Shown: piece after piece, positions 1-64,000 of the stretch
Layout: each line of letters opens with the position of its first letter
Position numbering within the stretch: the first letter of the stretch is position 1
Assembly: GCF_000003815.2 (NCBI RefSeq)
Contig: NC_049995.1
Span: 17,249,652-17,313,651 of the forward strand
Length of the DNA: 64,000 nucleotides
Origin: Branchiostoma floridae
Lineage: Eukaryota > Chordata > Leptocardii > Amphioxiformes > Branchiostomatidae
Direction of reading: 5' to 3'
The notes under the pieces: generated by a model
What the model was told of the DNA's origin: nothing
The model's database searches: none
Seen by the model: the letters and a program-made list of their open reading frames with translations, nothing else
Position numbers and translations under genes: made by a program

Positions 1-13
1 GTTTGACTCAGGT

Positions 14-1186
14 TCAGTAGGTGGGAAATATGGAGACTGTGTTGTTCCCTAGGGCAGTCACTACCAGCTGTCCCTGTCTTGCCATGGCAACAGCCCTCTG
101 CCTCTTCATGCCAGTAGTGATATGCTTGAGGAATCTGCCTGTCTTGTCAAATATCACCAAACGCCTGTTTCCACTGTCTGCCACAATGATGTTACCTGCC
201 CTGTCTGTACAGATGCCATGGGGCTCATTCAGCTGACCTTCACCACTTCCCTCACCTCCAAACTGGAACAGAAAGTGTCCGTCCTCATTGTACACATAGA
301 CACAGTGAGTGCTCAAGTCCGACACAAGAATGTTCCCCTCGCGATCAACAGTGATGTACCGTGGGCACTTCATCCTCTGTTGCTGACCCACAGTTCCCAC
401 TGGTGTCCGATTTGACTTGAACACCAAAACTTCACCACATGTGTTGTCCCCGTGTCCTGTGGTTTGTGTGATGAGAATGTGGTTCCTCCTGGTGTCCACG
501 GCAACTCCTCTGTAATGACCTGTCTCCTGGAGGTCAAACTTCCTCAGCACCTTGCCTTGTTTGTTGTACTGCACAGCAAACTCAGCGGACCCTGGCATTA
601 TCCTCCCCACCACCCACAGGTTCCCCTCCCCGTCCATGGCCACATCATGTGGTCTCATCTTATCTCCAGCTGACACGACTGTTGGGAACTGTTTCACAAA
701 TGTTCCCTGCAGGGTGAAGACTTTGATTCTCCTAAAATTGTCTGCTACAAAGATCTCCCCTTCATCTGACACTGTAACACCAACAACAGGAACTGTCCTT
801 GTCCAGATCCCTTGTCCAGATCCCCTCGCACCAAATGTTATCCTCTGAGACTGATGCTCTCTTTGCCTGTGGTTACCATGGTGATGACCTGTGCCCCTTG
901 CTGCTTGACCTGACAGCGAAGTCTGCTGTTGGAGTCTCTCACACAAATTAGCGGCCATGCGATTGTCTGGCAAACCTGTGACCCCCTGGGGTGGCAGGCT
1001 GACCTGCTGACGACAGATAGCACACTTCAAAGTCCCTCCCCTCCCGGCAAGGTTCTCCAGACATGGAGACAGACAGAAGGTGTGCTGACAGGGCAGCGCC
1101 TTGGGCCTGGTGAACAGCTCCAGGCAGATGTTGCAGGTCAGTTCTTCTTGGAACTGTGTCCCCAAACTTGACGATGCAGCCGCCAT
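14..1186 (-). CDS. TRIM-NHL protein, short form (RING + NHL, no B-box or coiled coil)
   Basis: 390-residue frame ending at TGA. I start it at the ATG inside AAAATGGCGGC, which is conserved in nearly every copy here. The frame is open for 41 more codons upstream, but that ATG lies about 35 nt from a TATA-like element and would be at the cap. RING ligands are C18, C21, C33, H35, C38, C42, C55, C58; the C38-C42 spacing is C-x3-C rather than the usual C-x2-C. A short His-rich linker (GHHHGN) follows, then NHL repeats to the end (VTVSDEGEIFVAD, GICTDRAGNIIVAD). B-box and coiled coil are absent, so self-association as in normal TRIMs is doubtful. By family, a RING E3 ubiquitin ligase with an NHL propeller for target binding. 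Its 5' flank is almost identical to that of the fused gene at 10819-13371, so the two flanks are recent duplicates. Confidence 0.85.
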   Translation of the reverse strand: MAAASSSLGTQFQEELTCNICLELFTRPKALPCQHTFCLSPCLENLAGRGGTLKCAICRQQVSLPPQGVTGLPDNRMAANLCERLQQQTSLSGQAARGTGHHHGNHRQREHQSQRITFGARGSGQGIWTRTVPVVGVTVSDEGEIFVADNFRRIKVFTLQGTFVKQFPTVVSAGDKMRPHDVAMDGEGNLWVVGRIMPGSAEFAVQYNKQGKVLRKFDLQETGHYRGVAVDTRRNHILITQTTGHGDNTCGEVLVFKSNRTPVGTVGQQQRMKCPRYITVDREGNILVSDLSTHCVYVYNEDGHFLFQFGGEGSGEGQLNEPHGICTDRAGNIIVADSGNRRLVIFDKTGRFLKHITTGMKRQRAVAMARQGQLVVTALGNNTVSIFPTY

Positions 1187-1306
1187 TTTGTTGTCCTTCC
1201 GACCTTCTGCAGTAACCCCTCCAAAGCTACAAAACCAGTTTTCAGCCTCAGGCTTAAAAACGGTGCAAACTAAGCTAATTAGCACATAGCTGTACCTGAC
1301 GTGTGT

Positions 1307-1350
1307 CATCGTGTTCAGTCATGTGCTTCATAACCTGCTTTATAAATGAT
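1307..1350 (-). promoter_or_regulatory. TATA-like core promoter of the 14-1186 gene
   Basis: TTTATAA on the minus strand at about 1338-1346, roughly 155 nt upstream of the start codon. The same element at a similar distance is kept in most copies of the array, with nearby CRE-like TGACGTG/CACGTCA words. Its position is inferred from conservation; no transcript data are visible. Confidence 0.45.
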
Positions 1351-1835
1351 GGCTGACAAAACAACACACTTAACCACAGCCAAGTCTATATGAAGTGTAT
1401 GTGGGAAAATAATGTTATTTTAATGATGCTCTGGATGCATCTTCTATGCAATATTGAAAGAAAACATGAATCCAATTTGAATATGTGTAGAAATAAATTT
1501 GTACTTTTTCAAGTTATTTCACTTGAAGGACATTTCTGGCCCTTTTGCTAACAGAACATTAGTACTAGTCTAGTACCTGGTGAATACCCAGTTCACCTCA
1601 CAAAATATCAGGGTGTGGTCACAGTCTAGTCACTGATTATCAATTAGGCACAGGTTTCTGTGTGCAGGACTGAAGGAAGTGATCATTTCAAAGTGGAACA
1701 AGTTTCACACTCAAGTTATTTAGAGAATTCTTTTGTTTGTATTGCATAACCTGTAAACTACCTTAATTGCTAAGGGGGTGTATTAGCACACCAGGTTTAT
1801 ACGTACTGAAGAGTACAAACTACATATCTCAGCTT

Positions 1836-2264
1836 TAGGGATGCGTACCGGTATGCTGGACCGAATCCGGACTTGCAAAAACGTTTAGGTTCAGGTCCAG
1901 AAAAACCGAAACTCATTGTGACTCAATTCCGGACTTGTAAAAAATGTAGTGCTCTCATATATCCTTTTTGTTCTAAACCGTTTTGAAGCCTCCAAAAATT
2001 GTGAAATTTGCGCTGCAAAAAGAAATAATACAACTGTATCTTCATGCATCCCTATCTATGGTGGCCATTGTTTTATTTCCAAAGTCTCTCAAGTTCTCTC
2101 AATTTACTTCAGCCATGATGCTCGCGCCATGCCATTATAACATTATTCGAATATGTCATGGGTTCAAGTCTGAATTTATTAGGTCTAAACCTGAACCGAA
2201 ACCTCTGGATTCGAATCCGGACCTGAACCTAAACGTGGGTTTACAATGTAGGTACGCATCCTTA
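1836..2264. mobile_element. hAT-type MITE, copy 1
   Basis: 429-bp non-autonomous element. Its ends are TAGGGATGCGTACC and the inverted GGTACGCATCCTTA, and inner inverted stretches share the GTTTAGGTTCAGGTCC word. It is flanked by the 8-bp direct repeat CTCAGCTT (1828-1835 and 2265-2272). TAGGG-type ends with an 8-bp target duplication are characteristic of hAT elements. There is no coding capacity. A second copy sits at the equivalent place in the spacer at 17174-17599, so it inserted before that spacer was duplicated. Confidence 0.8.
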
Positions 2265-2640
2265 CTCAGCTTTCAGACTTTGTCCATCAAGCTCATTGGA
2301 AGACGTTAATCATGATTAATTTTTGGGGTGTTGCAAAGAAAAAGGCATATTTTTATGCAACTAGAAATTGGAAGCACATGCTGTTAACTCTTGTTGTGAA
2401 ATCTGTCATTTCAAGCTTATAAAAATACGTTTTTCTTGAATTTATTGTCATGAAAATCATATTTATAGCCAGAACAGGTAAATTTTTGTCTGTCCCAACA
2501 GTTTTGTCAGAACTCCCTTTGATAAAAGCTCTGAAACAAAATAAAATTTAACCTCTGTTACACATTTTAGTCATTACATTCTTGTGTTAAAACCAAATGC
2601 AGCCACAGACAGAACATTGTAATAATATCTCTGTAATAAC

Positions 2641-2646
2641 TTTATT
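2641..2646 (-). terminator. candidate poly(A) signal for the 4257-6116 gene
   Basis: AATAAA on the minus strand, in the conserved block TTGCAATAAAGTTATTACAG. The block recurs downstream of several other copies in the array, about 1.6 kb past the stop codon here. Conservation between otherwise diverged spacers supports a role in 3' end formation; usage is inferred. Confidence 0.4.
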
Positions 2647-3578
2647 GCAAATCAATTGTACAAGGTACGAGGTATGACAGCTACACGACTACATAACTGC
2701 AGTTCTATAGGGCTTATGTACCTAATACAAGAGTGCGTAGCTTGGAAAAAAAGCTTTTACAATCATTAAAAGAGTTTCTAGCGTCTAGAATTCTTTGACA
2801 TATTTTCCTATATACACCATGGAGGGGTTGTCACATCTCATTATGCACTTGAAGTTACTATTCAGGGCTATTGAGATGAGTCCTTATACATATCAAATCA
2901 AGGAGCTTTTATATCAAATTGATGAAAGCTCCATGATCAAATCTAAAGAAAAACTCAACTGTAAAAGAATTACACATTGATTGTATGAACTTCATATTGT
3001 ACCTTCTCTTGTATTGAAAATAGAAAATAAATTGTGACTTACAGTTCCTTAAAACATAATGTTACAAGACTTGTAACATTATGTTTTAAGGAACTGTAAG
3101 TCACAGTTTATGTACAGTTTGTGTCAAATTAAACTCAACCAAATATTATCAAAAGTATCATCTTCAGCATATTAACTAATCCCTGCTTAGCACTTCCACT
3201 GAGTGGAGTTGCAGTTGCAGTTTTCATCTACTTCTGAGGCAAACAAAAATCAAAATTTGATGTAAAGAATGATGATGATATTTGAGATTTTTTAAATTTA
3301 TTTGTATTTATTGCAATGTGAAAAAGGGTAAAACAGGTGTATAAGCACCTTTACAAGTGCCTCTGCTATGAACAAAAGACAACAAAATATACAAATGGAA
3401 TTAGAGCAGTGCAGAATTAATGATAGCAAGTCCTAATTGTTTAAATCATACTAAGTAACTATACTGTAATGCAGAATTGTTCATGGTGGTTTTATGTTCA
3501 CAGTATGTTTTTGCTGTGGCTGTTTCACTGCTGACTCAAAACCACCAACATTTTCCCATTTATAACTGTATATAAGTA
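2647..3578. other. spacer without a gene, contains a perfect palindrome
   Basis: AT-rich array spacer homologous to the other spacers. I see no gene in it. It holds the palindrome annotated separately, an imperfect hairpin around 2900-2945 built on AAGGAGCTTTTAT, and a conserved word GTGGTTTTATGTTCACAG near 3487. Confidence 0.5.
3034..3104. repeat. perfect 71-bp palindrome (35 + 1 + 35)
   Basis: The left arm begins GTGACTTACAG and ends GTTACAAG. The right arm is its exact reverse complement, separated by a single base (A at 3069). The equivalent spacer at about 7590 has only one arm, so the second was added here, probably by template switching during replication. Confidence 0.9.
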
Positions 3579-4046
3579 CAGTCAAACCTGTATTAGCGGC
3601 CACCTTTGCATAGCAGCCACCTGGCCATAGTGGCCACTTTTTGTCGGTCCCTTGGATTCGTAATGATTAAGAAATAGGCTTATAATTAGCGGCCACCTGT
3701 CCAACGCGGCCATGGCCACACGATTTCCAGTCCCTTTGATACAGAAACACTGCCTATTGCAACCATACTGCAGCCTTATGTCATTCTGCACCAAGTTTGA
3801 AATTGTAGTTTGCAAGGATTTGGAGTTTCTGACAGGGTCATTTTGGCGGTAGCATTAAAGTGCAAGTCTTTGTCAGTGAATTTACCGATTGAGACAATGT
3901 TACTTGGTGAGAAAGATTAGTGGGAACTGAAATCATGTGTAGCTTGCTCATAGTCAATTGATCAACATTTCTCTATAGTGGCCGCCTGTCTATAGTGGCC
4001 ATATTTCTCCAGTCCCTTGAGTGGCCGCTACAGACAGGTTTGAATG
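3579..4046. mobile_element. TA-flanked MITE (CAGTCAAACCTGT family)
   Basis: About 468 bp. Left end CAGTCAAACCTGTATTAGC and right end ...AGACAGGTTTGAATG are imperfect terminal inverted repeats, flanked by TA on both sides. GCGGCCAC/GTGGCCGC words recur inside. The ends resemble widespread Tc1/mariner-type MITEs of invertebrates. A 77-codon frame on the minus strand inside it is not a gene. The neighbouring spacers lack the element. Confidence 0.7.
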
Positions 4047-4256
4047 TATACTGTGTATGGTGCTTTTGTGAACTCAAAACCACCACAAATACTCCATTTT
4101 GCAGCCACCACAAATTAAATCCCTTCATAGTTAAAGGCATTTACAGCAATATCACTTTGTTGACATTGCTTCTTACAAATGACAGCAAAGGTTGTGAATT
4201 GAGTCCAGGCAGTGAGTCTGCAGTGTGGTACAGTTTGCTCCTCACCTGACTCAGGT

Positions 4257-6116
4257 TCAGTAGGTGGGAAATATGGAGACTGTGTGGTCCCAACTGTCAG
4301 TCACTACCAGCTGTCCCTGTGGTGCCATGGCAACAGCCTTTGGCCTCTTCATGTCTGTAGTGATGTGTTTGAGGAATTTTCCTGTCCTGTCAAACATCTC
4401 CACACGCTTGTTTCCCCAGTCTGCCACGATGATGTTACCTGCCCTGTCTGTACAGATGCCATGGGGATCATGCAGCTGACCTTCTCCACTTCCCCATCCT
4501 CCAAACTGGAACAGAAACTGTCCATCCTCATTGTACACATAGACACAGTGATTATATATGTCTGACACAAGAATGTTCCCTTCCCCATCCACAGTGATGT
4601 ACTGTGTGTGCTTCATCCCCTTCTGCTGACCCACAGTTCTCACAAGTGACCCATCTGGCTTCAACACCAAAACTTCACCATGTGGGTTGTCCCAGTTTCC
4701 TGCAGTTAGTGTGATGAGGATGTGGTTCCTCCTGGTGTCCACGGCAACTCCTCTGTACCCCACTGCCGACTGTAGGTAAAAAATCCTCAGCACCCTGCCC
4801 TGTTTGATGTACTGCACAGCAAACTCACCAGATTCTGCTTTCCCCACCACCCACAGGTTCCCCTCCCCGTCCATGGCTGCATCATTTGGTTTCATCTTCT
4901 CTTCACCTGACATTACTGTTGGGAACTGGCGGATAAATGTTCCCTGCAGGGTGAAGACTTGGATTCTCTGGTTCCCACCGTCTGCTACAAAAATCTCCCC
5001 TTCATCTGACACTGTAACACCGAATGGACCATTGAACTCTCTTGGTCCGGATCCACATCCTGATATACCAAATGTTGTCTTCTGAACAAGAGACTGAGTC
5101 TTCCCTTGCCTTTGGTTACCATGGCAATGACTCCTGCCCCCTGATACATTAGTACTGCAAACAAGTGGAACTGGTGCAGGTGCTGCTGGGATTGGTACAG
5201 ATGGGAGAGACTGGACCCTCACATGTCCCAATACTGGCACTGGGGTGTCTGTGGGCTCAAAGACAGCAGGCTGGGTTTGTACAGGAGTTGGTGCTGCTTT
5301 TCCTCTGTACTTTTCAACCACCTCTGTCAAATCGGTTTGATGACTGAGAAATTCGACCAACCCCTGCTGCAGCTCTTGTTCTGCTCGATCACAGGCAGCA
5401 GACAGTTCATTGACATCTGCAAACACTCTGTCTCTTTCAGTCTGTATTTTCTCCAAGTTCTCATTGTGACTTTGTTGTGATTCAGACAATAGGTGATCTT
5501 TTCTCTGTTCGAGTTTCTGCACCATTTGGTTGTAGGCCTGTATGATGCTGTTGTTTCTCTGCTGTTTCTGTTCATTCAGGGTTTTCTCTTTTTCCCTCAG
5601 ACCTCTGATGAAGCTGCAATAATTTTCCAGAATGTTCCTCCCCTCATTGATCAAGGGCTGGACTGTCAAACTCCTTTCCTGTATAGCTTTTTTGATTGTT
5701 GTTGTCCGATGATCATCATGATCCTGTTCTAAACACTGATCACAAACTGGAATCTGACATTGTTTACAGTACACTTTGAGCACCTCTGAGGGGTGAAAGC
5801 TGCACCTGTTTCCAGACTGGGGCTGTTCCCTTGTTTCCCCTGACAGCGAAGTCTGCTGTTGGAGTCTTTCACACATATTTGCTGCCATAAGATTGTCTGG
5901 TAAACCTGTGACCCCCTGGGGTGGCAGCCTGACCTGCTGACGACAGACAGCACACTTCAAGGCCCTTCCCCTCCCTGCAAGGTTCTCCAGACATGGTGAC
6001 TGACAGAAGGTGTGCTGACAGGGCAGCATCTTGGGCCTGGTGAACAATTGCAGGCAGATGCTGCAGGTCAGTTCTTCACGGAACTGTGTCCCCAAACTTG
6101 ACGATGCAGCCGCCAT
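4257..6116 (-). CDS. TRIM-NHL E3 ubiquitin ligase-like protein, full architecture
   Basis: 619 residues from the conserved MAAASSSLG start. RING: C18, C21, C33, H35, C38, C42, C55, C58 (C-x3-C between ligands 5 and 6). B-box2: C105, H108, C117, C120, C125, C128, H133, H136. A coiled coil runs from about 150 to 265 (rich in E, K, Q and L, with the REKEKTLNEQKQQR segment). A Pro-rich segment with PTPVQTQPAVF follows, then a His/Gln-rich linker (HCHGNQRQG) and NHL repeats from about 355 to 619. This is the TRIM2/TRIM3/TRIM71-type order, but without the filamin domain those proteins have between coiled coil and NHL. Probable role: RING-dependent ubiquitin transfer with the propeller choosing the target. 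The open frame has no intron. All domains look intact, so this is a likely working gene. Confidence 0.9.
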   Translation of the reverse strand: MAAASSSLGTQFREELTCSICLQLFTRPKMLPCQHTFCQSPCLENLAGRGRALKCAVCRQQVRLPPQGVTGLPDNLMAANMCERLQQQTSLSGETREQPQSGNRCSFHPSEVLKVYCKQCQIPVCDQCLEQDHDDHRTTTIKKAIQERSLTVQPLINEGRNILENYCSFIRGLREKEKTLNEQKQQRNNSIIQAYNQMVQKLEQRKDHLLSESQQSHNENLEKIQTERDRVFADVNELSAACDRAEQELQQGLVEFLSHQTDLTEVVEKYRGKAAPTPVQTQPAVFEPTDTPVPVLGHVRVQSLPSVPIPAAPAPVPLVCSTNVSGGRSHCHGNQRQGKTQSLVQKTTFGISGCGSGPREFNGPFGVTVSDEGEIFVADGGNQRIQVFTLQGTFIRQFPTVMSGEEKMKPNDAAMDGEGNLWVVGKAESGEFAVQYIKQGRVLRIFYLQSAVGYRGVAVDTRRNHILITLTAGNWDNPHGEVLVLKPDGSLVRTVGQQKGMKHTQYITVDGEGNILVSDIYNHCVYVYNEDGQFLFQFGGWGSGEGQLHDPHGICTDRAGNIIVADWGNKRVEMFDRTGKFLKHITTDMKRPKAVAMAPQGQLVVTDSWDHTVSIFPTY

Positions 6117-6239
6117 TTTGTTGCCTTTTCAACCTTCTGCAGTAAACCCTCCAAAGCTACAGAACCAGTTTTAGCCTCAGGCTTAAAATGATGCAAAGCT
6201 ACTTAGCACACAGCTGTACATGACGTGTAAACTTACATG

Positions 6240-6265
6240 GTCAGTTGTGTCCTTTATAAAGCTGC
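6240..6265 (-). promoter_or_regulatory. TATA-like core promoter of the 4257-6116 gene
   Basis: CTTTATAAAG at about 6252-6261, some 140 nt upstream of the start codon, with a TGACGTG word near 6218. The equivalent position is kept across the array. A second TTTATAAAA follows at about 6266. Confidence 0.5.
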
Positions 6266-8436
6266 TTTATAAAATGATGGGTGACAAAACAACACACTTA
6301 ATCACACCCAACTCTATATGCAGTGTATGTGTAAAAATAGCCTAATATTATTTTTAATACTGCTCTGGATGCATCTTCTATATGCATTATTGATGGAAAA
6401 ATTTAATCAAATTTTTATATGACTGTGTACAAACAAATTTGTTCTTCTTCAAGTTATTCCACTCAAAGGACATTTCTGGTCCTAGTGCTAACAGATCTAA
6501 CATTATAGTACTAGTAGGTGATTACCCAGTTCGCTACACAAAATATCAGGGTGTGGTCACAGTACTAGTCTAGTCACTGATTATCAATTAGGCACAGGTT
6601 TCTGAGTGCAGGACTGAAGGAAGTAATCATTTCAAAGTGGAACAAGTTACACACTCAAGTTATTCAGTACTTTAAATTCTTTTGTTTGTATTGCATAACC
6701 TGTAAACTACCTTATGGGGGAATAACACTCCAGGTTTGTACTGGACATTACAAGCTGCATAGCTAGAAGATTTGTACTTTTTTTTATGTTTGGACTTCAG
6801 AACGACTTAATCATACGAGGTTCCTGCAGTAATGGTATGTTCCATGCAGGGTTGTCTCCAGCTTCCAGATTTTGTCCATCAAGCTCATTGGAATTAGCGT
6901 TAATCATGACTAATTTTTGGGGAGTTGCAAAGAAAAAGGCAAAATTTGATGCAACTAGAAATTGGAAGCCCATGTTGTAAACTTTTGTTGTGAATCTGTC
7001 ATTTCAAGCGTATAAATATAAGATACTTTTCCATAAATTTCATGTCATGAAAATCAGCCAGACTAGGTAAATTCTATAGCCAGGCTAGGTAAATTTTGTT
7101 GTCCCAACAGTTTTGTAAGATAAAAGATCTGCAACAAAGCAAAATTTAACCTCTGACTGAGTGTTACACATTTTAGTCATTACATTCTTGTGTCAACACC
7201 AAATGCACCCACTGACAGAACATGATAATGAGAACTCTGTAATAACTTTATTGCAAAACAATTGTACAAAGTACAAAGTATGGCATCCACCAGATGAGTA
7301 CATAACTACAGGTCCATAAGGCTAAATCTACCTTAATACAAGAGTGCAGATAAAGTAAGGGATAAAAATGGGCTTTTACAACCGTCTAGACATTCTTTGA
7401 TGTATTTTCCTGCAAGTTGTGCCATGCAGGTTGTCACAATGTAATTAAAAAAAATTGCCCTTGAATTTACTATTCAGGAATATGGAGACAATGTGTATTA
7501 TATCAAAAGAACACATCAAGCTTAACTTAAATAAGCATAAAAAAATTACACGTTAATTGAACTTCATACCTTCTCTTGTATTGGAAATAAAACAGTTCCT
7601 TAAAACACAACGTTACATGAAGTACAGTAGGTGTCAAAATTAAACTCACAACCAAATTATTATCAAAAGTATCATCTTCAGCATATTACCTAATATCTAA
7701 TTAGTGCTTCCACCAGAGTTGCAGTTTTCATTTAGACTCTACTAATGAGCGAAACAAAATTGAATGTAAAAAATGATTTTTTATATTTTTTGTTTTATTT
7801 GTATGTACTAGTAATGCAATGTGAAAGAGGGTAAAACAGGACTATAAGCACCTTTACAAGTGCCTCTGCCATGAACAAAAGACAATTGAATATACAATGG
7901 AATTAGATCAATGTAGAATCAATGCTTTCTAGGCCTAATTGGTTAAATCACACTCATAGTATGCTTTAATTACAGAAATGTTTGTGGTGGTTTTATGTTC
8001 ACAGTATGTTTTTGCGGTGGCTGGTTCACCACAGACTCAAAACCACTGTGAACGTTTTCCCATTACAGTATGCAATTACTACATTTGATGCTATTGCAAA
8101 GTTTTACTCTAAACCACGGTCAAATACTACATTTTCCCACTAGTTATCCATTGTTTGATTACTGCTGCTGGGATCCCTGACACGGGTAGGCAGCAGTCGG
8201 ATAGTCTTCACATCACGCTTCCATGCGGCTCTGTCCATCAGGTCGACCCATAACTAACTAACTTCCGAGTACCACAAAATCAAATCTCTGCATCATACTT
8301 ACTAGATGCATTTACAATAGCCTCACCTTGTTGTTGACATACACCATTTCGTAAAAATGACTACAAAGTTTGTGAAATGAGACCAGCCATTGAGACCGCA
8401 GTGTGGTGAAGTTTACTGACCTCACCTGACTCAGGT
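6266..8436. other. spacer without a gene
   Basis: About 2.2 kb of AT-rich spacer homologous to 1350-4250, but lacking the two MITEs found there. This makes it close to the basic form of the array spacer. It contains an AATAAA signal and, at about 8150-8265, an insert of unknown origin that the other spacers lack. I see no gene. Confidence 0.5.
7247..7252 (-). terminator. candidate poly(A) signal for the 8437-9303 gene
   Basis: AATAAA on the minus strand in the conserved TTGCAATAAAGTTATTACAG block, about 1.2 kb downstream of the stop codon. Inferred from conservation with 2641-2646. Confidence 0.4.
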
Positions 8437-9303
8437 TCAGTAGGTGGGAAATATGGAGACTGTGTCATTCTTAAAATCAGTCACTACCAGCTGTCCCTGT
8501 GGTGCCATGGCAACAGCATGTGGCTCCTCCATGTCAGTAGTGATGTGTTTGAGGAATTTTCCTGTCTTGTCAAACATCTCCACACGACTGTTTCCCCTGT
8601 CTGCCACGATGATGTTACCTGCCCTGTCTGTACAGATGCCATAGGGACCTTTCAGCTGACCTTCACCACTTCCCTCACCTCCAAACTGGAACAGAAACTG
8701 TCCGTCCTTGTTGTACACATAGACACAGTGATCCTGACAGTCTGACACAAGAATGTTCCCTTCCCCGTCCACAGTGATGTACCATGGATGCTTCATCCAC
8801 TGCTGCTGACCCATAGTGCTCAGTAGGGTCCCATCTGGACTGTACACCAAAACTTTAGCTTGTGGGTTGGGCCAGTCTCGTTTGTCGGTTTGCGTGATGA
8901 GGATGTGGTTCCTCCCGGTGTCCACGGCAACCCCGCTGAAATGACCTGTATTCTGTAGGTGAAACTTTTTCAGCATCGTACCCTGTTTGTTGTACTGCAC
9001 AGCATACAACGTAGACACTGTGTGCCCCACCACCCACAGGTTCCCCTCCTTGTCCATGGCCACATCAAATGGGGACAGTTTGTACATCTTCCCTTCCCCT
9101 GACACGATTGTTTTGAACTCTCTCACAAATGTTTCCTGCAGGGTATAGACCTGGATCTTCAGGTTCCTGTAGTCTGCTACAAAGATCTCTCCTTCATCTG
9201 ACACTGTTACAGTTTTTACACCAAATAGAGACAGGAACTGTCCAGATGTTGTCCTCTGAGACTGGTGCTCTCTTTGCCCCAAACTTGACGATGCAGCCGC
9301 CAT
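8437..9303 (-). CDS. NHL-only TRIM derivative (RING deleted)
   Basis: 288 residues. It keeps the family start MAAASSSLG, then jumps directly to the linker (QREHQSQRTT) and an NHL region of near-normal length (VTVSDEGEIFVAD ... DTVSIFPTY). RING, B-box and coiled coil are all missing. The junction lies at about 9278, where GCCCC-type sequence occurs on both sides in intact copies, consistent with a deletion at short homology. The frame is kept. If made, the protein would be a bare propeller that could still bind targets but not transfer ubiquitin, and so might act as a competitor of full-length copies (inference). The promoter is weaker than in sister genes: TTGATAA at about 9434 in place of TTTATAA. 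Confidence 0.75.
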   Translation of the reverse strand: MAAASSSLGQREHQSQRTTSGQFLSLFGVKTVTVSDEGEIFVADYRNLKIQVYTLQETFVREFKTIVSGEGKMYKLSPFDVAMDKEGNLWVVGHTVSTLYAVQYNKQGTMLKKFHLQNTGHFSGVAVDTGRNHILITQTDKRDWPNPQAKVLVYSPDGTLLSTMGQQQWMKHPWYITVDGEGNILVSDCQDHCVYVYNKDGQFLFQFGGEGSGEGQLKGPYGICTDRAGNIIVADRGNSRVEMFDKTGKFLKHITTDMEEPHAVAMAPQGQLVVTDFKNDTVSIFPTY

Positions 9304-9479
9304 TTTGTTGTCTTTCCGACCTTCTGCAATAAGCCCTCCAAAGCTACAAAACCGGTTTAAGCCTCAGGCTAAAAATGATTCAACGCTAGTCAACACACAC
9401 CTGACGTGTACAATTACGTGTTCAGTTGTGTGCTTGATAAACGGCAGGTGACAAAGGGTATGCCTTAAATCACCACCCT

Positions 9480-9870
9480 TCTAAAGCTCAGCTGCAGTCT
9501 AGTAGTAAAAACTCAGGAGAAACACACCCAGCAGAAGAGAAGATACACTATGAAAATTTACGTGTGCACAAGGTATGTGCTTTCGTCGCGGCGGCCATCT
9601 TCCTCATTAGCGCACCACGTGACCGGGATGACTCTGTCCCAGGGCAGTGAGAGTTCTAGCACTTCTTGATGCGGATAAGACCTTGGGAACGAGCTCAGGG
9701 CGTTTCCTTATGCGCATGCGTACTGGTGCCATTTGAAAGAGGGGATTCCAAGCTGGAAGACGGTGAAAAGCACGCCTTTTTACGTTGAATTTTCGGTGAG
9801 TTATGAATTTTTTTATTTATGACTTGGTCTCAGGGGGATGAGTGAAGACCTTAAGGATTTTACATCCGTC
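9480..9870 (+). promoter_or_regulatory. foreign GC-richer segment resembling a promoter plus first exon
   Basis: This stretch does not match the array spacer and is richer in GC. It holds an NRF1-like TGCGCATGCGTA (about 9710-9721), a YY1-like GGCCATCTTC (about 9593), an E-box CACGTG (9626) and a donor-like CGGTGAGTT at about 9795. Normal spacer resumes near 9870. It could be the 5' end of a plus-strand transcript or an inserted repeat with regulatory-looking words. I found no coding exon linked to it. Confidence 0.25.
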
Positions 9871-9955
9871 ATACATTTTAGTCATTACTTAATCCTGACA
9901 GTGTGTCAAAACCAAACGCACTCACTGACAATTAATATAATTATTCTGTAATAGC

Positions 9956-9961
9956 TTTATT
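9956..9961 (-). terminator. candidate poly(A) signal for the 10819-13371 gene
   Basis: AATAAA on the minus strand in a diverged form of the conserved block (TTTGTAATAAAGCTATTAC), about 860 nt after the stop codon. Confidence 0.35.
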
Positions 9962-10818
9962 ACAAACCAATCGTACATGGCACTGATGAATATGGCATCT
10001 ATGGGTACATAACATGTTGCTACAGTTCAAGGCTAATGTACCTGAATTGAACTCACAAGCAAAATTAATGTTTTAGGACTTTCACTGACTGGTTTCCAGT
10101 TTTCATCTACAATTCAATGAAACAAATATATTTAATGTGAAGAGTGATACTGACTTTGGGGATTTCCTATTTTTTTGGATATTGGAGATTTTTTTATTCC
10201 TACTTTATTTGTTTTACTTGTATTTTTCACAAAATGATGGGGAGCAAAACAGGTGCATAAACACCTTACAAGTTCCCCTGTCATGCACTAAATACAGTAT
10301 CAACAAATAGTTACTGTTACAGTAATAAGTACAGTGCAGAATCAATGATATTTACATGTCCTAGTGAGTTAAATCATATATATATATTATTATATGATTG
10401 TAAATGCAAAAATGTTTGCAGAGGTTTTATGTTGAACTTCACTGTTTTTGCCGTGTCTGCTTCACTGCAAACTCAAAACCGTGGGCAATATTTTCCCAGT
10501 ACAGTATAAGATTGCAGTATAGGGCTTTTTCTTATTGCTTCTCCCATCGCTATGACAGATAAGCGTACCTCGCATCTTGTGTGTCGTCCCAAGTCCAGCT
10601 AGTTGCAAGTTTGGCTTTCCTGGCGCTGTTGCGAACTAAAAACCATCACAAACACTGTCTCCATTTCTCCGCCACCGCAAAATTAAATCCCTGCATAGTT
10701 AAAAGAGTTTACAACAATATCACTTTGTTGACGTACATAGTTTCTTAAAAATGACTCCAAAGTTTGTGAAATGAGACCAGGTAGTTTTTGGTAAAGTTTG
10801 TCCTCACCTGACTCAGGT
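9962..10818. other. spacer without a gene
   Basis: Array spacer closely related to 40900-41760 and 55770-56650. At about 10530-10620 it has an insert containing TCTCCCATCGCTA and CCAAGTCCAGCTAGTTGC that is shared only with 41467-41565. This ties the 3' flanks of the fused gene and the 41761-43090 locus together as duplicates. Confidence 0.45.
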
Positions 10819-13371
10819 TCAGTAGGTGGGAAATATGGAGACTGTGTTCTTCTCTACATCAGTCACTACAAACTGTCCCTGTGGTGCCATGGCAACAGCA
10901 CATGGCATCCTCACGTCAGTAGTGATGTGTTTGCCAAAGTTTCCTGTCTTGTCAAACATCTCCACACGCCTGTTTCGTAGGTCTACTACAATGATGTTAC
11001 CTGCCCTGTCTGTACAGATGCCACCAGGACCCTTCAGCTGACCTTCACCTCTTCCCTCACCCCCAAAACTGAACAGAAACTGACCGTCCTCGTTGTACAC
11101 ATAGACAAAGTGATTGTCACTGTCTGACACAAGAATGTTCCCTTCCCTACCCACAGTGATGTACCGTGGGAACCTCATCCCCTGCTGCTGACCCACAGTT
11201 CTCACAAGTGTCCCATCTGGCCTGTACACCAAAACTTCACCATGCAGGTTGACCCAGTGTCCCGTGGTTTGTATGATGAGGATGTGGTTCCTCCTGGTAT
11301 CCACAGCAACTCCTCTGTACCACTCTGACTCCTGTAGGTCAAACTTCCTCAGCACCCTACCCTGTTTGTTGTACTGCACAGCAAATTGAGCAAACTCTGT
11401 CCTCCCCACCACCCACAGGTTCCCCTTCCCGTCCAGTGCCACATCCTCTGGTTTTATCTTCTCTTCACGTCTTGGCACCACTGTTGGGAACTGTCTTACA
11501 AATGTTCCCTGCAGGGTGAAGACTTGGATTCTCTGGTTATCCCTGTCTGCTACAAAGATCTCCCCTTCTTCTGACACTGTAACACCGGATGGACTATAAA
11601 ACTGTCCTGGCCCAGATCCTGATGTACCAATTGTTGTCCTGTGATATTGAGACTGAGGCTCCCCTTGCCATTGGTTACCATGGCGATGACCCCTCCCCCT
11701 TGCTGCATTAGTAGTAGATGCCAGTGCTGCTGGGATTGGTGCAGGTGCAGGTGCAGGGGCCGAGTGACGATCAAACTGTCCTGTTCCTGATCTCTTTCCA
11801 CCAAATCTTAACCTCTGAGACTGATGCTCTTGTTGCCTGTGGTTACCATGGTGATGACCTGTGCCCCTTGCTGCTGGAAGCGAAGTCTGCTGTTGGAGTA
11901 TCTCACACATATTTGCCGCCATAAGATTGTCTGGTAAACCTGTGACCCCTTGGGGTGGCAGCCTGACCTGCTGACGACAGACAGCACACTTTAAGGTCCC
12001 CCCACTTTCCAGGTTCTCCAGACATTGTGACAGACAGAAGGTGGGAAATATGGTGACTTTGTTATCCGTAAAATCAGTCACTACCAGCTGTCCCTCTGGT
12101 GCCATGGCAACAGCATATGGCCTCTCCATGTCTGTAGCGATGTGTTTCAGAAATCTGCCTGTCTTGTCAAACATCTCCACACGCCTGTTTCCCAAGTCTG
12201 CCACGATGATGTTACCTGCCCTGTCTGTACAGATGCCAAGGGGACCCTTCAGTTGACCTTCACCACTTCCCTCACCTCCAAACTGGAACAGAAACTGTTT
12301 GTCCTTGTTGTACACATAGACACAGTGGTTCTCATAGTCTGACACAAGAAAATTCCCTTCCCCGTCCATAGTGATGTACTGTGGGATCTTCATTCCCTGC
12401 TGCTGACCCACAGTTATCTCAAGTGTCCCATTTGGCCTGAACACCAAAACTTCACCATGTCTGTTGTCCCAGCAGTCTCCTCTGGTAAATTGTGTGATGA
12501 GGATGTGGTTCCTCCTGGTGTCCACGGCAACTCCTCTGTACCAATTTGTCTTCTGTAGGTCAAACTTCCCCAGCACCCGACCCTGTTTGTTGTACTTCAT
12601 TGCAAGGTCAGAGGACACACTCCACCCCACCACCCACAGGTTCCCCTCCCCGTCCATGGCCACATCATGTGGTCTCATCTTCTTTTCACCTGACACGACT
12701 GTTGGGAACTGTCTCACAAATGTTCCCTGCAGGGTGAAGACTTGGATTCTCTGGTTATCCCTGTCTGCTACAAAGATCTCCCCTTTTTCTGTCACTGTCA
12801 CACCAACTGGACGCATGAACTGTCCAAATCCAAATCCCTGTGTACCAAATGTTGTCCTCTGATATTGAGACTGAGGCTCCCCTTGCCATTGGTTACCATG
12901 GTGATGACCCCTGCCCCTTGCTACATTAGTAGTAGATGCCAGTTCTGCTGGGATTGGTGCAGGTGCAGGTGCAGGGGCTGAGTGACGACCAAACTGTCCT
13001 GTTCCTGATCTCTTTCCACCAAATGTCACCCTCTGAGAATGCTGCTCTCTTTCCCTGTGGTTACCATGGTGATGACCTGTGCCCCTTGCTGCTGGACCTG
13101 ACAGCAAAGTCTGCTGTTGGAGTATCTCACACATATTTGCCGCCATGAGATTGTCTGGTAAACCTGTGACCCCTTGGGGTGGCAGCCTGACCTGCTGACG
13201 ACAGTTTGGGCACTGAAAGGTCCCTCCCCTCCCTGCAAGGTCCTGTAGACAGTCCTGACAGAAGGTGTGCTGACAGGGCAGCACCTTGGGCCTGGTGAAC
13301 AGCTCCAGGCAGATGCTGCAGGTCAGTTCTTCTTGGAACTGTGTCCCCAAACTTGACGAAGCAGCCGCCAT
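10819..13371 (-). CDS. double TRIM-NHL fusion: RING-NHL-(half RING)-NHL
   Basis: 850 residues in one open frame. Residues 1 to about 445 form a complete short TRIM-NHL: RING C18/C21/C33/H35/C38/C41/C55/C58, two His-rich linker modules separated by an Ala-Pro stretch, and NHL ending ...VTIFPTF. The frame then runs without a stop into the second half of a RING (FCLSQCLENL...CAVCRQQV), its own linker modules and a second NHL ending VSIFPTY. The junction at about 12034 joins GACAGAAGGTG of a RING to GGTGGGAAATATGG of a gene end. Both parents contain AGGTG, so unequal crossing-over at 5-bp homology removed the stop, spacer and first half of the next RING while keeping frame. The second RING lacks its first ligands and cannot fold normally. 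The result would be one E3-like protein with two propellers. An assembly artefact cannot be excluded. Confidence 0.8.
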   Translation of the reverse strand: MAAASSSLGTQFQEELTCSICLELFTRPKVLPCQHTFCQDCLQDLAGRGGTFQCPNCRQQVRLPPQGVTGLPDNLMAANMCEILQQQTLLSGPAARGTGHHHGNHREREQHSQRVTFGGKRSGTGQFGRHSAPAPAPAPIPAELASTTNVARGRGHHHGNQWQGEPQSQYQRTTFGTQGFGFGQFMRPVGVTVTEKGEIFVADRDNQRIQVFTLQGTFVRQFPTVVSGEKKMRPHDVAMDGEGNLWVVGWSVSSDLAMKYNKQGRVLGKFDLQKTNWYRGVAVDTRRNHILITQFTRGDCWDNRHGEVLVFRPNGTLEITVGQQQGMKIPQYITMDGEGNFLVSDYENHCVYVYNKDKQFLFQFGGEGSGEGQLKGPLGICTDRAGNIIVADLGNRRVEMFDKTGRFLKHIATDMERPYAVAMAPEGQLVVTDFTDNKVTIFPTFCLSQCLENLESGGTLKCAVCRQQVRLPPQGVTGLPDNLMAANMCEILQQQTSLPAARGTGHHHGNHRQQEHQSQRLRFGGKRSGTGQFDRHSAPAPAPAPIPAALASTTNAARGRGHRHGNQWQGEPQSQYHRTTIGTSGSGPGQFYSPSGVTVSEEGEIFVADRDNQRIQVFTLQGTFVRQFPTVVPRREEKIKPEDVALDGKGNLWVVGRTEFAQFAVQYNKQGRVLRKFDLQESEWYRGVAVDTRRNHILIIQTTGHWVNLHGEVLVYRPDGTLVRTVGQQQGMRFPRYITVGREGNILVSDSDNHFVYVYNEDGQFLFSFGGEGRGEGQLKGPGGICTDRAGNIIVVDLRNRRVEMFDKTGNFGKHITTDVRMPCAVAMAPQGQFVVTDVEKNTVSIFPTY

Positions 13372-13489
13372 TTTGTTGTCCTTCCGACCTTCTGCAGTAA
13401 CCCCTCCAAAGCTACAAAACCAGTTTTCAGCCTCAGGCTTAAAAACGGTGCAAACTAAGCTAATTAGCACATAGCTGTACTTGACGTGT

Positions 13490-13535
13490 GTCATCGTGTT
13501 CAGTCATGTGCTTCATAACCTGCTTTATAAATGAT
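13490..13535 (-). promoter_or_regulatory. TATA-like core promoter of the fused gene
   Basis: TTTATAA at about 13523-13530, some 155 nt upstream of the start codon. The surrounding 300 bp is almost identical to the promoter at 1307-1350. Confidence 0.45.
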
Positions 13536-13678
13536 GGCTGACAAAACAACACACTTAACCACAGCCAAGTCTATATGAATTGTATGTGGGAAAATAATGT
13601 TATTTTAATGATGCTCTGGATGCATCTTCTATGCAATATTGAAAGAAAACATGAATCCAATTTGAATATGTGTAACGG

Positions 13679-15683
13679 CATTGTAGATGCCTTCAATAAC
13701 TTTTTTGTTAATATTGGACCCTCATTAGCTAAAAAGATCGACAAGACTGACTGTTCTCCTCTATCTTTCATTAACAATGTCTACCCATCTTATAGCTTCT
13801 TTGAAACACCCACTGTATCCGAAGTCCAAAATATTATTTGTAATCTTAAGAACTCTGCTCCTGGTAATGATGAATTAAGCACCTCCTTAATAAAACAAGT
13901 CAGCAGCTCAATACTAGAGCCCCTCACGTATATATTAAAATTGTCCTTGGAAACTGGTATGGTCCCAAATGATTTAAAGATAGCCAAAGTCATACCGCTT
14001 TTCAAATCGGGAAACACCTGTTTACTGTCAAATTACCGCCCCATATCAGTTTTGCCGGTATTTTCAAAAGTCCTAGAGAAATTAGTATACAAGAGAATTC
14101 TACAGCACTTAGAAGATAACAACATTCTCCATGAATACCAATATGGCTTCCGTAAACACCATTCAACATATATGACACTTTTGAAATTAGTAGATAAAAT
14201 TACCTCGGCCTTAGAAAAGAATGAATTCACCATTGGTGTGTTTCTGGACTTGTCGAAAGCTTTCGACACCGTGAACCATAAAATTCTATTAGAAAAACTT
14301 AACTGCTATGGCTTTCAAGGATATGTTTTAACATGGCTAAAAGACTATTTATCTAACAGAAAACAGTATGTTTCTAATAATACCTACTCCTCAGATACAA
14401 GATCAATTTCCTGTGGCGTCCCTCAAGGTTCTATTCTTGGTCCTCTATTATTTCTCATATATATCAACGATTTGGCTAATGTATCTGATGAACTATATGC
14501 ACTACTATTTGCAGATGATACTAACTTGTTTTCATCACATTCTGACCTTGGTATATTAGTCAGTAAAATGAATAGAGAATTAGACAAAGTAAACAAATGG
14601 TTCCAAATTAACAAATTATCCTTAAATGTCAAGAAAACAAATTTCATTATTTTTGCAGGGAAGAAAAAATACAATAAGGAAAATGTTAAAATAGCTATTA
14701 ATAACACACCAATTAATCAAGTTACGCACACGTGTTTCTTAGGTGTCACCATTGATGACAAACTTACCTGGAAAAAACATATTGACCTTATTTGCAAAAA
14801 AATCTATAAAAACATAGGTATTGTCAGAAAAATCGCAACGCTACTATCTTCTAAAACATATATGATATTATACTATAGTTTACTATATCCCTATCTTGCA
14901 TATTGTAACATCGTATGGGCGAGTACATACTCCACATCACTTAAACCTCTACTTCTTCTGCAGAAACGCTTCGTCCGAATAGTCTCAAATGTGTCGTATA
15001 CATTCCCTTCTGCATCTTTGTTTCGTAATTTAAAAGTATTAACTATATATGATATAAACAAACTGCAAAGTTGCCTTTTTGTTCACAAAACCATTAATAG
15101 TTCTTGTATACCAAAGCAATTCCAGAACCTTTTCCATCACAATTCAGACCACCATCAGTACCATACCAGACAGTCTAACCATTTAAAACAGATACAAGTA
15201 AAAACACAACAAAGAAAGTTTTCCATGCTGTTCAGGTGTCCGCAAATCTGGAATAGTTTAAATGAAACCTTACATCTTAGTCATTCACCATCCATCTTCA
15301 AAAACCTGTTAAAAAAGTCATTATTAGATAATCAAACATTTAATTAATCTCCCATTCATTGTCACTTGTTACTTTTCTTTCAATGTTATATTCTTATTAC
15401 ATCATTTCATTCATTTCGCCGTTATGTTATTGCATTAGTTATCATTTATTGAACTATTATGATTTATTTCCATTTTGTTAATTGATATAATTCTTTTGGT
15501 TACATTATTGTCTAATGTATAATTTTTTCACGTCTATTCAATCTTGTTACTTTGGAGGAAGACTTTGTACAAGCCACGAGGCTTTTTTCTTCCCCCCTGC
15601 ATGTACTTTCATCCTTTAATTTGTTTTATGTTAACTTTTTTAATGATTGTGCAAAATAAATAAAATCAAAAAAAAAAAAAATC
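13679..15683 (+). mobile_element. 5'-truncated non-LTR retrotransposon (LINE) with open RT frame
   Basis: About 2.0 kb ending in an A-rich tail (ATAAAATC then a run of A, 15661-15683), flanked by the 5-bp direct repeat AACGG (13674-13678 and 15684-15688). It begins in mid ORF2, so the endonuclease is missing, as expected for incomplete first-strand synthesis. It inserted 4 bp inside the left end of the TIR element annotated next. The RT frame has no stop, which points to recent insertion. Clade not assigned: the sequence fits the broad Jockey/CR1/L2 group. Confidence 0.9.
13680..15347 (+). CDS. LINE reverse transcriptase, C-terminal ~555 residues
   Basis: Reverse transcriptase that copies LINE RNA at the target site. 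Visible motifs in order: NYRPISVLPVFSKVLEK, YGFRKHHST, FLDLSKAFDTVNH, GVPQGSILGPLLFLIYIND, the catalytic LLFADDTNLF, then the thumb region with FLGVTIDDKLTWKKH. The frame is open to its stop. It also stays open upstream into the host spacer, but those first ~35 codons are not part of the element. The N-terminal endonuclease is absent, so the copy cannot move by itself. Confidence 0.9.
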   Translation: MVDAFNNFFVNIGPSLAKKIDKTDCSPLSFINNVYPSYSFFETPTVSEVQNIICNLKNSAPGNDELSTSLIKQVSSSILEPLTYILKLSLETGMVPNDLKIAKVIPLFKSGNTCLLSNYRPISVLPVFSKVLEKLVYKRILQHLEDNNILHEYQYGFRKHHSTYMTLLKLVDKITSALEKNEFTIGVFLDLSKAFDTVNHKILLEKLNCYGFQGYVLTWLKDYLSNRKQYVSNNTYSSDTRSISCGVPQGSILGPLLFLIYINDLANVSDELYALLFADDTNLFSSHSDLGILVSKMNRELDKVNKWFQINKLSLNVKKTNFIIFAGKKKYNKENVKIAINNTPINQVTHTCFLGVTIDDKLTWKKHIDLICKKIYKNIGIVRKIATLLSSKTYMILYYSLLYPYLAYCNIVWASTYSTSLKPLLLLQKRFVRIVSNVSYTFPSASLFRNLKVLTIYDINKLQSCLFVHKTINSSCIPKQFQNLFHHNSDHHQYHTRQSNHLKQIQVKTQQRKFSMLFRCPQIWNSLNETLHLSHSPSIFKNLLKKSLLDNQTFN

Positions 15684-16760
15684 AACGGGAGGTGCCCCAA
15701 CACGGTACGCTTTTTCTTGCGCTCAAACTCATGGCGCTCCATCGCTAGTTGCCTGAGAGTGGTCAAAGTTTGATGACTGAATTTTTTACACATAGATTTG
15801 AACAACATACTTGAATAAGAAATGCATTCATGTGGTTCATGAACCTTTCGCGCTGCGTGTTACAAGTGGCAAACACTGTGAGACAATTTCGTGTATGTAA
15901 CCTTCCAATTTTGTGCTACGCTGGACAGTGTGCCTAACTCGGTACGCTTTTTTTTTACATTTTGCTCTCTTCAGAAGTAAGTGGTAAATTTAAGTACACA
16001 GAAAAAATTAATAGTATGATATTTTAGATTACTATAAACAGTAAATTCGTGACTGTATGTACTTTCTGTCTCATATGAGGAAGGCTGTACCTAGAACAAT
16101 CCAGCTGGTGTTTTTACGGGCAATGGGCTGAATGCACTGATTGTGAATGCCCGACTAAAAAAACCATTGCGAAAAAACGACACCGCCAACATCAACAAAA
16201 CTCTGTCTGATTATATGAAAATATCATCTACATCTCTCTATTAAGTCTTATTTTCATAGACAGCACGAATCATTTGTTACAGTCAAATAAATCTTTGGAG
16301 CGTTCTCTTGTCTGCCACCTTCACGGCCACACTCCCTTGGGAGTACAATGGTGGCAATGTTTATGTCGCTTCCTTTTGGTTGCTTTTCTACTCAACAAAC
16401 ATTTGAAGACCCATATCCATAGTGTTTTATGGAGCTTTATTTATGTGTATCATGGCAGTTGTGTGACTGCTTGGACGAGTTCGTATAGTTAGCGACACGA
16501 GCCGCCAATACGCAGAGGCCGGTGACCGCAGTGATTCAGCACTGTCAACATTACTGTTAGAATTCTGTTTTTAAAAAACATGAAGTGAATATGTTAAAGT
16601 ATACTTGGAATGCAAATTAAAGCTGTGTGCATGGACTTGGTTTATTTACCTTTGTAATCAGCATAGTCAGTGGCAACAAACACGGTGTACTTATGGATAA
16701 TAAGATCAGCAAAAAATCCGTACCGTCTTAGGACGGGAACCGTCTTAGGGCGGCCCCCGT
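15684..16760. mobile_element. TIR DNA element split near its left end by the LINE
   Basis: About 1.08 kb. The right end reads ...CTTAGGGCGGCCCCCGT. The left 4 bp (ACGG) lie at 13675-13678, before the LINE, and the left end continues after it. TA borders it at 13673-13674 and 16761-16762. A related copy lies inverted at 59222-60296, where both ends carry GGCCGCCCTAAGATGC. Shared inner segments include GGCGCTCCATC and a stretch that in one frame reads WAxCTxC, perhaps a leftover of a transposase zinc motif. No intact transposase is present. The family may be Tc1/mariner/pogo-like by its TA target, which is not proven. Confidence 0.65.
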
Positions 16761-17173
16761 TAGAAATAAATTTGTACTTTTTCAAGTTATTTCACTTGAA
16801 GGACATTTCTGGCCCTTTTGCTAACAGAACATTAGTACTAGTCTAGTACCTGGTGAATACCCAGTTCACCTCACAAAATATCAGGGTGTGGTCACAGTCT
16901 AGTCACTGATTATCAATTAAGCACAGGTTTCTGTGTGCAGGACTGAAGGAAGTGATCATTTCAAAATGGAACAAGTTTCACACTCATCTTATTTACTAAA
17001 AGAGAATTCTTTTGTTTGTATTGCATAACCGGTAAACCACCTTATGGGGGCATTACACACCAGGTTTATACGTGCTGAAGTGTACAAACTGCATATCTGA
17101 TAGATTTAATATGTTTTGACTTGAGAAAGGCTTAATCATACTTGGTCCCTGCAGTAATGGTATATCTCAGGTT

Positions 17174-17599
17174 TAGGGATGCGTACCGGTACGCTGGACC
17201 GAATCCAGACTTGCAAAAACGTTTAGGTTCAGGTGCAGAAAAACCAAAACCCTAGTGATTCAATTCCGGACTTGTAAAAATGTAGTGCTCTCATATATCC
17301 TTTTTATTCTAAACCGTTTTGAAGCCTCCAAAAATTGTGAAATTTGTGCTGGGAAAAAAATAATAAAACTGTATCTTCATGCATCCCTATCTATGGTGGC
17401 CATTGTTTTATTTCCAAAGTCTCTCAAGTTCTCTTAATTTACTTCAGCCATGATGCTCGCGCCATGCCATTATAACATTATTCGAATATGTCATGGGTTC
17501 AAGTCTGAATTTATTAGGTCTAAACCTGAACGGAAACCTCTGGATTCGAATCCGGACCTGAACCTAAACGTGGGTTTACAATGTAGGTACGCATCCTTA
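17174..17599. mobile_element. hAT-type MITE, copy 2
   Basis: Counterpart of 1836-2264 at the same place in a duplicated spacer, with the same TAGGGATGCGTACC / GGTACGCATCCTTA ends. The flanking 8-mers are CTCAGGTT and CTTAACTT, now diverged. Because both spacers carry it, it is older than the spacer duplication, whereas the LINE and TIR element just upstream are younger. Confidence 0.8.
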
Positions 17600-17807
17600 C
17601 TTAACTTTCAGACTTTGTCCATCAAGCTCATTCATTTGGAAGATGTTACCGGTAATCATGATTAATTTTTGGGGTGTTGCAAAGAAAAAGGCATATTTTG
17701 ATGCAACTAGAAATTGGAAGCACATGCTGTTAACACTTGTTGTGAAATCTGTCATTTCAAGCTTATAGAAATACGTTTTTCTTGAATTTATTGTCATGAA
17801 AATCATA

Positions 17808-18397
17808 CCGTATATTCTCGAATAAAGTACGCACCCCAATTAAAGTACGCACCCCTGATTTTGGACAAGTCTTAGACAGATCTTTGGGACTGAAAGGTAA
17901 AATGGAAAAACTCAAATAAAGTGTGCACCCCTTCTCCACCAATTTTGAACAGACCTTGAACTGGATAAATCAAAATTTATGATGTTTTCCCCAGGTTCTT
18001 TTGCATGAAATAACCTGCATTTACACTGTCATTGTCTCTATAAACTTGTGAATTGCCTACTGCAAATTATAAAAATCACTGTGAACTGGTAGAAAACCAG
18101 TTGTACAATTCAAAGTCACTAACTCAAAAGGATTGTATGCAAATGCCAATTATATGTAAATCATGTTTAGACAATTTCTTTGTTTCATGTTTAGACAACT
18201 GCAAGACAACAACAATGTGTATGTTTTGAAACATTACTAGAAGTGTAGCTCCACCTTGCTTTATTTTAGGCTTTTTTTACCATTTCTCTGTGCAGTGACC
18301 TCAAATTAAGTACGCACCCCAACTTTGGCAAAAACTTGCAGCACCTTTTCAATTTTGAAAAGTTAAAAAAGTGCGTACTTTATTCGAGAATATACGG
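17808..18397. mobile_element. TA-flanked MITE (CCGTATATTCTCG family)
   Basis: 590 bp. Perfect or nearly perfect terminal inverted repeats of about 27 bp start CCGTATATTCTCG and run into AAAGTACGCAC. TA borders both ends (17806-17807 and 18398-18399). AAGTACGCACCCC words recur inside both ends. No coding capacity. The sister spacer at about 2450 reads through without it, giving an empty-site comparison. Confidence 0.85.
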
Positions 18398-18922
18398 TAC
18401 ATGATTGCACAGCTTCATGACTACATCTCCGACAACAAATGCATAACTAAAAAACTTAATTAATATATGACACATTGGATCTCGAATTCCTAGACATTTA
18501 CATCACTTTGAAACCACTATATAATGATAACACTATATAATCCACTAGCACTATAGAAGTCAATGTTTTACAGCATGGAACGTGGGGTAAGCATTACTAA
18601 TGGCGGTGCAGAAAAGGTAATATTTGGCCTGGTGGTGGTTTTATGTTCACATTTTTTGCGGTGGCCGCATCATCACCACAGACATTTTACAGTATGTGGC
18701 TACTGTATATGGTACTATTGCAAAGTTACTTAATAAAACTCAACTGTTCCACTACTCCATTTTCCCGCTGCCACGAAATAAATTCCCTGCGCACATGAAT
18801 GCATTTACAGTCACCTCACTATACAGACATACATCATTTCTTAAAACGACTTTTTCAAAGTTTGTGAAATGAGTGAGACTGCCGTGTGATGCAGTCTGCT
18901 TCTATTGTTACCTGACTCAGGT
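18398..18922. other. spacer without a gene
   Basis: Array spacer. From about 18640 it is nearly identical to 61890-62158, matching the shared 3' gene ends of the two loci. I see no gene. Confidence 0.4.
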
Positions 18923-20568
18923 TCAGTAGGTGGGAAATATGGAGACTGTGTGGTTCTCTATATCAGTCACTACCAGCTGTCCCTGTGGTGCCATGGCAAC
19001 AGCACATGGCCATCCCATGTCTGTAGTGATGTGTTTGAGGAATTTTCCTGTCTTGTCAAACATCTCCACACGCCTGTTTCCCTGGTCTGCCACGATGATG
19101 TTTCCTGCCCTGTCTGTACAGATGCCACTGGGACCCCAAAGCTGACCTTTACCTCTTCCCTCACCTCCAAACGGGAACATGAACTGTCCGTCCTTGTTGT
19201 ACACATGGATACAGTTATTGCGACAGTCTGACACAAGAATGTTCCCTTCCCTGTCCACAGTGATGTGCCGTGGGTTCTTCATTCCCTGCTGCTGACCCAC
19301 AGTTCCCACAAGTGTTCCATCTGGCGTGAACACCAAAACTTCACCATGTTGGTTGCCGCAGTCTCCTGTGGTTTGTGTGATGAGGATGTGGTTCCTCCTG
19401 GTGTCCACGGCAACTCCTCTGAACCACCCTGTCTGCTGTAGGTCAAACTTTCTCCGCACCCTGCCCTGTTTGTTGTACTGCACAGCACAGTGAGCAGACT
19501 CTGTCCTCCCCACCACCCACAGGTTCCCCTCCCCGTCCAGGGCCATATCCTCTGGTTTTATCTTCTCTTCACTTGGCACCACTGTTGGGAACTGTCTCAC
19601 AAATGCTCCCTGCAGGGTGAAGACTTGGATTCTCTGGTTATCCCTGTCTGCTACAAAGATCTCACTTTCATCTGACACTGTAACACCGGATGGACTATAA
19701 AACTGCCCTGGCCCAGATCCTGATGTACCAAATGTTGTCCTGTGATATTGAGACTGAGGCTCCCCTTGCCATTGGTAACCACAGTGATGACCCCTGCCCC
19801 TTGGTTTAAATATCCTCTTCAAATCTAGAGACTGATGCAGTCTTAGCCTGTGGTTACCATGGTGATGACCTGTACCCCTGGAAGCAGGTGCTGCTGGGAT
19901 TGGTGCAGATGGGAGAGACTGGACCCTCACATGTCCCAATACTGGCACTGGGGTGTCTGTGGGCTGGAAGACAGCAGGCTGGGTTTGTACAGGAGTTGGT
20001 GCTGCTTTTTCTCTGTACTTTCCTACCACCCCTGTCAAAGTGGTTTGCTGACCGAGAAATTCGACCCATCCCTGCTGCAGTTCTTGTTCTGCTCGATCAC
20101 AGGCAGCAGACAGTTCATCAACATCTGCAAACACTCTGTCCCTTTCAGTCTGTATTTCCTCAAAAGTCTCGTTGTGTATTTGTTGTGATTCAGACAATAG
20201 GTGGTCCTTTCTTTCTTTGAGTTTCTGCACCATTTGGTTGTAGGCCTGAATGATGCTGTTGTCTCTCTGCTGTTTTTGTTCATTTAGGGTTTTCTCTTTT
20301 TCCCTCAAGCCTCTGATGAAGCTACAGTAACTTTCCAGAATGTCCATACTCTCATTGATCAAAGTCTGAACTGTAGACCTCTTTTCCTGTGCAGCTTTTT
20401 TGATAGTTGTTGTGCAATGACCATCATGAGCCTGTTCTTAACACTGATCACAAACTGGAACCTGACATTGTTTACAGTAAACTTTGAGCACCTCAGAGGG
20501 GTGAAAGCTGCACATATTTTCCGACTGGGGTTGTTCCCTTGTTTCCCCTGACAGCGAAGTCTGCTGTT
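18923..20568 (-). pseudogene. TRIM-NHL gene, 3' part (B-box, coiled coil, NHL), split by transposon
   Basis: Main body of a full-type TRIM-NHL gene whose RING exon part lies 9.9 kb away at 30481-30737. It covers B-box2 (CSFHPSEVLKVYCKQC), coiled coil, Pro-rich segment, linker and NHL to VSIFPTY. The breakpoint falls inside the codons for LQQQTSLSG. Besides the insertion there is an in-frame TAA at 20438-20440, where the other copies encode Leu in CLEQAHD. The longest open stretch now starts at an internal Met (20362, MINESMDILES) and gives 479 residues of coiled coil plus NHL. The final NHL portion is nearly identical to that of 62159-63478. I consider it a pseudogene; a shortened protein from the internal Met cannot be ruled out. 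Confidence 0.85.
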
Positions 20569-21110
20569 AACACATTCTCAACTAAAACGAGAAATTCTCC
20601 ATACGATATCTGCAGATTGCAGTCACCTGTCTGCAGACTGCATATACCTATCTGCAGACTGCAGTCACCTATCTGCAGACTGCAGTCACCTATCTGCACA
20701 TTGCAGTCACCTATCTGCAGGTGCAGATAGGTATCTGCAGAGAGCAGATACCTGACTGCAGACTGCAGTCACCTATCTGCACACTACAGTAAATGTGTTA
20801 AGACTGCATACACCTATCTGTAGACTGCAGTTACCTATCTGCAATCTCCATACAGGTAAATGCAATCAGTTCCGTCTGTAGACTGTATATTACATCAAAA
20901 TTATGTTAAATTGTCAAGTTAATGTTTACTTACGAAAATAATAGAACATAGAGCCCTGGTAACCTGCATCAGATATGTCATACCTGACTTCTAATTACAC
21001 TGAGTCGAGCAGCTAAAGTGACTTCTGGTGGAAATTTCTCTGCAATGGCTTTCCTGTATTTTGCTTGCCATGCTTGTTTCAAAGGATTTATTGTAATTTG
21101 GACACAGAAA
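20569..21110 (+). repeat. left TIR with CTGCAG-rich minisatellite
   Basis: The outer part, 20620-20850, is built from variants of CTGCAGTCACCTAT spaced about 21-23 bp apart, including an internal inversion (ACCTATCTGCAGGTGCAGATAGGT at its centre). The inner part matches the right TIR less closely (for example TTTCAAAGGATTTATTGTAAT near 21080). Subterminal repeats of this kind are often transposase-binding arrays; that role is inferred. Confidence 0.8.
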
Positions 21111-23420
21111 GTCTCATTGATGAGTTTTTTTGTTCCCATAGACTTCTATGTTATAATTCTTGGTTTACTTGGGTGCATTCATAATGAAGCTACATGTACG
21201 TGAAATTTCAGCAGATTTTTCATTCTATGTTTAGCACATTTACCCTATATCGTGGGAAAAAATTCAACTATACATAGGTTCTTTTTTTTATAGCAATTAC
21301 AAACTGCGATTAGTCAATCCCCACAAAAGGCACTTTTTCGCTGTTAGTGTACAACCGCACCACTCAGAACCCAGGACTGTGTACCTTCGACCTAGCACGC
21401 GGCTGCAAAACTACCTGCTAATTTCTTCAGTTAAAAGCAAGCTTTCACCAATTAAATCTAACTTTTGAGATCGGATCCACTGGAATTTCTCACCGCTAAA
21501 AACACGAGTCCAAGCAATACATGAAATAAAGACTGGTCACTGGGTCAGGAAAACAAATTACAAGTCACATTAGGTCGAATAAAGACATAGACGTCCCAGC
21601 TTTAAGTTTATTTTTTGGCTCGGATCTCTTTTAGGGTACCCACTCAGAGTAATACATCAATGAGACCTTACTTTTAATGTATTAATCAAAAAAATCTATC
21701 AAAGGAAAGAATGTGTTAACATACATAACATTACAGCATTGCAAAATGAATGTGAAATACTTCATTGCAGCTTTTCAGAGAATTAAGTGCTCTAAAAGGA
21801 AAGATTTTGTTTCTTGCAAGATATAGACCCAAGCTGGTCTGGACAGGCTGCCCTGTACCTCCTGTCAGGATATAATCCTGAGGTCCTTGTTATCCTGTCA
21901 TCATTAATTGACCATGACATCTGGCTACTGTCTTAAGTCAACGATGTTCTCTGGGTGTGTGTGTGGGGGGGGGGGGGGGGTCTTGAAATTTGTCTCAAAA
22001 GCAGCATGATATATTCCCAGCACTACAAAAAAATATCACATCAAGTTCCCTATGCACAATGTTTGTTGGGCCTTATGACAGTTTTCAAATTCCCAGGAAC
22101 ACAATACACATATACCATAATACCCTCATTGTTTAGAATAGTAGCAGATGTCACGGCAGGGCACAGACACACTGGACATGATGATTAATTTACAATACTT
22201 CAAGCAGATGTTGGAAAAATATATGATGTTTCCTGACCAGAAGAGGTTCCTCTGACAGCCACTTTTGCTGCTAAAAAACAGTACGATCTTTTACCCCAAG
22301 ATCTGCTTGGACATCAGTGCTTAGCTTCTGTCTTGTCCAATTTGCATTGAAGCTGAGAGTGTATGCCTTTGGGAAAAGGCTTCCCACAGATTCTACTCTT
22401 CACAAACTGTAGACTAGCATTAATATGAGAAAATCTACAGAAGTTTCATTACATTTTCCTCTGTCTATGAGGTGTTTGGAATCTAAAAAATGCAAGAGTC
22501 AACATTCACCATAATCCGTCCCACTGGTAAATATTTACTCTGTAAATTTTCTGGGCAAATATAATCATATTTTTCTGAGTAACAAGGTTAGTATAGAATC
22601 AATCTTAAACTTTGTCAGAGCTTATAGGACCTCAATTTAGAAGGAACTCAAGGGGCTATGTCCCCTATCCTATATTCCAGTTGTGGTCAGTTCCAGGCCA
22701 AGGGAATGCTGCCCTGCCAAATCCCTTAGGGGGTAATACAGACCAGGCACACAGACTCACACAACTTCTTTTGGCTTTGTGGCCTGTAACATGTACATAT
22801 GGCCCAGTGAGACAGAGGAGCTAGTTAGCTCCAAGACAATTTTGTAGAGTAGAGTAGACCTTGACCTATTAAAGATGCACTCATCTTAGGGGGATTGAAA
22901 TTTGAAAGTGTTGCATCAAGTATCAACATGTGTATAAAACAGCGGTAGTCCTTCTCTGTGTTGAGGACAACATGCATATGGGAGTCACCAGGACCAGATT
23001 AGTCATGCTTGGCCTCACATTACAGGAACTAGGATTTTGATGTACAATTCATTTTGAATCTTGAGAGAAAAGACAAGTACTCTACTCTGCAAGTACCCGA
23101 GCATGCCTTAATTAAGATACAATTGACATAAATATCGTAACCATTTTGCTATTACAAAAGGAATTTGTAAATATCTAATATTAGTGAATACTGCCTTGAA
23201 ATGTGTTTGAGACAATTCCCGTATTTGCTTAACTTCATCAGATTCTCACAAACTGGTCTGAAAGTCAGGCAACTGTTGAGCATTCTCAACTGTTGATCAT
23301 TGTCCTGGCCTAATGTCTCTCGGGGGATTTAGAGGAGGACTTTCACCTCTTTTTGACCCTTCTTGAAAGACTGGAGGAGAGTAGAAAAATCTTCCCCTGG
23401 CTCCTGGGAGGGTCTGCATG
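21110..23420. other. interior of the 9.9-kb element, no gene seen
   Basis: AT-rich and without convincing coding frames. It includes a G run at 21966-21980. Stretches near 21830-22030 resemble 25480-25700 (GGCAGGCT, TTAAGTCAACGATGTTCTCTGGG), hinting at an old internal duplication about 3.65 kb apart. Confidence 0.35.
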
Positions 23421-23429
23421 GGGGGGTGT

Positions 23430-24495
23430 TGGTAACGCTTAACAGTGAATTCAGGAGACCCGGTAACGCTTAACGGTAAATTCAGGAGGCCCGGTAACGC
23501 TTAACGGTAAATTCAGAAGGAGTTACAAAGCATTACACTTAAGTAACATCGACGTGCATTACTATTCATACAATGCAAGAGTTAGTTATATGGGGGAAAA
23601 TATTACTCTCCAAGCAGAGGTCGAGTCGCGTAGATATGGTAGTGGTCGGAAAAATTACACCGGCGCTCCTCTTAAGGGGGGGGGGGTCTGGGGGTATGCT
23701 CCCCCGGGAAAATTTTAAAATCAAGACCCTCTTAAATGCTATTTCCTGCATTTTTTGGCAAATTTTGCCGACTGACTAAGCTAGGTTGATTTTGACATTT
23801 TCATCAAATTACACATTGTTATAGTTTTGGCCGTCGACTCCAGAGCCCCTGACATATTTTGCTATTTCGATTCGAGCTCGGAAGGCACGAGGCATTGCAA
23901 TAGTGCGGGGAAATTTCAAAATCTGGACCGTCTGAAACGCCATTTACTGCCTTTCGAAGGACAGCAGATTTTGCTGCAAGACGAAGCTAAATTGAATAAC
24001 ATTTTATTAGAGAGAAAAGTTTTTTTGTGCGAAAACCCACGCCCCTAACATACTTTCGCCATGTCATCGTGAGCGCCAAGGGCGCAAGCCGTCGCAAGGG
24101 AGGTCCGGAGAAACCTCTTTTTTTTTTTTACCAAAACTAAGCTTAGTTTGACACTAAAATCTGTTTTTGAGGGCAACGCTTCTGCAACATATTTTACCCT
24201 GTCCAGAGCCGAAGGCCGGGAGGCTCAGAGAAATTTTGAAACATGGACCCTTTGAAATGCCATTTCCTGCATTTTCAGGGGTTCTATCTGGCATTAGACT
24301 TTGTGTGTATAACGGGTTACGAAGAATGTCTTGGTAACGCTTAACGGTGAATTCGGGATAACAAATAACGATTAACGTTGAATTACAACAAACAATAACG
24401 CTTCACGAAGAATATAACGATTAACGTTGAACTAGAGCAGGTCGGTAACGATTAACGGTGAATTAAAATGGCTTGTAACGCTTAACAGAAAAAGG
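23430..24495. repeat. TAACGCTTAACGG short repeats bracketing a degenerate tandem repeat
   Basis: At least three close copies of GGTAACGCTTAACGG(T)AATTCAG at 23430-23520 and about seven looser copies (TAACGATTAACG, TAACGCTTCACG) at 24320-24490. Between them lie three or four diverged units sharing AAATTTTAAAATC..GACCCT..AAATGCCATTTCCTGC (about 23700, 23905, 24215). A related trace occurs at 28215-28350. No protein recognised. Confidence 0.55.
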
Positions 24496-26017
24496 CATGC
24501 AGCCTCTCTCCTGGAATTCGCACATGCATGGGCCCACACTATTGCACTAGGCCAAATGGTTTGATTGGTGGCACTTGAACACCACTGTTACAATACCCCC
24601 CCCCCCCCCTCCCTTTTTCTTTTTTAGATTCATCCTCGACCTCGACCCTCCAAGTTCGATATTCCTGTCCGGCATACTTAGCCATTACTCACAGGGTCAG
24701 TGTTGTGCAATCACTGAAACAATAGAGGCGAGTAGAAACAGTTTCCTGACTCAAGCGAATTGGAACTGGTGAAACTTGAACTGCTAAGCTACTTGGATCA
24801 ATTTCAAAATTCATTGAACTATAACCCTGTTAGAAAAAGTGGGACACTTTCACAGTCTTCCACTGCTTCCAGAAAAGAAGTCAAACCCCAAAAGCTTAGA
24901 TTGTAGCTCTCAGCAGTCCATATTATTTCTAGAATAGCCACTTGTTTTTACTTGTCCCCATTGTTATCTATACCAATTAAAAGTCTTTAATTTTTTTCAG
25001 TATGTTTACTATATATTCTGCATGTTTCATGTTGCAATTAGGCCTCAGGCAAGAACTTGCAAATAAAACTTTCTATATTAGAATCACAGGGGATAGGCCA
25101 TAGTTGACTTTTGAATTTTGGTTCACCGTCAGTGCCCAGACTAATACTAGTAACTAAGTTGGGGTGCCTCTGAGTTTTACACGAGAGAGTTCCGATCAAG
25201 CTCTGTAGGATGAATATTACCAACGTCCTGGGCAGGCCCTGGTACGTAACATTTTGGCTATGCGCGTAAAGACCGATGGGAATGCGGGAGTAATAGCCAG
25301 AGGAGTGCACTGAAGTCATGTTATTGCAAGACCCTGTGTCTAGGTGAGTTTGTAACATGTACATGTAGCTTGTCATCATCTATATGTGTCTTAAGAAATA
25401 GATATTTCTTTTCTTCCTAGCTAGTAGACATACAGAAGATCAATACCTAAAGATAGATTTTCGTACACAAACTGACTGGGCAGGCTACCTTCTGTGGAGA
25501 AGCTATAAGCAAGGAGGTACCTCCTTGCTATACCCGAGTCCTTAGGTCTGTTATCTTTGAGCAATTGGCCGTGAAATCAAGCTGCTCTCTTAAGTAAACA
25601 ATGTTCTCTGGGGGCTGATCTCAGAACCTCATGAGGGAAGTTATGTGAAGGCCTTCATGGTAGATTTTCCCAGGCCCAACATGATATTCCCAACACTTTT
25701 GACTGGAAAGGCTTGTACTAAAATCTCATTGCTTAGAAAGCTGATGCAGCTTTCATCTCCAAGACTGTAAGTTGACACACCTACACTGTACATTAGGCCA
25801 TAGCAGCCAAGTACTTTATGTTGTAGAGTAGAGCAGGGTTTCTTCGGCCAGGTAGGAAACGGGTGGTGTTGTAGCCTAATGGTTGTACTTGAACAATTGC
25901 AAGTGACACTAGGGATGTGGCCATGACAGTAGTTGTACAGACTGACATTTATGGTGTCTATTTTGAAGATTCAGCCATCTAATGTTTTTTTAGTCATTTT
26001 TTTCCCTATGCCATTAG
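24496..26017. other. interior of the 9.9-kb element, no gene seen
   Basis: Contains a C run at 24594-24608 and a possible SINE piece around 24713-24760 that shares GAGGCGAGTAGAA.CAGTTT with 52290-52320. The 113-codon minus-strand frame at 25038-25379 matches nothing I know. Confidence 0.3.
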
Positions 26018-26025
26018 ACTTCTAT

Positions 26026-26531
26026 TTATTTTATTTATTCATTTGTTCAGCTGTTTACAAACAGCCAGGGCTGCCCAACTAGCCGTAGGCTATTGTCAAG
26101 GGCTAACCCTGTACATGTTCGCACATGTTTGCACACGGCGGGTTATACCGCCCCTTACGGGGTGACACACCCGTCCGGGTGAATGATGTAGATCACCATG
26201 TGGCTGATACGAGACAGAGGTTCGCCAGGCCTCCATCCGGGCGATTTGAAGTGAATCACCAACTCCCGACAGAAGGATTTGCACCAACGCACACCGCACC
26301 ATCCCACGTGTGGGGGTTCTTTAACGTGCATGGGGTGTGGCTCTCCCCATACACGGGACCTCCATTTGACGTCCTATCCGAGGGAAGACTCATTTTTCGC
26401 TTGAGTAAAGTGAGGAAAGTCGTGTAAAGTGCCTTTCCCAAGGACACAAGACCGGCAACACGACAGGCGGATTCGAACCGGCGATCTCTCGGTCACGGGC
26501 CGAAGACACTACCACTGTGCTACGCGGCCCC
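26026..26531 (-). mobile_element. tRNA-derived SINE with conserved central domain
   Basis: About 506 bp on the minus strand. The tRNA-like head has an A box (TAGCACAGTGGTAGTG) and a B box (GGTTCGAATCC) near 26465-26530. The body includes CCTTGGGAAAGGCACTT and the well-spread block with GTTCTTTAACGTGCA, and the tail is AATAAATAAAATAAATAG. It is flanked by the 8-bp direct repeat ACTTCTAT (26018-26025, 26532-26539). It inserted into the 9.9-kb element. Confidence 0.85.
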
Positions 26532-26539
26532 ACTTCTAT

Positions 26540-29500
26540 CACTTTTGCAGTCTGCAGGGGATGCCATCCACAAAATTTACTTGCTGTGGCATTTAAGTGG
26601 AACTTCAAAAGTTTATTCACCCACTACTGTGTAACAAACAGCATTCAATGCTTTTAGTTTTGCTTCAGTTCTACAGGTTTTCAAGTTAGAGTACATGACA
26701 TATTACACAGATACCATGATATCATTACCACTGGTGATTGTATAGATTTGGCAGTAGACCAGGGGGTGTCACTAGGGCACGGGACATCAGGTTATCTTGC
26801 TGACATCTAGGATCTAATCTCTAAACAGATGTTGGGCTAGACAAATGTTGCATGTCCTCATAAGTCTTCTGGAAGTTTCTCTGTAAACCACTACCCCAAC
26901 TTGGAAAGAAGGACTGTCAGAAAACCTAGCTATAGCTGCAGGTAAAAAAACAATGCCATCTTATCTGTTATCATAACCTTTCTTCTAAGGATTGGAGATA
27001 AATTTAGCTTCTTTCTGCTCCAGGACTGCATAGGAGCTAAAAAGGGTGGATACTGGATAACAAGTCAAGTCAAAGTCAATTGCACAACATTTGTAAAACT
27101 GACCAGTACAAAGTAGGGCAAACATACATAGGACTGGTCAGTATTGTTTAAGACAGCTAAAGATGAAAAAGACTTCCACTTACATTTAAAGGACCATAGA
27201 GGGAATCTTCATAATGAAGAGTCTAAAGATCAAGGAACTTATCATAAAAAGAATACTTAGAAGTATGAAGGAGGCACAAACATTCATCATTCTAAAGGAA
27301 AATTTCTTTTTTCTCTTTCTTGATGAGGTGTTAAGAATCCATCTAAAAGTCAGCTTTAATTTAGGGTTTGAGTTATAATCTGTGGAAATCTGTTTAAAAA
27401 AATTGCCTTCAATCTTTGTCCAATTTAAGTGATGGATAAAAGGTAAATTCTATATATATTAATTCTATTCAAGGGGCACTGTGCAGCTCTCATGCACTGA
27501 TGATGCAGTATCTTTTTCTTCAATCTGTGAAAGGGAGAAGTCACTACCAGCCTTCCCCTAGAACAAAGACCCTTACACTGACCCATCCCACATGGGAGGT
27601 GTGGTATTCTCCCACATGCTGGCACAAGCTCAGGCACTGGCAGTGTGTATATCTGGGGTCACCGTAAGGTGGCCACATGTCACCATATCATATTTCAGTA
27701 TAGGTGCCCTCAGTTTGTTCAAACAAGGAGCCTTGGTTCAAACATGTGTGACTCGATGACAGACTCAGATAACTTGTACAGTATTTTTTTTTTAAGGACA
27801 TTTTTCTTTTAACAAGAATTTCCTTTCACAACGCAATAATACTATCTGCACAAATGCATTTTTACTCTGTACATCATCTGAGCAGAACTCCTTGAGGTTG
27901 CCCAGGTACCCTGGGGGCCAGCCGGGATAGGGCAGCTAGGACAGTTAATTGTGGCTTGGCTCCCCAAACAAAACACGTTACGTAGCTACCCGGTCCTGTC
28001 TGGCTCCCAGGCAGGGTAAGCTTTTGGTGATATAAGTAAGTCAATCCTGGCAAAGGCAACAACAAATTCAACATACTTATAAGATACATGTAACTTAACA
28101 TAGTTACTTAAAAGTTATAGACTATAGACCAAAGACATCTACTCTACTTGTTATAGGATCAGTCTTTCAGCCCCTGGGCTTCCAATATACCTTGAAAGTA
28201 ATGGTTTTTAGGGTGACGCTTCCGCAAATAATTTCCTTATGACCAGTGCTGAAGGGGCACAATTTCATGCATTTTCTTGGGTAAAGTTTGTCGGTAGACA
28301 AGTTAAGTTTAATAAATGAAATTTTGATTACGCTTCACGTACAATTCATATCAATTACGCTTGCAGTAAAGTTTCCCAGTGACATGACAAGAGACACAAA
28401 ACAATGACCCCTTGCAGACTCTCTTTCTGTGATCACAAGTTTCTCCACTAAAGTTTCCCCGTGGAGACTGACATGCAGCCAGTGAAAAGTTGGGGAATTT
28501 TATCACAGGCAGATCAATTATACATGGTTTGGTGCACCATAGGAAGGGATTATACATGTAGCCAGGGAAAATTTTTTAGTACATCCTAACTCCAGGTTTA
28601 AAACATGACAAGAATACTTTTATAGGAAGAACATTGACCATGGAAGTGTACACAATAAGCTCATTTTGACAATTTTTTCCAAACCAACTTTCCTGAAACA
28701 TACATTTTGTAAATCTACTCTGCTTCTTAGAAATCATTTCAATGTCATGAATTCAACATTTGCAATAAGTATGTCCTACTTAGAATATTTGTGAGAAAAT
28801 ATGATTTTTGAGGGTTAAAAACTTTTGTTGACCTTTTCCTGACCTGTTTGCTTTCCTTAGGTTTAAGAAAGACTATGTGACCTAGTCTGAACTGTATCAT
28901 ATTTCCTGGTGGACTGGTTGAAGCAGGCTGGACAGTCAACACAAAACAGATGTAATAGCCACAGTACAAAGACCCATCTATTGTAGGCAGTTCGACAATC
29001 TTCAGCCAGACTGACAAATATGACAAATAGTAAAAGATTAAACTTAATGGTCACTTCAGCCTATTTAGAGTCAGACCAAAGATACTAATGAAAATAACAG
29101 ATTTCTTGTTTCTCTATGGTACAAGGTGTGCATACATGTACATGTACATGTCACATGTGTACATGCTGTTATTAAAAGGCAACTTTATGTGTATGAGGAC
29201 AAAAGGGCTTACGGTCAACTCTTCAATAAGAAAACAATAAAGGTAGTTTTGTGATGACTTTTGAGTCTACTAGTACATCCACCAGCCTGAAAGTTTTCTG
29301 CAAGGTTTTCTCTGTCTGAGGCTAAGTGGGGTCCCATCATCACTCACATGGGACTGATACAAATCAATCAGCGATGCCATGTTACACACTAATCCTTACG
29401 TAAATCCAAGCAGCAGCTAAACCAGCAGGGGTGTCAGCTACTGGTGAATGACAAGACTTCAAGCCAGTGGAGATAGGGGAAAGAGTCCACTTACATGTAG

Positions 29501-29939
29501 CTTACATGTAGGACTTTTGTGAATTATGATAAACCTTTTGAATAAAATTTGTTCAAAACTGCGGGACAACTTAAAGAACGTAAGGGTAAGGGTCCTTCCC
29601 GGTGTAAGTGGTTCAAAACATAAAGTCTCAGATGGCCACACCTGGGCAATTGCTGTCATATTGAGGTCACTTGAGTTAGCAAATGGCTGCCACTGCAAAC
29701 CCTTTCAACAGTTCTACTAAAACCAATCATTCATCTGTTCATTTATTCCTTCATTCTGTTATTCAAAGTCTAGTCTGATCTGATTTTATGACTCGCTCTC
29801 AGCCATACTAGTACATGTACAGGTTGGTTATTTGGTATTACTCGAACTCTTGAAAATATCCTATTGGACTGAGAGAGATGCCATTAAAGGTTCTAAAAAT
29901 TACTGGGTATTGTTATATGAGGCAGTGACAAAGTGTTTG
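26540..29939. other. interior of the 9.9-kb element, no gene seen
   Basis: About 3.4 kb of AT-rich sequence without a recognisable coding region or RNA gene. It includes a TACATG microsatellite near 29133-29160. Small frames (27425-27637 and others) show no known motif. Confidence 0.35.
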
Positions 29940-30480
29940 TGTCAAAATTACAATAAACCCTTTGAAATGAGCCTGGCAAAATATAGGAAATACTCAAATA
30001 GCATGATAACAAAGAAATTTTCCGCTACATCTTGAGCCTTCAGCACGTGAGCCGCTGATCGAGTAACTGTACTAATTACACTGTGGTGAGATGTCAGGTA
30101 TTACAGATCTGTTGCAGGTTAACAGGACTCTGTGTGCTATTATTTTCATAGTGAACATTAAGTTGATGATTTTAGGTACATTTTGAACTAGTATACAGAC
30201 TATATTCATATAGACTGCACTCTGATTGCATTCACCTGTATGGAGATTGCAGATAGGTAACTGCAGTGTACAGATAGGTGTATGCAGTCTTAGCACATTT
30301 ACTGTAGTGTGCAGATAGCTGACTGCAGTCTGCAGTGAGGTATCTGCTATCTGCAGATACCTATCTGCACCTGCAGATAGGTGACTGCAATGTGCAGATA
30401 GGTGACTGCAGTCTGCAGATAGGTGACTGCAATCTGCAGATATCGTATGGAGAATTTCTCGTTTTAGTTGAGAATGTGTT
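29940..30480 (-). repeat. right TIR with CTGCAG-rich minisatellite
   Basis: Reverse complement of the left TIR. The outermost 60 bp are nearly identical; the minisatellite here has fewer units. It is read through by the truncated RING frame from 30737, giving a CSHLSAD-type peptide repeat. Confidence 0.8.
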
Positions 30481-30737
30481 TGTTGGAGTCTCTCACACAT
30501 ATTTGCAGCCATGAGATTGTCTGGCAAACCTGCGACCCCTTGACGTGGCAGCCTGACCTGCTGACGACAATTTGGGCACTGGAAGGTCCCTCCCCTCCCT
30601 GCATGGTCCTGTAGACAGTCCTGACAGAAGGTGTGCTGACAGGGCAGCACCTTGGGCCTGGTGAACAGCTCCAGGCAGATGCTGCAGGTCAGTTCTTCTC
30701 GGAACTGTGTCCCCAAACTTGACGATGCAGCCGCCAT
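30481..30737 (-). pseudogene. TRIM-NHL gene, 5' part (RING), split from its body by the 9.9-kb element
   Basis: RING portion of the gene whose body is 18923-20568: MAAASSSLG start, ligands C18, C21, C33, H35, C38, C41, C55, C58 all present, then GVAGLPDNLMAANMCERLQQ. The frame enters the transposon TIR and remains open to 30072, for 221 codons in total. A chimeric RING protein with a Ser-Ala-Cys-His-Leu repeat tail is therefore possible. An isolated RING could still bind an E2 enzyme. The distance to the promoter is also changed, because an LTR element separates this start from its TATA box. Confidence 0.85.
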
Positions 30738-30873
30738 TTTGTTGTCTTTTCGACCTTCTGCAGTAACCCCTCCAAAGTTACAGAACCGGTTTCAGCCTTA
30801 GGCTAAAAATGATGCAAAGATAGTTAGCACATACTAAGTACCTGACTTGTACAATTACAATGTACGTGTTCAG

Positions 30874-31043
30874 TGTTAACTGGACTCCGATTCCCCTGAT
30901 GCTTGGGAATAAACACGCACACACACAGACGTATTTGTGTATTCACTCAGTCGTGCCTCAAACTAGACTGCCCTCCCCAGCCCCAGTCCGCATGCGTGGA
31001 CTGTTCCATTGGCAAGGGGGGGACAACCATACTAAATCTAACA
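30874..31043 (-). repeat. 3' LTR of the gag-only element
   Basis: 170 bp, near-identical to 33284-33461, with TG...CA ends. The polypurine tract adjoins it at 31044. Confidence 0.88.
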
Positions 31044-31833
31044 TTCCCCCTTTTCTTTTTCTTTGGCTACTCTACATGAATGTTATATATTAAGTTTTAA
31101 ACAATGAAATTTGTTGGCAGTTTATAAAATGGTCTATGATAATTATAACGTTAGACATGTAAAGGTTAAATACTAAGGCTGTAAAAATACTATTGATGAA
31201 CAAATATTTTTACTGCAGTGTAGGCAAAAGAATGTACAGAATGTCATACAATACATGCTTTGCAATATGGTGATACAATAAACTTCTTTCATCAAAAGTG
31301 CCATACAAAATACTTGTCTCATCACAAAATACTTGTCTCATCACAACAGAGTAATACAATATACTGTCTTGTCTCATCACCACAAGAGTAAAGCAATACA
31401 TTCTTCTCACCAATACTTCCCCTTTTCTTTTTTCTTCTTAGAATGTCCATCTGACTTTGAGCGTCCTGATGGTAAAATAATCGCTCTGACCATAAGTGTA
31501 TGTTTTCATCTTAACCAAGCACTCTTCTACACATTTCTTGTAATACAATTGCTTCTCACACAGCTTTTTAGAACATCAAATTTGCGTCTTTCCTCACGAC
31601 AGTCGACACTGATATAAATGTGCCAACACAAACATCTGTGCTCAGAAAAAGAAAAAAACTACTCACACATAGATAATGCATGCTACAAAGTACATATCAA
31701 CCTTGTGCAGTTTCACATCTCTTGTACGTAATAACCTTATAGCTTCACATTTCTTGATAACTCGTTAAACGTTGATCGGTCCATATACCGTAAGAAGATA
31801 GATATGTCCACATGACTGTTTACAACGATCAGT

Positions 31834-32295
31834 TCATGACGGTTCAAAGATGTTCACATATAACACGGATACATATAACACAGTCACTTCTTCCTTGCCT
31901 TCTTTGCTGTTTTCGCTGACATGTGCTTCTGCGTTAGCGTTTTCGTTGCTGTCTTTTATGTTGACTTCATGACTGATTTGGCCTTCTAGGCTTTCAGTTT
32001 CTACTATGACAGACTGTGCTGCCAGCGCCTGTTTTTCCTGACGGCTTTCCAGTTTTTCAAGGCGACCAACCGCGTCCTGGTACTTCTTTGTCAGGCTGTC
32101 AGTCTGGAGAATGACGCTGTTTAGGTCCGTCGCATCCTCTACGGACCCTTCCGACATCATGCACTCGGAAGCACCATGGGCAAACATCACCGTAAACTTT
32201 GTATCTTCAGTCTCTGTTGTGTAGGCCTCCTCTGTCGTCGCATCTGGACATTTCCGAACCAAGTGCCGGAAAGAGCCGCAACCGTGACAACGCAT
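31834..32295 (-). other. gag-type zinc-knuckle part of the LTR element (fossil)
   Basis: Contains a CCHC zinc knuckle, CHGCGSFRHLVRKC (C-x2-C-x4-H-x4-C), as in nucleocapsid regions that bind element RNA, followed by an acidic, coiled-coil-like tail. Fossil part of the element; no host role assumed. Confidence 0.7.
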
Positions 32296-32464
32296 GAAAT
32301 CGCCATTACGATCTTTTGGATTCAGCTTTTCGCCAGCATAATCAGACTTCTGACCCGATCTATACGCCTGGGGGCCGCCATCTTGGAAGTGTCCTGACTT
32401 GTATGCACGGACGCTGCCATCTTGGAAGTGCCCGTTGCGATTTCTAGCAGTGCCTGTCTGTCCA

Positions 32465-33157
32465 CTATACCACTATACCACGGGACCATTTTGTATTACC
32501 GCCACGGGATGTCTGATAAACTTCCGCTTCTGTTACATGTGCAATCTCTTGCTGAATGCCGACTGAATAAGACGAACGTGTCGATACCAGTTCGTCACTG
32601 AACTTTCTTAAGCTGCTTTTTGCTTGTATGAACAGACTAACTTCTTCCTTGGAATAATCTACTCCAGTCATTACGAGCTTGGCCTCTTCTAGAGTAAGGT
32701 TGGCTCGGCGGACAAGTAGTAGACCCAGTACGGACTCAGGCAAGGTCACATCACCGGCTCTGTTCAGTTTGTTATATAATATGTCAAATGTGGAGATATA
32801 CTCACTGATAGTCGTTGTCGGACCACGGCTGTACTTGTCGAAGGCAACGAATGCCTCCCACAGTCGGCCGGTGTTGTCTCTTCGCAGATGCTTGTCCATT
32901 TTGTCAAGTACATTCTTGAATAATTGCTCAGCGGTAAGTTCCTCCTCCGTGAGTTTTGAACCTAAGAATTCCCTCGTCTTGTGCTCATCTTTTGATCCCT
33001 CCGGTAGACTCAGCAGGATTTCAATACCTCGTTTCTTCTTCGGGATGTTCGTGATTTTATTCCACAGAAGCAACTCGAACCTGAACTGTTCGTAGCTTTT
33101 GTTTGCAAGATCAAGCTGTGGAATTTTTGTCCACGCGCCTCCCTCGCACGCCGCCAT
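32465..33157 (-). other. gag-type capsid part of the LTR element (fossil)
   Basis: 230 residues resembling the Copia/UBN2-type gag core: WTKIPQLDLANKSYEQF near the start, ALxxxILLSLPEGS-like segment, and TTISEYISTFDILYNKL followed by LPESVLGLLLVRRANL. This fold packages RNA in Copia-type elements. Assignment is by resemblance to known gag pattern only. Confidence 0.7.
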
Positions 33158-33283
33158 TTTTGGTCAAATCCGCGCCAAAAACACTGCACACAGAATCGTC
33201 GACAGAACCACGTACACAGTACTAGGGGTCCCGTATGCATGACAGTCCGAACTTCACTACTGGAACCACCCTCTGCTACCATT

Positions 33284-33461
33284 TGTTAACTGGACTCCGA
33301 TTCCCCTGATGCTTGGGAATAAACACGCACACACACAGACGTATAGAACAATGTGTATTCACTCAGTCGTGCCTCAAACTAGACTGCCCTCCCCAGCCCC
33401 AGTCCGCATGCGTGGACTGTTCCATTGGCGAGGGGGGGGACAACCATACTAAATCTAACAT
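33284..33461 (-). repeat. 5' LTR of the gag-only element
   Basis: 178 bp, partner of 30874-31043, followed inward by the initiator-tRNA primer-binding site. Confidence 0.88.
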
Positions 33462-33490
33462 TCAGTTCTGTGCTTTATAAAGCTTAGCCT
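33462..33490 (-). promoter_or_regulatory. TATA-like element of the split TRIM gene, displaced by the LTR element
   Basis: CTTTATAAAG at about 33474-33483, 8 bp beyond the TTCAG target duplication. In sister genes it lies about 145 nt from the start codon; here the inserted element puts it about 2.7 kb away from 30737. Confidence 0.5.
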
Positions 33491-34239
33491 TATGAAATGG
33501 TAGGTGACAAAACCGCACACTTTACCATACCCAACTCTATATGCAGTGTATGTGGGAAAATAAGCTAATATTATTTCTAATGATGCTGACTGGATGCATC
33601 TTCTATGCAATATTAAAAGAAAACATAATCAAATTTTAATATGTGTACAAACAAATTTGTACTTCTTCAAGTTATTCCACTAGAAGGACATTTCTGGCCC
33701 TGTTGCTAACAGAACATAGTACTAATACTGGTGAATACCCAGTTCGCTTCACCTCACAAAGTACAAATGTATCAGACAAAATATCAGGGTGTGGTCACAA
33801 TCTAGTCACTGATTGTCAATTAGGCACAGGTTTCTGTGTGCAGGACTGAAGGAAGTGATCATTTCAAAGTGGAACAAGTTATCACTCAAGTTATTTACTT
33901 AAAGAATTTTCTTTTGTTTGTAATTTGCATAACCTGTAAACTACCTTATGGGGGCGTAACACACCAGGTTTATACTGAACAGTAAATGCTGCATTATACA
34001 GACTGATTTAATTATGTTTGGGCTTGAGAACTGCTTAATCATACCAGGTCCTGGTCCCTGCAGTAATGGTATGTTCCATGCAGGATTGTCTCCAGCTTCC
34101 AGATTTTGTCCATCAAGCTCATTGTAATGCGTTAAACATGACTAATGTTTGGGGTGTTGAAAAGAAAAAGGCAAAATTTGATACAACTAGAAATTGGAAG
34201 CCCATGTTTTAAACTTTTGCTGTGAAATCTGTCATTTAA
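33491..34239. other. spacer without a gene
   Basis: Array spacer homologous to 1350-2400 and 39600-40300, without extra insertions. No gene seen. Confidence 0.45.
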
Positions 34240-34683
34240 AGGGGCATTCCACTCCAGATGGGACTGTTATTTTCTGATAGATATTAATTGTAGAAGTTAC
34301 AAATGTATGCTATGTACCATTATACGATAGAGAACCCATTAGCCCCACGGGCATAAAAAAGCATTCAGTCTTCTACAAAACTCCCCAAGTACCCTCTAAT
34401 TAAATTAAATCAATCTCAGCCTATGGCTGAATACATGTGCCTGACAACGCCTGACTTAAGTTAGGATACAATGCTAACTTCAGGGGCGCTAAGAAAAACA
34501 CGTCTTGATATGTGTTCTTTGATATCTTGTGAACAGTTGACCTTCTTGGTGTGCTTATTTTTTACAAACACACGTTGCGTATTTCGCCACAAGTGGAATT
34601 TCACAAAAAATCCGGCTGATCATGTATTCATTGATACATTATCTATTGGAAAATAACACTCCCTTCTGGAGTGGAATGCCCCT
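34240..34683. mobile_element. TTAA-flanked MITE
   Basis: 444 bp with terminal inverted repeats AGGGGCATTCCACTCCAG / CTGGAGTGGAATGCCCCT, flanked by TTAA at 34236-34239 and 34684-34687. The TTAA target fits piggyBac- or Kolobok-type elements. No coding capacity. Confidence 0.82.
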
Positions 34684-34984
34684 TTAATTTAAAGCTTGCA
34701 AATTACAATTCCGTGAATTTCATGTCATCGATGAAAATCAATGTTTTATGGCCAGATCAGGTAAATTTTTGTCTTTCCGAACAGTTTTGTAACATTAAAG
34801 CTCTGCAACAAAGCAAAATTTAACCTCTGTTACACATTTTCGTCATTACATTCTTGCATCAGAACCAAATGCACCCACTGACAGAACACTTGTAATAATA
34901 ACTCTGTAATAACTCTATTGCAATTAACTATTGTACAAGGTACAAATTATGGCATTTTTAGGTACATAGTTACAACTCCATAAA

Positions 34985-35587
34985 GCCCCCCTCACACGAG
35001 AGCAAGAATCAGCCGGAATGCCGTCGGAATAAAAATTCTTTTCTATTCCTGGCAATTCCTGTCAATTTGTAGTGTGTTCCAAAAATTCTAACTGCATTCC
35101 AGCTACTTGTGCCCGTTCTTTTTGCTGGCCCGAAAGTTTTTGACATGTTAAAAACTGTCAAGGTGCATTCGAAGTGGAGACATATCGAAATTGGCATTCA
35201 AAGTGGATTCTAAGTGTATTTTAACTATTCTAACTGCAGTCTGACCGCATTCTACGGCATTCCAACATTATTCAAAACATTCTTATCTCGTTCGATGGAG
35301 AACCGAAACGGCATGTCATTTCAAATCCCGTCAGAATGTGGCCAAAAGAACATCAGGAATGCAGTGAGAATATCTAGAATACACTACGACTTCCCAGGAA
35401 TAGAAAAGAACTTTCATTCTGACGACATTTTGGCTCATTCCTTACCGTGTGAAAGGGATATATGGTCCATTTGGAATTCCCACCCGAATGGCCACGACGC
35501 CCCCGAATGTGGCACGAGTTTTGCAAAAACTTCATGCCGGCTGGTTCTGTTTGATTCCTGCTAATTCGATTTCTGTGTGAAGACCCT
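34985..35587. mobile_element. fold-back MITE-like element
   Basis: About 600 bp absent from sister spacers. The ends carry imperfect inverted repeats (CCTCACAC..AGCAGGAATC-like words), and longer inverted segments of about 130 bp lie inside: TTCTTTTCTATTCCTGG at 35037 pairs with CCAGGAATAGAAAAGAA at about 35394. The exact boundaries and target duplication are uncertain. Confidence 0.6.
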
Positions 35588-36295
35588 ATAAGCTTACAAT
35601 TTATACCTAGTAATACAAGAGTATGAAGTATGGGTTGAGAATTGGTTGTCTACAATAATTGGAGTTTCTATCGTCTAGACATTCTGCGATATATTTTCCT
35701 TTATAGTCACCATACTGCAGGGGTTGTCACATGTTATTATGTACTTAAATTTGCTATTCAGGTCCATTGAGATAAATACTATACAAAAAAAAACACTTCA
35801 CCTGTAAAAAATTGAGATCACCATAATAATACACCAATTGAACTTCATCAGTTAATTCATTGAACTTACTTGAAGTTCATACCTCGTCTTGCATATAGAA
35901 AATATTCCTCTACACATTACACAACACAATACAAGTACAGTAAGTGTCAATATTAAACTCACATTCAGTCAAGTAAATATTATCAAAAGTATCATCCTCG
36001 CCATATAATTTAAACTAACCTCTTTTAGGACTTTCACTGACTGGTTTACAGTTTTCATCCACAATTTAATGAAACAAATATTAAGATGTGAAGAGTGATA
36101 CTGGTTGTTTTTTTATTTCTTGTTTTTTTTTTATACTGGAGATTTTTTATTCCTAGTACTTAGATTTCTTTTACTTGTATTTATCACAATGTGAAGATGG
36201 GGGGCAAAGCAGGTTATACTCTATAAACACCTAATACAAGTTCCCCTGCCATGCTTCCCATGTGTGGTGAAGTTTGCGCCTCACCTGACTCGGGT
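35588..36295. other. spacer without a gene
   Basis: Array spacer leading to the 3' end of the next TRIM gene. No gene seen. The usual AATAAA block, upstream at about 34915, is degenerate (CAATAGAG). Confidence 0.4.
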
Positions 36296-38335
36296 TCAGT
36301 AGGGGGGAAATATGGAGACTGTTTGGTTCCCTCCATCAGTCACTACCAGCTGTCCCTGTGGTGCCATGGCAACAGCCGTTGGCTCCCTCATGTCTGTAGT
36401 GATGTGTTTGAGGAATCTGCCTGTCTTGTCAAACATTTCCACACGCCTGTTCCCACTGTCTGCCACGATGATGTTACCTGCTCTGTCTGTACAGATGCCA
36501 TGAGGTTTCTTCAGCTGACCTTCACCACTTCCCTTACCTCCAAACTGGAACAGAAATTGTCCGTCCTCATTGTACACATAGACACAGCAATTCTCACAGT
36601 CTGACACAAGAATGTTCCCTTCCCCATCCACAGTGATGTACCACGGGAGCTTCATTCCCTGCTGCTGACCCACAGTTTTCACAAGTGTCCCATCTGGCCT
36701 GAACACCAAAACTTTACCATGTTCCCCGTCGCATATGGATTGTGTGATGAGGATGTGGTTCCTCCTGGTGTCCACGGCAACTCCTCTGTCCCACTCTGTC
36801 ATTTGTCCTCTGTCAAACTTCCTCAGCACCCCGCCCTGTTTGCTGTACTGCACAGTCCAGCCCACCACCCACAGGTTCCCCACCACCCACAGGTTCCCCT
36901 CCCTGTCCATGGCCACATCCTCTGGTATTATCTTCTCTTCACCTGACACAACTGTTGGGAACTGTTGGACAAATGTTCCCTGCAGGGTGAAGACTTGGAT
37001 TCTCTGCAACATATAATCTGATACAAAAATCTCCCCTTCATCTGACACTGTAACACCGGATGGACGCATGAACTCTCCTGGTCTATATCCCCCTGTACCA
37101 AATGTTGTCGTCTGACCATGAGACTGAGGCTCCCCTTGCCTTTGGTTGCCATAATGATGTCCCCTGCCCCTTGCTGCATTAGTACTTGGTGCAGGTGCTG
37201 ACTGTCCTGATCCTGATGCACCAAATGTCACCCTCAGAGACTGATGCTGTCTTTTCCTGCAGTTACCATGGTGATTACTTGTGTAATCACCATGGACACC
37301 ATATGGACCCTTGAACTTTCCTGGTCCAGATCCCTCTCCACCAAATGTCACCCTCTGATCATGAGACTGAGGCTCCCCTTGCCTTTGGTTACCATGGTGA
37401 TGACCTGTGTCCCTTGCAGCAGGTCTTGGTGCAGATGGGAGAGACTGGGCCCTCACACGTCCTAATACTGGCACTGGGGTGTCTGAGGGCTGAAAGACAG
37501 CAGGCTGGGTTTGTACATGAGTTGGTGCTGCTTTTTCTCTGTACTTTCCTACCACCTCTGTCAAAGCGGTTTGCTGACTGAGAATCTCGACCCATCCCTG
37601 CTGCAGTTCTTGTTCTGCTTGATCACAGGCAGCAGATAGTTCATTGATATCTGGCAACACTCTGTCCCTTTCAGTATGTATTTTCTTTAAGTTGTCGCTG
37701 TGACTTTGTTGTGATTCAGACAAGAGGTGGTCTTTTCCATCTGTGATTTTCTGCACCATTTGGTCATAGGTCTGAATGATGCTGTTGTCTCTCTGCTGTT
37801 TCTGTTCATTCAGGGTTTTCTCTTTTTCTTTCAGACCTCTGATGAAGCTGCAGTAAGTTTCCAGAATGTTCCTCCCCTCATTGATCAAGACCTGGACTGT
37901 AGACTTCTTTTCCTGTGTGGCTTTTGCAAGGCTTATTATGTTGGGATGTCCATCATGGCCTTCTTCAACACAGTCCACACACAGAGGCACTTGGCAAGGT
38001 TTGCAATAGAGTTTTAGCTTCTCAGAGGGGTGAAAGCTGCACCTGTTTCCAGACTGGCGTTGTTCTCCTGTTTCCCCAGACAGTGAAGTCTGCTGTTGCA
38101 GCCTCTCACACATATTTGCCGCCATGAGATTGTCCGGCAAACCTGCGACCCCCTGGGGTGGCAGCCTGAACTTACGACGACAGATTGGGCACTTCACGGT
38201 CTGTCCCCTCCCTGCAACGTTCTCCAGACATGGTGACAGACAGAAGGTGTGCTGACACGGCAGCGCCTTGGGCTTGGTTAACAGGTCCTTGCAGATACCG
38301 CAGGTCAGTTCTTCATGGAACGATGCAGCCGCCAT
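36296..38335 (-). CDS. TRIM-NHL E3 ubiquitin ligase-like protein with expanded linker
   Basis: 679 residues, the longest single-unit copy. The start is the conserved MAAAS, but the next residues are shortened (MAAASFHEEL). RING: C12, C15, C27, H29, C32, C36, C49, C52 (C-x3-C type). B-box2: CSFHPSEKLKLYCKPC...CVDCVEEGHDGH. The coiled coil follows. The linker between coiled coil and NHL holds three His-rich modules (GHHHGNQRQGEPQS, NHHGNCRKRQHQS, GHHYGNQRQGEPQS) where most copies hold one or two. In the first NHL blade GNLWVV is duplicated in tandem. It ends VSIFPPY, a variant of the usual FPTY. RING and B-box are more diverged than in the other copies, so this is an older paralogue. No disabling change is visible; probably a working E3-type gene. 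Confidence 0.88.
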   Translation of the reverse strand: MAAASFHEELTCGICKDLLTKPKALPCQHTFCLSPCLENVAGRGQTVKCPICRRKFRLPPQGVAGLPDNLMAANMCERLQQQTSLSGETGEQRQSGNRCSFHPSEKLKLYCKPCQVPLCVDCVEEGHDGHPNIISLAKATQEKKSTVQVLINEGRNILETYCSFIRGLKEKEKTLNEQKQQRDNSIIQTYDQMVQKITDGKDHLLSESQQSHSDNLKKIHTERDRVLPDINELSAACDQAEQELQQGWVEILSQQTALTEVVGKYREKAAPTHVQTQPAVFQPSDTPVPVLGRVRAQSLPSAPRPAARDTGHHHGNQRQGEPQSHDQRVTFGGEGSGPGKFKGPYGVHGDYTSNHHGNCRKRQHQSLRVTFGASGSGQSAPAPSTNAARGRGHHYGNQRQGEPQSHGQTTTFGTGGYRPGEFMRPSGVTVSDEGEIFVSDYMLQRIQVFTLQGTFVQQFPTVVSGEEKIIPEDVAMDREGNLWVVGNLWVVGWTVQYSKQGGVLRKFDRGQMTEWDRGVAVDTRRNHILITQSICDGEHGKVLVFRPDGTLVKTVGQQQGMKLPWYITVDGEGNILVSDCENCCVYVYNEDGQFLFQFGGKGSGEGQLKKPHGICTDRAGNIIVADSGNRRVEMFDKTGRFLKHITTDMREPTAVAMAPQGQLVVTDGGNQTVSIFPPY

Positions 38336-38454
38336 TTTGTTGTCCTTTTGACCTTCTGCAGTAACCCCTGCAAAGCTACAGAACCGGTTTCAACCTTTGA
38401 CTTAAAATGATGCAAAGCTAATTAGCACATACCTGTACCTGACGTGTACAATTA

Positions 38455-38484
38455 CAATGTATGTGTTCAGTTCTGTGCTTTATA
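38455..38484 (-). promoter_or_regulatory. promoter region of the 36296-38335 gene, interrupted at the TATA box
   Basis: GTGCTTTAT at 38475-38483 is the sister-gene TATA element, but a LINE fragment begins right there. ATAATAATAATAA from the element tail may replace it. About 145 nt upstream of the start codon. Confidence 0.45.
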
Positions 38485-39576
38485 ATAATAATAATCTTTA
38501 TTGCATATTCATGCCCGAGGGCTAAATGCACAGAAGGACCTCATGTGGTCTTATGGATGCAGAGAAAAAAGAAACTTAACTAATACAATGGTTTTAGACT
38601 AGGCTAAGCTATACAGTGATTTTAAACTAGGCTAAATGGAGAGGGAACTAAGACACTATGTGTTACAATCGTTAATGGCTGCATCTAACATGTTCTTCTC
38701 TCTTTTTGAAACACATGGAGACATATTCACATATTGCGTCAATAGCATGACCGTCCGTGCATGACATCAAGTACTTGAATAAGCCTTGTCTTGACATTTT
38801 CTTATAATTGTTGTCTATTCGTATGGCATTGTATAGGGATTGGCGTTCGTATTCATATAATGTACAATCTAGTAAAAAATGTGTCTCGTCTTCGATATAC
38901 AAGTGGTCACAGAATTTACATGTTCTATCATTTAAAGGAGTGCGGTTATGCCTGCCGGATTCTATATGTAACGGATGGTCACTTATGCGAAATCTACACA
39001 TAGCTCTGCGATGTTCAAAGCTTGAGATGCTAAGATATGTTTCTCTTTCATATGTTTCTTTGAATGTTTTGTACGTCCTCAATTTGTTTCCCTGGTTTTC
39101 TTTTCGTCCAATCGCTTGTAGTTCTGAATGGAATCTTTGGATGAAAATATCTTTCAACCTTTGCTTTAGTTGATTTAGATGAGTGGGTATGTTAGAGTGA
39201 CCGTTTATATACAGGTAGGCAAAGCCGGACTCCTCTAAGAGTTTCCTTACATCAGATAACCAGCAGGATGTTTTACGACTATCTAGTTCCTGCTGTACCA
39301 TGTAAGCTTCATATTGAAGACTACCTGTGTGCACTTCGTTGGCTAATCTAAAATAATAATTATACATTCTGCATTGAGCTTCAATCCACAAGGGGAAACG
39401 CCCCAGTTCCGCTCTACTTGCAAAATTACTAGCGTTCCTTCGAACACCTAGGATGTATTTACAGAATTTCAGATGGACGGACTCTAAAGGGGATTTGTCA
39501 TCCAATTTGCTACTACACCAGACTTCAGATCCATACAATAAAATAGGTAGGACACATATGTCAAACAATTTGCAAT
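38484..39576 (-). mobile_element. LINE 3' fragment (RT C-terminal region)
   Basis: About 1.1 kb, 5'-truncated, with an (ATT)n-type tail at the left end. The coding part (about 39575 to 38672, some 300 residues) is the region after the RT catalytic core: LPILLYGSEVW, LESVHLKFCKYILGVRR, and near the end a zinc motif CKFCDHLYIEDETHFLLDC. The frame is open. Clade not assigned. The open frame continues upstream into host spacer, and that part is not element sequence. Confidence 0.85.
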
Positions 39577-40448
39577 GCTGCCTTATGAAATGGTAGGTGA
39601 CAAAACAAACACACTTAACCATACCCAACTCTATATGCGGTGTATGTACATGGGAAAATAACCTACTAGCATTTTTTAATGATGCTCTGGATGCATCTTC
39701 TATGCAGTATTGATAGAAAACATTAATCAAATTTTAATATGACTTTATTGTGTACAAACGAATTTGTACTTTTTCAAGTTATTCCACACAGAACATAGTA
39801 CTTGTAGGTGAATACGCAGTTCGTTTCACCTCACAAGTGCAAAGTATAAGACCAAATATTTAGGGTGAGTATCAATTAGGCACAGGTTTCTGTATGCAGG
39901 ACTGAAGGAAGTAATCATTTCAAAGTGGAACAAGTTTCACACTCAAGTTATTTACTCCAAGAGAATTCTTTGGTTTGTAATTTGCATAACCTTTAAACTA
40001 CCTTATAGGGGCATAACACACCAGGTTTATACTAAAGAGTAAATGCTGCATATACAGACAGATTAAATAATGTTTGGGCTTGAGAACTGCTTAATCATAC
40101 CAGGTCCTGGTCCCTGCAGTAATGGTATGTTCCATGCAGGGTTGTCTCCAGCTTCCAGATTTTGTCCATCAAGCTCATTGGAAGGCGTTTAAATCATGAC
40201 TAATGTTTTAGGGTGTTGCAAAGAAAAAGGCAAAATTTGATGCAAATGTCTTATAGCAAATGGAAGCCCATGTTGTAAACTTTTGTTGTGAAATCTGTCA
40301 TTTCAGGCTTGTATAAAAATACATTTCGTGAATTTCATGTCATGAAAATCAGATTTATGGGCAGACCAGGTATATTTTTCTCTATCCCAATAGTTTTGTC
40401 AGAAGTCCTTTTGATAAAAGCTCTGAAACAAAGCAAAATTTTACATCT
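39577..40448. other. spacer without a gene
   Basis: Array spacer homologous to 54830-55480 and 33491-34230. No gene seen. Confidence 0.4.
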
Positions 40449-40652
40449 TTCAGTGAATAATTTCATCAGGTTGGTAAAATACTTAAATCACAAAGTTCTT
40501 TAATATGCACAACCATGAATATTATTGATAGCCAACGTTTCGATGTACTCCAGACCTGTACTCCAGTATAGCCCTGACAAAGATGACTGATGGTCATCAA
40601 AACGTTGGCTCTTAATATGATTCATGGTTCTGCATTTGAACTTGGTGAAGTA
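40449..40652 (+). mobile_element. small insert with hammerhead-like fold, copy 1
   Basis: 204 bp flanked by the 11-bp direct repeat ATTTTACATCT (40438-40448 and 40653-40663). At 40531-40609, GCCAACGTTT pairs with AAAACGTTGGC, enclosing CTGACAA, a GATGAC/GTCATC hairpin and AAAAC. This is the order of a hammerhead ribozyme core (CTGANGA, stem II, GAAAC), with changes at core positions. Such motifs are known from Penelope-like retroelements. A diverged sister copy lies at 55481-55671. Confidence 0.55.
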
Positions 40653-40893
40653 TTTTACATCTGTTACACATTTTAGTCATTACATAATCCTGTGTCAAAA
40701 CAAAACGTACCCACCGACATGATATAATAATAATATAATAATATAATATACTTGTATCTCTGTTATATACTTTTTCTGACCCTTGCCTCTTCCCTCATGA
40801 CCTCAATGAAAATCAGCTTGCTGGCCGATTTGAGCTTTCATGAATAAATAAAGGTTCAAACAAACAAACAAATAAGTCTGTAATACTAATAGC

Positions 40894-40899
40894 TTTATT
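40894..40899 (-). terminator. candidate poly(A) signal for the 41761-43090 locus
   Basis: AATAAA on the minus strand, about 860 nt after the stop codon, in the conserved spacer block. Confidence 0.35.
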
Positions 40900-41760
40900 G
40901 CAAACCAATTGTACATGCCACCGAATATGGCATCTATGGTTACATAACATGTTGCTACAGTTCCATTAGGCTAATGTACCTCAATTACTCACAAGAAAAT
41001 GTTTAGGACTTTTAGGACTTTCACTGACTCAGGTTTCCAGTTTTCATCTACAATTCAATGAAAGAAGTACATTTAATGTGAAGAGTGATACTGACTTTGG
41101 GGATTTCCTATTTTTTATATTGGAGATTTTTTTAGTCCTCCTTTTGTTTTACTTGTATTTTTCACAAAGTGATGGGGGGCCAAACAGGCGTATAAACACC
41201 TTACAAGTTCCCCTGTCATGCACTAAATACAATATCAACAAATATACAACTGTTACTGTAATAAGTGCAGTGCAGAATCAATGATATTTACATGTCCTCC
41301 TAGTGGGTTAAATCATATATATATGATTGTAAATGCAAAAATGTTTGCAGAGGTTTTATGTTGAACTTCACAGTTTTTGCAGTGTCTGCTTCACTGCAAA
41401 CTCAAAACCGTGGGCAATATTTTCCTAGTACAGTATAAGATTGCAGTATATAGCGCTTCTTCTTCTTGGTTCTCCCATCGCTACGACAGACGATCGTCCC
41501 TCGCACCTCGTCCCCTCGTCCCAAGTCCAGCTAGTTGCAAGTTTGACTTTCCTGGCTGCTCTTATAGCACTAATTGCAAACTAAAAACCATAACAAACAC
41601 TCCATTTTTCCGCCACCACAAAATTAAATCCCTGCATAGTTTGAGGCATTTACGGTAATATCACTTTGTTGACATACGTCATTGCTTAAAAACGACTCCA
41701 AAGTTTGTGAAATGAGACCAGGTAGTTTTTGGTACAGTTTGCTCCTCACCTGACTCAGGT

Positions 41761-43090
41761 TCAGTAGGTGGGAAATATGGAGACTGTGTTTATCCTAACA
41801 TCAGTCACTACCAGCTGTCCCTGTGGTGCCATGGCAACAGCACATGGCCATTCCATGTCTGTAGTGATGTGTTTGAGGAATTTTCCTGTCTTGTCAAACA
41901 TCTCCACACGGCTGTTTCGTAGGTCTACTACAATGATGTTACCTGCCCTGTCTGTACAGATGCCACCAGGACCCTTCAGCTGACCTTCACCTCTTCCCTC
42001 ACCCCCAAAACTGAACAGAAACTGACCGTCCTCGTTGTACACATAGACAAAGTGATTGTCACTGTCTGACACAAGAATGTTCCCTTCCCTACCCACAGTG
42101 ATGTACCGTGGGAACCTCATCCCCTGCTGCTGACCCACAGTTCTCACAAGTGTCCCATCTGGCCTGTACACCAAAACTTCACCATGCAGGTTGACCCAGT
42201 GTCCCGTGGTTTGTATGATGAGGATGTGGTTCCTCCTGGTATCCACAGCAACTCCTCTGTACCACTCTAACTCCTGTAGGTCAAACTTCCTCAGCACCCT
42301 ACCCTGTTTGTTGTACTGCACAGCAAATTGAGCAAACTCTGTCCTCCCCACCACCCACAGGTTCCCCTTCCCGTCCAGGGCCACATCCTCTGGTTTTATC
42401 TTCTCTTCACGTCTTGGCACCACTGTTGGGAACTGTCTTACAAATGTCCCCTGCAGGGTGAAGACTTGGATTCTCCCGTTCATATTGTCTGCTACAAAGA
42501 TCTCCCCTTCATTTGATACTGTCACTGTATGGGCACTTGAACTGTCCTGGTCCATGTCCCCTTCTACCAAATGTTGTCCTCCTATTATGAGACTGAGGCT
42601 TCCCTTGCCTTTGGTTGCCCTCATTGATCAAGGGCTGGACAGTCAAATTCCTTTCCTGTGCAGCCTTTTTGATGGTTGTAGTACCATGACCATCATGAGC
42701 CTGTTCTAAACACTGATCACAAACTGGAACCTGACATTGTTTACAGTACACTTTGAGCACCTCAGAGGGGTGAAAACTGCACCTGTTTCCAGACTGGGGT
42801 TGTTCCCTTGTTTCCCCTGACAGTGTGGCCTGGTTTTGCAGCCTCTCACACAGACTTGTAACCAAGTGGTTGTCTGGCAAACCTGTGACCCCCTGGGGTG
42901 TCAGCCTGACCTGCTGACGACAGATTGGGCACTGGAAGGCCCCTGCCCTCCCTGCATGGTCCCGTAGACAGTCCTGACAGAAGGTGTGCTGACAGGGCAG
43001 CACCTTGGGCCTGGTGAACAGCTCCAGGCAGATGCTGCAGGACAGTTCTTCACGGAACTCTGTCCCCAAACTTGACGATGCAGCCGCCAT
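41761..43090 (-). pseudogene. frameshifted TRIM-NHL copy lacking the coiled coil
   Basis: Two overlapping frames. From 43090, 193 residues give RING (C18, C21, C33, H35, C38, C41, C55, C58), B-box2 (CSFHPSEVLKVYCKQC...CDQCLEQAHDGH), then LINEG joined directly to NQRQG, so the coiled coil and part of the linker are deleted. That frame ends at 42509, just inside the NHL region (KCPYSDSIK). The NHL region continues in another frame and is open from 42624 to 41761. A small length change near 42520-42530, at GVTVS, separates them. The NHL sequence from about 41913 to 42457 is almost identical to the second half of the fused gene, while the last 50 codons match 56659-58560. A RING plus B-box protein could still be made. 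A sequencing error is possible. Confidence 0.75.
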
Positions 43091-43214
43091 TTTGTTGTCT
43101 TTTCGACCTTCTGCAGTAACCCCTCCAAAGCTACAGAACCGGTTTCTGCCTTAGGCTCAAAATTGCAAAGCTAATTAGCACACAACTGTACCTGAAGTGT
43201 AAACTTACATGTTC

Positions 43215-43235
43215 AGTTGTGTGCTTTATAAAAAT
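43215..43235 (-). promoter_or_regulatory. TATA-like core promoter of the 41761-43090 locus
   Basis: CTTTATAAAAA at about 43224-43233, roughly 135 nt upstream of the start codon, conserved with sister genes. Confidence 0.45.
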
Positions 43236-43319
43236 GCTTTATAATGATGAATGACAAAACAACACACTTGACCACAGCCAAGTCTACATGCAGTGTATGT
43301 GGGAGAATGACCTTAGACT

Positions 43320-44300
43320 AATATTATTACCTTTGCCAGAATGGCTTAGAGGTTATGTTTTGGGCATGTTTGTGTGTGTGTCTGTGTGTCTGTGTGTGTG
43401 TCAACAGCATAACTCAAGAAGCCTTGGATGGATCCTGATGATATTTGGTAGGTGGGTAGGGGTCGGGAAAACGAAGGTCAAGTTCGATAATGGGCCCCCT
43501 AGCGGCTTGCTACGGTAATGCAGCGGAAACTCAATTTTTTAAATCTTGTGTTCTGGACATGCTGTGGTCATGATACTCGAGTGGCAGATAGTCCTCAAGG
43601 CAGAGAGTAAGTGTTGTGAGTTTGGGCCCCCTAGCGGCTTTTTTGGAACTGCAGGCACCGGTCTCCTTTCAAACTTTGAACGAGAATAACTCTACAACGT
43701 TTTGACGGATCGTCATGATTTTTGGTATGTAGATAGAATGAGTGATAACTTGCATAATGGTATACTAATTATGCAAATCAACAGCTAATTTGCATAATTA
43801 ATAAGGAAAATTTATAAATCCACTGCATTCCATGATAGGACTTTCAAACTTTTCACATATGTAGCTGGGAAGGAAAGAAATGTCGATAGATATCAATGAT
43901 GCAAATGATGACCTCATTTGCATAATTAATGAAAAAATATGAACAAGTTGACGGATCATCATGTTTTTTGGTATGTAGGTAGCGTAAGTGAAGACCTACA
44001 TAATGAGATACCAATTATGCAAATCAACAGCTAATTTGCATAATTAATGAGGATATTTTATAAATCCACTACATTCCATGATAGGACTTTAAAATTTGTC
44101 ACATATGTAGCTGAGAAAGAGAGAAATGTCAGTACATATTTATCATGCAAATGATGATCTCATTTGCATAATTGATGAGAAAATATGAACGTGTTGACAG
44201 GTCGTCATGATTTTTGGCATGTAGATAGCCTAAGTGAAGACTTATATAATGTGATATTTATTATGCAAATTATTCATATTTGTTTCTTGCATTCTGCTGG
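43320..44300. repeat. inserted repeat element with a 246-bp tandem repeat
   Basis: Spacer is replaced here by a foreign repeat. The first part (43330-43690) has a TGTGTGTC tract and two copies of GGGCCCCCTAGCGGCTT (43492, 43624). The second part (about 43704-44285) is a 246-bp unit repeated about 2.4 times. Units start at GACGGATCGTCATGATTTTTGG near 43704, 43950 and 44196 and contain ATTTGCATAATTAATGA and ATGCAAATGATGA. A related piece lies inverted at 51040-51180 inside a DNA transposon. No protein is encoded. Confidence 0.75.
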
Positions 44301-45117
44301 AACAATTTTATGCAGTGCCATACAGTATATAATTAGTGTAACAGTTGTATAGGACTTATGTACTTAATACATTAAGTGTTTAGTATGGGTTGAGAATGAG
44401 TTTTTACAATCATTGGAAAAATCTCTAATGTCTTTCGTATGTATACCATTCAGGGGTTGCCACATGTCATTGTGCACTTGAATTTACTGCTCAAGTTAAT
44501 TGAGATAAATCATTGTATATTGTGTCAAAAGGACACATTAAGTGTAAAAAAAAAATTACAATTGAAATTCATACTTCCTCTTGTACTGAAAATAGGAAAT
44601 AAAACTATTCGTTAAAATATAACATTACAAGTACTGTACAGTAAGGTGTCAAAATTAAACTCACAACCAAATATTATCAAAAGTACCATCCTCAGCGTAT
44701 TAACGAATATCTAATTAGCACTTCCACTGGAGTTGTAGTTTTCATCTACAATTGAGTGCAGAATCAATGATATCTAGTCCTAATGGGTTCAATCTTACTG
44801 TAAAATATTCAATGCAGAAATGTTGTTGGTCATTTTTTTTTTTTTTTATGTTCAAATTTTTTGCGGTGGCTGCATCACAACCGCAGACATTTCTCCATAC
44901 AGTATGTGACTACTGTATATGGTGCTATTGCAATCAACTGTTACAATACTCCATTTTCCCGCTACCACAAAATAGATTCCCTGCACACATAAGTTCATTT
45001 AAAGTCCCCTTACTATATTGACATACATCATTTCTTAAAAACGACTTCAAAGTTTGTGAACAGGATCAGTCAGGGAGACTGCAGAGTGGTACAGTTTGCT
45101 CCTCACCTGACTCAGGT
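44301..45117. other. spacer without a gene
   Basis: Array spacer with the usual GTGGTTTTATGTTCA-like word near 44850. No gene or clear poly(A) block seen. Confidence 0.4.
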
Positions 45118-46959
45118 TCAGTAGGTGGGAAATATGGAGACTGTGTTCTTCTCAACATCAGTCACTACCAGCTGTCCCTGTGGTGCCATGGCAACAGCCT
45201 CTGGCTCCGTCATGTCCGTAGTGATGTGTTTGAGGAATCTGCCCGTCTTGTCAAACATCTCCACACGCCTGTTTCCCATGTCTGCCACGATGATGTTACC
45301 TGCCCTGTCTGTACAGATGCCACGGGGTTTCTTCAGCCGACCTTCACCCCTTCCCTTACCTCCAAACTGGAACAGAAATTGTCCGTCCTCGTTGTACACA
45401 AAAACACACTTATTGTAGTAGTCTGACACAAAAATATTCCCTTCCCTGTCCACAGTGATGTACCATGGTTCCTTCATCCCCTGCTGCTGACCCACAGTTC
45501 TCACAAGTGTCCCATCTGGCCTGTACACCAAAACTTTACCATGTCCCCCGCCGCATATGGTTTGTGTGATGAGGATGTGGTTCCTCCTGGTGTCCATGGC
45601 AACTCCTCTGTCCCACTCTGTCTTTTGTAGGTCAAACTTCCTCAGCCTCCTGCCCTGTTTGCTGTACTTCACAGCAAAGTCAGCAGGCTTTGTCACCACC
45701 GACAGGTTCCCCACCACCCACAGGTTCCCCTCCCCATCCATGGCCACATCCTCTGGTTCCATCTTCTCTCCACCTGACACGACTGTTGGGAACTGTCTCA
45801 CAAATGCTCCCTGCATGGTGAAGACTTGGATTATCTGGTTCCCAAAGTCTGCTACAAAAATCTCCCCTTCATCTGACACTGTAACACCATATGGCAAAAT
45901 GAACTGTCCTGGTCCCGATCCCTCTCCACCAAATGTCACCCTCTGATCATGAGACTGATGCTCCCCTTGCCTTTGGTAACCATGGCAATCACCCCTGCCC
46001 CTTGCTGCATTAGTACTTGATGCAGGTGCTGCTGGGATTGGTGCAGATGGGAGAGACTGGACCCTCACATGTCCCAATACTGGCACTGGGGTGTCTGTAG
46101 GCTGAAAGACAGCAGGCTGGGTTTGTACAGGAGTCGGTGCTGCTTTTCCTCTGTACTTTCCTACCACCTCTGTCAAAGTGGTTTGCTGACCGAGAAACTC
46201 AACCCATCCCTGCTGCAGTTCTTGTTCTGCTCGATCACAGGCAGCAGACAGTTCATTGACCTCTGCCAACACTCTGTCCCTTTCAGTCTGTATTTCCTCA
46301 AAAGTCTCGTTGTGTATTTGTTGTGATTCAGACAACAGGTCCTTTCTTTCTTTGAGTTTCTGCACCATTTGGTTGTAGGCCTGAATGATGCTGTTGTCTC
46401 TCTGCTGTTTTTGTTCATTTAGAGTTTTCTCTTTTTCCCTCAAGCCTCTGATGAAGCTAAAGTAACTTTCCAGAATGTCCCTCCCCTCATTGATCAAAGT
46501 CTGAACTGTAGAGCTCTTTTCCTGTGCAGCTTTTTTGATGGTTGTTGTGCGATGATCATCATGAGCCTGCTCTAAACACTGATCACAAACTGGAACCTGA
46601 CATTGTTTACAGAACACTTTGAGCACCTCAGAGGGGTGAAAACTGCACCTGTTTCCAGACTGGGGTTGTTCCCTTGTTTCCCTTGACAGTGTAGCCTGGT
46701 TTTGCAGCCTCTCACACAGACTTGTAACCAGGTGGTTGTCTGGCAAACCTGCGACCCCCTGATAATGTGGCAGTCTGACCTGCCGACGACAGTTTGGACA
46801 CTGGAAGACCCCTCCCCTCCCTGCATGGTCCTGTAGACAGTCCTGACAGAAGGTGTGCTGACAGGGCAGCACCTTGGGCCTGGTGAACAGCTCCAGGCAG
46901 ATGCTGCAGGTCAGTTCTTCACGGAACTCTGTCCCCAAACTTGACGATGCAGCCGCCAT
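45118..46959 (-). CDS. TRIM-NHL E3 ubiquitin ligase-like protein, full architecture
   Basis: 613 residues. RING with normal C-x2-C spacing (C18, C21, C33, H35, C38, C41, C55, C58), then PHYQGVAGLPDNHLVTSLCERLQNQATL, the second of two inter-domain variants in the array, shared only with 41761-43090 and 56659-58560. B-box2: CSFHPSEVLKVFCKQC...CDQCLEQAHDDH. Coiled coil about 150-265. The Pro-rich segment is PTPVQTQPAVFQPTDTP. There is one linker module (GDCHGYQRQGEHQS). The NHL region starts at GVTVSDEGEIFVADFG and ends VSIFPTY, with a tandem GNL.VV duplication in blade 1, as in 36296-38335. The frame is intact and without introns. Likely a functional RING-type ligase with a target-binding propeller. 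Confidence 0.9.
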   Translation of the reverse strand: MAAASSSLGTEFREELTCSICLELFTRPKVLPCQHTFCQDCLQDHAGRGGVFQCPNCRRQVRLPHYQGVAGLPDNHLVTSLCERLQNQATLSRETREQPQSGNRCSFHPSEVLKVFCKQCQVPVCDQCLEQAHDDHRTTTIKKAAQEKSSTVQTLINEGRDILESYFSFIRGLREKEKTLNEQKQQRDNSIIQAYNQMVQKLKERKDLLSESQQIHNETFEEIQTERDRVLAEVNELSAACDRAEQELQQGWVEFLGQQTTLTEVVGKYRGKAAPTPVQTQPAVFQPTDTPVPVLGHVRVQSLPSAPIPAAPASSTNAARGRGDCHGYQRQGEHQSHDQRVTFGGEGSGPGQFILPYGVTVSDEGEIFVADFGNQIIQVFTMQGAFVRQFPTVVSGGEKMEPEDVAMDGEGNLWVVGNLSVVTKPADFAVKYSKQGRRLRKFDLQKTEWDRGVAMDTRRNHILITQTICGGGHGKVLVYRPDGTLVRTVGQQQGMKEPWYITVDREGNIFVSDYYNKCVFVYNEDGQFLFQFGGKGRGEGRLKKPRGICTDRAGNIIVADMGNRRVEMFDKTGRFLKHITTDMTEPEAVAMAPQGQLVVTDVEKNTVSIFPTY

Positions 46960-47084
46960 TTTGTTGTCTTTCCAACCTTCTGCAGTAAGCCCCCCAAAAT
47001 TACAGAACCGGTTTCTGCCTTAGGCTCAAAATGATGCAATGCTAATTAGCACACAACTGTACCTGAAGTGTAAACTTACATGTT

Positions 47085-47106
47085 CAGTTGTGTACTTTAT
47101 AAAGCT
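47085..47106 (-). promoter_or_regulatory. TATA-like core promoter of the 45118-46959 gene
   Basis: CTTTATAAAG at about 47096-47104, roughly 140 nt upstream of the start codon. CACGTCA-like words are weaker here (CTTCAGG). Confidence 0.45.
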
Positions 47107-47657
47107 GCTTTATGAAATGGTAGGTGACGAAACAGCACACTTAACCACACCCAACTCTATATGCAGAGTATATATGGGAAAATAACCTACTAGCATTTTT
47201 TAATGATGCTCTGGATGCATCTTCTATGCAGTATTGATAGAAAACATTAATCAAATTTAAATATGTGTACAAACGAATTTGTACTTTTTCAAGTTATTCC
47301 ACACAGAACAGCTGAGAGAGAGAGAGAGAGAGAGAGAATGGTTTATTATTTCACAACCAACTTGCGGCTCGAAAGCCGAATTATCAGGCTTGTTTACATC
47401 GAATATCGCACCTTATTGCTACTCACAAGAACATATTGTACAATTATAATATAAACAATACAATGAGACGTGTAGCATAAATATCATAATGGATAAATAT
47501 TGCAGATTCGAGTGCAATGTCTAAAAGACAAGTTAAAATAGGATTAAAACTATACATATTAAAAGACTGACCATGCTAAAACTGGTTGACTTGACCTATA
47601 TACAACTTTAGCTAAAAACAGATTGTCCTGACTCCTGGTGGAGTTTATGCGCAGAGT

Positions 47658-49190
47658 CTACAGTTCGTTCAATGATTTGATCATTGCCGGTATAGCGCTG
47701 GTTAGGTAGCGGTTAGTCCCAGTAGGTTGTTGGTATCGCGCAGAGTTGCGGAGTTGCCTGCCGTGTTGTTGTCCACGGGTAGGGGGCAGCCATGTGGAGA
47801 AGCGAGGAGACCTTTCAACTCTCAAGGCAAAGTCAGTACAGAGTTTCTGTCTACGTGTTGAAAGGCGCTCAAGGCCGATGTGCTGGAGAGCTGCCGTGTA
47901 AGAGACGAACTGACGCCCCATCATCAACCTGCATGCCCTTCGCTGCACCCGCTCTAAGGCGGCCGACTGTCTCTGAGTGAGTGCTGAAGCCCAGCATGGA
48001 GCGGCGTACTCGAGTAATGGTCTAATATAACCGCAGTATATGGTGTTAAGGTCTGCGATCGGCACCCCGGAACGTCGCAACCTGCTGATGACGACCAGCC
48101 TTTTGCTACTTTTGGACACCATGACATCCACCTGGTCATCCCATTTCGGGTTAGAGCGGATGTGGAGTCCAAGCAACCTAGCCTGGGTGGTGGTTTTAAG
48201 TGTCTGCCCTGCAAGACTCAGCACTGGAGGTTGTATGGGGGCGCGCACGAAAGAGAAGTGCATGGCCATGCATTTCTTGGGGTTGAGTAGCATGTGGTTT
48301 TCCGTAGCCCAGTTGTCAAGGTGGTTCAGATCACGTTGAAGCGATGACGGAGTAGAGATAAGCCTGATCTCTCCCAGATTGAAGTCATCTACGTATTTCC
48401 AGTGTGAGTTCTCGGTGACCGGTCTAACATCATTGATCATCGCCAGAAATACAAGAGGACCCATCAAGGTGCCCTGGGCTATACCGCACGTCAGGCTTTC
48501 CCAATGTGACAATGCTCCCTGGTAACGTACGCACTGTCGGCGATCTGAGAGAAAACTGCACAACCAAGGAATTACAGATGGTCTTGCTCCGAGGCTTATC
48601 AGCTTAGCTATAGCGGTTGTATGGCATACTCTATCAAAAGCCTTGGAGAAATCAGTGAGTATCAGCGTACCCACTTTTGATTTCTCCACTCCTGCGTAAA
48701 AGAAGTTAAGTAAGTCGACTAGGCAATGTGTCGTAGAACAGTTTTTCATGTTCCCATATTGCTTAGGATCCACATGGGGGAGAATGTCCGACATTATCCA
48801 ACCTGCAACAAAGCTTTCGCATATCTTCGCCAATTGTGACGTAAGTGACACTGGTCGCACCTTGTCAAGGTCAGCCGGTAGTTCCTTGGGAACCGGGACA
48901 ACAATGGCTTCTTTCCATGGTGCTGGCACCTTCCCTTCCCTGAGCGAAGAGTTCAGAATGTCAGCCATTGGTGTCGATAGCTCAAAAGCAAACTCCTTAA
49001 TGACCCTTGGCGGTATGTTGTCTGGGCCCGGGGCTTTGGAGACTTTTATACGCTTGAGTCGATGGTACATGTCCCATATGCTTACTTCAGGAGGTAGAGA
49101 ACAAGGTAAGTAAGTTGGCAATTTGCTGCAGTCAAGTGGTCTCAGTGCCTGGCAGATCGCTGACAAATGCTTGTTAATGGCGTCCGCTAT
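47658..49190 (-). CDS. LINE reverse transcriptase domain
   Basis: Open frame of about 510 residues. RT motifs in order: KAPGPDNIPPRVIKE, VRPVSLTSQLAKICES, ILTDFSKAFDRVCH, CGIAQGTLMGPLVFLAMIND, catalytic KYVDDFNL (YVDD instead of FADD), LLGLHIRSNPKWDDQV. The C-terminal region contains CGYIRPLLEYAAPCW and RRACRLMMG. The DNA transposon adds a few codons and an ATG at its start (49199-49211) that are not LINE sequence. Clade uncertain (CR1/Rex1-like group). Confidence 0.88.
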   Translation of the reverse strand: MADAINKHLSAICQALRPLDCSKLPTYLPCSLPPEVSIWDMYHRLKRIKVSKAPGPDNIPPRVIKEFAFELSTPMADILNSSLREGKVPAPWKEAIVVPVPKELPADLDKVRPVSLTSQLAKICESFVAGWIMSDILPHVDPKQYGNMKNCSTTHCLVDLLNFFYAGVEKSKVGTLILTDFSKAFDRVCHTTAIAKLISLGARPSVIPWLCSFLSDRRQCVRYQGALSHWESLTCGIAQGTLMGPLVFLAMINDVRPVTENSHWKYVDDFNLGEIRLISTPSSLQRDLNHLDNWATENHMLLNPKKCMAMHFSFVRAPIQPPVLSLAGQTLKTTTQARLLGLHIRSNPKWDDQVDVMVSKSSKRLVVISRLRRSGVPIADLNTIYCGYIRPLLEYAAPCWASALTQRQSAALERVQRRACRLMMGRQFVSYTAALQHIGLERLSTRRQKLCTDFALRVERSPRFSTWLPPTRGQQHGRQLRNSARYQQPTGTNRYLTSAIPAMIKSLNEL

Positions 49191-49499
49191 GCCTGCCTTC
49201 AGAGGAGGCATCCGGGGTTACCCAGAATGCAATTTAACCTTTGACCCCTGACTTCCGGTTGTGTGTCATGTGTGGCTGAAGGTGATTTCCAGTCTTGCCC
49301 ACTTTTAGGGCTTTCTGCTCCGTGGCTGTGCAGTTTTAGGGGCCTATTGTTTTTTAGTGTCTTCGTAGAGGCAATGAATATTCTATTTATGTGTTCCTTT
49401 GGAGGCAACATGTATTTTATACGTTAGAATTGGGCATTTTATCTTCGAACAGCGTTACGTAAACATCAAGATATTTGCTCATTTCATGACGCTCCCGGA

Positions 49500-51232
49500 C
49501 GGAATCTTCGCCTCGGTTACTAAAAATCGTGGGGACCTTAGGTTTTCAGTATGTTTAACATGTACTATGATGTCTTAGCTTGCGTTGGGTGCCGTGATAA
49601 TCTAAGGTCCCCACATTTTGCTGAGAAATTTGAGATTTGGGGGAGGGGGGCTATGGCTGCGTTGTGTAAACGATATCTACACGGTTGTTCACTGTCGGCG
49701 TTGATGTCTCCCTGGCACGTAGCTTTAATAAATTACTATTTTTTGTGATTTTCAGTAACATGTTACACATTTTAGGTTATGTCTGGCCGGTTTTGTGACA
49801 GCTTAGCCAAAGACAACACGGTCTTCCGTATTTTTGTGCTCTTTTCAACCCGGGCCCATATAGGAGAACAACACGTAAATGATATCCCCTTGTTGAGATG
49901 TCCACGTCCACACAGCCAGAAGACAGCTGTACAGATGCCACTAGTTCTAACTCAGAGATCCCAATTAGTATCTATATACATGTAGTGACTAATGTATGGA
50001 TATACCAATGTTTATGTATGCAGATTTTAATTATGGAATATATGGATAGAGCAGAGATTCCACAAATTTGCAGTGGGTCTGCCACCAGTGAATGAAGATA
50101 CAGGCGCACATTCACGTCTACTGAACAATTCTTATATTTTGAACTCGACACGTGTGTACATATTTTGATATATACACAAACATACAAGTACCCCTTGTTT
50201 TCTTGAATAATATACGCAAAACTAGGCACATTGTTTTCAACCTTCTTTCTACTTTGGGTGGTGTGAAGACTTTAAGCAGTGTTGTGTAACAAGTTCTGTT
50301 TTTTGACAAATAAATAATAAAATGAAGACAATTTCACAGAATGACTTCAATTATTTATTGCCGTAATACAATCAAGTGCACTTTTTCAATGTAGGTTGTT
50401 TCCATACACTTATCCCCAACAACAGTTGGAGACTGACAATTGTATGTGTATCAGTGGTTCTAGTTAAGATAGACATGTTGTATTTACAGAGGCTTTTACA
50501 TCTCATGTTCTTCGTTTATTGGTACAACACAGTAGTATATTTAAAGCTATGCCACACTATGATATGTAGGGGTTGCAATCATTCAGTACAGTTTTCTCTG
50601 TAGCTTCATATTCTTGAGATTTTATGTAAATATTGTGATTGACGGTAACACAGTATATGTTTAACGGTTGTTCAACAGTACAATATGAATTGGTTGCTTT
50701 CAACTGTATTTGTATCAAAATCTATATACTGTACAGAAAGCTCAAGTAAGATGTTACACCTGTAATACTGTATGTTGCAATGTACAAGAACATATTTACA
50801 AGACAAACCCTCTATGTTTCAGTATACAAAATATACATACAGACTTGACCCACTTGCACAGGAATGTTAATTTTTGTGCTGCAACATTGTCAGTTTGTAC
50901 TGTGTCAAGTAGGCGATTCCTGACAAAAGAAATCCATATTTCTCTGGCTACCTCAATGGGACAGTAATATTGAGCAAGTCACATTTTCCTGATATAACAT
51001 ATATAATGTAAGCTATCAACACTAAATTGGCCCCTGTAGTTCCAAAAGAAGCCACTAGGGGATCAACACTTCACCAATTACTTATAAGATATACCAAATA
51101 CACTATTTGAAAAGGATAGCCATATAGCATGTCCAGAAGTTAAGATATCAAACACGGAAGTTCTCCTGCAGTGCCGTAACAACTGCAATATGCATATGGG
51201 AATGGGAGCACATCACAAAAGTCCCACTGACT
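49500..51232. other. left interior of the DNA transposon, no gene recognised
   Basis: Short frames only (49551-49748 and 49779-49985 on the plus strand). They could be upstream exons of the HIRAN-like gene but show no known motif. AATAAATAATAAAATG at about 50308 is AT-rich and could be a poly(A) region. 51040-51180 contains an inverted copy of the repeat with the CCACTAGGGG / GCCCCCTAGCGG word. Confidence 0.3.
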
Positions 51233-51796
51233 GTGCCAACTCTTAGTCAGTCTGGCATCCATACCCCTGAGAACATGCCGGTGCTGGATTATGGAGACTG
51301 TCCATATTGCTGCCCAGCAAGTGGCTCCCTCACTCCTGCATCAGCCACTTCCCATCCATCTCCAGTAGAGAGTGAAGACAGTGATGATGATGAAGAATTG
51401 GAGGCAGCCACCATTGAACAGTGCGGCTTGACACGAGAAAGGAAATACCAAGACACTCTTGCAGCTGTAAAAGACAAAATGTTAGTCAACATGAGGCCTG
51501 TTCCAGTTAGATTGGACTTTGAACCGGACAACCATTAGGACAGAAATGCTATTAAAATCGATGCCTTGGTAAACCACTGGAAAGTTATTGGTTACATGCC
51601 TGTTGAGATGATTCTGAAAGTTACAAAAGCAATGAAGAGAGAAGAAATTGGATCTGTTACATTACCATCTACACCCAAGTTTGAACTACACCCTGTACAG
51701 AATGGGTTTGGAGCTTCAATAGCAGTTGTGAAGAAAGGCAAGTGGGGAGCAGATGACAAAAACAATGTGTATAATAGTGATTTGTCTTCTCTGTAA
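51233..51796 (+). pseudogene. HIRAN-like domain gene carried by the transposon
   Basis: One frame of 188 codons interrupted by a single TAG at 51536-51538. The first half has YGDCPYCCPASG, an acidic Ser-Asp stretch (SEDSDDDEE) and then VPVRLDFEPDN. After the stop it reads DRNAIKIDALVNHWKVIGYMP, KVTKAMKREEI and ends ASIAVVKKGKWGADDKNNVYNSD. EPDN..D.NAI..(W)..IGY.P is the HIRAN pattern (DNA-end binding in HLTF/Rad5-type proteins). The KKGKW...YNSD ending is one I associate with HIRAN-like proteins in invertebrate repeats. Either it is broken, or the part before the stop belongs to a different exon. Family assignment is by motif memory only. Confidence 0.5.
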
Positions 51797-52279
51797 ATTA
51801 TGACAGATACAACATGTTGTACCACAATTACTACTATATCACTAGTATATACTATAGACAATAGAGTTATGCAACTTCCTTTACTAAGGCTTTAGATATC
51901 ACCGTCTTGAGTTTTCCATACGGTGTACCGTGTATATACAGTATTACAGTTGCAACATCTTACATTTTCCATAAAGTGTATTAGATACTACTGAAAGACT
52001 GCAATCACCACATATTTTTATTATTATTCTGTGGCATAATCTTTAAACATGTTACTGCTTCACAACTCACTGTCTTCATCACTGTAGTCCAAGTCATCAA
52101 GGCTGTCTGCATGCAGTGGTTGATGGGGGTCAACTGACGAAGGCGTGATGCCTTCCCACTCCCATCTCTAAGGTGTGCTTTAGAATTCACCGCCCTCGTC
52201 GAACCACTGTATTGAGGGATAAGATTGAATCCATGATACAGAAATAACGATAGGCACACTTAAATTTTAATCATGATTA

Positions 52280-52440
52280 GTCCTGTGAAACGCTAGAGGC
52301 GAGTAGAACAGTTTTTACCGCAAGCTCAACCCCGGGATTCGAATCTGCGACCTATCACACTGGACCCGGGCAGCCAAACTCACAAAACCAAGTACGCAAC
52401 TGATTATGCCAAAAGGCTCAAAGCCATTTTGCATGGTCGG
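52280..52440 (-). mobile_element. possible tRNA-derived SINE piece
   Basis: On the minus strand, GCAGATTCGAATCCCGGGG matches a tRNA B box. No clear A box or target duplication is seen. It shares GAGGCGAGTAGAA.CAGTTT with 24725-24750. Confidence 0.3.
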
Positions 52441-52464
52441 TTGGCCGTACTTGAACAGTACTGT

Positions 52465-52600
52465 TACACCTGGATGACGTATGAATGGGTTGGCATTTTT
52501 GCTGGAAAATTTTACATTTACATTTACATTGCCAACCTTGTAACTGTAAAGGTTTCCAGCAAAAATGCCAGCCCATGCATACATCATCCAGGCCTAACTG
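52465..52600. repeat. fold-back (inverted repeat) structure
   Basis: The left arm from about 52466 (CACCTGGATGACGTATG, GGCATTTTTGCTGG) pairs with the right arm up to about 52596 (CCAGCAAAAATGCC, CATCATCCAGGCC). The arms are roughly 50 bp with a few mismatches and a 25-bp loop. Confidence 0.7.
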
Positions 52601-52619
52601 ATCATAAGATCAGGACATT

Positions 52620-54155
52620 ACTGTAACGGTTTACTATTGTCCATATCATTACAAGCAGGAAAATTAGACTTGACTGATTTTAAGTATTGGCCCTGCTAAA
52701 AATTAGCACAGCAGTGTACACACGACGCTGGATCTAAAACCAGGGCTCGAAATACTTTTTTCTGCATACCTGCACTGGTGCAGGTAACACTGAAAATTAC
52801 CTACACCAGACAAATTTAACCTGCACCATTCTGAATTTTGAAAGTATGGATCATACTAAAATTGTTCAGGAACCATTTTTTTATATATACTTAATAGGTG
52901 GTAACAGTCAATGCTGAGCTAATAACAATCAAATTCACCTACATCTCCAGGACATTTATGTATAAAACCTAGTATATGGAGCAGTGCAATTTTAATATAG
53001 GTGCAGGTAGACACCAGAAATACCTGAAAAAACTCCAATTTTACCTGCACTAACATGCATATGTAGGTGGTATTTTGAGCCCTGAAACAGATTTGTAGCA
53101 CAATTTTGTCGCCCCTCCCAGATTTTTAATCCAATCAAAATTGAAACATATGTTCTAATATTGAAATTCTACGTTGGTTTTGTTAAAAACGTCATGGTAT
53201 TTGCGGTTCATGTCTCCTCCGCACATACAAGCTTTGCCCCCCTCCCCCCAACAACTTACATTCGCCCGATACGGCGACTGTTTGTAAGAAAATACGGAGA
53301 AAATAGTTTACCAAGGAGGTTGAGTTTACAAAGGATGCCAGAGACACAAAATTGTGCAAGGATAGATGGTAGAGACTCACCTTTGCCACACAACGTCTGG
53401 CCACTCCAAGCAGCTTTGGTGCGGGGAATTTTTGGTGACCTTGCGCTGGCACTTGTGTTGTTTGTCGGCAGCCCCGGGATTATAATAATAATAATAATTA
53501 TCGCTGTCAATTTGAAGCTACCAGAGAAAATCGGCCGCACCGCAGGTTGGCAGACACAATATCAGCTTGTAAGCATTCCCATGTCAGGAATAGCGACTTA
53601 TCGATACGGTACAAACTGACAAATTATTTGATATCCCTGTTTTCCGTGAGGCTGGTTCCGTCTACTGTGTTGCGCTAGACGTAGACTCAAGGTGCTGTAA
53701 CGTTATACTTCCGGTTCATTCTGCTTCCGGTTCAAGGTGCTTGTGATCTGGTTTCACGTGGTTTTATTCCCATGGTGCTTACTCGTGCATGATATCAGCA
53801 AGAGAATGATTGAATGAACCTGTTTGTCCGCTCGATGTACCTAGAAAGTGTTTGGTACAATGCTGAGTTAATCCGCTCTTTATGATTTTCCCTCATTCCC
53901 GCTAAGGTTACTATGTCTCTATCCTTATCTGGAATTCCATATGTTTCATACACATTATCTGCCTCATAGAACATTAGCTGTCTTTATTATTTATATTATT
54001 ATGCTTACAGGACGAAAAGCCGGGAGACACCGCTTTCCCATCCGTCTGAGGCGCCGACATAGTTTCGAATGAACTAGAACTTCCGGTCCAACGTATATAT
54101 CTGGCGTAGACCGGAAACCGCAATGTATTGTGGGATAGGCCGGATGCCTCCTCTA
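52620..54155. other. right interior of the DNA transposon, no gene recognised
   Basis: About 52750-53090 has repeated AGGTGCAGGTA/TACCTGCAC words in both orientations. 53190-53800 is GC-richer with CpGs, ETS-like CTTCCGGTT and CACGTG, suggesting a promoter for the element, possibly minus strand. Frames at 53161-53619 and 53256-53540 oppose each other and include a low-complexity (ATT)n run, and are not convincing genes. Confidence 0.3.
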
Positions 54156-54164
54156 GCCTGCCTT

Positions 54165-54815
54165 GTTGCTCAGATCTATGTCCGGAACATGGATCGTAGC
54201 CGAGGGAGCAGACCAGTTCGCAAGGCGTCGGATAGACTTGTGCCATTCCGACGGGTGAGTCGTCTTCATGTCCTCGATGTGGTCCTTGTAGTAGGTTTTC
54301 TTTTCTTGTAGAATGTCCCTGGCTATCTTGTTTCGAAGGAACCTGTAGAGAGTCATTTGTCCGTTACTGTGTGCTCGCTGTCTCTTGTGAATCAAACTCT
54401 TTAGTGCAGCGGTGAACCAGGGCTTGTCCTTGTGGTGTAGTTTTGCCTTCTTCTCGGGAAAGAATCTGTCCATTGCTTCGTGGAGGGTGCGATAGAAAGC
54501 TAATGTCTTACTGTCCACGGTGGCTTCTTCGAGCACTTCATCCCAGTTATGTGTTGTGATCCAGCGTCCGAATGCACGAAGACTAGAGTCCGGCATGGGG
54601 CGCACGAGCACGTCCTTGGTCTTATTCGGTGTCTTCGGGTGAACCCTAGGTTGCCACCAAACTGCTTTGTGGTCGCTGTTTCCTATAGGGTTGATCACCG
54701 CTGGGGCATTGTAGTACGACTTCAGGTTGGTTATAACCACATCTAAAGTTGCTTCCCCGCGGGTTGGAGAGTTGACTACCTGTTGAAGTTGATGGGCCAG
54801 GAGGAGTGGCTAGAG
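54165..54815 (-). CDS. LINE endonuclease C-terminus and connector (partial)
   Basis: The frame continues into the RT at 47658-49190 once the nested transposon is set aside. NSPTRGEATLDVVITN and NPIGNSDHKAVWW are the closing motifs of an AP-type endonuclease (catalytic S-D-H). Then comes a Lys/Arg-rich connector with KPWFTAALKSLIHKRQRAH. The frame runs open past the ATG at 54740 to the truncation near 54815. Confidence 0.85.
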
Positions 54816-54820
54816 GTACC

Positions 54821-55480
54821 AAATCGCTTCACCTCACAAAGTACAAATTAAAGTATCAGACAAAATATCAGGGTGTGGTCACAATCTAGTCACTGTTTAT
54901 CAATTACTAATAGGCACAGAGTTTCTGCGAGTGCTGGACTGAAGGAAGTGATCATTTCAAAGTGGAACAAGTTACATAGTGTCACTCAAGTTATTTACTT
55001 AAAGAGAATTCTTTTGTTTGTATTGCATAACCTGTAAACTACCCTATGGTGGCGTAACACACCAGGTTTATACTGACTGAAGTGTACAAACTGCATATCT
55101 GATAGATTTAATATGTTTAAGGTTGAGAATGGCTAATCATACCAGGTCCCTGCAGTAATGGTATGTTCCATGCAGGGTTGTCTCTAGCTTTCAGTTTCTG
55201 CCCATCAAGCCCATTGTAATGTGTTTAGTCAGGACAAATTTTTGGGGTGTTGCAAGAAAAAGGTAATATTTGGTACCTCTAGAAATTGGAAGCCCATGTT
55301 GTAAACTTTTGTTGTGAAATCTGTTTTTTCAAGCTTATACATTTGTAAAAATACATTTCATGAATTTCATGTCATGAAAATCAGAGTTATGGGCAGACCA
55401 GGTAAATTTTTGTCTGTTCCAACAGTTTTGTAAGAAGTCCTTTTGATAAAAGCTTTGAAACAGAACAAAACTTTACGTCT
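54821..55480. other. spacer without a gene
   Basis: Array spacer resuming after the LINE, most similar to 39830-40448. No gene seen. Confidence 0.4.
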
Positions 55481-55671
55481 TTCAGTGAATAATTTCATCA
55501 GGTTGGTAAAATACTTAATCACAAATTTAAAGTTCTTTAATATGCAAAACCATCTTGTTAATAGCCAACTTTTCGATGTACTCCAGGACCTGTACTCCAG
55601 TATAGCCCTGACGAAGATGACAGACTGTCGTCAAAACGTTGGCTCTGCATTAATTTTGAACTTGGTGAAGT
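55481..55671 (+). mobile_element. small insert with hammerhead-like fold, copy 2
   Basis: Sister of 40449-40652 at the equivalent spacer position, between ACTTTACGTCT (55470-55480) and ATTTTACATCT (55672-55682). At 55564-55643 it has GCCAACTTTT pairing with AAAACGTTGGC around CTGACGA, a GATGACA/TGTCGTC hairpin and AAAAC. The CTGANGA core is preserved; the GAAAC core is changed to AAAAC. Confidence 0.55.
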
Positions 55672-55765
55672 ATTTTACATCTGTTACACATTTTAGTCAT
55701 TACATAATCCTGTGTCAAAACCAAACGCGCCCACTGACATAATATAATAATAACTCTGTAATAGC

Positions 55766-55771
55766 TTTATT
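55766..55771 (-). terminator. candidate poly(A) signal for the 56659-58560 gene
   Basis: AATAAA on the minus strand in the conserved block, about 890 nt beyond the stop codon. Confidence 0.35.
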
Positions 55772-56658
55772 GCAAACCAATCGTACATGGCACTGATGAA
55801 TATGGCATCTATGGGTTACATAACATGTTGCTACAGTTAAAGGCTAATGTACCTCAATTGAACTCACAAATATATTTAATGTGAAGAGTGATAATGACTT
55901 TGGTGATTTTCTAATTTTTTTAAATATTTTGGAGATTTTTTTGGTTTTACTTGTATTTTTAACAAAGTGATGGGGACAAAACAGGTGTATAAATACCTTT
56001 ACAACTTCCCCTGTCATACATAAAATACAGTATGAACAAATATACAACACTAATAAGTACAGTGCAGAATCAATGATATTTACATGTCCTAGTGGGTTAA
56101 ATCATATATATATTATTATATGATTGTAAATGCAAAAATGTTTGCAGTGGTTTTATGTTGAACTTCGCGGTTTTTGCAGTGTCTGCTTCACTGCAAACTC
56201 AAAACCGTTGCTAATGTTTTCCCTTTACCATATGCTACCAGTTCCCCTAAGTTCCCCTGCCATGCGCACTTAAGCACCATCCACATTAAATTTTATTGAG
56301 TGCAGTGCAGAATTGATGGTATCTAGTCCTAATGGGTTAGATCACATACAGTTACAGTAACTGTAACTGTCAGTAATTGAAGAAATGTTCACGTTTTTTG
56401 CAATGGCCACATCGCCACAAACTCAAAACCATTAACATTTTCCATTACAGTATAGGAGTACTCAAACTCAAAACCACCAAAAATATTCCACTTTGCCGCC
56501 ACCGCAAAATTACATCCTTGGGTACTTACAGGCATTTACAGTCACCTCACTTTGTTAACATACACCATTTCTTAAAAATGACTTTTTCAAAGTTTGTGAA
56601 ATGAATCCAGGCAGTGAGACTGCAGAGTGGTACAGTTTGCTCCTCACCTGACTCAGGT
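55772..56658. other. spacer without a gene
   Basis: Closest to 9962-10818 and 40900-41760 up to about 56220, then closer to the 8000 region, so it is itself a mosaic. It has GTTACAGTAACTGTAACTG at 56350. No gene seen. Confidence 0.4.
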
Positions 56659-58560
56659 TCAGTAGGTGGGAAATATGGAGACTGTGTTTATCCTAACATC
56701 AGTCACTACCAGCTGTCCCTGTGGTGCCATGGCAACAGCACATGGCCATTCCATGTCAGTAGTGATGTGTTTGAGGAATTTTCCTGTCTTGTCAAAGATC
56801 TCCACACGGCTGTTTCGACTGTCTGCCACAATGATGTTACCTGCCCTGTCTGTACAGATGCCATGGGGATCCTTCAGCTGACCTTCACCACTTCCCTTAC
56901 CTCCAAACTGGAACAGAAACTGTCCGTCCTTGTTGTACACATAGACACGGTGATTGTCCCAGTCTGACACAAGAATGTTCCCTTCCCCATCCACAGTGAT
57001 GTACCATGGATGCTTCATCCACTGCTGCTGACCCACAGTTCTCACAAGTGTCCCATCTGGCCTGAATACCAAAACTTCACCATGTGGGCTGAACAAGTCT
57101 ATGGCTTGTGTGATGAGGATGTGGTTCCTCCTGGTATCCACGGCAACTCCTCTGTTTTCCTCTGACTCCTGTAGGTCAAACTTCCTCAGCACCCTACCCT
57201 GTTTGTTGTATTGCACAGCAGAGTCAGCATAGCCTGTCCTCCCCACCACCCACAGGTTCCCCTTCCCGTCCATGGCAACATCCTCTGGTTCCATCTCCTG
57301 TCCACCTGACACGACTGTTGGGAACTGTCTCACAAATGTTCCCTGCAGGGTGAAGACTTGGATTCTCAGGTTCCCATTGTCTGCTACAAAGATCTCTCCT
57401 TCATCTGACACTGTGACACCATGTGGACCCTTGAACTCTCTTGGTCCATGTCCCCTTCTACCAAATGTTGTCGTCTGATCATGAGACTGAGGCTCCCCTT
57501 GCCTTTGGCAACCATGGCGAAGACCCCTGCCCGTTGCTACATTAGTAGTAGACGCAAGTAGTGCTAGGATTGGTGTAGGTTGATGCTTCCCTTTCCTTCT
57601 GCGATGACTTCTGCCCCTTGCAGCAGGTGCTGCTGGTATAGGTGCAGATGGGAGAGACTGGACTGTTACATGTCCCAATACTGGCACTGGGGTTTCTGTG
57701 GGCTGAAAGACAGCAGGCTGGGTTTGTACTGGAGTTGGTGCTGCTTTTCCTCTGTACTTTCCTACCACCTCTGTCAAAGTAGTTTCCTGACTGAGAAATT
57801 CGACCCATCCCTGCTGCAGTTCTTGTTCTGCTCGATCACAGGCAGCAGACAGTTTATTGACATCTGCAAACACCCTGTCCCTTTCAATCTGTATTTCCTC
57901 AAAAGTCTTGTTGTGTATTTGTTGTGATTCAGACAATAGGTGGTCCTTTCTTTCTGTGAGTTTCTGCACCATTTGGTTGTAGGCCTGAATGATGCTGTTG
58001 TCTCTCTGCTGTTTCTGTTCATTCAGGTTTTTCTCCTTTTTCCTCAGACCTCTGATGAAGCTGTAGTAACTTTCCAGAATGTTCCTCCCCTCATTGATCA
58101 AGGCCTGGACTGTAGAACTCCTTTCCTGTGCAGCTTTTTTGATGGTTGTTGTGCCATGGCCATCATGAGCCTGTTCTAAACACTGTTTGCAAATTGGAAT
58201 CTGACACTGTTTACAGTAAAGTTCGAGCACCTCAGAGGGGTGAAAGCTGCAACTGTATCCAGACTGGGGCTGTTCCCTTGTTTCCCCTGACAGTGTAGCC
58301 TGGTTTTGCAGCCTCTCACACAGACTTGTAACTAGGTGGTTGTCTGGCAAACCTGTGACCCCCTGGGGTGGTAGCCTGACCTGCTGACGACAGATTGGGC
58401 ACTGGAAGGCCCCTCCCCTCCCTGCATGGTCCTGTAGACAGTCCTGACAGAAGGTGTGCTGACAGGGCAGCACCTTGGGCCTGGTTAACAGCTCCAGGCA
58501 GATGTTGCAGGTCAGTTCTTCTTGAAACTGTGTCCCCAAGCTTGACGGTGCAGCCGCCAT
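56659..58560 (-). CDS. TRIM-NHL E3 ubiquitin ligase-like protein, full architecture
   Basis: 633 residues from MAAAPSSLG. RING C18, C21, C33, H35, C38, C41, C55, C58. It carries the NHLVTSLCERLQNQATL variant after the RING. B-box2: CSFHPSEVLELYCKQC...CKQCLEQAHDGH. Coiled coil about 150-265. PTPVQTQPAVFQPTETP is followed by a linker of two unequal modules (GRSHRRRKGKHQP, GRGLRHGCQRQGEPQS). The NHL region begins GVTVSDEGEIFVADNGN and ends VRINTVSIFPTY; its last 50 codons are nearly identical to the 41761-43090 locus. All metal ligands are present and the frame is intact. Likely a working member, acting as an E3 ligase with a propeller for target choice. Its promoter spacing is longer than in sister genes because of an insert at about 58709-58905. 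Confidence 0.9.
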   Translation of the reverse strand: MAAAPSSLGTQFQEELTCNICLELLTRPKVLPCQHTFCQDCLQDHAGRGGAFQCPICRQQVRLPPQGVTGLPDNHLVTSLCERLQNQATLSGETREQPQSGYSCSFHPSEVLELYCKQCQIPICKQCLEQAHDGHGTTTIKKAAQERSSTVQALINEGRNILESYYSFIRGLRKKEKNLNEQKQQRDNSIIQAYNQMVQKLTERKDHLLSESQQIHNKTFEEIQIERDRVFADVNKLSAACDRAEQELQQGWVEFLSQETTLTEVVGKYRGKAAPTPVQTQPAVFQPTETPVPVLGHVTVQSLPSAPIPAAPAARGRSHRRRKGKHQPTPILALLASTTNVATGRGLRHGCQRQGEPQSHDQTTTFGRRGHGPREFKGPHGVTVSDEGEIFVADNGNLRIQVFTLQGTFVRQFPTVVSGGQEMEPEDVAMDGKGNLWVVGRTGYADSAVQYNKQGRVLRKFDLQESEENRGVAVDTRRNHILITQAIDLFSPHGEVLVFRPDGTLVRTVGQQQWMKHPWYITVDGEGNILVSDWDNHRVYVYNKDGQFLFQFGGKGSGEGQLKDPHGICTDRAGNIIVADSRNSRVEIFDKTGKFLKHITTDMEWPCAVAMAPQGQLVVTDVRINTVSIFPTY

Positions 58561-58708
58561 TTTGTTGTCCTTTTGACCTTGTGAAGTAAGCCCTCCAAAG
58601 CTACGAAACCGGTTTCAGCCTCAGGCTAAAAATGACACAAAGCTACTTAACACATACATGTACGTGACGCGTACAAGTAAAATTTACGTGTTCAATTGTG
58701 TGTGTTAC

Positions 58709-58905
58709 ACACCTTTCACAAGTTCTCAGTCGTTCTAACACGGCCGGTGGGCGACGCAAGCATGACTCGGAGCTAGCAGGGATAGGGACGAGATGTCATT
58801 ATTATAATTTCATTCCATGACTTCAGTGTCCTGTGCACCTGCGCGCCGGACCAAACCATTCTCAACTAGGGGTGCTCAACTAGGGGTGTTTCCACATCCT
58901 TACAT
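58709..58905. other. foreign segment between start codon and TATA of the 56659-58560 gene
   Basis: About 200 bp that sister promoters lack. It has GC-rich words (ACGGCCGGTGGGCGACG, CTGCGCGCCGG) and a direct repeat CTCAACTAGGGGTG (58861-58889). The usual GTGCTTTATAGAAG element follows at about 58906, now some 350 nt from the start codon. Confidence 0.4.
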
Positions 58906-59221
58906 GTGCTTTATAGAAGTTTAATTTGCTTTTATAAAATGGTAGGTGACAAGTGGTGTGCCTGTTTCCCTATCAGTACCCTAGAAAAACCTTCCTATCC
59001 TAGACTTTTGGGGGGTTGGACAGTGGAGTTAGAATTTTTATTCAGCCTGATTGAAGTTAAAACATGTGTTAACTGTCTATTATACACAAAATTAAAGTTT
59101 GGCATTGAAAGACAAGTGTCCTCATGCATTTCAATTTGTTCACCTGTATTGCAATAAGTATCACTCGTGTTTTGGCCAGCCTAAAATAAATTACAAGAAA
59201 GAAAAAGATAATCCCCATATA

Positions 59222-60296
59222 ACAGGGCCGCCCTAAGATGCCTCCTGCCCTAAGATGGCACAGATTTTTTGCTGATCTTATTATGCATAAGTACGCCGTG
59301 TTTGTTGCCACTGACTATGATGATTAGAAAGGTAAATATACCAAGTCCAAACAAACAGCTGTTTTTTCCATTAAAAAAATACTTACACATATTCACTTCC
59401 CTTTTTTTTGAAGACAGACTTTTCACAATAATGTTGGTAGCGCCGAATCACTGTGGTCATCTGTTACTAGGTATTGGTGGCTCGTGTTCCTAAATATACA
59501 ACCTGTACAAAACAGCCACACAACTGTCATACACATAAGAAATAAAGCTTCACAAAACACTACAAATATTTGTCTTCAAATGTTTGTTGAGTAGAAGACT
59601 GGCCATAGAAAAAACAACGTAAGCATCACCGCCGTTGTTTTCCCCAGGGAGTGTGTCCCCGAAGGTGGTAGACGAGCAAACGCCCCAAAGATTTGTTCCT
59701 CTAACAAATGATTCGTGCCATCTATAAAAATGAAACTTCACAGAGTGATGTCGAATATGTTTCCCAATACGTACAGAGTTTTTTTTTTGATTTTGGTGTT
59801 GTCGTTTTTCGTAATGATTTTGTTAGTCGGGCCGCCACATTCAGTGCATTTCGCCCATTTCCCATGAAAACACGACCTGGATTGTGAAAGATTTAGCCCT
59901 CCTCGCGGGAGACAAGAAGCACACACAATCACAATTCTACTGTCAAAAGAAAGCTAATATATCATAGAATTAGAATTGTTATTTATGTTTATCTAAAATT
60001 GGTCACCAGCTTCCGAAGAGAGCAAATTACAAAAGCGTGTCAAGTTAGGGCGCACTGTCTAACGCAGCTCAAAATCGGAAGTTATATTCACGATAACGTC
60101 CTCAGCGTTTGCCAGCTGTAACGCGGAGGGTGAAGGCTTCATGAACAGTATGGATGCCTTCCTTATCCAAGTATGGTCTTAAGATGAATGTGTTAAAAAT
60201 TGATTGATCAAAACTCGACCACTCTTTGGCAACTAATGATGGAGCGCCGTGAGTTCGAGCGCGTAAAAAGCGTAGCATCTTAGGGCGGCCCCGGGT
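59222..60296. mobile_element. TIR DNA element related to 15684-16760, inverted
   Basis: About 1.07 kb with inverted ends GGCCGCCCTAAGATGC (59227) / GCATCTTAGGGCGGCC (60275-60290). A second CCTAAGATGG follows just inside the left end. On the minus strand, frames at 59738-59932 and 59550-59741 include CASCLPRGG...GKWAKCTECGGPTN, a Cys-pair pattern that may be left from a transposase zinc domain, partly conserved in the other copy. No intact transposase. Exact ends and TA duplication are uncertain here. Confidence 0.65.
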
Positions 60297-61550
60297 TTAT
60301 ATTATATAATTTTATAACCGACTCTAATTTTTTCAGGACAGAAACCGAAACACAACATGTGTTTTCCTAGGCCTTAACACTACACCTGACCACACCGGGC
60401 TCTATGTACAAGCTATGGGGAAGGAGAACCTTAATGAAATATATTTCGCTCAGGATATGTCTTCCATGCAAGTACTGAATATATCATGAAGCATGATTAT
60501 TGCATTAAATCTAGCACCTGTTTACCAACTTTTTCAAGTTATTCCACTCAACATTTCTGTCTCCAGTGTGAATATCCAGTTCATGATCACCTCACAAAAT
60601 ATCAGACAAAATATTGGGATGTGGTCACAGTTTAGGCACACAGAATGGTAAAGAATATTTTTACTGAATATCAATTTGGAACAGTTTCTTAGTATCCATG
60701 GCTGAAAGAAATTATCCTAAAGTATTTGGGCCACTTCAACGCTGAACAAGTTACACGCTTAGTTAAAGTGGAAGAAAATTTTGTTTGTTTGTATTGCATA
60801 CCTGGTAAGCAGCCTTCTACACACCAGGTAACTGAAAACTACAGAATTATTATTGTAACATGTTTGGGCTTGAGAAAGGTTTAATCATACCTGGTCTCTG
60901 CAGTTAGATGGTATGTTCCATACAGGGTTGTCTCCAGCTTCCAGATATTGTCCATCAAGCACATTGGAAGGCGTTAAACATGATTAATGTTTAGCGAGTT
61001 GACACAACTAGAAATTGGAAGCCCATGTTGTAAACTTTTGTTGTGAAATCTGTCATGTCAAGCTTATAAAAATGTGTTTTCATGAATTTCATGTCATGAA
61101 AATCAAATTTATGGCCAGATCAGGGAAATTTTGTCTGTCCCAACAGTTTTGTAAGAAGTCCCTTTGATAAAAGCTCTGAAACAAAACAAAATTTAACCTC
61201 AGAGTGTTACCCATTTTAGTCATTACATTCTTGTGTCAAAACCAAATGCAGCCACAGACAGAACATAATAATGATACTCTGTAATAACTTTATTGCACAC
61301 CAATTGTACAAGGTACGAGGTATGACATCTACATGTAAGGTACATAACTGCAGTTCTATAGGGCTTATGTACCAGCTAATACAAGTGTGTGTAGTATGGG
61401 AAATGGGCTTTTACAATCATTGGAGGAGTTTCTAGCGTCTAGAATTCTTTGATATATTTTCCTATATACACCATGGAGGGGTTGTCACATCTCCTTATGC
61501 ACTTCAAGTTACTCTTCAGGGCTATTGAGATGAGTCCTTATACATATCAA
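60297..61550. other. spacer without a gene
   Basis: Array spacer, more diverged than the others between 60300 and 60900, then similar to 2270-2900. No gene seen. Confidence 0.4.
61289..61294 (-). terminator. candidate poly(A) signal for the 62159-63478 gene
   Basis: AATAAA on the minus strand in the conserved block, about 870 nt past the stop codon. Confidence 0.35.
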
Positions 61551-61589
61551 ATCAAGGAGCTTTTATCAACTTGATAAAAGCTCCTTGAT
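61551..61589. repeat. perfect 39-bp palindrome (19 + 1 + 19)
   Basis: ATCAAGGAGCTTTTATCAA, a single C, then the exact reverse complement. The homologous place near 2900-2945 has an imperfect version, so the palindrome has been perfected here. Confidence 0.9.
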
Positions 61590-62158
61590 CAAATGTAAAG
61601 AACACATCAAGTGTAAAAGAATTACACACCGATTGAGCTTCATACCTTCTCTTGAAAATAGAAAATACAAAAATTGGATGCAAAGAATCAGATGATGATA
61701 TTTGAGATTTTTGTATTTTTTGTTTTATGTGTTTATCGCATTTGTGTGAAAGAGGGCAAAACAGGTGTTTAAACACATTTACCAGTGACAATGATATACA
61801 AATGTAATTAGAGCAGTGTAGATTAATTATATCTACTAGTGGGTTCAATTATACTGTACAATATTTACCGGTAATGCAGAAATGTTGGTGGTGGTTTTAT
61901 GTTCACATTTTATGCGGTGGCCGCATCACAACCGCAGACATTTTTCCATTACAGTATATGGTGCTATTGCAAACTAAAAAAATCAACTGTTCTAATACTC
62001 CCGCTACCACGCAATAAATTCCCTGCGCACATAAATGCATATACAGTCACCTCACTATACAGACATACATCATTTCTTAAAACGACTTTCTCAAAGTTTG
62101 TGAAATGAGTGAGACTGCCGTGTGATGCAGTCTGCTTCTATTGTTACCTGACTCAGGT
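61590..62158. other. spacer without a gene
   Basis: Near-identical to 18640-18922 in its second half, consistent with a conversion tract that also covers the last part of the adjoining gene. Confidence 0.45.
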
Positions 62159-63478
62159 TCAGTAGGTGGGAAATATGGAGACTGTGTGGTTCTCTATATC
62201 AGTCACTACCAGCTGTCCCTGTGGTGCCATGGCAACAGCACATGGCCATCCCATGTCTGTAGTGATGTGTTTGAGGAATTTTCCTGTCTTGTCAAACATC
62301 TCCACACGCCTGTTTCCCTGGTCTGCCACAATGATGTTACCTGCCCTGTCTGTACAGATGCCACTGGGACCCCAAAGCTGACCTTTACCTCTTCCCTCAC
62401 CTCCAAACGGGAACATGAACTGTCCGTCCTTGTTGTACACATGGATACAGTTATTGCGACAGTCTGACACAAGAATGTTCCCTTCCCTACCCACAGTGAT
62501 GTACCGTGGGAACCTCATCCCCTGCTGCTGACCCACAGTTCTCACAAGTGTCCCATCTGGCCTGTACACCAAAACTTCACCATGCAGGTTGAGCAAGTGT
62601 CCTGTGATTTGTGTGATGAGGATGTGGTTCCTCCTGGTATCCACAGCAACTCCTCTGTACCACTCTGACTCCTGTAGGTCAAACTTCCTCAGCACCCTGC
62701 CCTGTTTGTTGTACTGCACAGCAAATTGAGCAAACTCTGTCCTCCCCACCACCCACAGGTTCCCCTTCCCGTCCAGGGCCACATCCTCTGGTTTTATCTT
62801 CTCTTCACGTCTTGGCACCACTGTTGGGAACTGTCTTACAAATGTTCCCTGCAGGGTGAAGACTTGGATTCTCTGGTTATCCCTGTCTGCTACAAAGATC
62901 TCCCCTTCTTCTGACACTGTAACACCGGATGGACTATAAAACTGTCCTGGCCCAAATCCTGATTTACCAATTGTTGTCCTGTGATATTGAGACTGAGGCT
63001 CCCCTTGCCATTGGTTACCATGGCGATGACCCCTCCCCCTTGCTGCACGTTCTGCTGGGATTGGTGCAGGTGCAGGTGCAGGGGCTGAGTGACGACCAAA
63101 CTGTCCTGTTCCTGATCTCTTTCCACCAAATCTCACCCTCTGAGAATGCTGCTCTCTTTCCCTGTGGTTACCATGGTGATGACCTGTACCCCTTGCTGCT
63201 GGACCTGACAGCGAAGTCTGCTGTTGGAGTATCTCACACATATTTGCCGCCATGAGATTGTCTGGCAAACCTGTGACCCCCTGGGGTGGCAGCCTGACCT
63301 GCTGACGACAGTTTGGGCACTGGAAGGCCCCTCCCCTCCCTGCATGGTCCTGTAGACAGTCCTGACAGAAGGTGTGCTGACAGGGCAGCACCTTGGGCCT
63401 GGTGAACAGCTCCAGGCAGATGCTGCAGGTCAGTTCTTCATGGAACTGTGTCCCCAAACTTGACGATGCAGTCGCCAT
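62159..63478 (-). CDS. TRIM-NHL protein, short form (RING + two linkers + NHL)
   Basis: 439 residues from MATASSSLG (Ala3 to Thr against the family). RING C18, C21, C33, H35, C38, C41, C55, C58. After MCEILQQQTSLSG it goes straight to two His-rich linker modules (GHHHGNHREREQ, GHRHGNQWQGEPQS) joined by an Ala-Pro stretch, with no B-box or coiled coil. This is the same plan as the first half of the fused gene. The NHL region is a mosaic. From about 62488 upward it matches the second half of the fused gene (PRREEKIKPEDVALDGKGN). From 62487 to the stop it is almost identical to the split gene at 18923 (SDCRNNCIHVYNKDGQFMF). The frame is intact, so probably expressed; predicted RING ligase with altered oligomerisation. 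Confidence 0.87.
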   Translation of the reverse strand: MATASSSLGTQFHEELTCSICLELFTRPKVLPCQHTFCQDCLQDHAGRGGAFQCPNCRQQVRLPPQGVTGLPDNLMAANMCEILQQQTSLSGPAARGTGHHHGNHREREQHSQRVRFGGKRSGTGQFGRHSAPAPAPAPIPAERAARGRGHRHGNQWQGEPQSQYHRTTIGKSGFGPGQFYSPSGVTVSEEGEIFVADRDNQRIQVFTLQGTFVRQFPTVVPRREEKIKPEDVALDGKGNLWVVGRTEFAQFAVQYNKQGRVLRKFDLQESEWYRGVAVDTRRNHILITQITGHLLNLHGEVLVYRPDGTLVRTVGQQQGMRFPRYITVGREGNILVSDCRNNCIHVYNKDGQFMFPFGGEGRGKGQLWGPSGICTDRAGNIIVADQGNRRVEMFDKTGKFLKHITTDMGWPCAVAMAPQGQLVVTDIENHTVSIFPTY

Positions 63479-63565
63479 TTTGTTATCTTTCCGACCTTCT
63501 GCAGTAAGCCAGCCAACGCTGCAGAACCGGTTCCAGCCTTAGGCTAAAAATGACGCAAAGCTAGT

Positions 63566-63603
63566 GAACACGTACAGTACATGTACAAGTACTGTACGTG
63601 TTC
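63566..63603. repeat. perfect hairpin in the promoter of the 62159-63478 gene
   Basis: GAACACGTACAGTAC, an 8-base loop, then its exact reverse complement GTACTGTACGTGTTC. It lies about 90-125 nt upstream of the start codon, where sister genes have the single CACGTCA/TGACGTG word. Confidence 0.85.
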
Positions 63604-63633
63604 AGTTGTATGCTTAATAAATGTATGTGGGAG

Positions 63634-63921
63634 TTAAAAAAAGTTAAACCCTTCCCGCGCCAAGATGGCGCATAAGGGGGTGCCCATCTCTGTTTCATTA
63701 GCCCTGGGCCACACACAACGCAATCACTACAGTAGGGAGCTAGTCCACTTAGGTAGTGGTGTGTGTTCAACTTCCATACTCTTTCCCGAATGCTGAGTGC
63801 CAAGCAGAGAAAGCAGCATGTACCATTTTTAAAGTCTTTGGTATTACTCCGCCAGGATCGAACTCACAACCTTCCGAATGCAAGGCGAACATTCTACCCA
63901 CTAGGCCATTGCACCGGCTAC
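63634..63921 (-). mobile_element. tRNA-derived SINE
   Basis: 288 bp on the minus strand. The tRNA-like head has an A box (TGGCCTAGTGGG) and a B box (GAGTTCGATCC) at about 63850-63915, and the tail is ACTTTTTTTAACT-like at the left end. It is flanked by the 12-bp direct repeat TGTATGTGGGAG (63622-63633, 63922-63933). It inserted in the 5' flank of the last TRIM gene, about 150 nt upstream of its start codon and just beyond the TTAATAA element. Confidence 0.88.
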
Positions 63922-64000
63922 TGTATGTGGGAGGGCAAAGTTAATACATTACTCTGGATGCATCTTCTAATACAAAACATGAATGAAATCTTAATGTTTG

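Follow-up and report, generated by a model that had tools for sequence, protein, structure and literature searches.

A RING-NHL frame with two predicted propellers in a Branchiostoma floridae TRIM-NHL array

In the window, i.e. the whole 64-kb stretch of Branchiostoma floridae DNA analysed here, a single frame on the minus strand (13371-10819) encodes RING-linker-NHL followed by half a RING, a second linker and a second NHL domain. We consider it fairly probable that a young in-frame join made from such units a working RING ligase-like protein with two six-bladed NHL propellers, which was later altered by exchange, and that joins of this kind recur in the genome.

Organization of the fused frame

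Two RING-NHL units in one 850-residue frame had been described in an earlier note on this DNA; ORF reading and Pfam analysis confirmed this layout, whose features are the following, all on the minus strand, the note having named none:

13372..13674, minus: 5' flank, matching the upstream region of gene 1186-14 at 301 of 303 bases (alignment)
10819..13371, minus: fused ORF, 850 codons plus stop; ATG at 13371, stop at 10821-10819 (ORF reading)
13201..13320, minus: complete RING finger, residues 18-57 (Pfam)
12040..12861, minus: first NHL propeller, residues 171-444; terminal Tyr changed to Phe, runs into the half RING (Pfam, AlphaFold)
12039..12043, minus: junction word CACCT (AGGTG on the plus strand), common to gene ends and RINGs
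11968..12042, minus: half RING of CLSPC type, residues 444-468 (junction comparison, RING profiles)
11647..11967, minus: second linker (linker comparison; low confidence in the AlphaFold model)
10822..11646, minus: second NHL propeller, residues 576-850 (Pfam, AlphaFold)
10944..11493, minus: tract with 98-100% identity to the NHL of gene 42624-41761 at every one of nine 150-bp steps; ascribed to gene conversion or exchange
10802..10818, minus: post-stop CAG/GTGAGG, splice-donor-like; the copy of the first unit was lost along with its stop (sequence comparison)

From stop to stop the frame comprises 894 residues (13503-10819, minus strand), and the window contains no N. The protein starts with MAAASSSLG; its N-terminal RING is recognized as zf-RING_UBOX (residues 18-55, E 1.5e-12), and Pfam finds one RING and eight NHL stretches in all, NHL being scored separately in each half. 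The first propeller ends with KVTIFPTF, where Phe replaces the terminal Tyr usual in the array, and reading continues into CLSQCLENLESGGTLKCAVCRQQ, the second half of a RING; the stop of the upstream unit is indeed lost, as had been proposed. By the usual ligand order, this half RING retains only the last four metal-ligand cysteines. The second linker is of the same kind as the first, and the second propeller ends with TVSIFPTY and a stop, the ending of most other genes of the array. Both propellers are complete by Pfam and AlphaFold, in agreement with the earlier claim of a two-propeller protein, and are modelled confidently; the weak points of the model are the RING part, with pLDDT below 50, and a pTM of 0.41. 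Since the NHL domains of homologues were aligned onto the second propeller, the first one was predicted without their help.

The designation as a TRIM holds for the RING and the NHL, but it is loose, since B-box and coiled coil are missing. No B-box match was obtained in either half up to E 0.001, while the same search found one in window gene 58560-56659 (E 1.2e-9), and in alignments the stretch from B-box to linker of four full-length neighbours, which includes the coiled coil, has no counterpart in the fused protein. The short genes 1186-14 and 63478-62159 likewise align without this stretch. Thus, the fused protein is not a canonical TRIM; it has the C-terminal six-bladed NHL propeller of the TRIM-NHL/RING-NHL group, but two of them in one frame, where the group has a single one. 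A word CAG/GT(G/A)A stands about 12 bases after the stop at nine of ten gene ends in the window, and its splice-donor-like sequence suggests a possible 3'-UTR intron or lost downstream exon.

The junction

The location of the join in AGGTG was correctly given in the earlier note, the word being common to gene ends and RINGs in the same codon phase. The fusion reads ...ATATTTCCCACCTTCTGTCTGTCA at the join; nine of the ten gene ends in the window read ...ATATTTCCCACCTACTGA and the tenth CCCCCCTACTGA, while all nine RINGs read ...CAGCACACCTTCTG, always in the same phase. The exact shared word is CACCT, with agreement at eight of nine bases over CACCTnCTG; the left side of the join follows the gene ends as far as CCCACCT and the right side the RINGs from CACCTTCTG. 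The latter is found in the same codon phase in 9/9 window RINGs and CCCACCTACTGA in 9/10 gene ends, so that exchange at this word keeps the frame between almost any two members of the array.

Microhomology of at least 5 bp occurred in 0.7% of 2,016,000 modelled joins (8 tails by 9 RING regions) and in 0.38% of the 322,560 in-frame ones, a low chance rate that favours, as far as these sequences tell, a microhomology-guided event. In five gene pairs, 35-50 runs of at least 5 bp are shared per pair, 4-8 of them usable in frame; none of the six longest runs listed for each of these pairs (6-9 bp) is usable in frame. Since other shared runs were available and the event is a single one, the mechanism is not settled, and with so many shared runs in the five pairs microhomology was not accepted as proof of it. 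The shared 5-bp word is real, but to call it direct evidence of microhomology crossing-over claims too much: 5 bp are compatible with unequal exchange, with deletion between neighbours or with template switching within one gene, and the parents have been blurred by later exchange.

The 19-base junction word has one exact match and none with one mismatch in the 513-Mb assembly (431 contigs); with two mismatches there are 16 matches, versus 6 for the reversed control. When the 301-base junction region was searched against the genome, only the window locus spanned both sides (1 of 40 scored matches; 162 candidates). A search of viral_contigs for relatives found none.

Exchange with neighbouring genes

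In comparisons by 150-base steps, the 5' flank of the fusion is 98-99% like that of gene 1186-14, the RING and early linker are 96-98% like 63478-62159 or 30737-30481, and the first propeller is just 81-93% like the best neighbour at each step. The half RING is 91% like 6116-4257; the second propeller is 98-100% like 63478-62159 and then 98-100% like 42624-41761, its last part diverging (84-88% in step 10993-10844). In the 3' flank, 729 of 804 aligned bases agree with 42624-41761. The second propeller shares with the latter 143 consecutive polymorphic sites, a run not reached in 2000 shuffles. Neighbours have therefore traded sequence with the fusion or with parts of it, so that its parents can no longer be recognized. 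The NHL of window gene 43090-41761 is the closest relative found of the second propeller; in that gene a small frameshift parts the RING/B-box and NHL frames, and both of the two indels between it and the second propeller are not multiples of three.

Within the fusion, the first RING is of CQDC type and the half RING of CLSPC type, and the two propellers are not mutual best matches among 36 domains. The two linkers share a 15-base stretch and substitutions absent from gene 63478-62159; a comparison for a sister relation between them gave a mosaic pattern. The half RING has a pN/pS of 0.27-0.36 versus three RINGs of CLSPC type, which give 0.25-0.32 among themselves; one residue is missing from it, and its AGRG loop, kept by most others, differs. 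As conservation of the half RING equals that of working RINGs of the same type, the join looks recent. Its decay was rejected as a means of dating, since none is seen, which argues for youth only. If the gene is as young as it looks, the open frame is no proof of function; it would be open even if useless.

Other multi-propeller loci in the genome

The idea that a two-propeller architecture is unique did not hold, because the same genome has other two-propeller frames and a four-propeller chain. A survey with RING and NHL profiles covered the window and 20 stretches of 10 kb around junction-search matches, a non-random sample from which five further match places were left out; eight of the 20 stretches, including that of L028, contain N. 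It gave two further two-propeller loci, L034 and L028, and a protein search (53 of 1061 candidates scored, 73 matches) added those at C16:18.80 Mb and C17:18.79 Mb:

C16:15.99 Mb (L034): 1209-codon frame without stop or N; RING, B-box (Pfam), NHL, NHL
C17:18.95 Mb (L028): NHL joined at ISVF/QPTDT into the linker behind a coiled coil; first propeller broken near an assembly gap
C16:18.80 Mb (L039): four propellers head to tail, without RING, one frameshift
C17:18.79 Mb (L040): 929-codon frame of a different NHL family, comprising coiled-coil-like sequence, repeats and two propellers

In L034, RING and B-box are followed by a Pro-Ala-rich linker, NHL, the join SIFHN/SCCEVLQQQT, a second Pro-Ala linker and NHL; the first cysteine of its RING is a Ser, and its propellers are each other's best match among the 36 domains. 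Ahead of each propeller, L034 (5766-9392) has a long Pro-Ala-rich repeat linker with APAPxSAAP-like units. L039 has two whole propellers and part of the third in an 837-codon frame; the third is completed, and the fourth encoded, in another frame. The start of L039, MAAYQPEKV, is similar to that of the RING-less window gene 9303-8437. L034 has one SCCEVLQQQT join and L039 two, which makes three places in all (5 of 5 candidates scored, 3 matches), and the two loci agree at 88% over 2.9 kb; a two-propeller unit was thus copied as a unit, and the duplicated L034 unit has a dN/dS of 0.39.

In L040 the two propellers give a dN/dS of 0.43 at a dS of 0.46. A frame with a death effector domain (DED; Pfam E 2.7e-16) lies 0.8 kb upstream on the same strand and is presumably an earlier exon of the gene; no RING was found within 2.5 kb upstream. 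The scored relatives (50 of 882 candidates) form an array at C17:18.31-18.91 Mb, their frames being about 530-730 codons long; a further 501-codon frame matches L040 from the middle of NHL1 via the linker to the end of NHL2. This array is large, its NHL genes have coiled-coil-like sequence and EYRGEKPPGGWPQ repeats, and all but two of those listed are on one strand. Joining thus looks like a recurrent route to new receptors and not like a one-off accident: such joins are seen at the other loci and also in the second NHL family, and they produce rows of two to four propellers.

Variability of the propeller loops

Loops were assigned by the NHL register, which is consistent with the strands that DSSP gives for the AlphaFold model. 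Among the 11 NHL domains of the window, the BC and DA loops contain 23 of the 25 hypervariable columns and have a pN/pS of 1.18, versus 0.54 in strands and 0.51 in bottom turns (C strands alone, 1.32); pairwise dN/dS of these domains is 0.62-1.17. Outside the window the same loops hold 28 of 31 such columns in 25 domains, in a set obtained from the 25 non-window members of the 36 domains by dropping three shorter than 240 residues and adding three of L039, those of L040 being left out. pS is also higher in the BC/DA loops (0.246, versus 0.130 in strands), so that exchange of old variants may act as well as selection. We take the BC and DA loops to form the top face of the propeller. The upper surface is the ligand-binding side (PMC9634614, PMC5908797) and diversity has been found around the propeller's opening (PMC9634614), according to the available parts of these papers.

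The top loops of the two fused propellers have 44.7 nonsynonymous differences at 180 sites, so that the protein should present two different faces. Between these propellers pN/pS is 0.91 in top loops, 2.06 in bottom turns (few sites) and 0.50 in strands, and their dN/dS of 0.78 indicates no strong constraint on the pair.

Origin and possible function of the fused gene

In the reading that we favour, the 3' end of a short RING-linker-NHL copy would have been fused in frame to a site midway through the RING of another copy, or of its own, at CACCT(n)CTG, which nearly every gene of the array has in the same codon phase. Exchange with neighbours would later have rewritten the RING, the linkers and the second propeller, and the same kind of join elsewhere, including the second NHL family, would string two to four propellers together. 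One RING would then carry two propellers with differing hypervariable top faces, and one ligase might bind two ligands, or a single one at two points, in bivalent or bispecific capture. Full-length TRIMs pair through their coiled coil; two propellers may stand in for this pairing. Transcription of the gene and ligase activity of its product would be expected from this reading, and an immune role may be envisaged. More tentatively, the genome may repeatedly string hypervariable-faced NHL propellers behind RING or DED-type signalling domains by in-frame tandem joining, creating multivalent, multi-specific innate receptors.

The fusion may instead be an internal tandem duplication of one gene, by template switch or unequal allelic exchange, rather than a fusion of two; this is possible, although we would not expect it. 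Indeed, one backward switch at CACCT yields exactly the product, the linkers share the peculiarities described above, and in L034 the two propellers are mutual best matches. The two RING types of the fusion and its propellers, which are not such matches, speak for two genes, but conversion could have caused both differences. An assembly artefact, with two genes collapsed or chimeric reads joined, is very improbable: the tandem array is highly similar and N occurs in several of the fetched stretches, yet the window has none, the 5 bp shared at the join seem too little for a collapse by the assembler, and other loci show inter-propeller junctions of different kinds, one of which recurs at three places.

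It is rather unlikely that the gene is no more than a neutral, transient product of recombination in an array with fast turnover, its frame open just because it is young. The undecayed half RING and the dN/dS of 0.78 between the two propellers would agree with this, as would the broken neighbours of the gene (the frameshifted 43090-41761, the RING-less 9303-8437 and a gene split by a 9.9-kb element) and the state of the other loci, L039 and L028 being broken by frameshifts and the L034 RING lacking its first cysteine. Against it, the multi-propeller frames of 1209 and 929 codons are both open throughout, duplication of the L034 unit preserved its architecture, with a dN/dS of 0.39, and the propellers of L040 give a dN/dS of 0.43 at a dS of 0.46.

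Comparison with known proteins

The RING and NHL of the fusion are, in sequence and fold, of the TRIM2/3/71 type; differently from the TRIM-NHL proteins (TRIM2, TRIM3, TRIM71, Brat, Mei-P26), the window fusion has two propellers and no B-box or coiled coil. Malin (NHLRC1) is likewise described, in the available parts of two papers, as RING-NHL without B-box (PMC3503706, PMC3160408), but it has one set of six NHL repeats instead of two propellers. In Branchiostoma floridae, Subfamily C TRIMs include a short intronless ORF with two MATH domains and a few similar ones, attributed to recent recombination (Marin 2012, PMC3503706, in part); the C-terminal domain is doubled as in the fusion, but it is MATH and not NHL, and the available part of that paper has no mention of a doubled NHL. 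Fish class IV TRIM arrays (finTRIM, bloodthirsty) are likewise expanded, with hypervariable ligand-binding loops; they carry B30.2 instead of NHL, and doubled domains were not found described in the accessible text (PMC3137616). No TRIM with two NHL propellers was found in searches of a library of open-licence papers, which is no proof of absence.

Many novel domain combinations of lancelets have been argued to be errors of gene prediction, ESTs having refuted chimeric proteins (PMC4967905); this view opposes the extreme domain shuffling claimed elsewhere (PMC4284660), as far as the available parts of both papers go. The new architectures lie in single uninterrupted frames and need no splicing model, and are thus direct test cases for this dispute. 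The multi-propeller frames show how a single step can give a tandem array additional binding sites. Their products, if the frames are expressed, would be ligase-like and carry two different recognition faces that evolve fast, and, if the proposal is true, tandem propeller strings would be a modular alternative to repertoires made of separate genes only.

Other features of the array

The 9.9-kb element lies at 20569-30480 and has 60-base perfect inverted ends (88% alike further in); the TRIM-NHL gene that it splits has its RING at 30737-30481 and the remainder at 20568-18923. In gene 9303-8437, which has no RING, MAAASSSLG leads straight into the linker. Retroelement-like sequence (30850-33461 and 38447-39578) interrupts the shared 5' flank of two genes at a similar distance from the ATG; a retroelement hot spot upstream of the genes was considered and, for the fusion, discarded, since the element there starts at 13675 and not at the interruption site of the others. 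Finally, gene 38335-36296 has additional linker-like sequence within its linker, along with an NHL fragment (profile columns 172-196).
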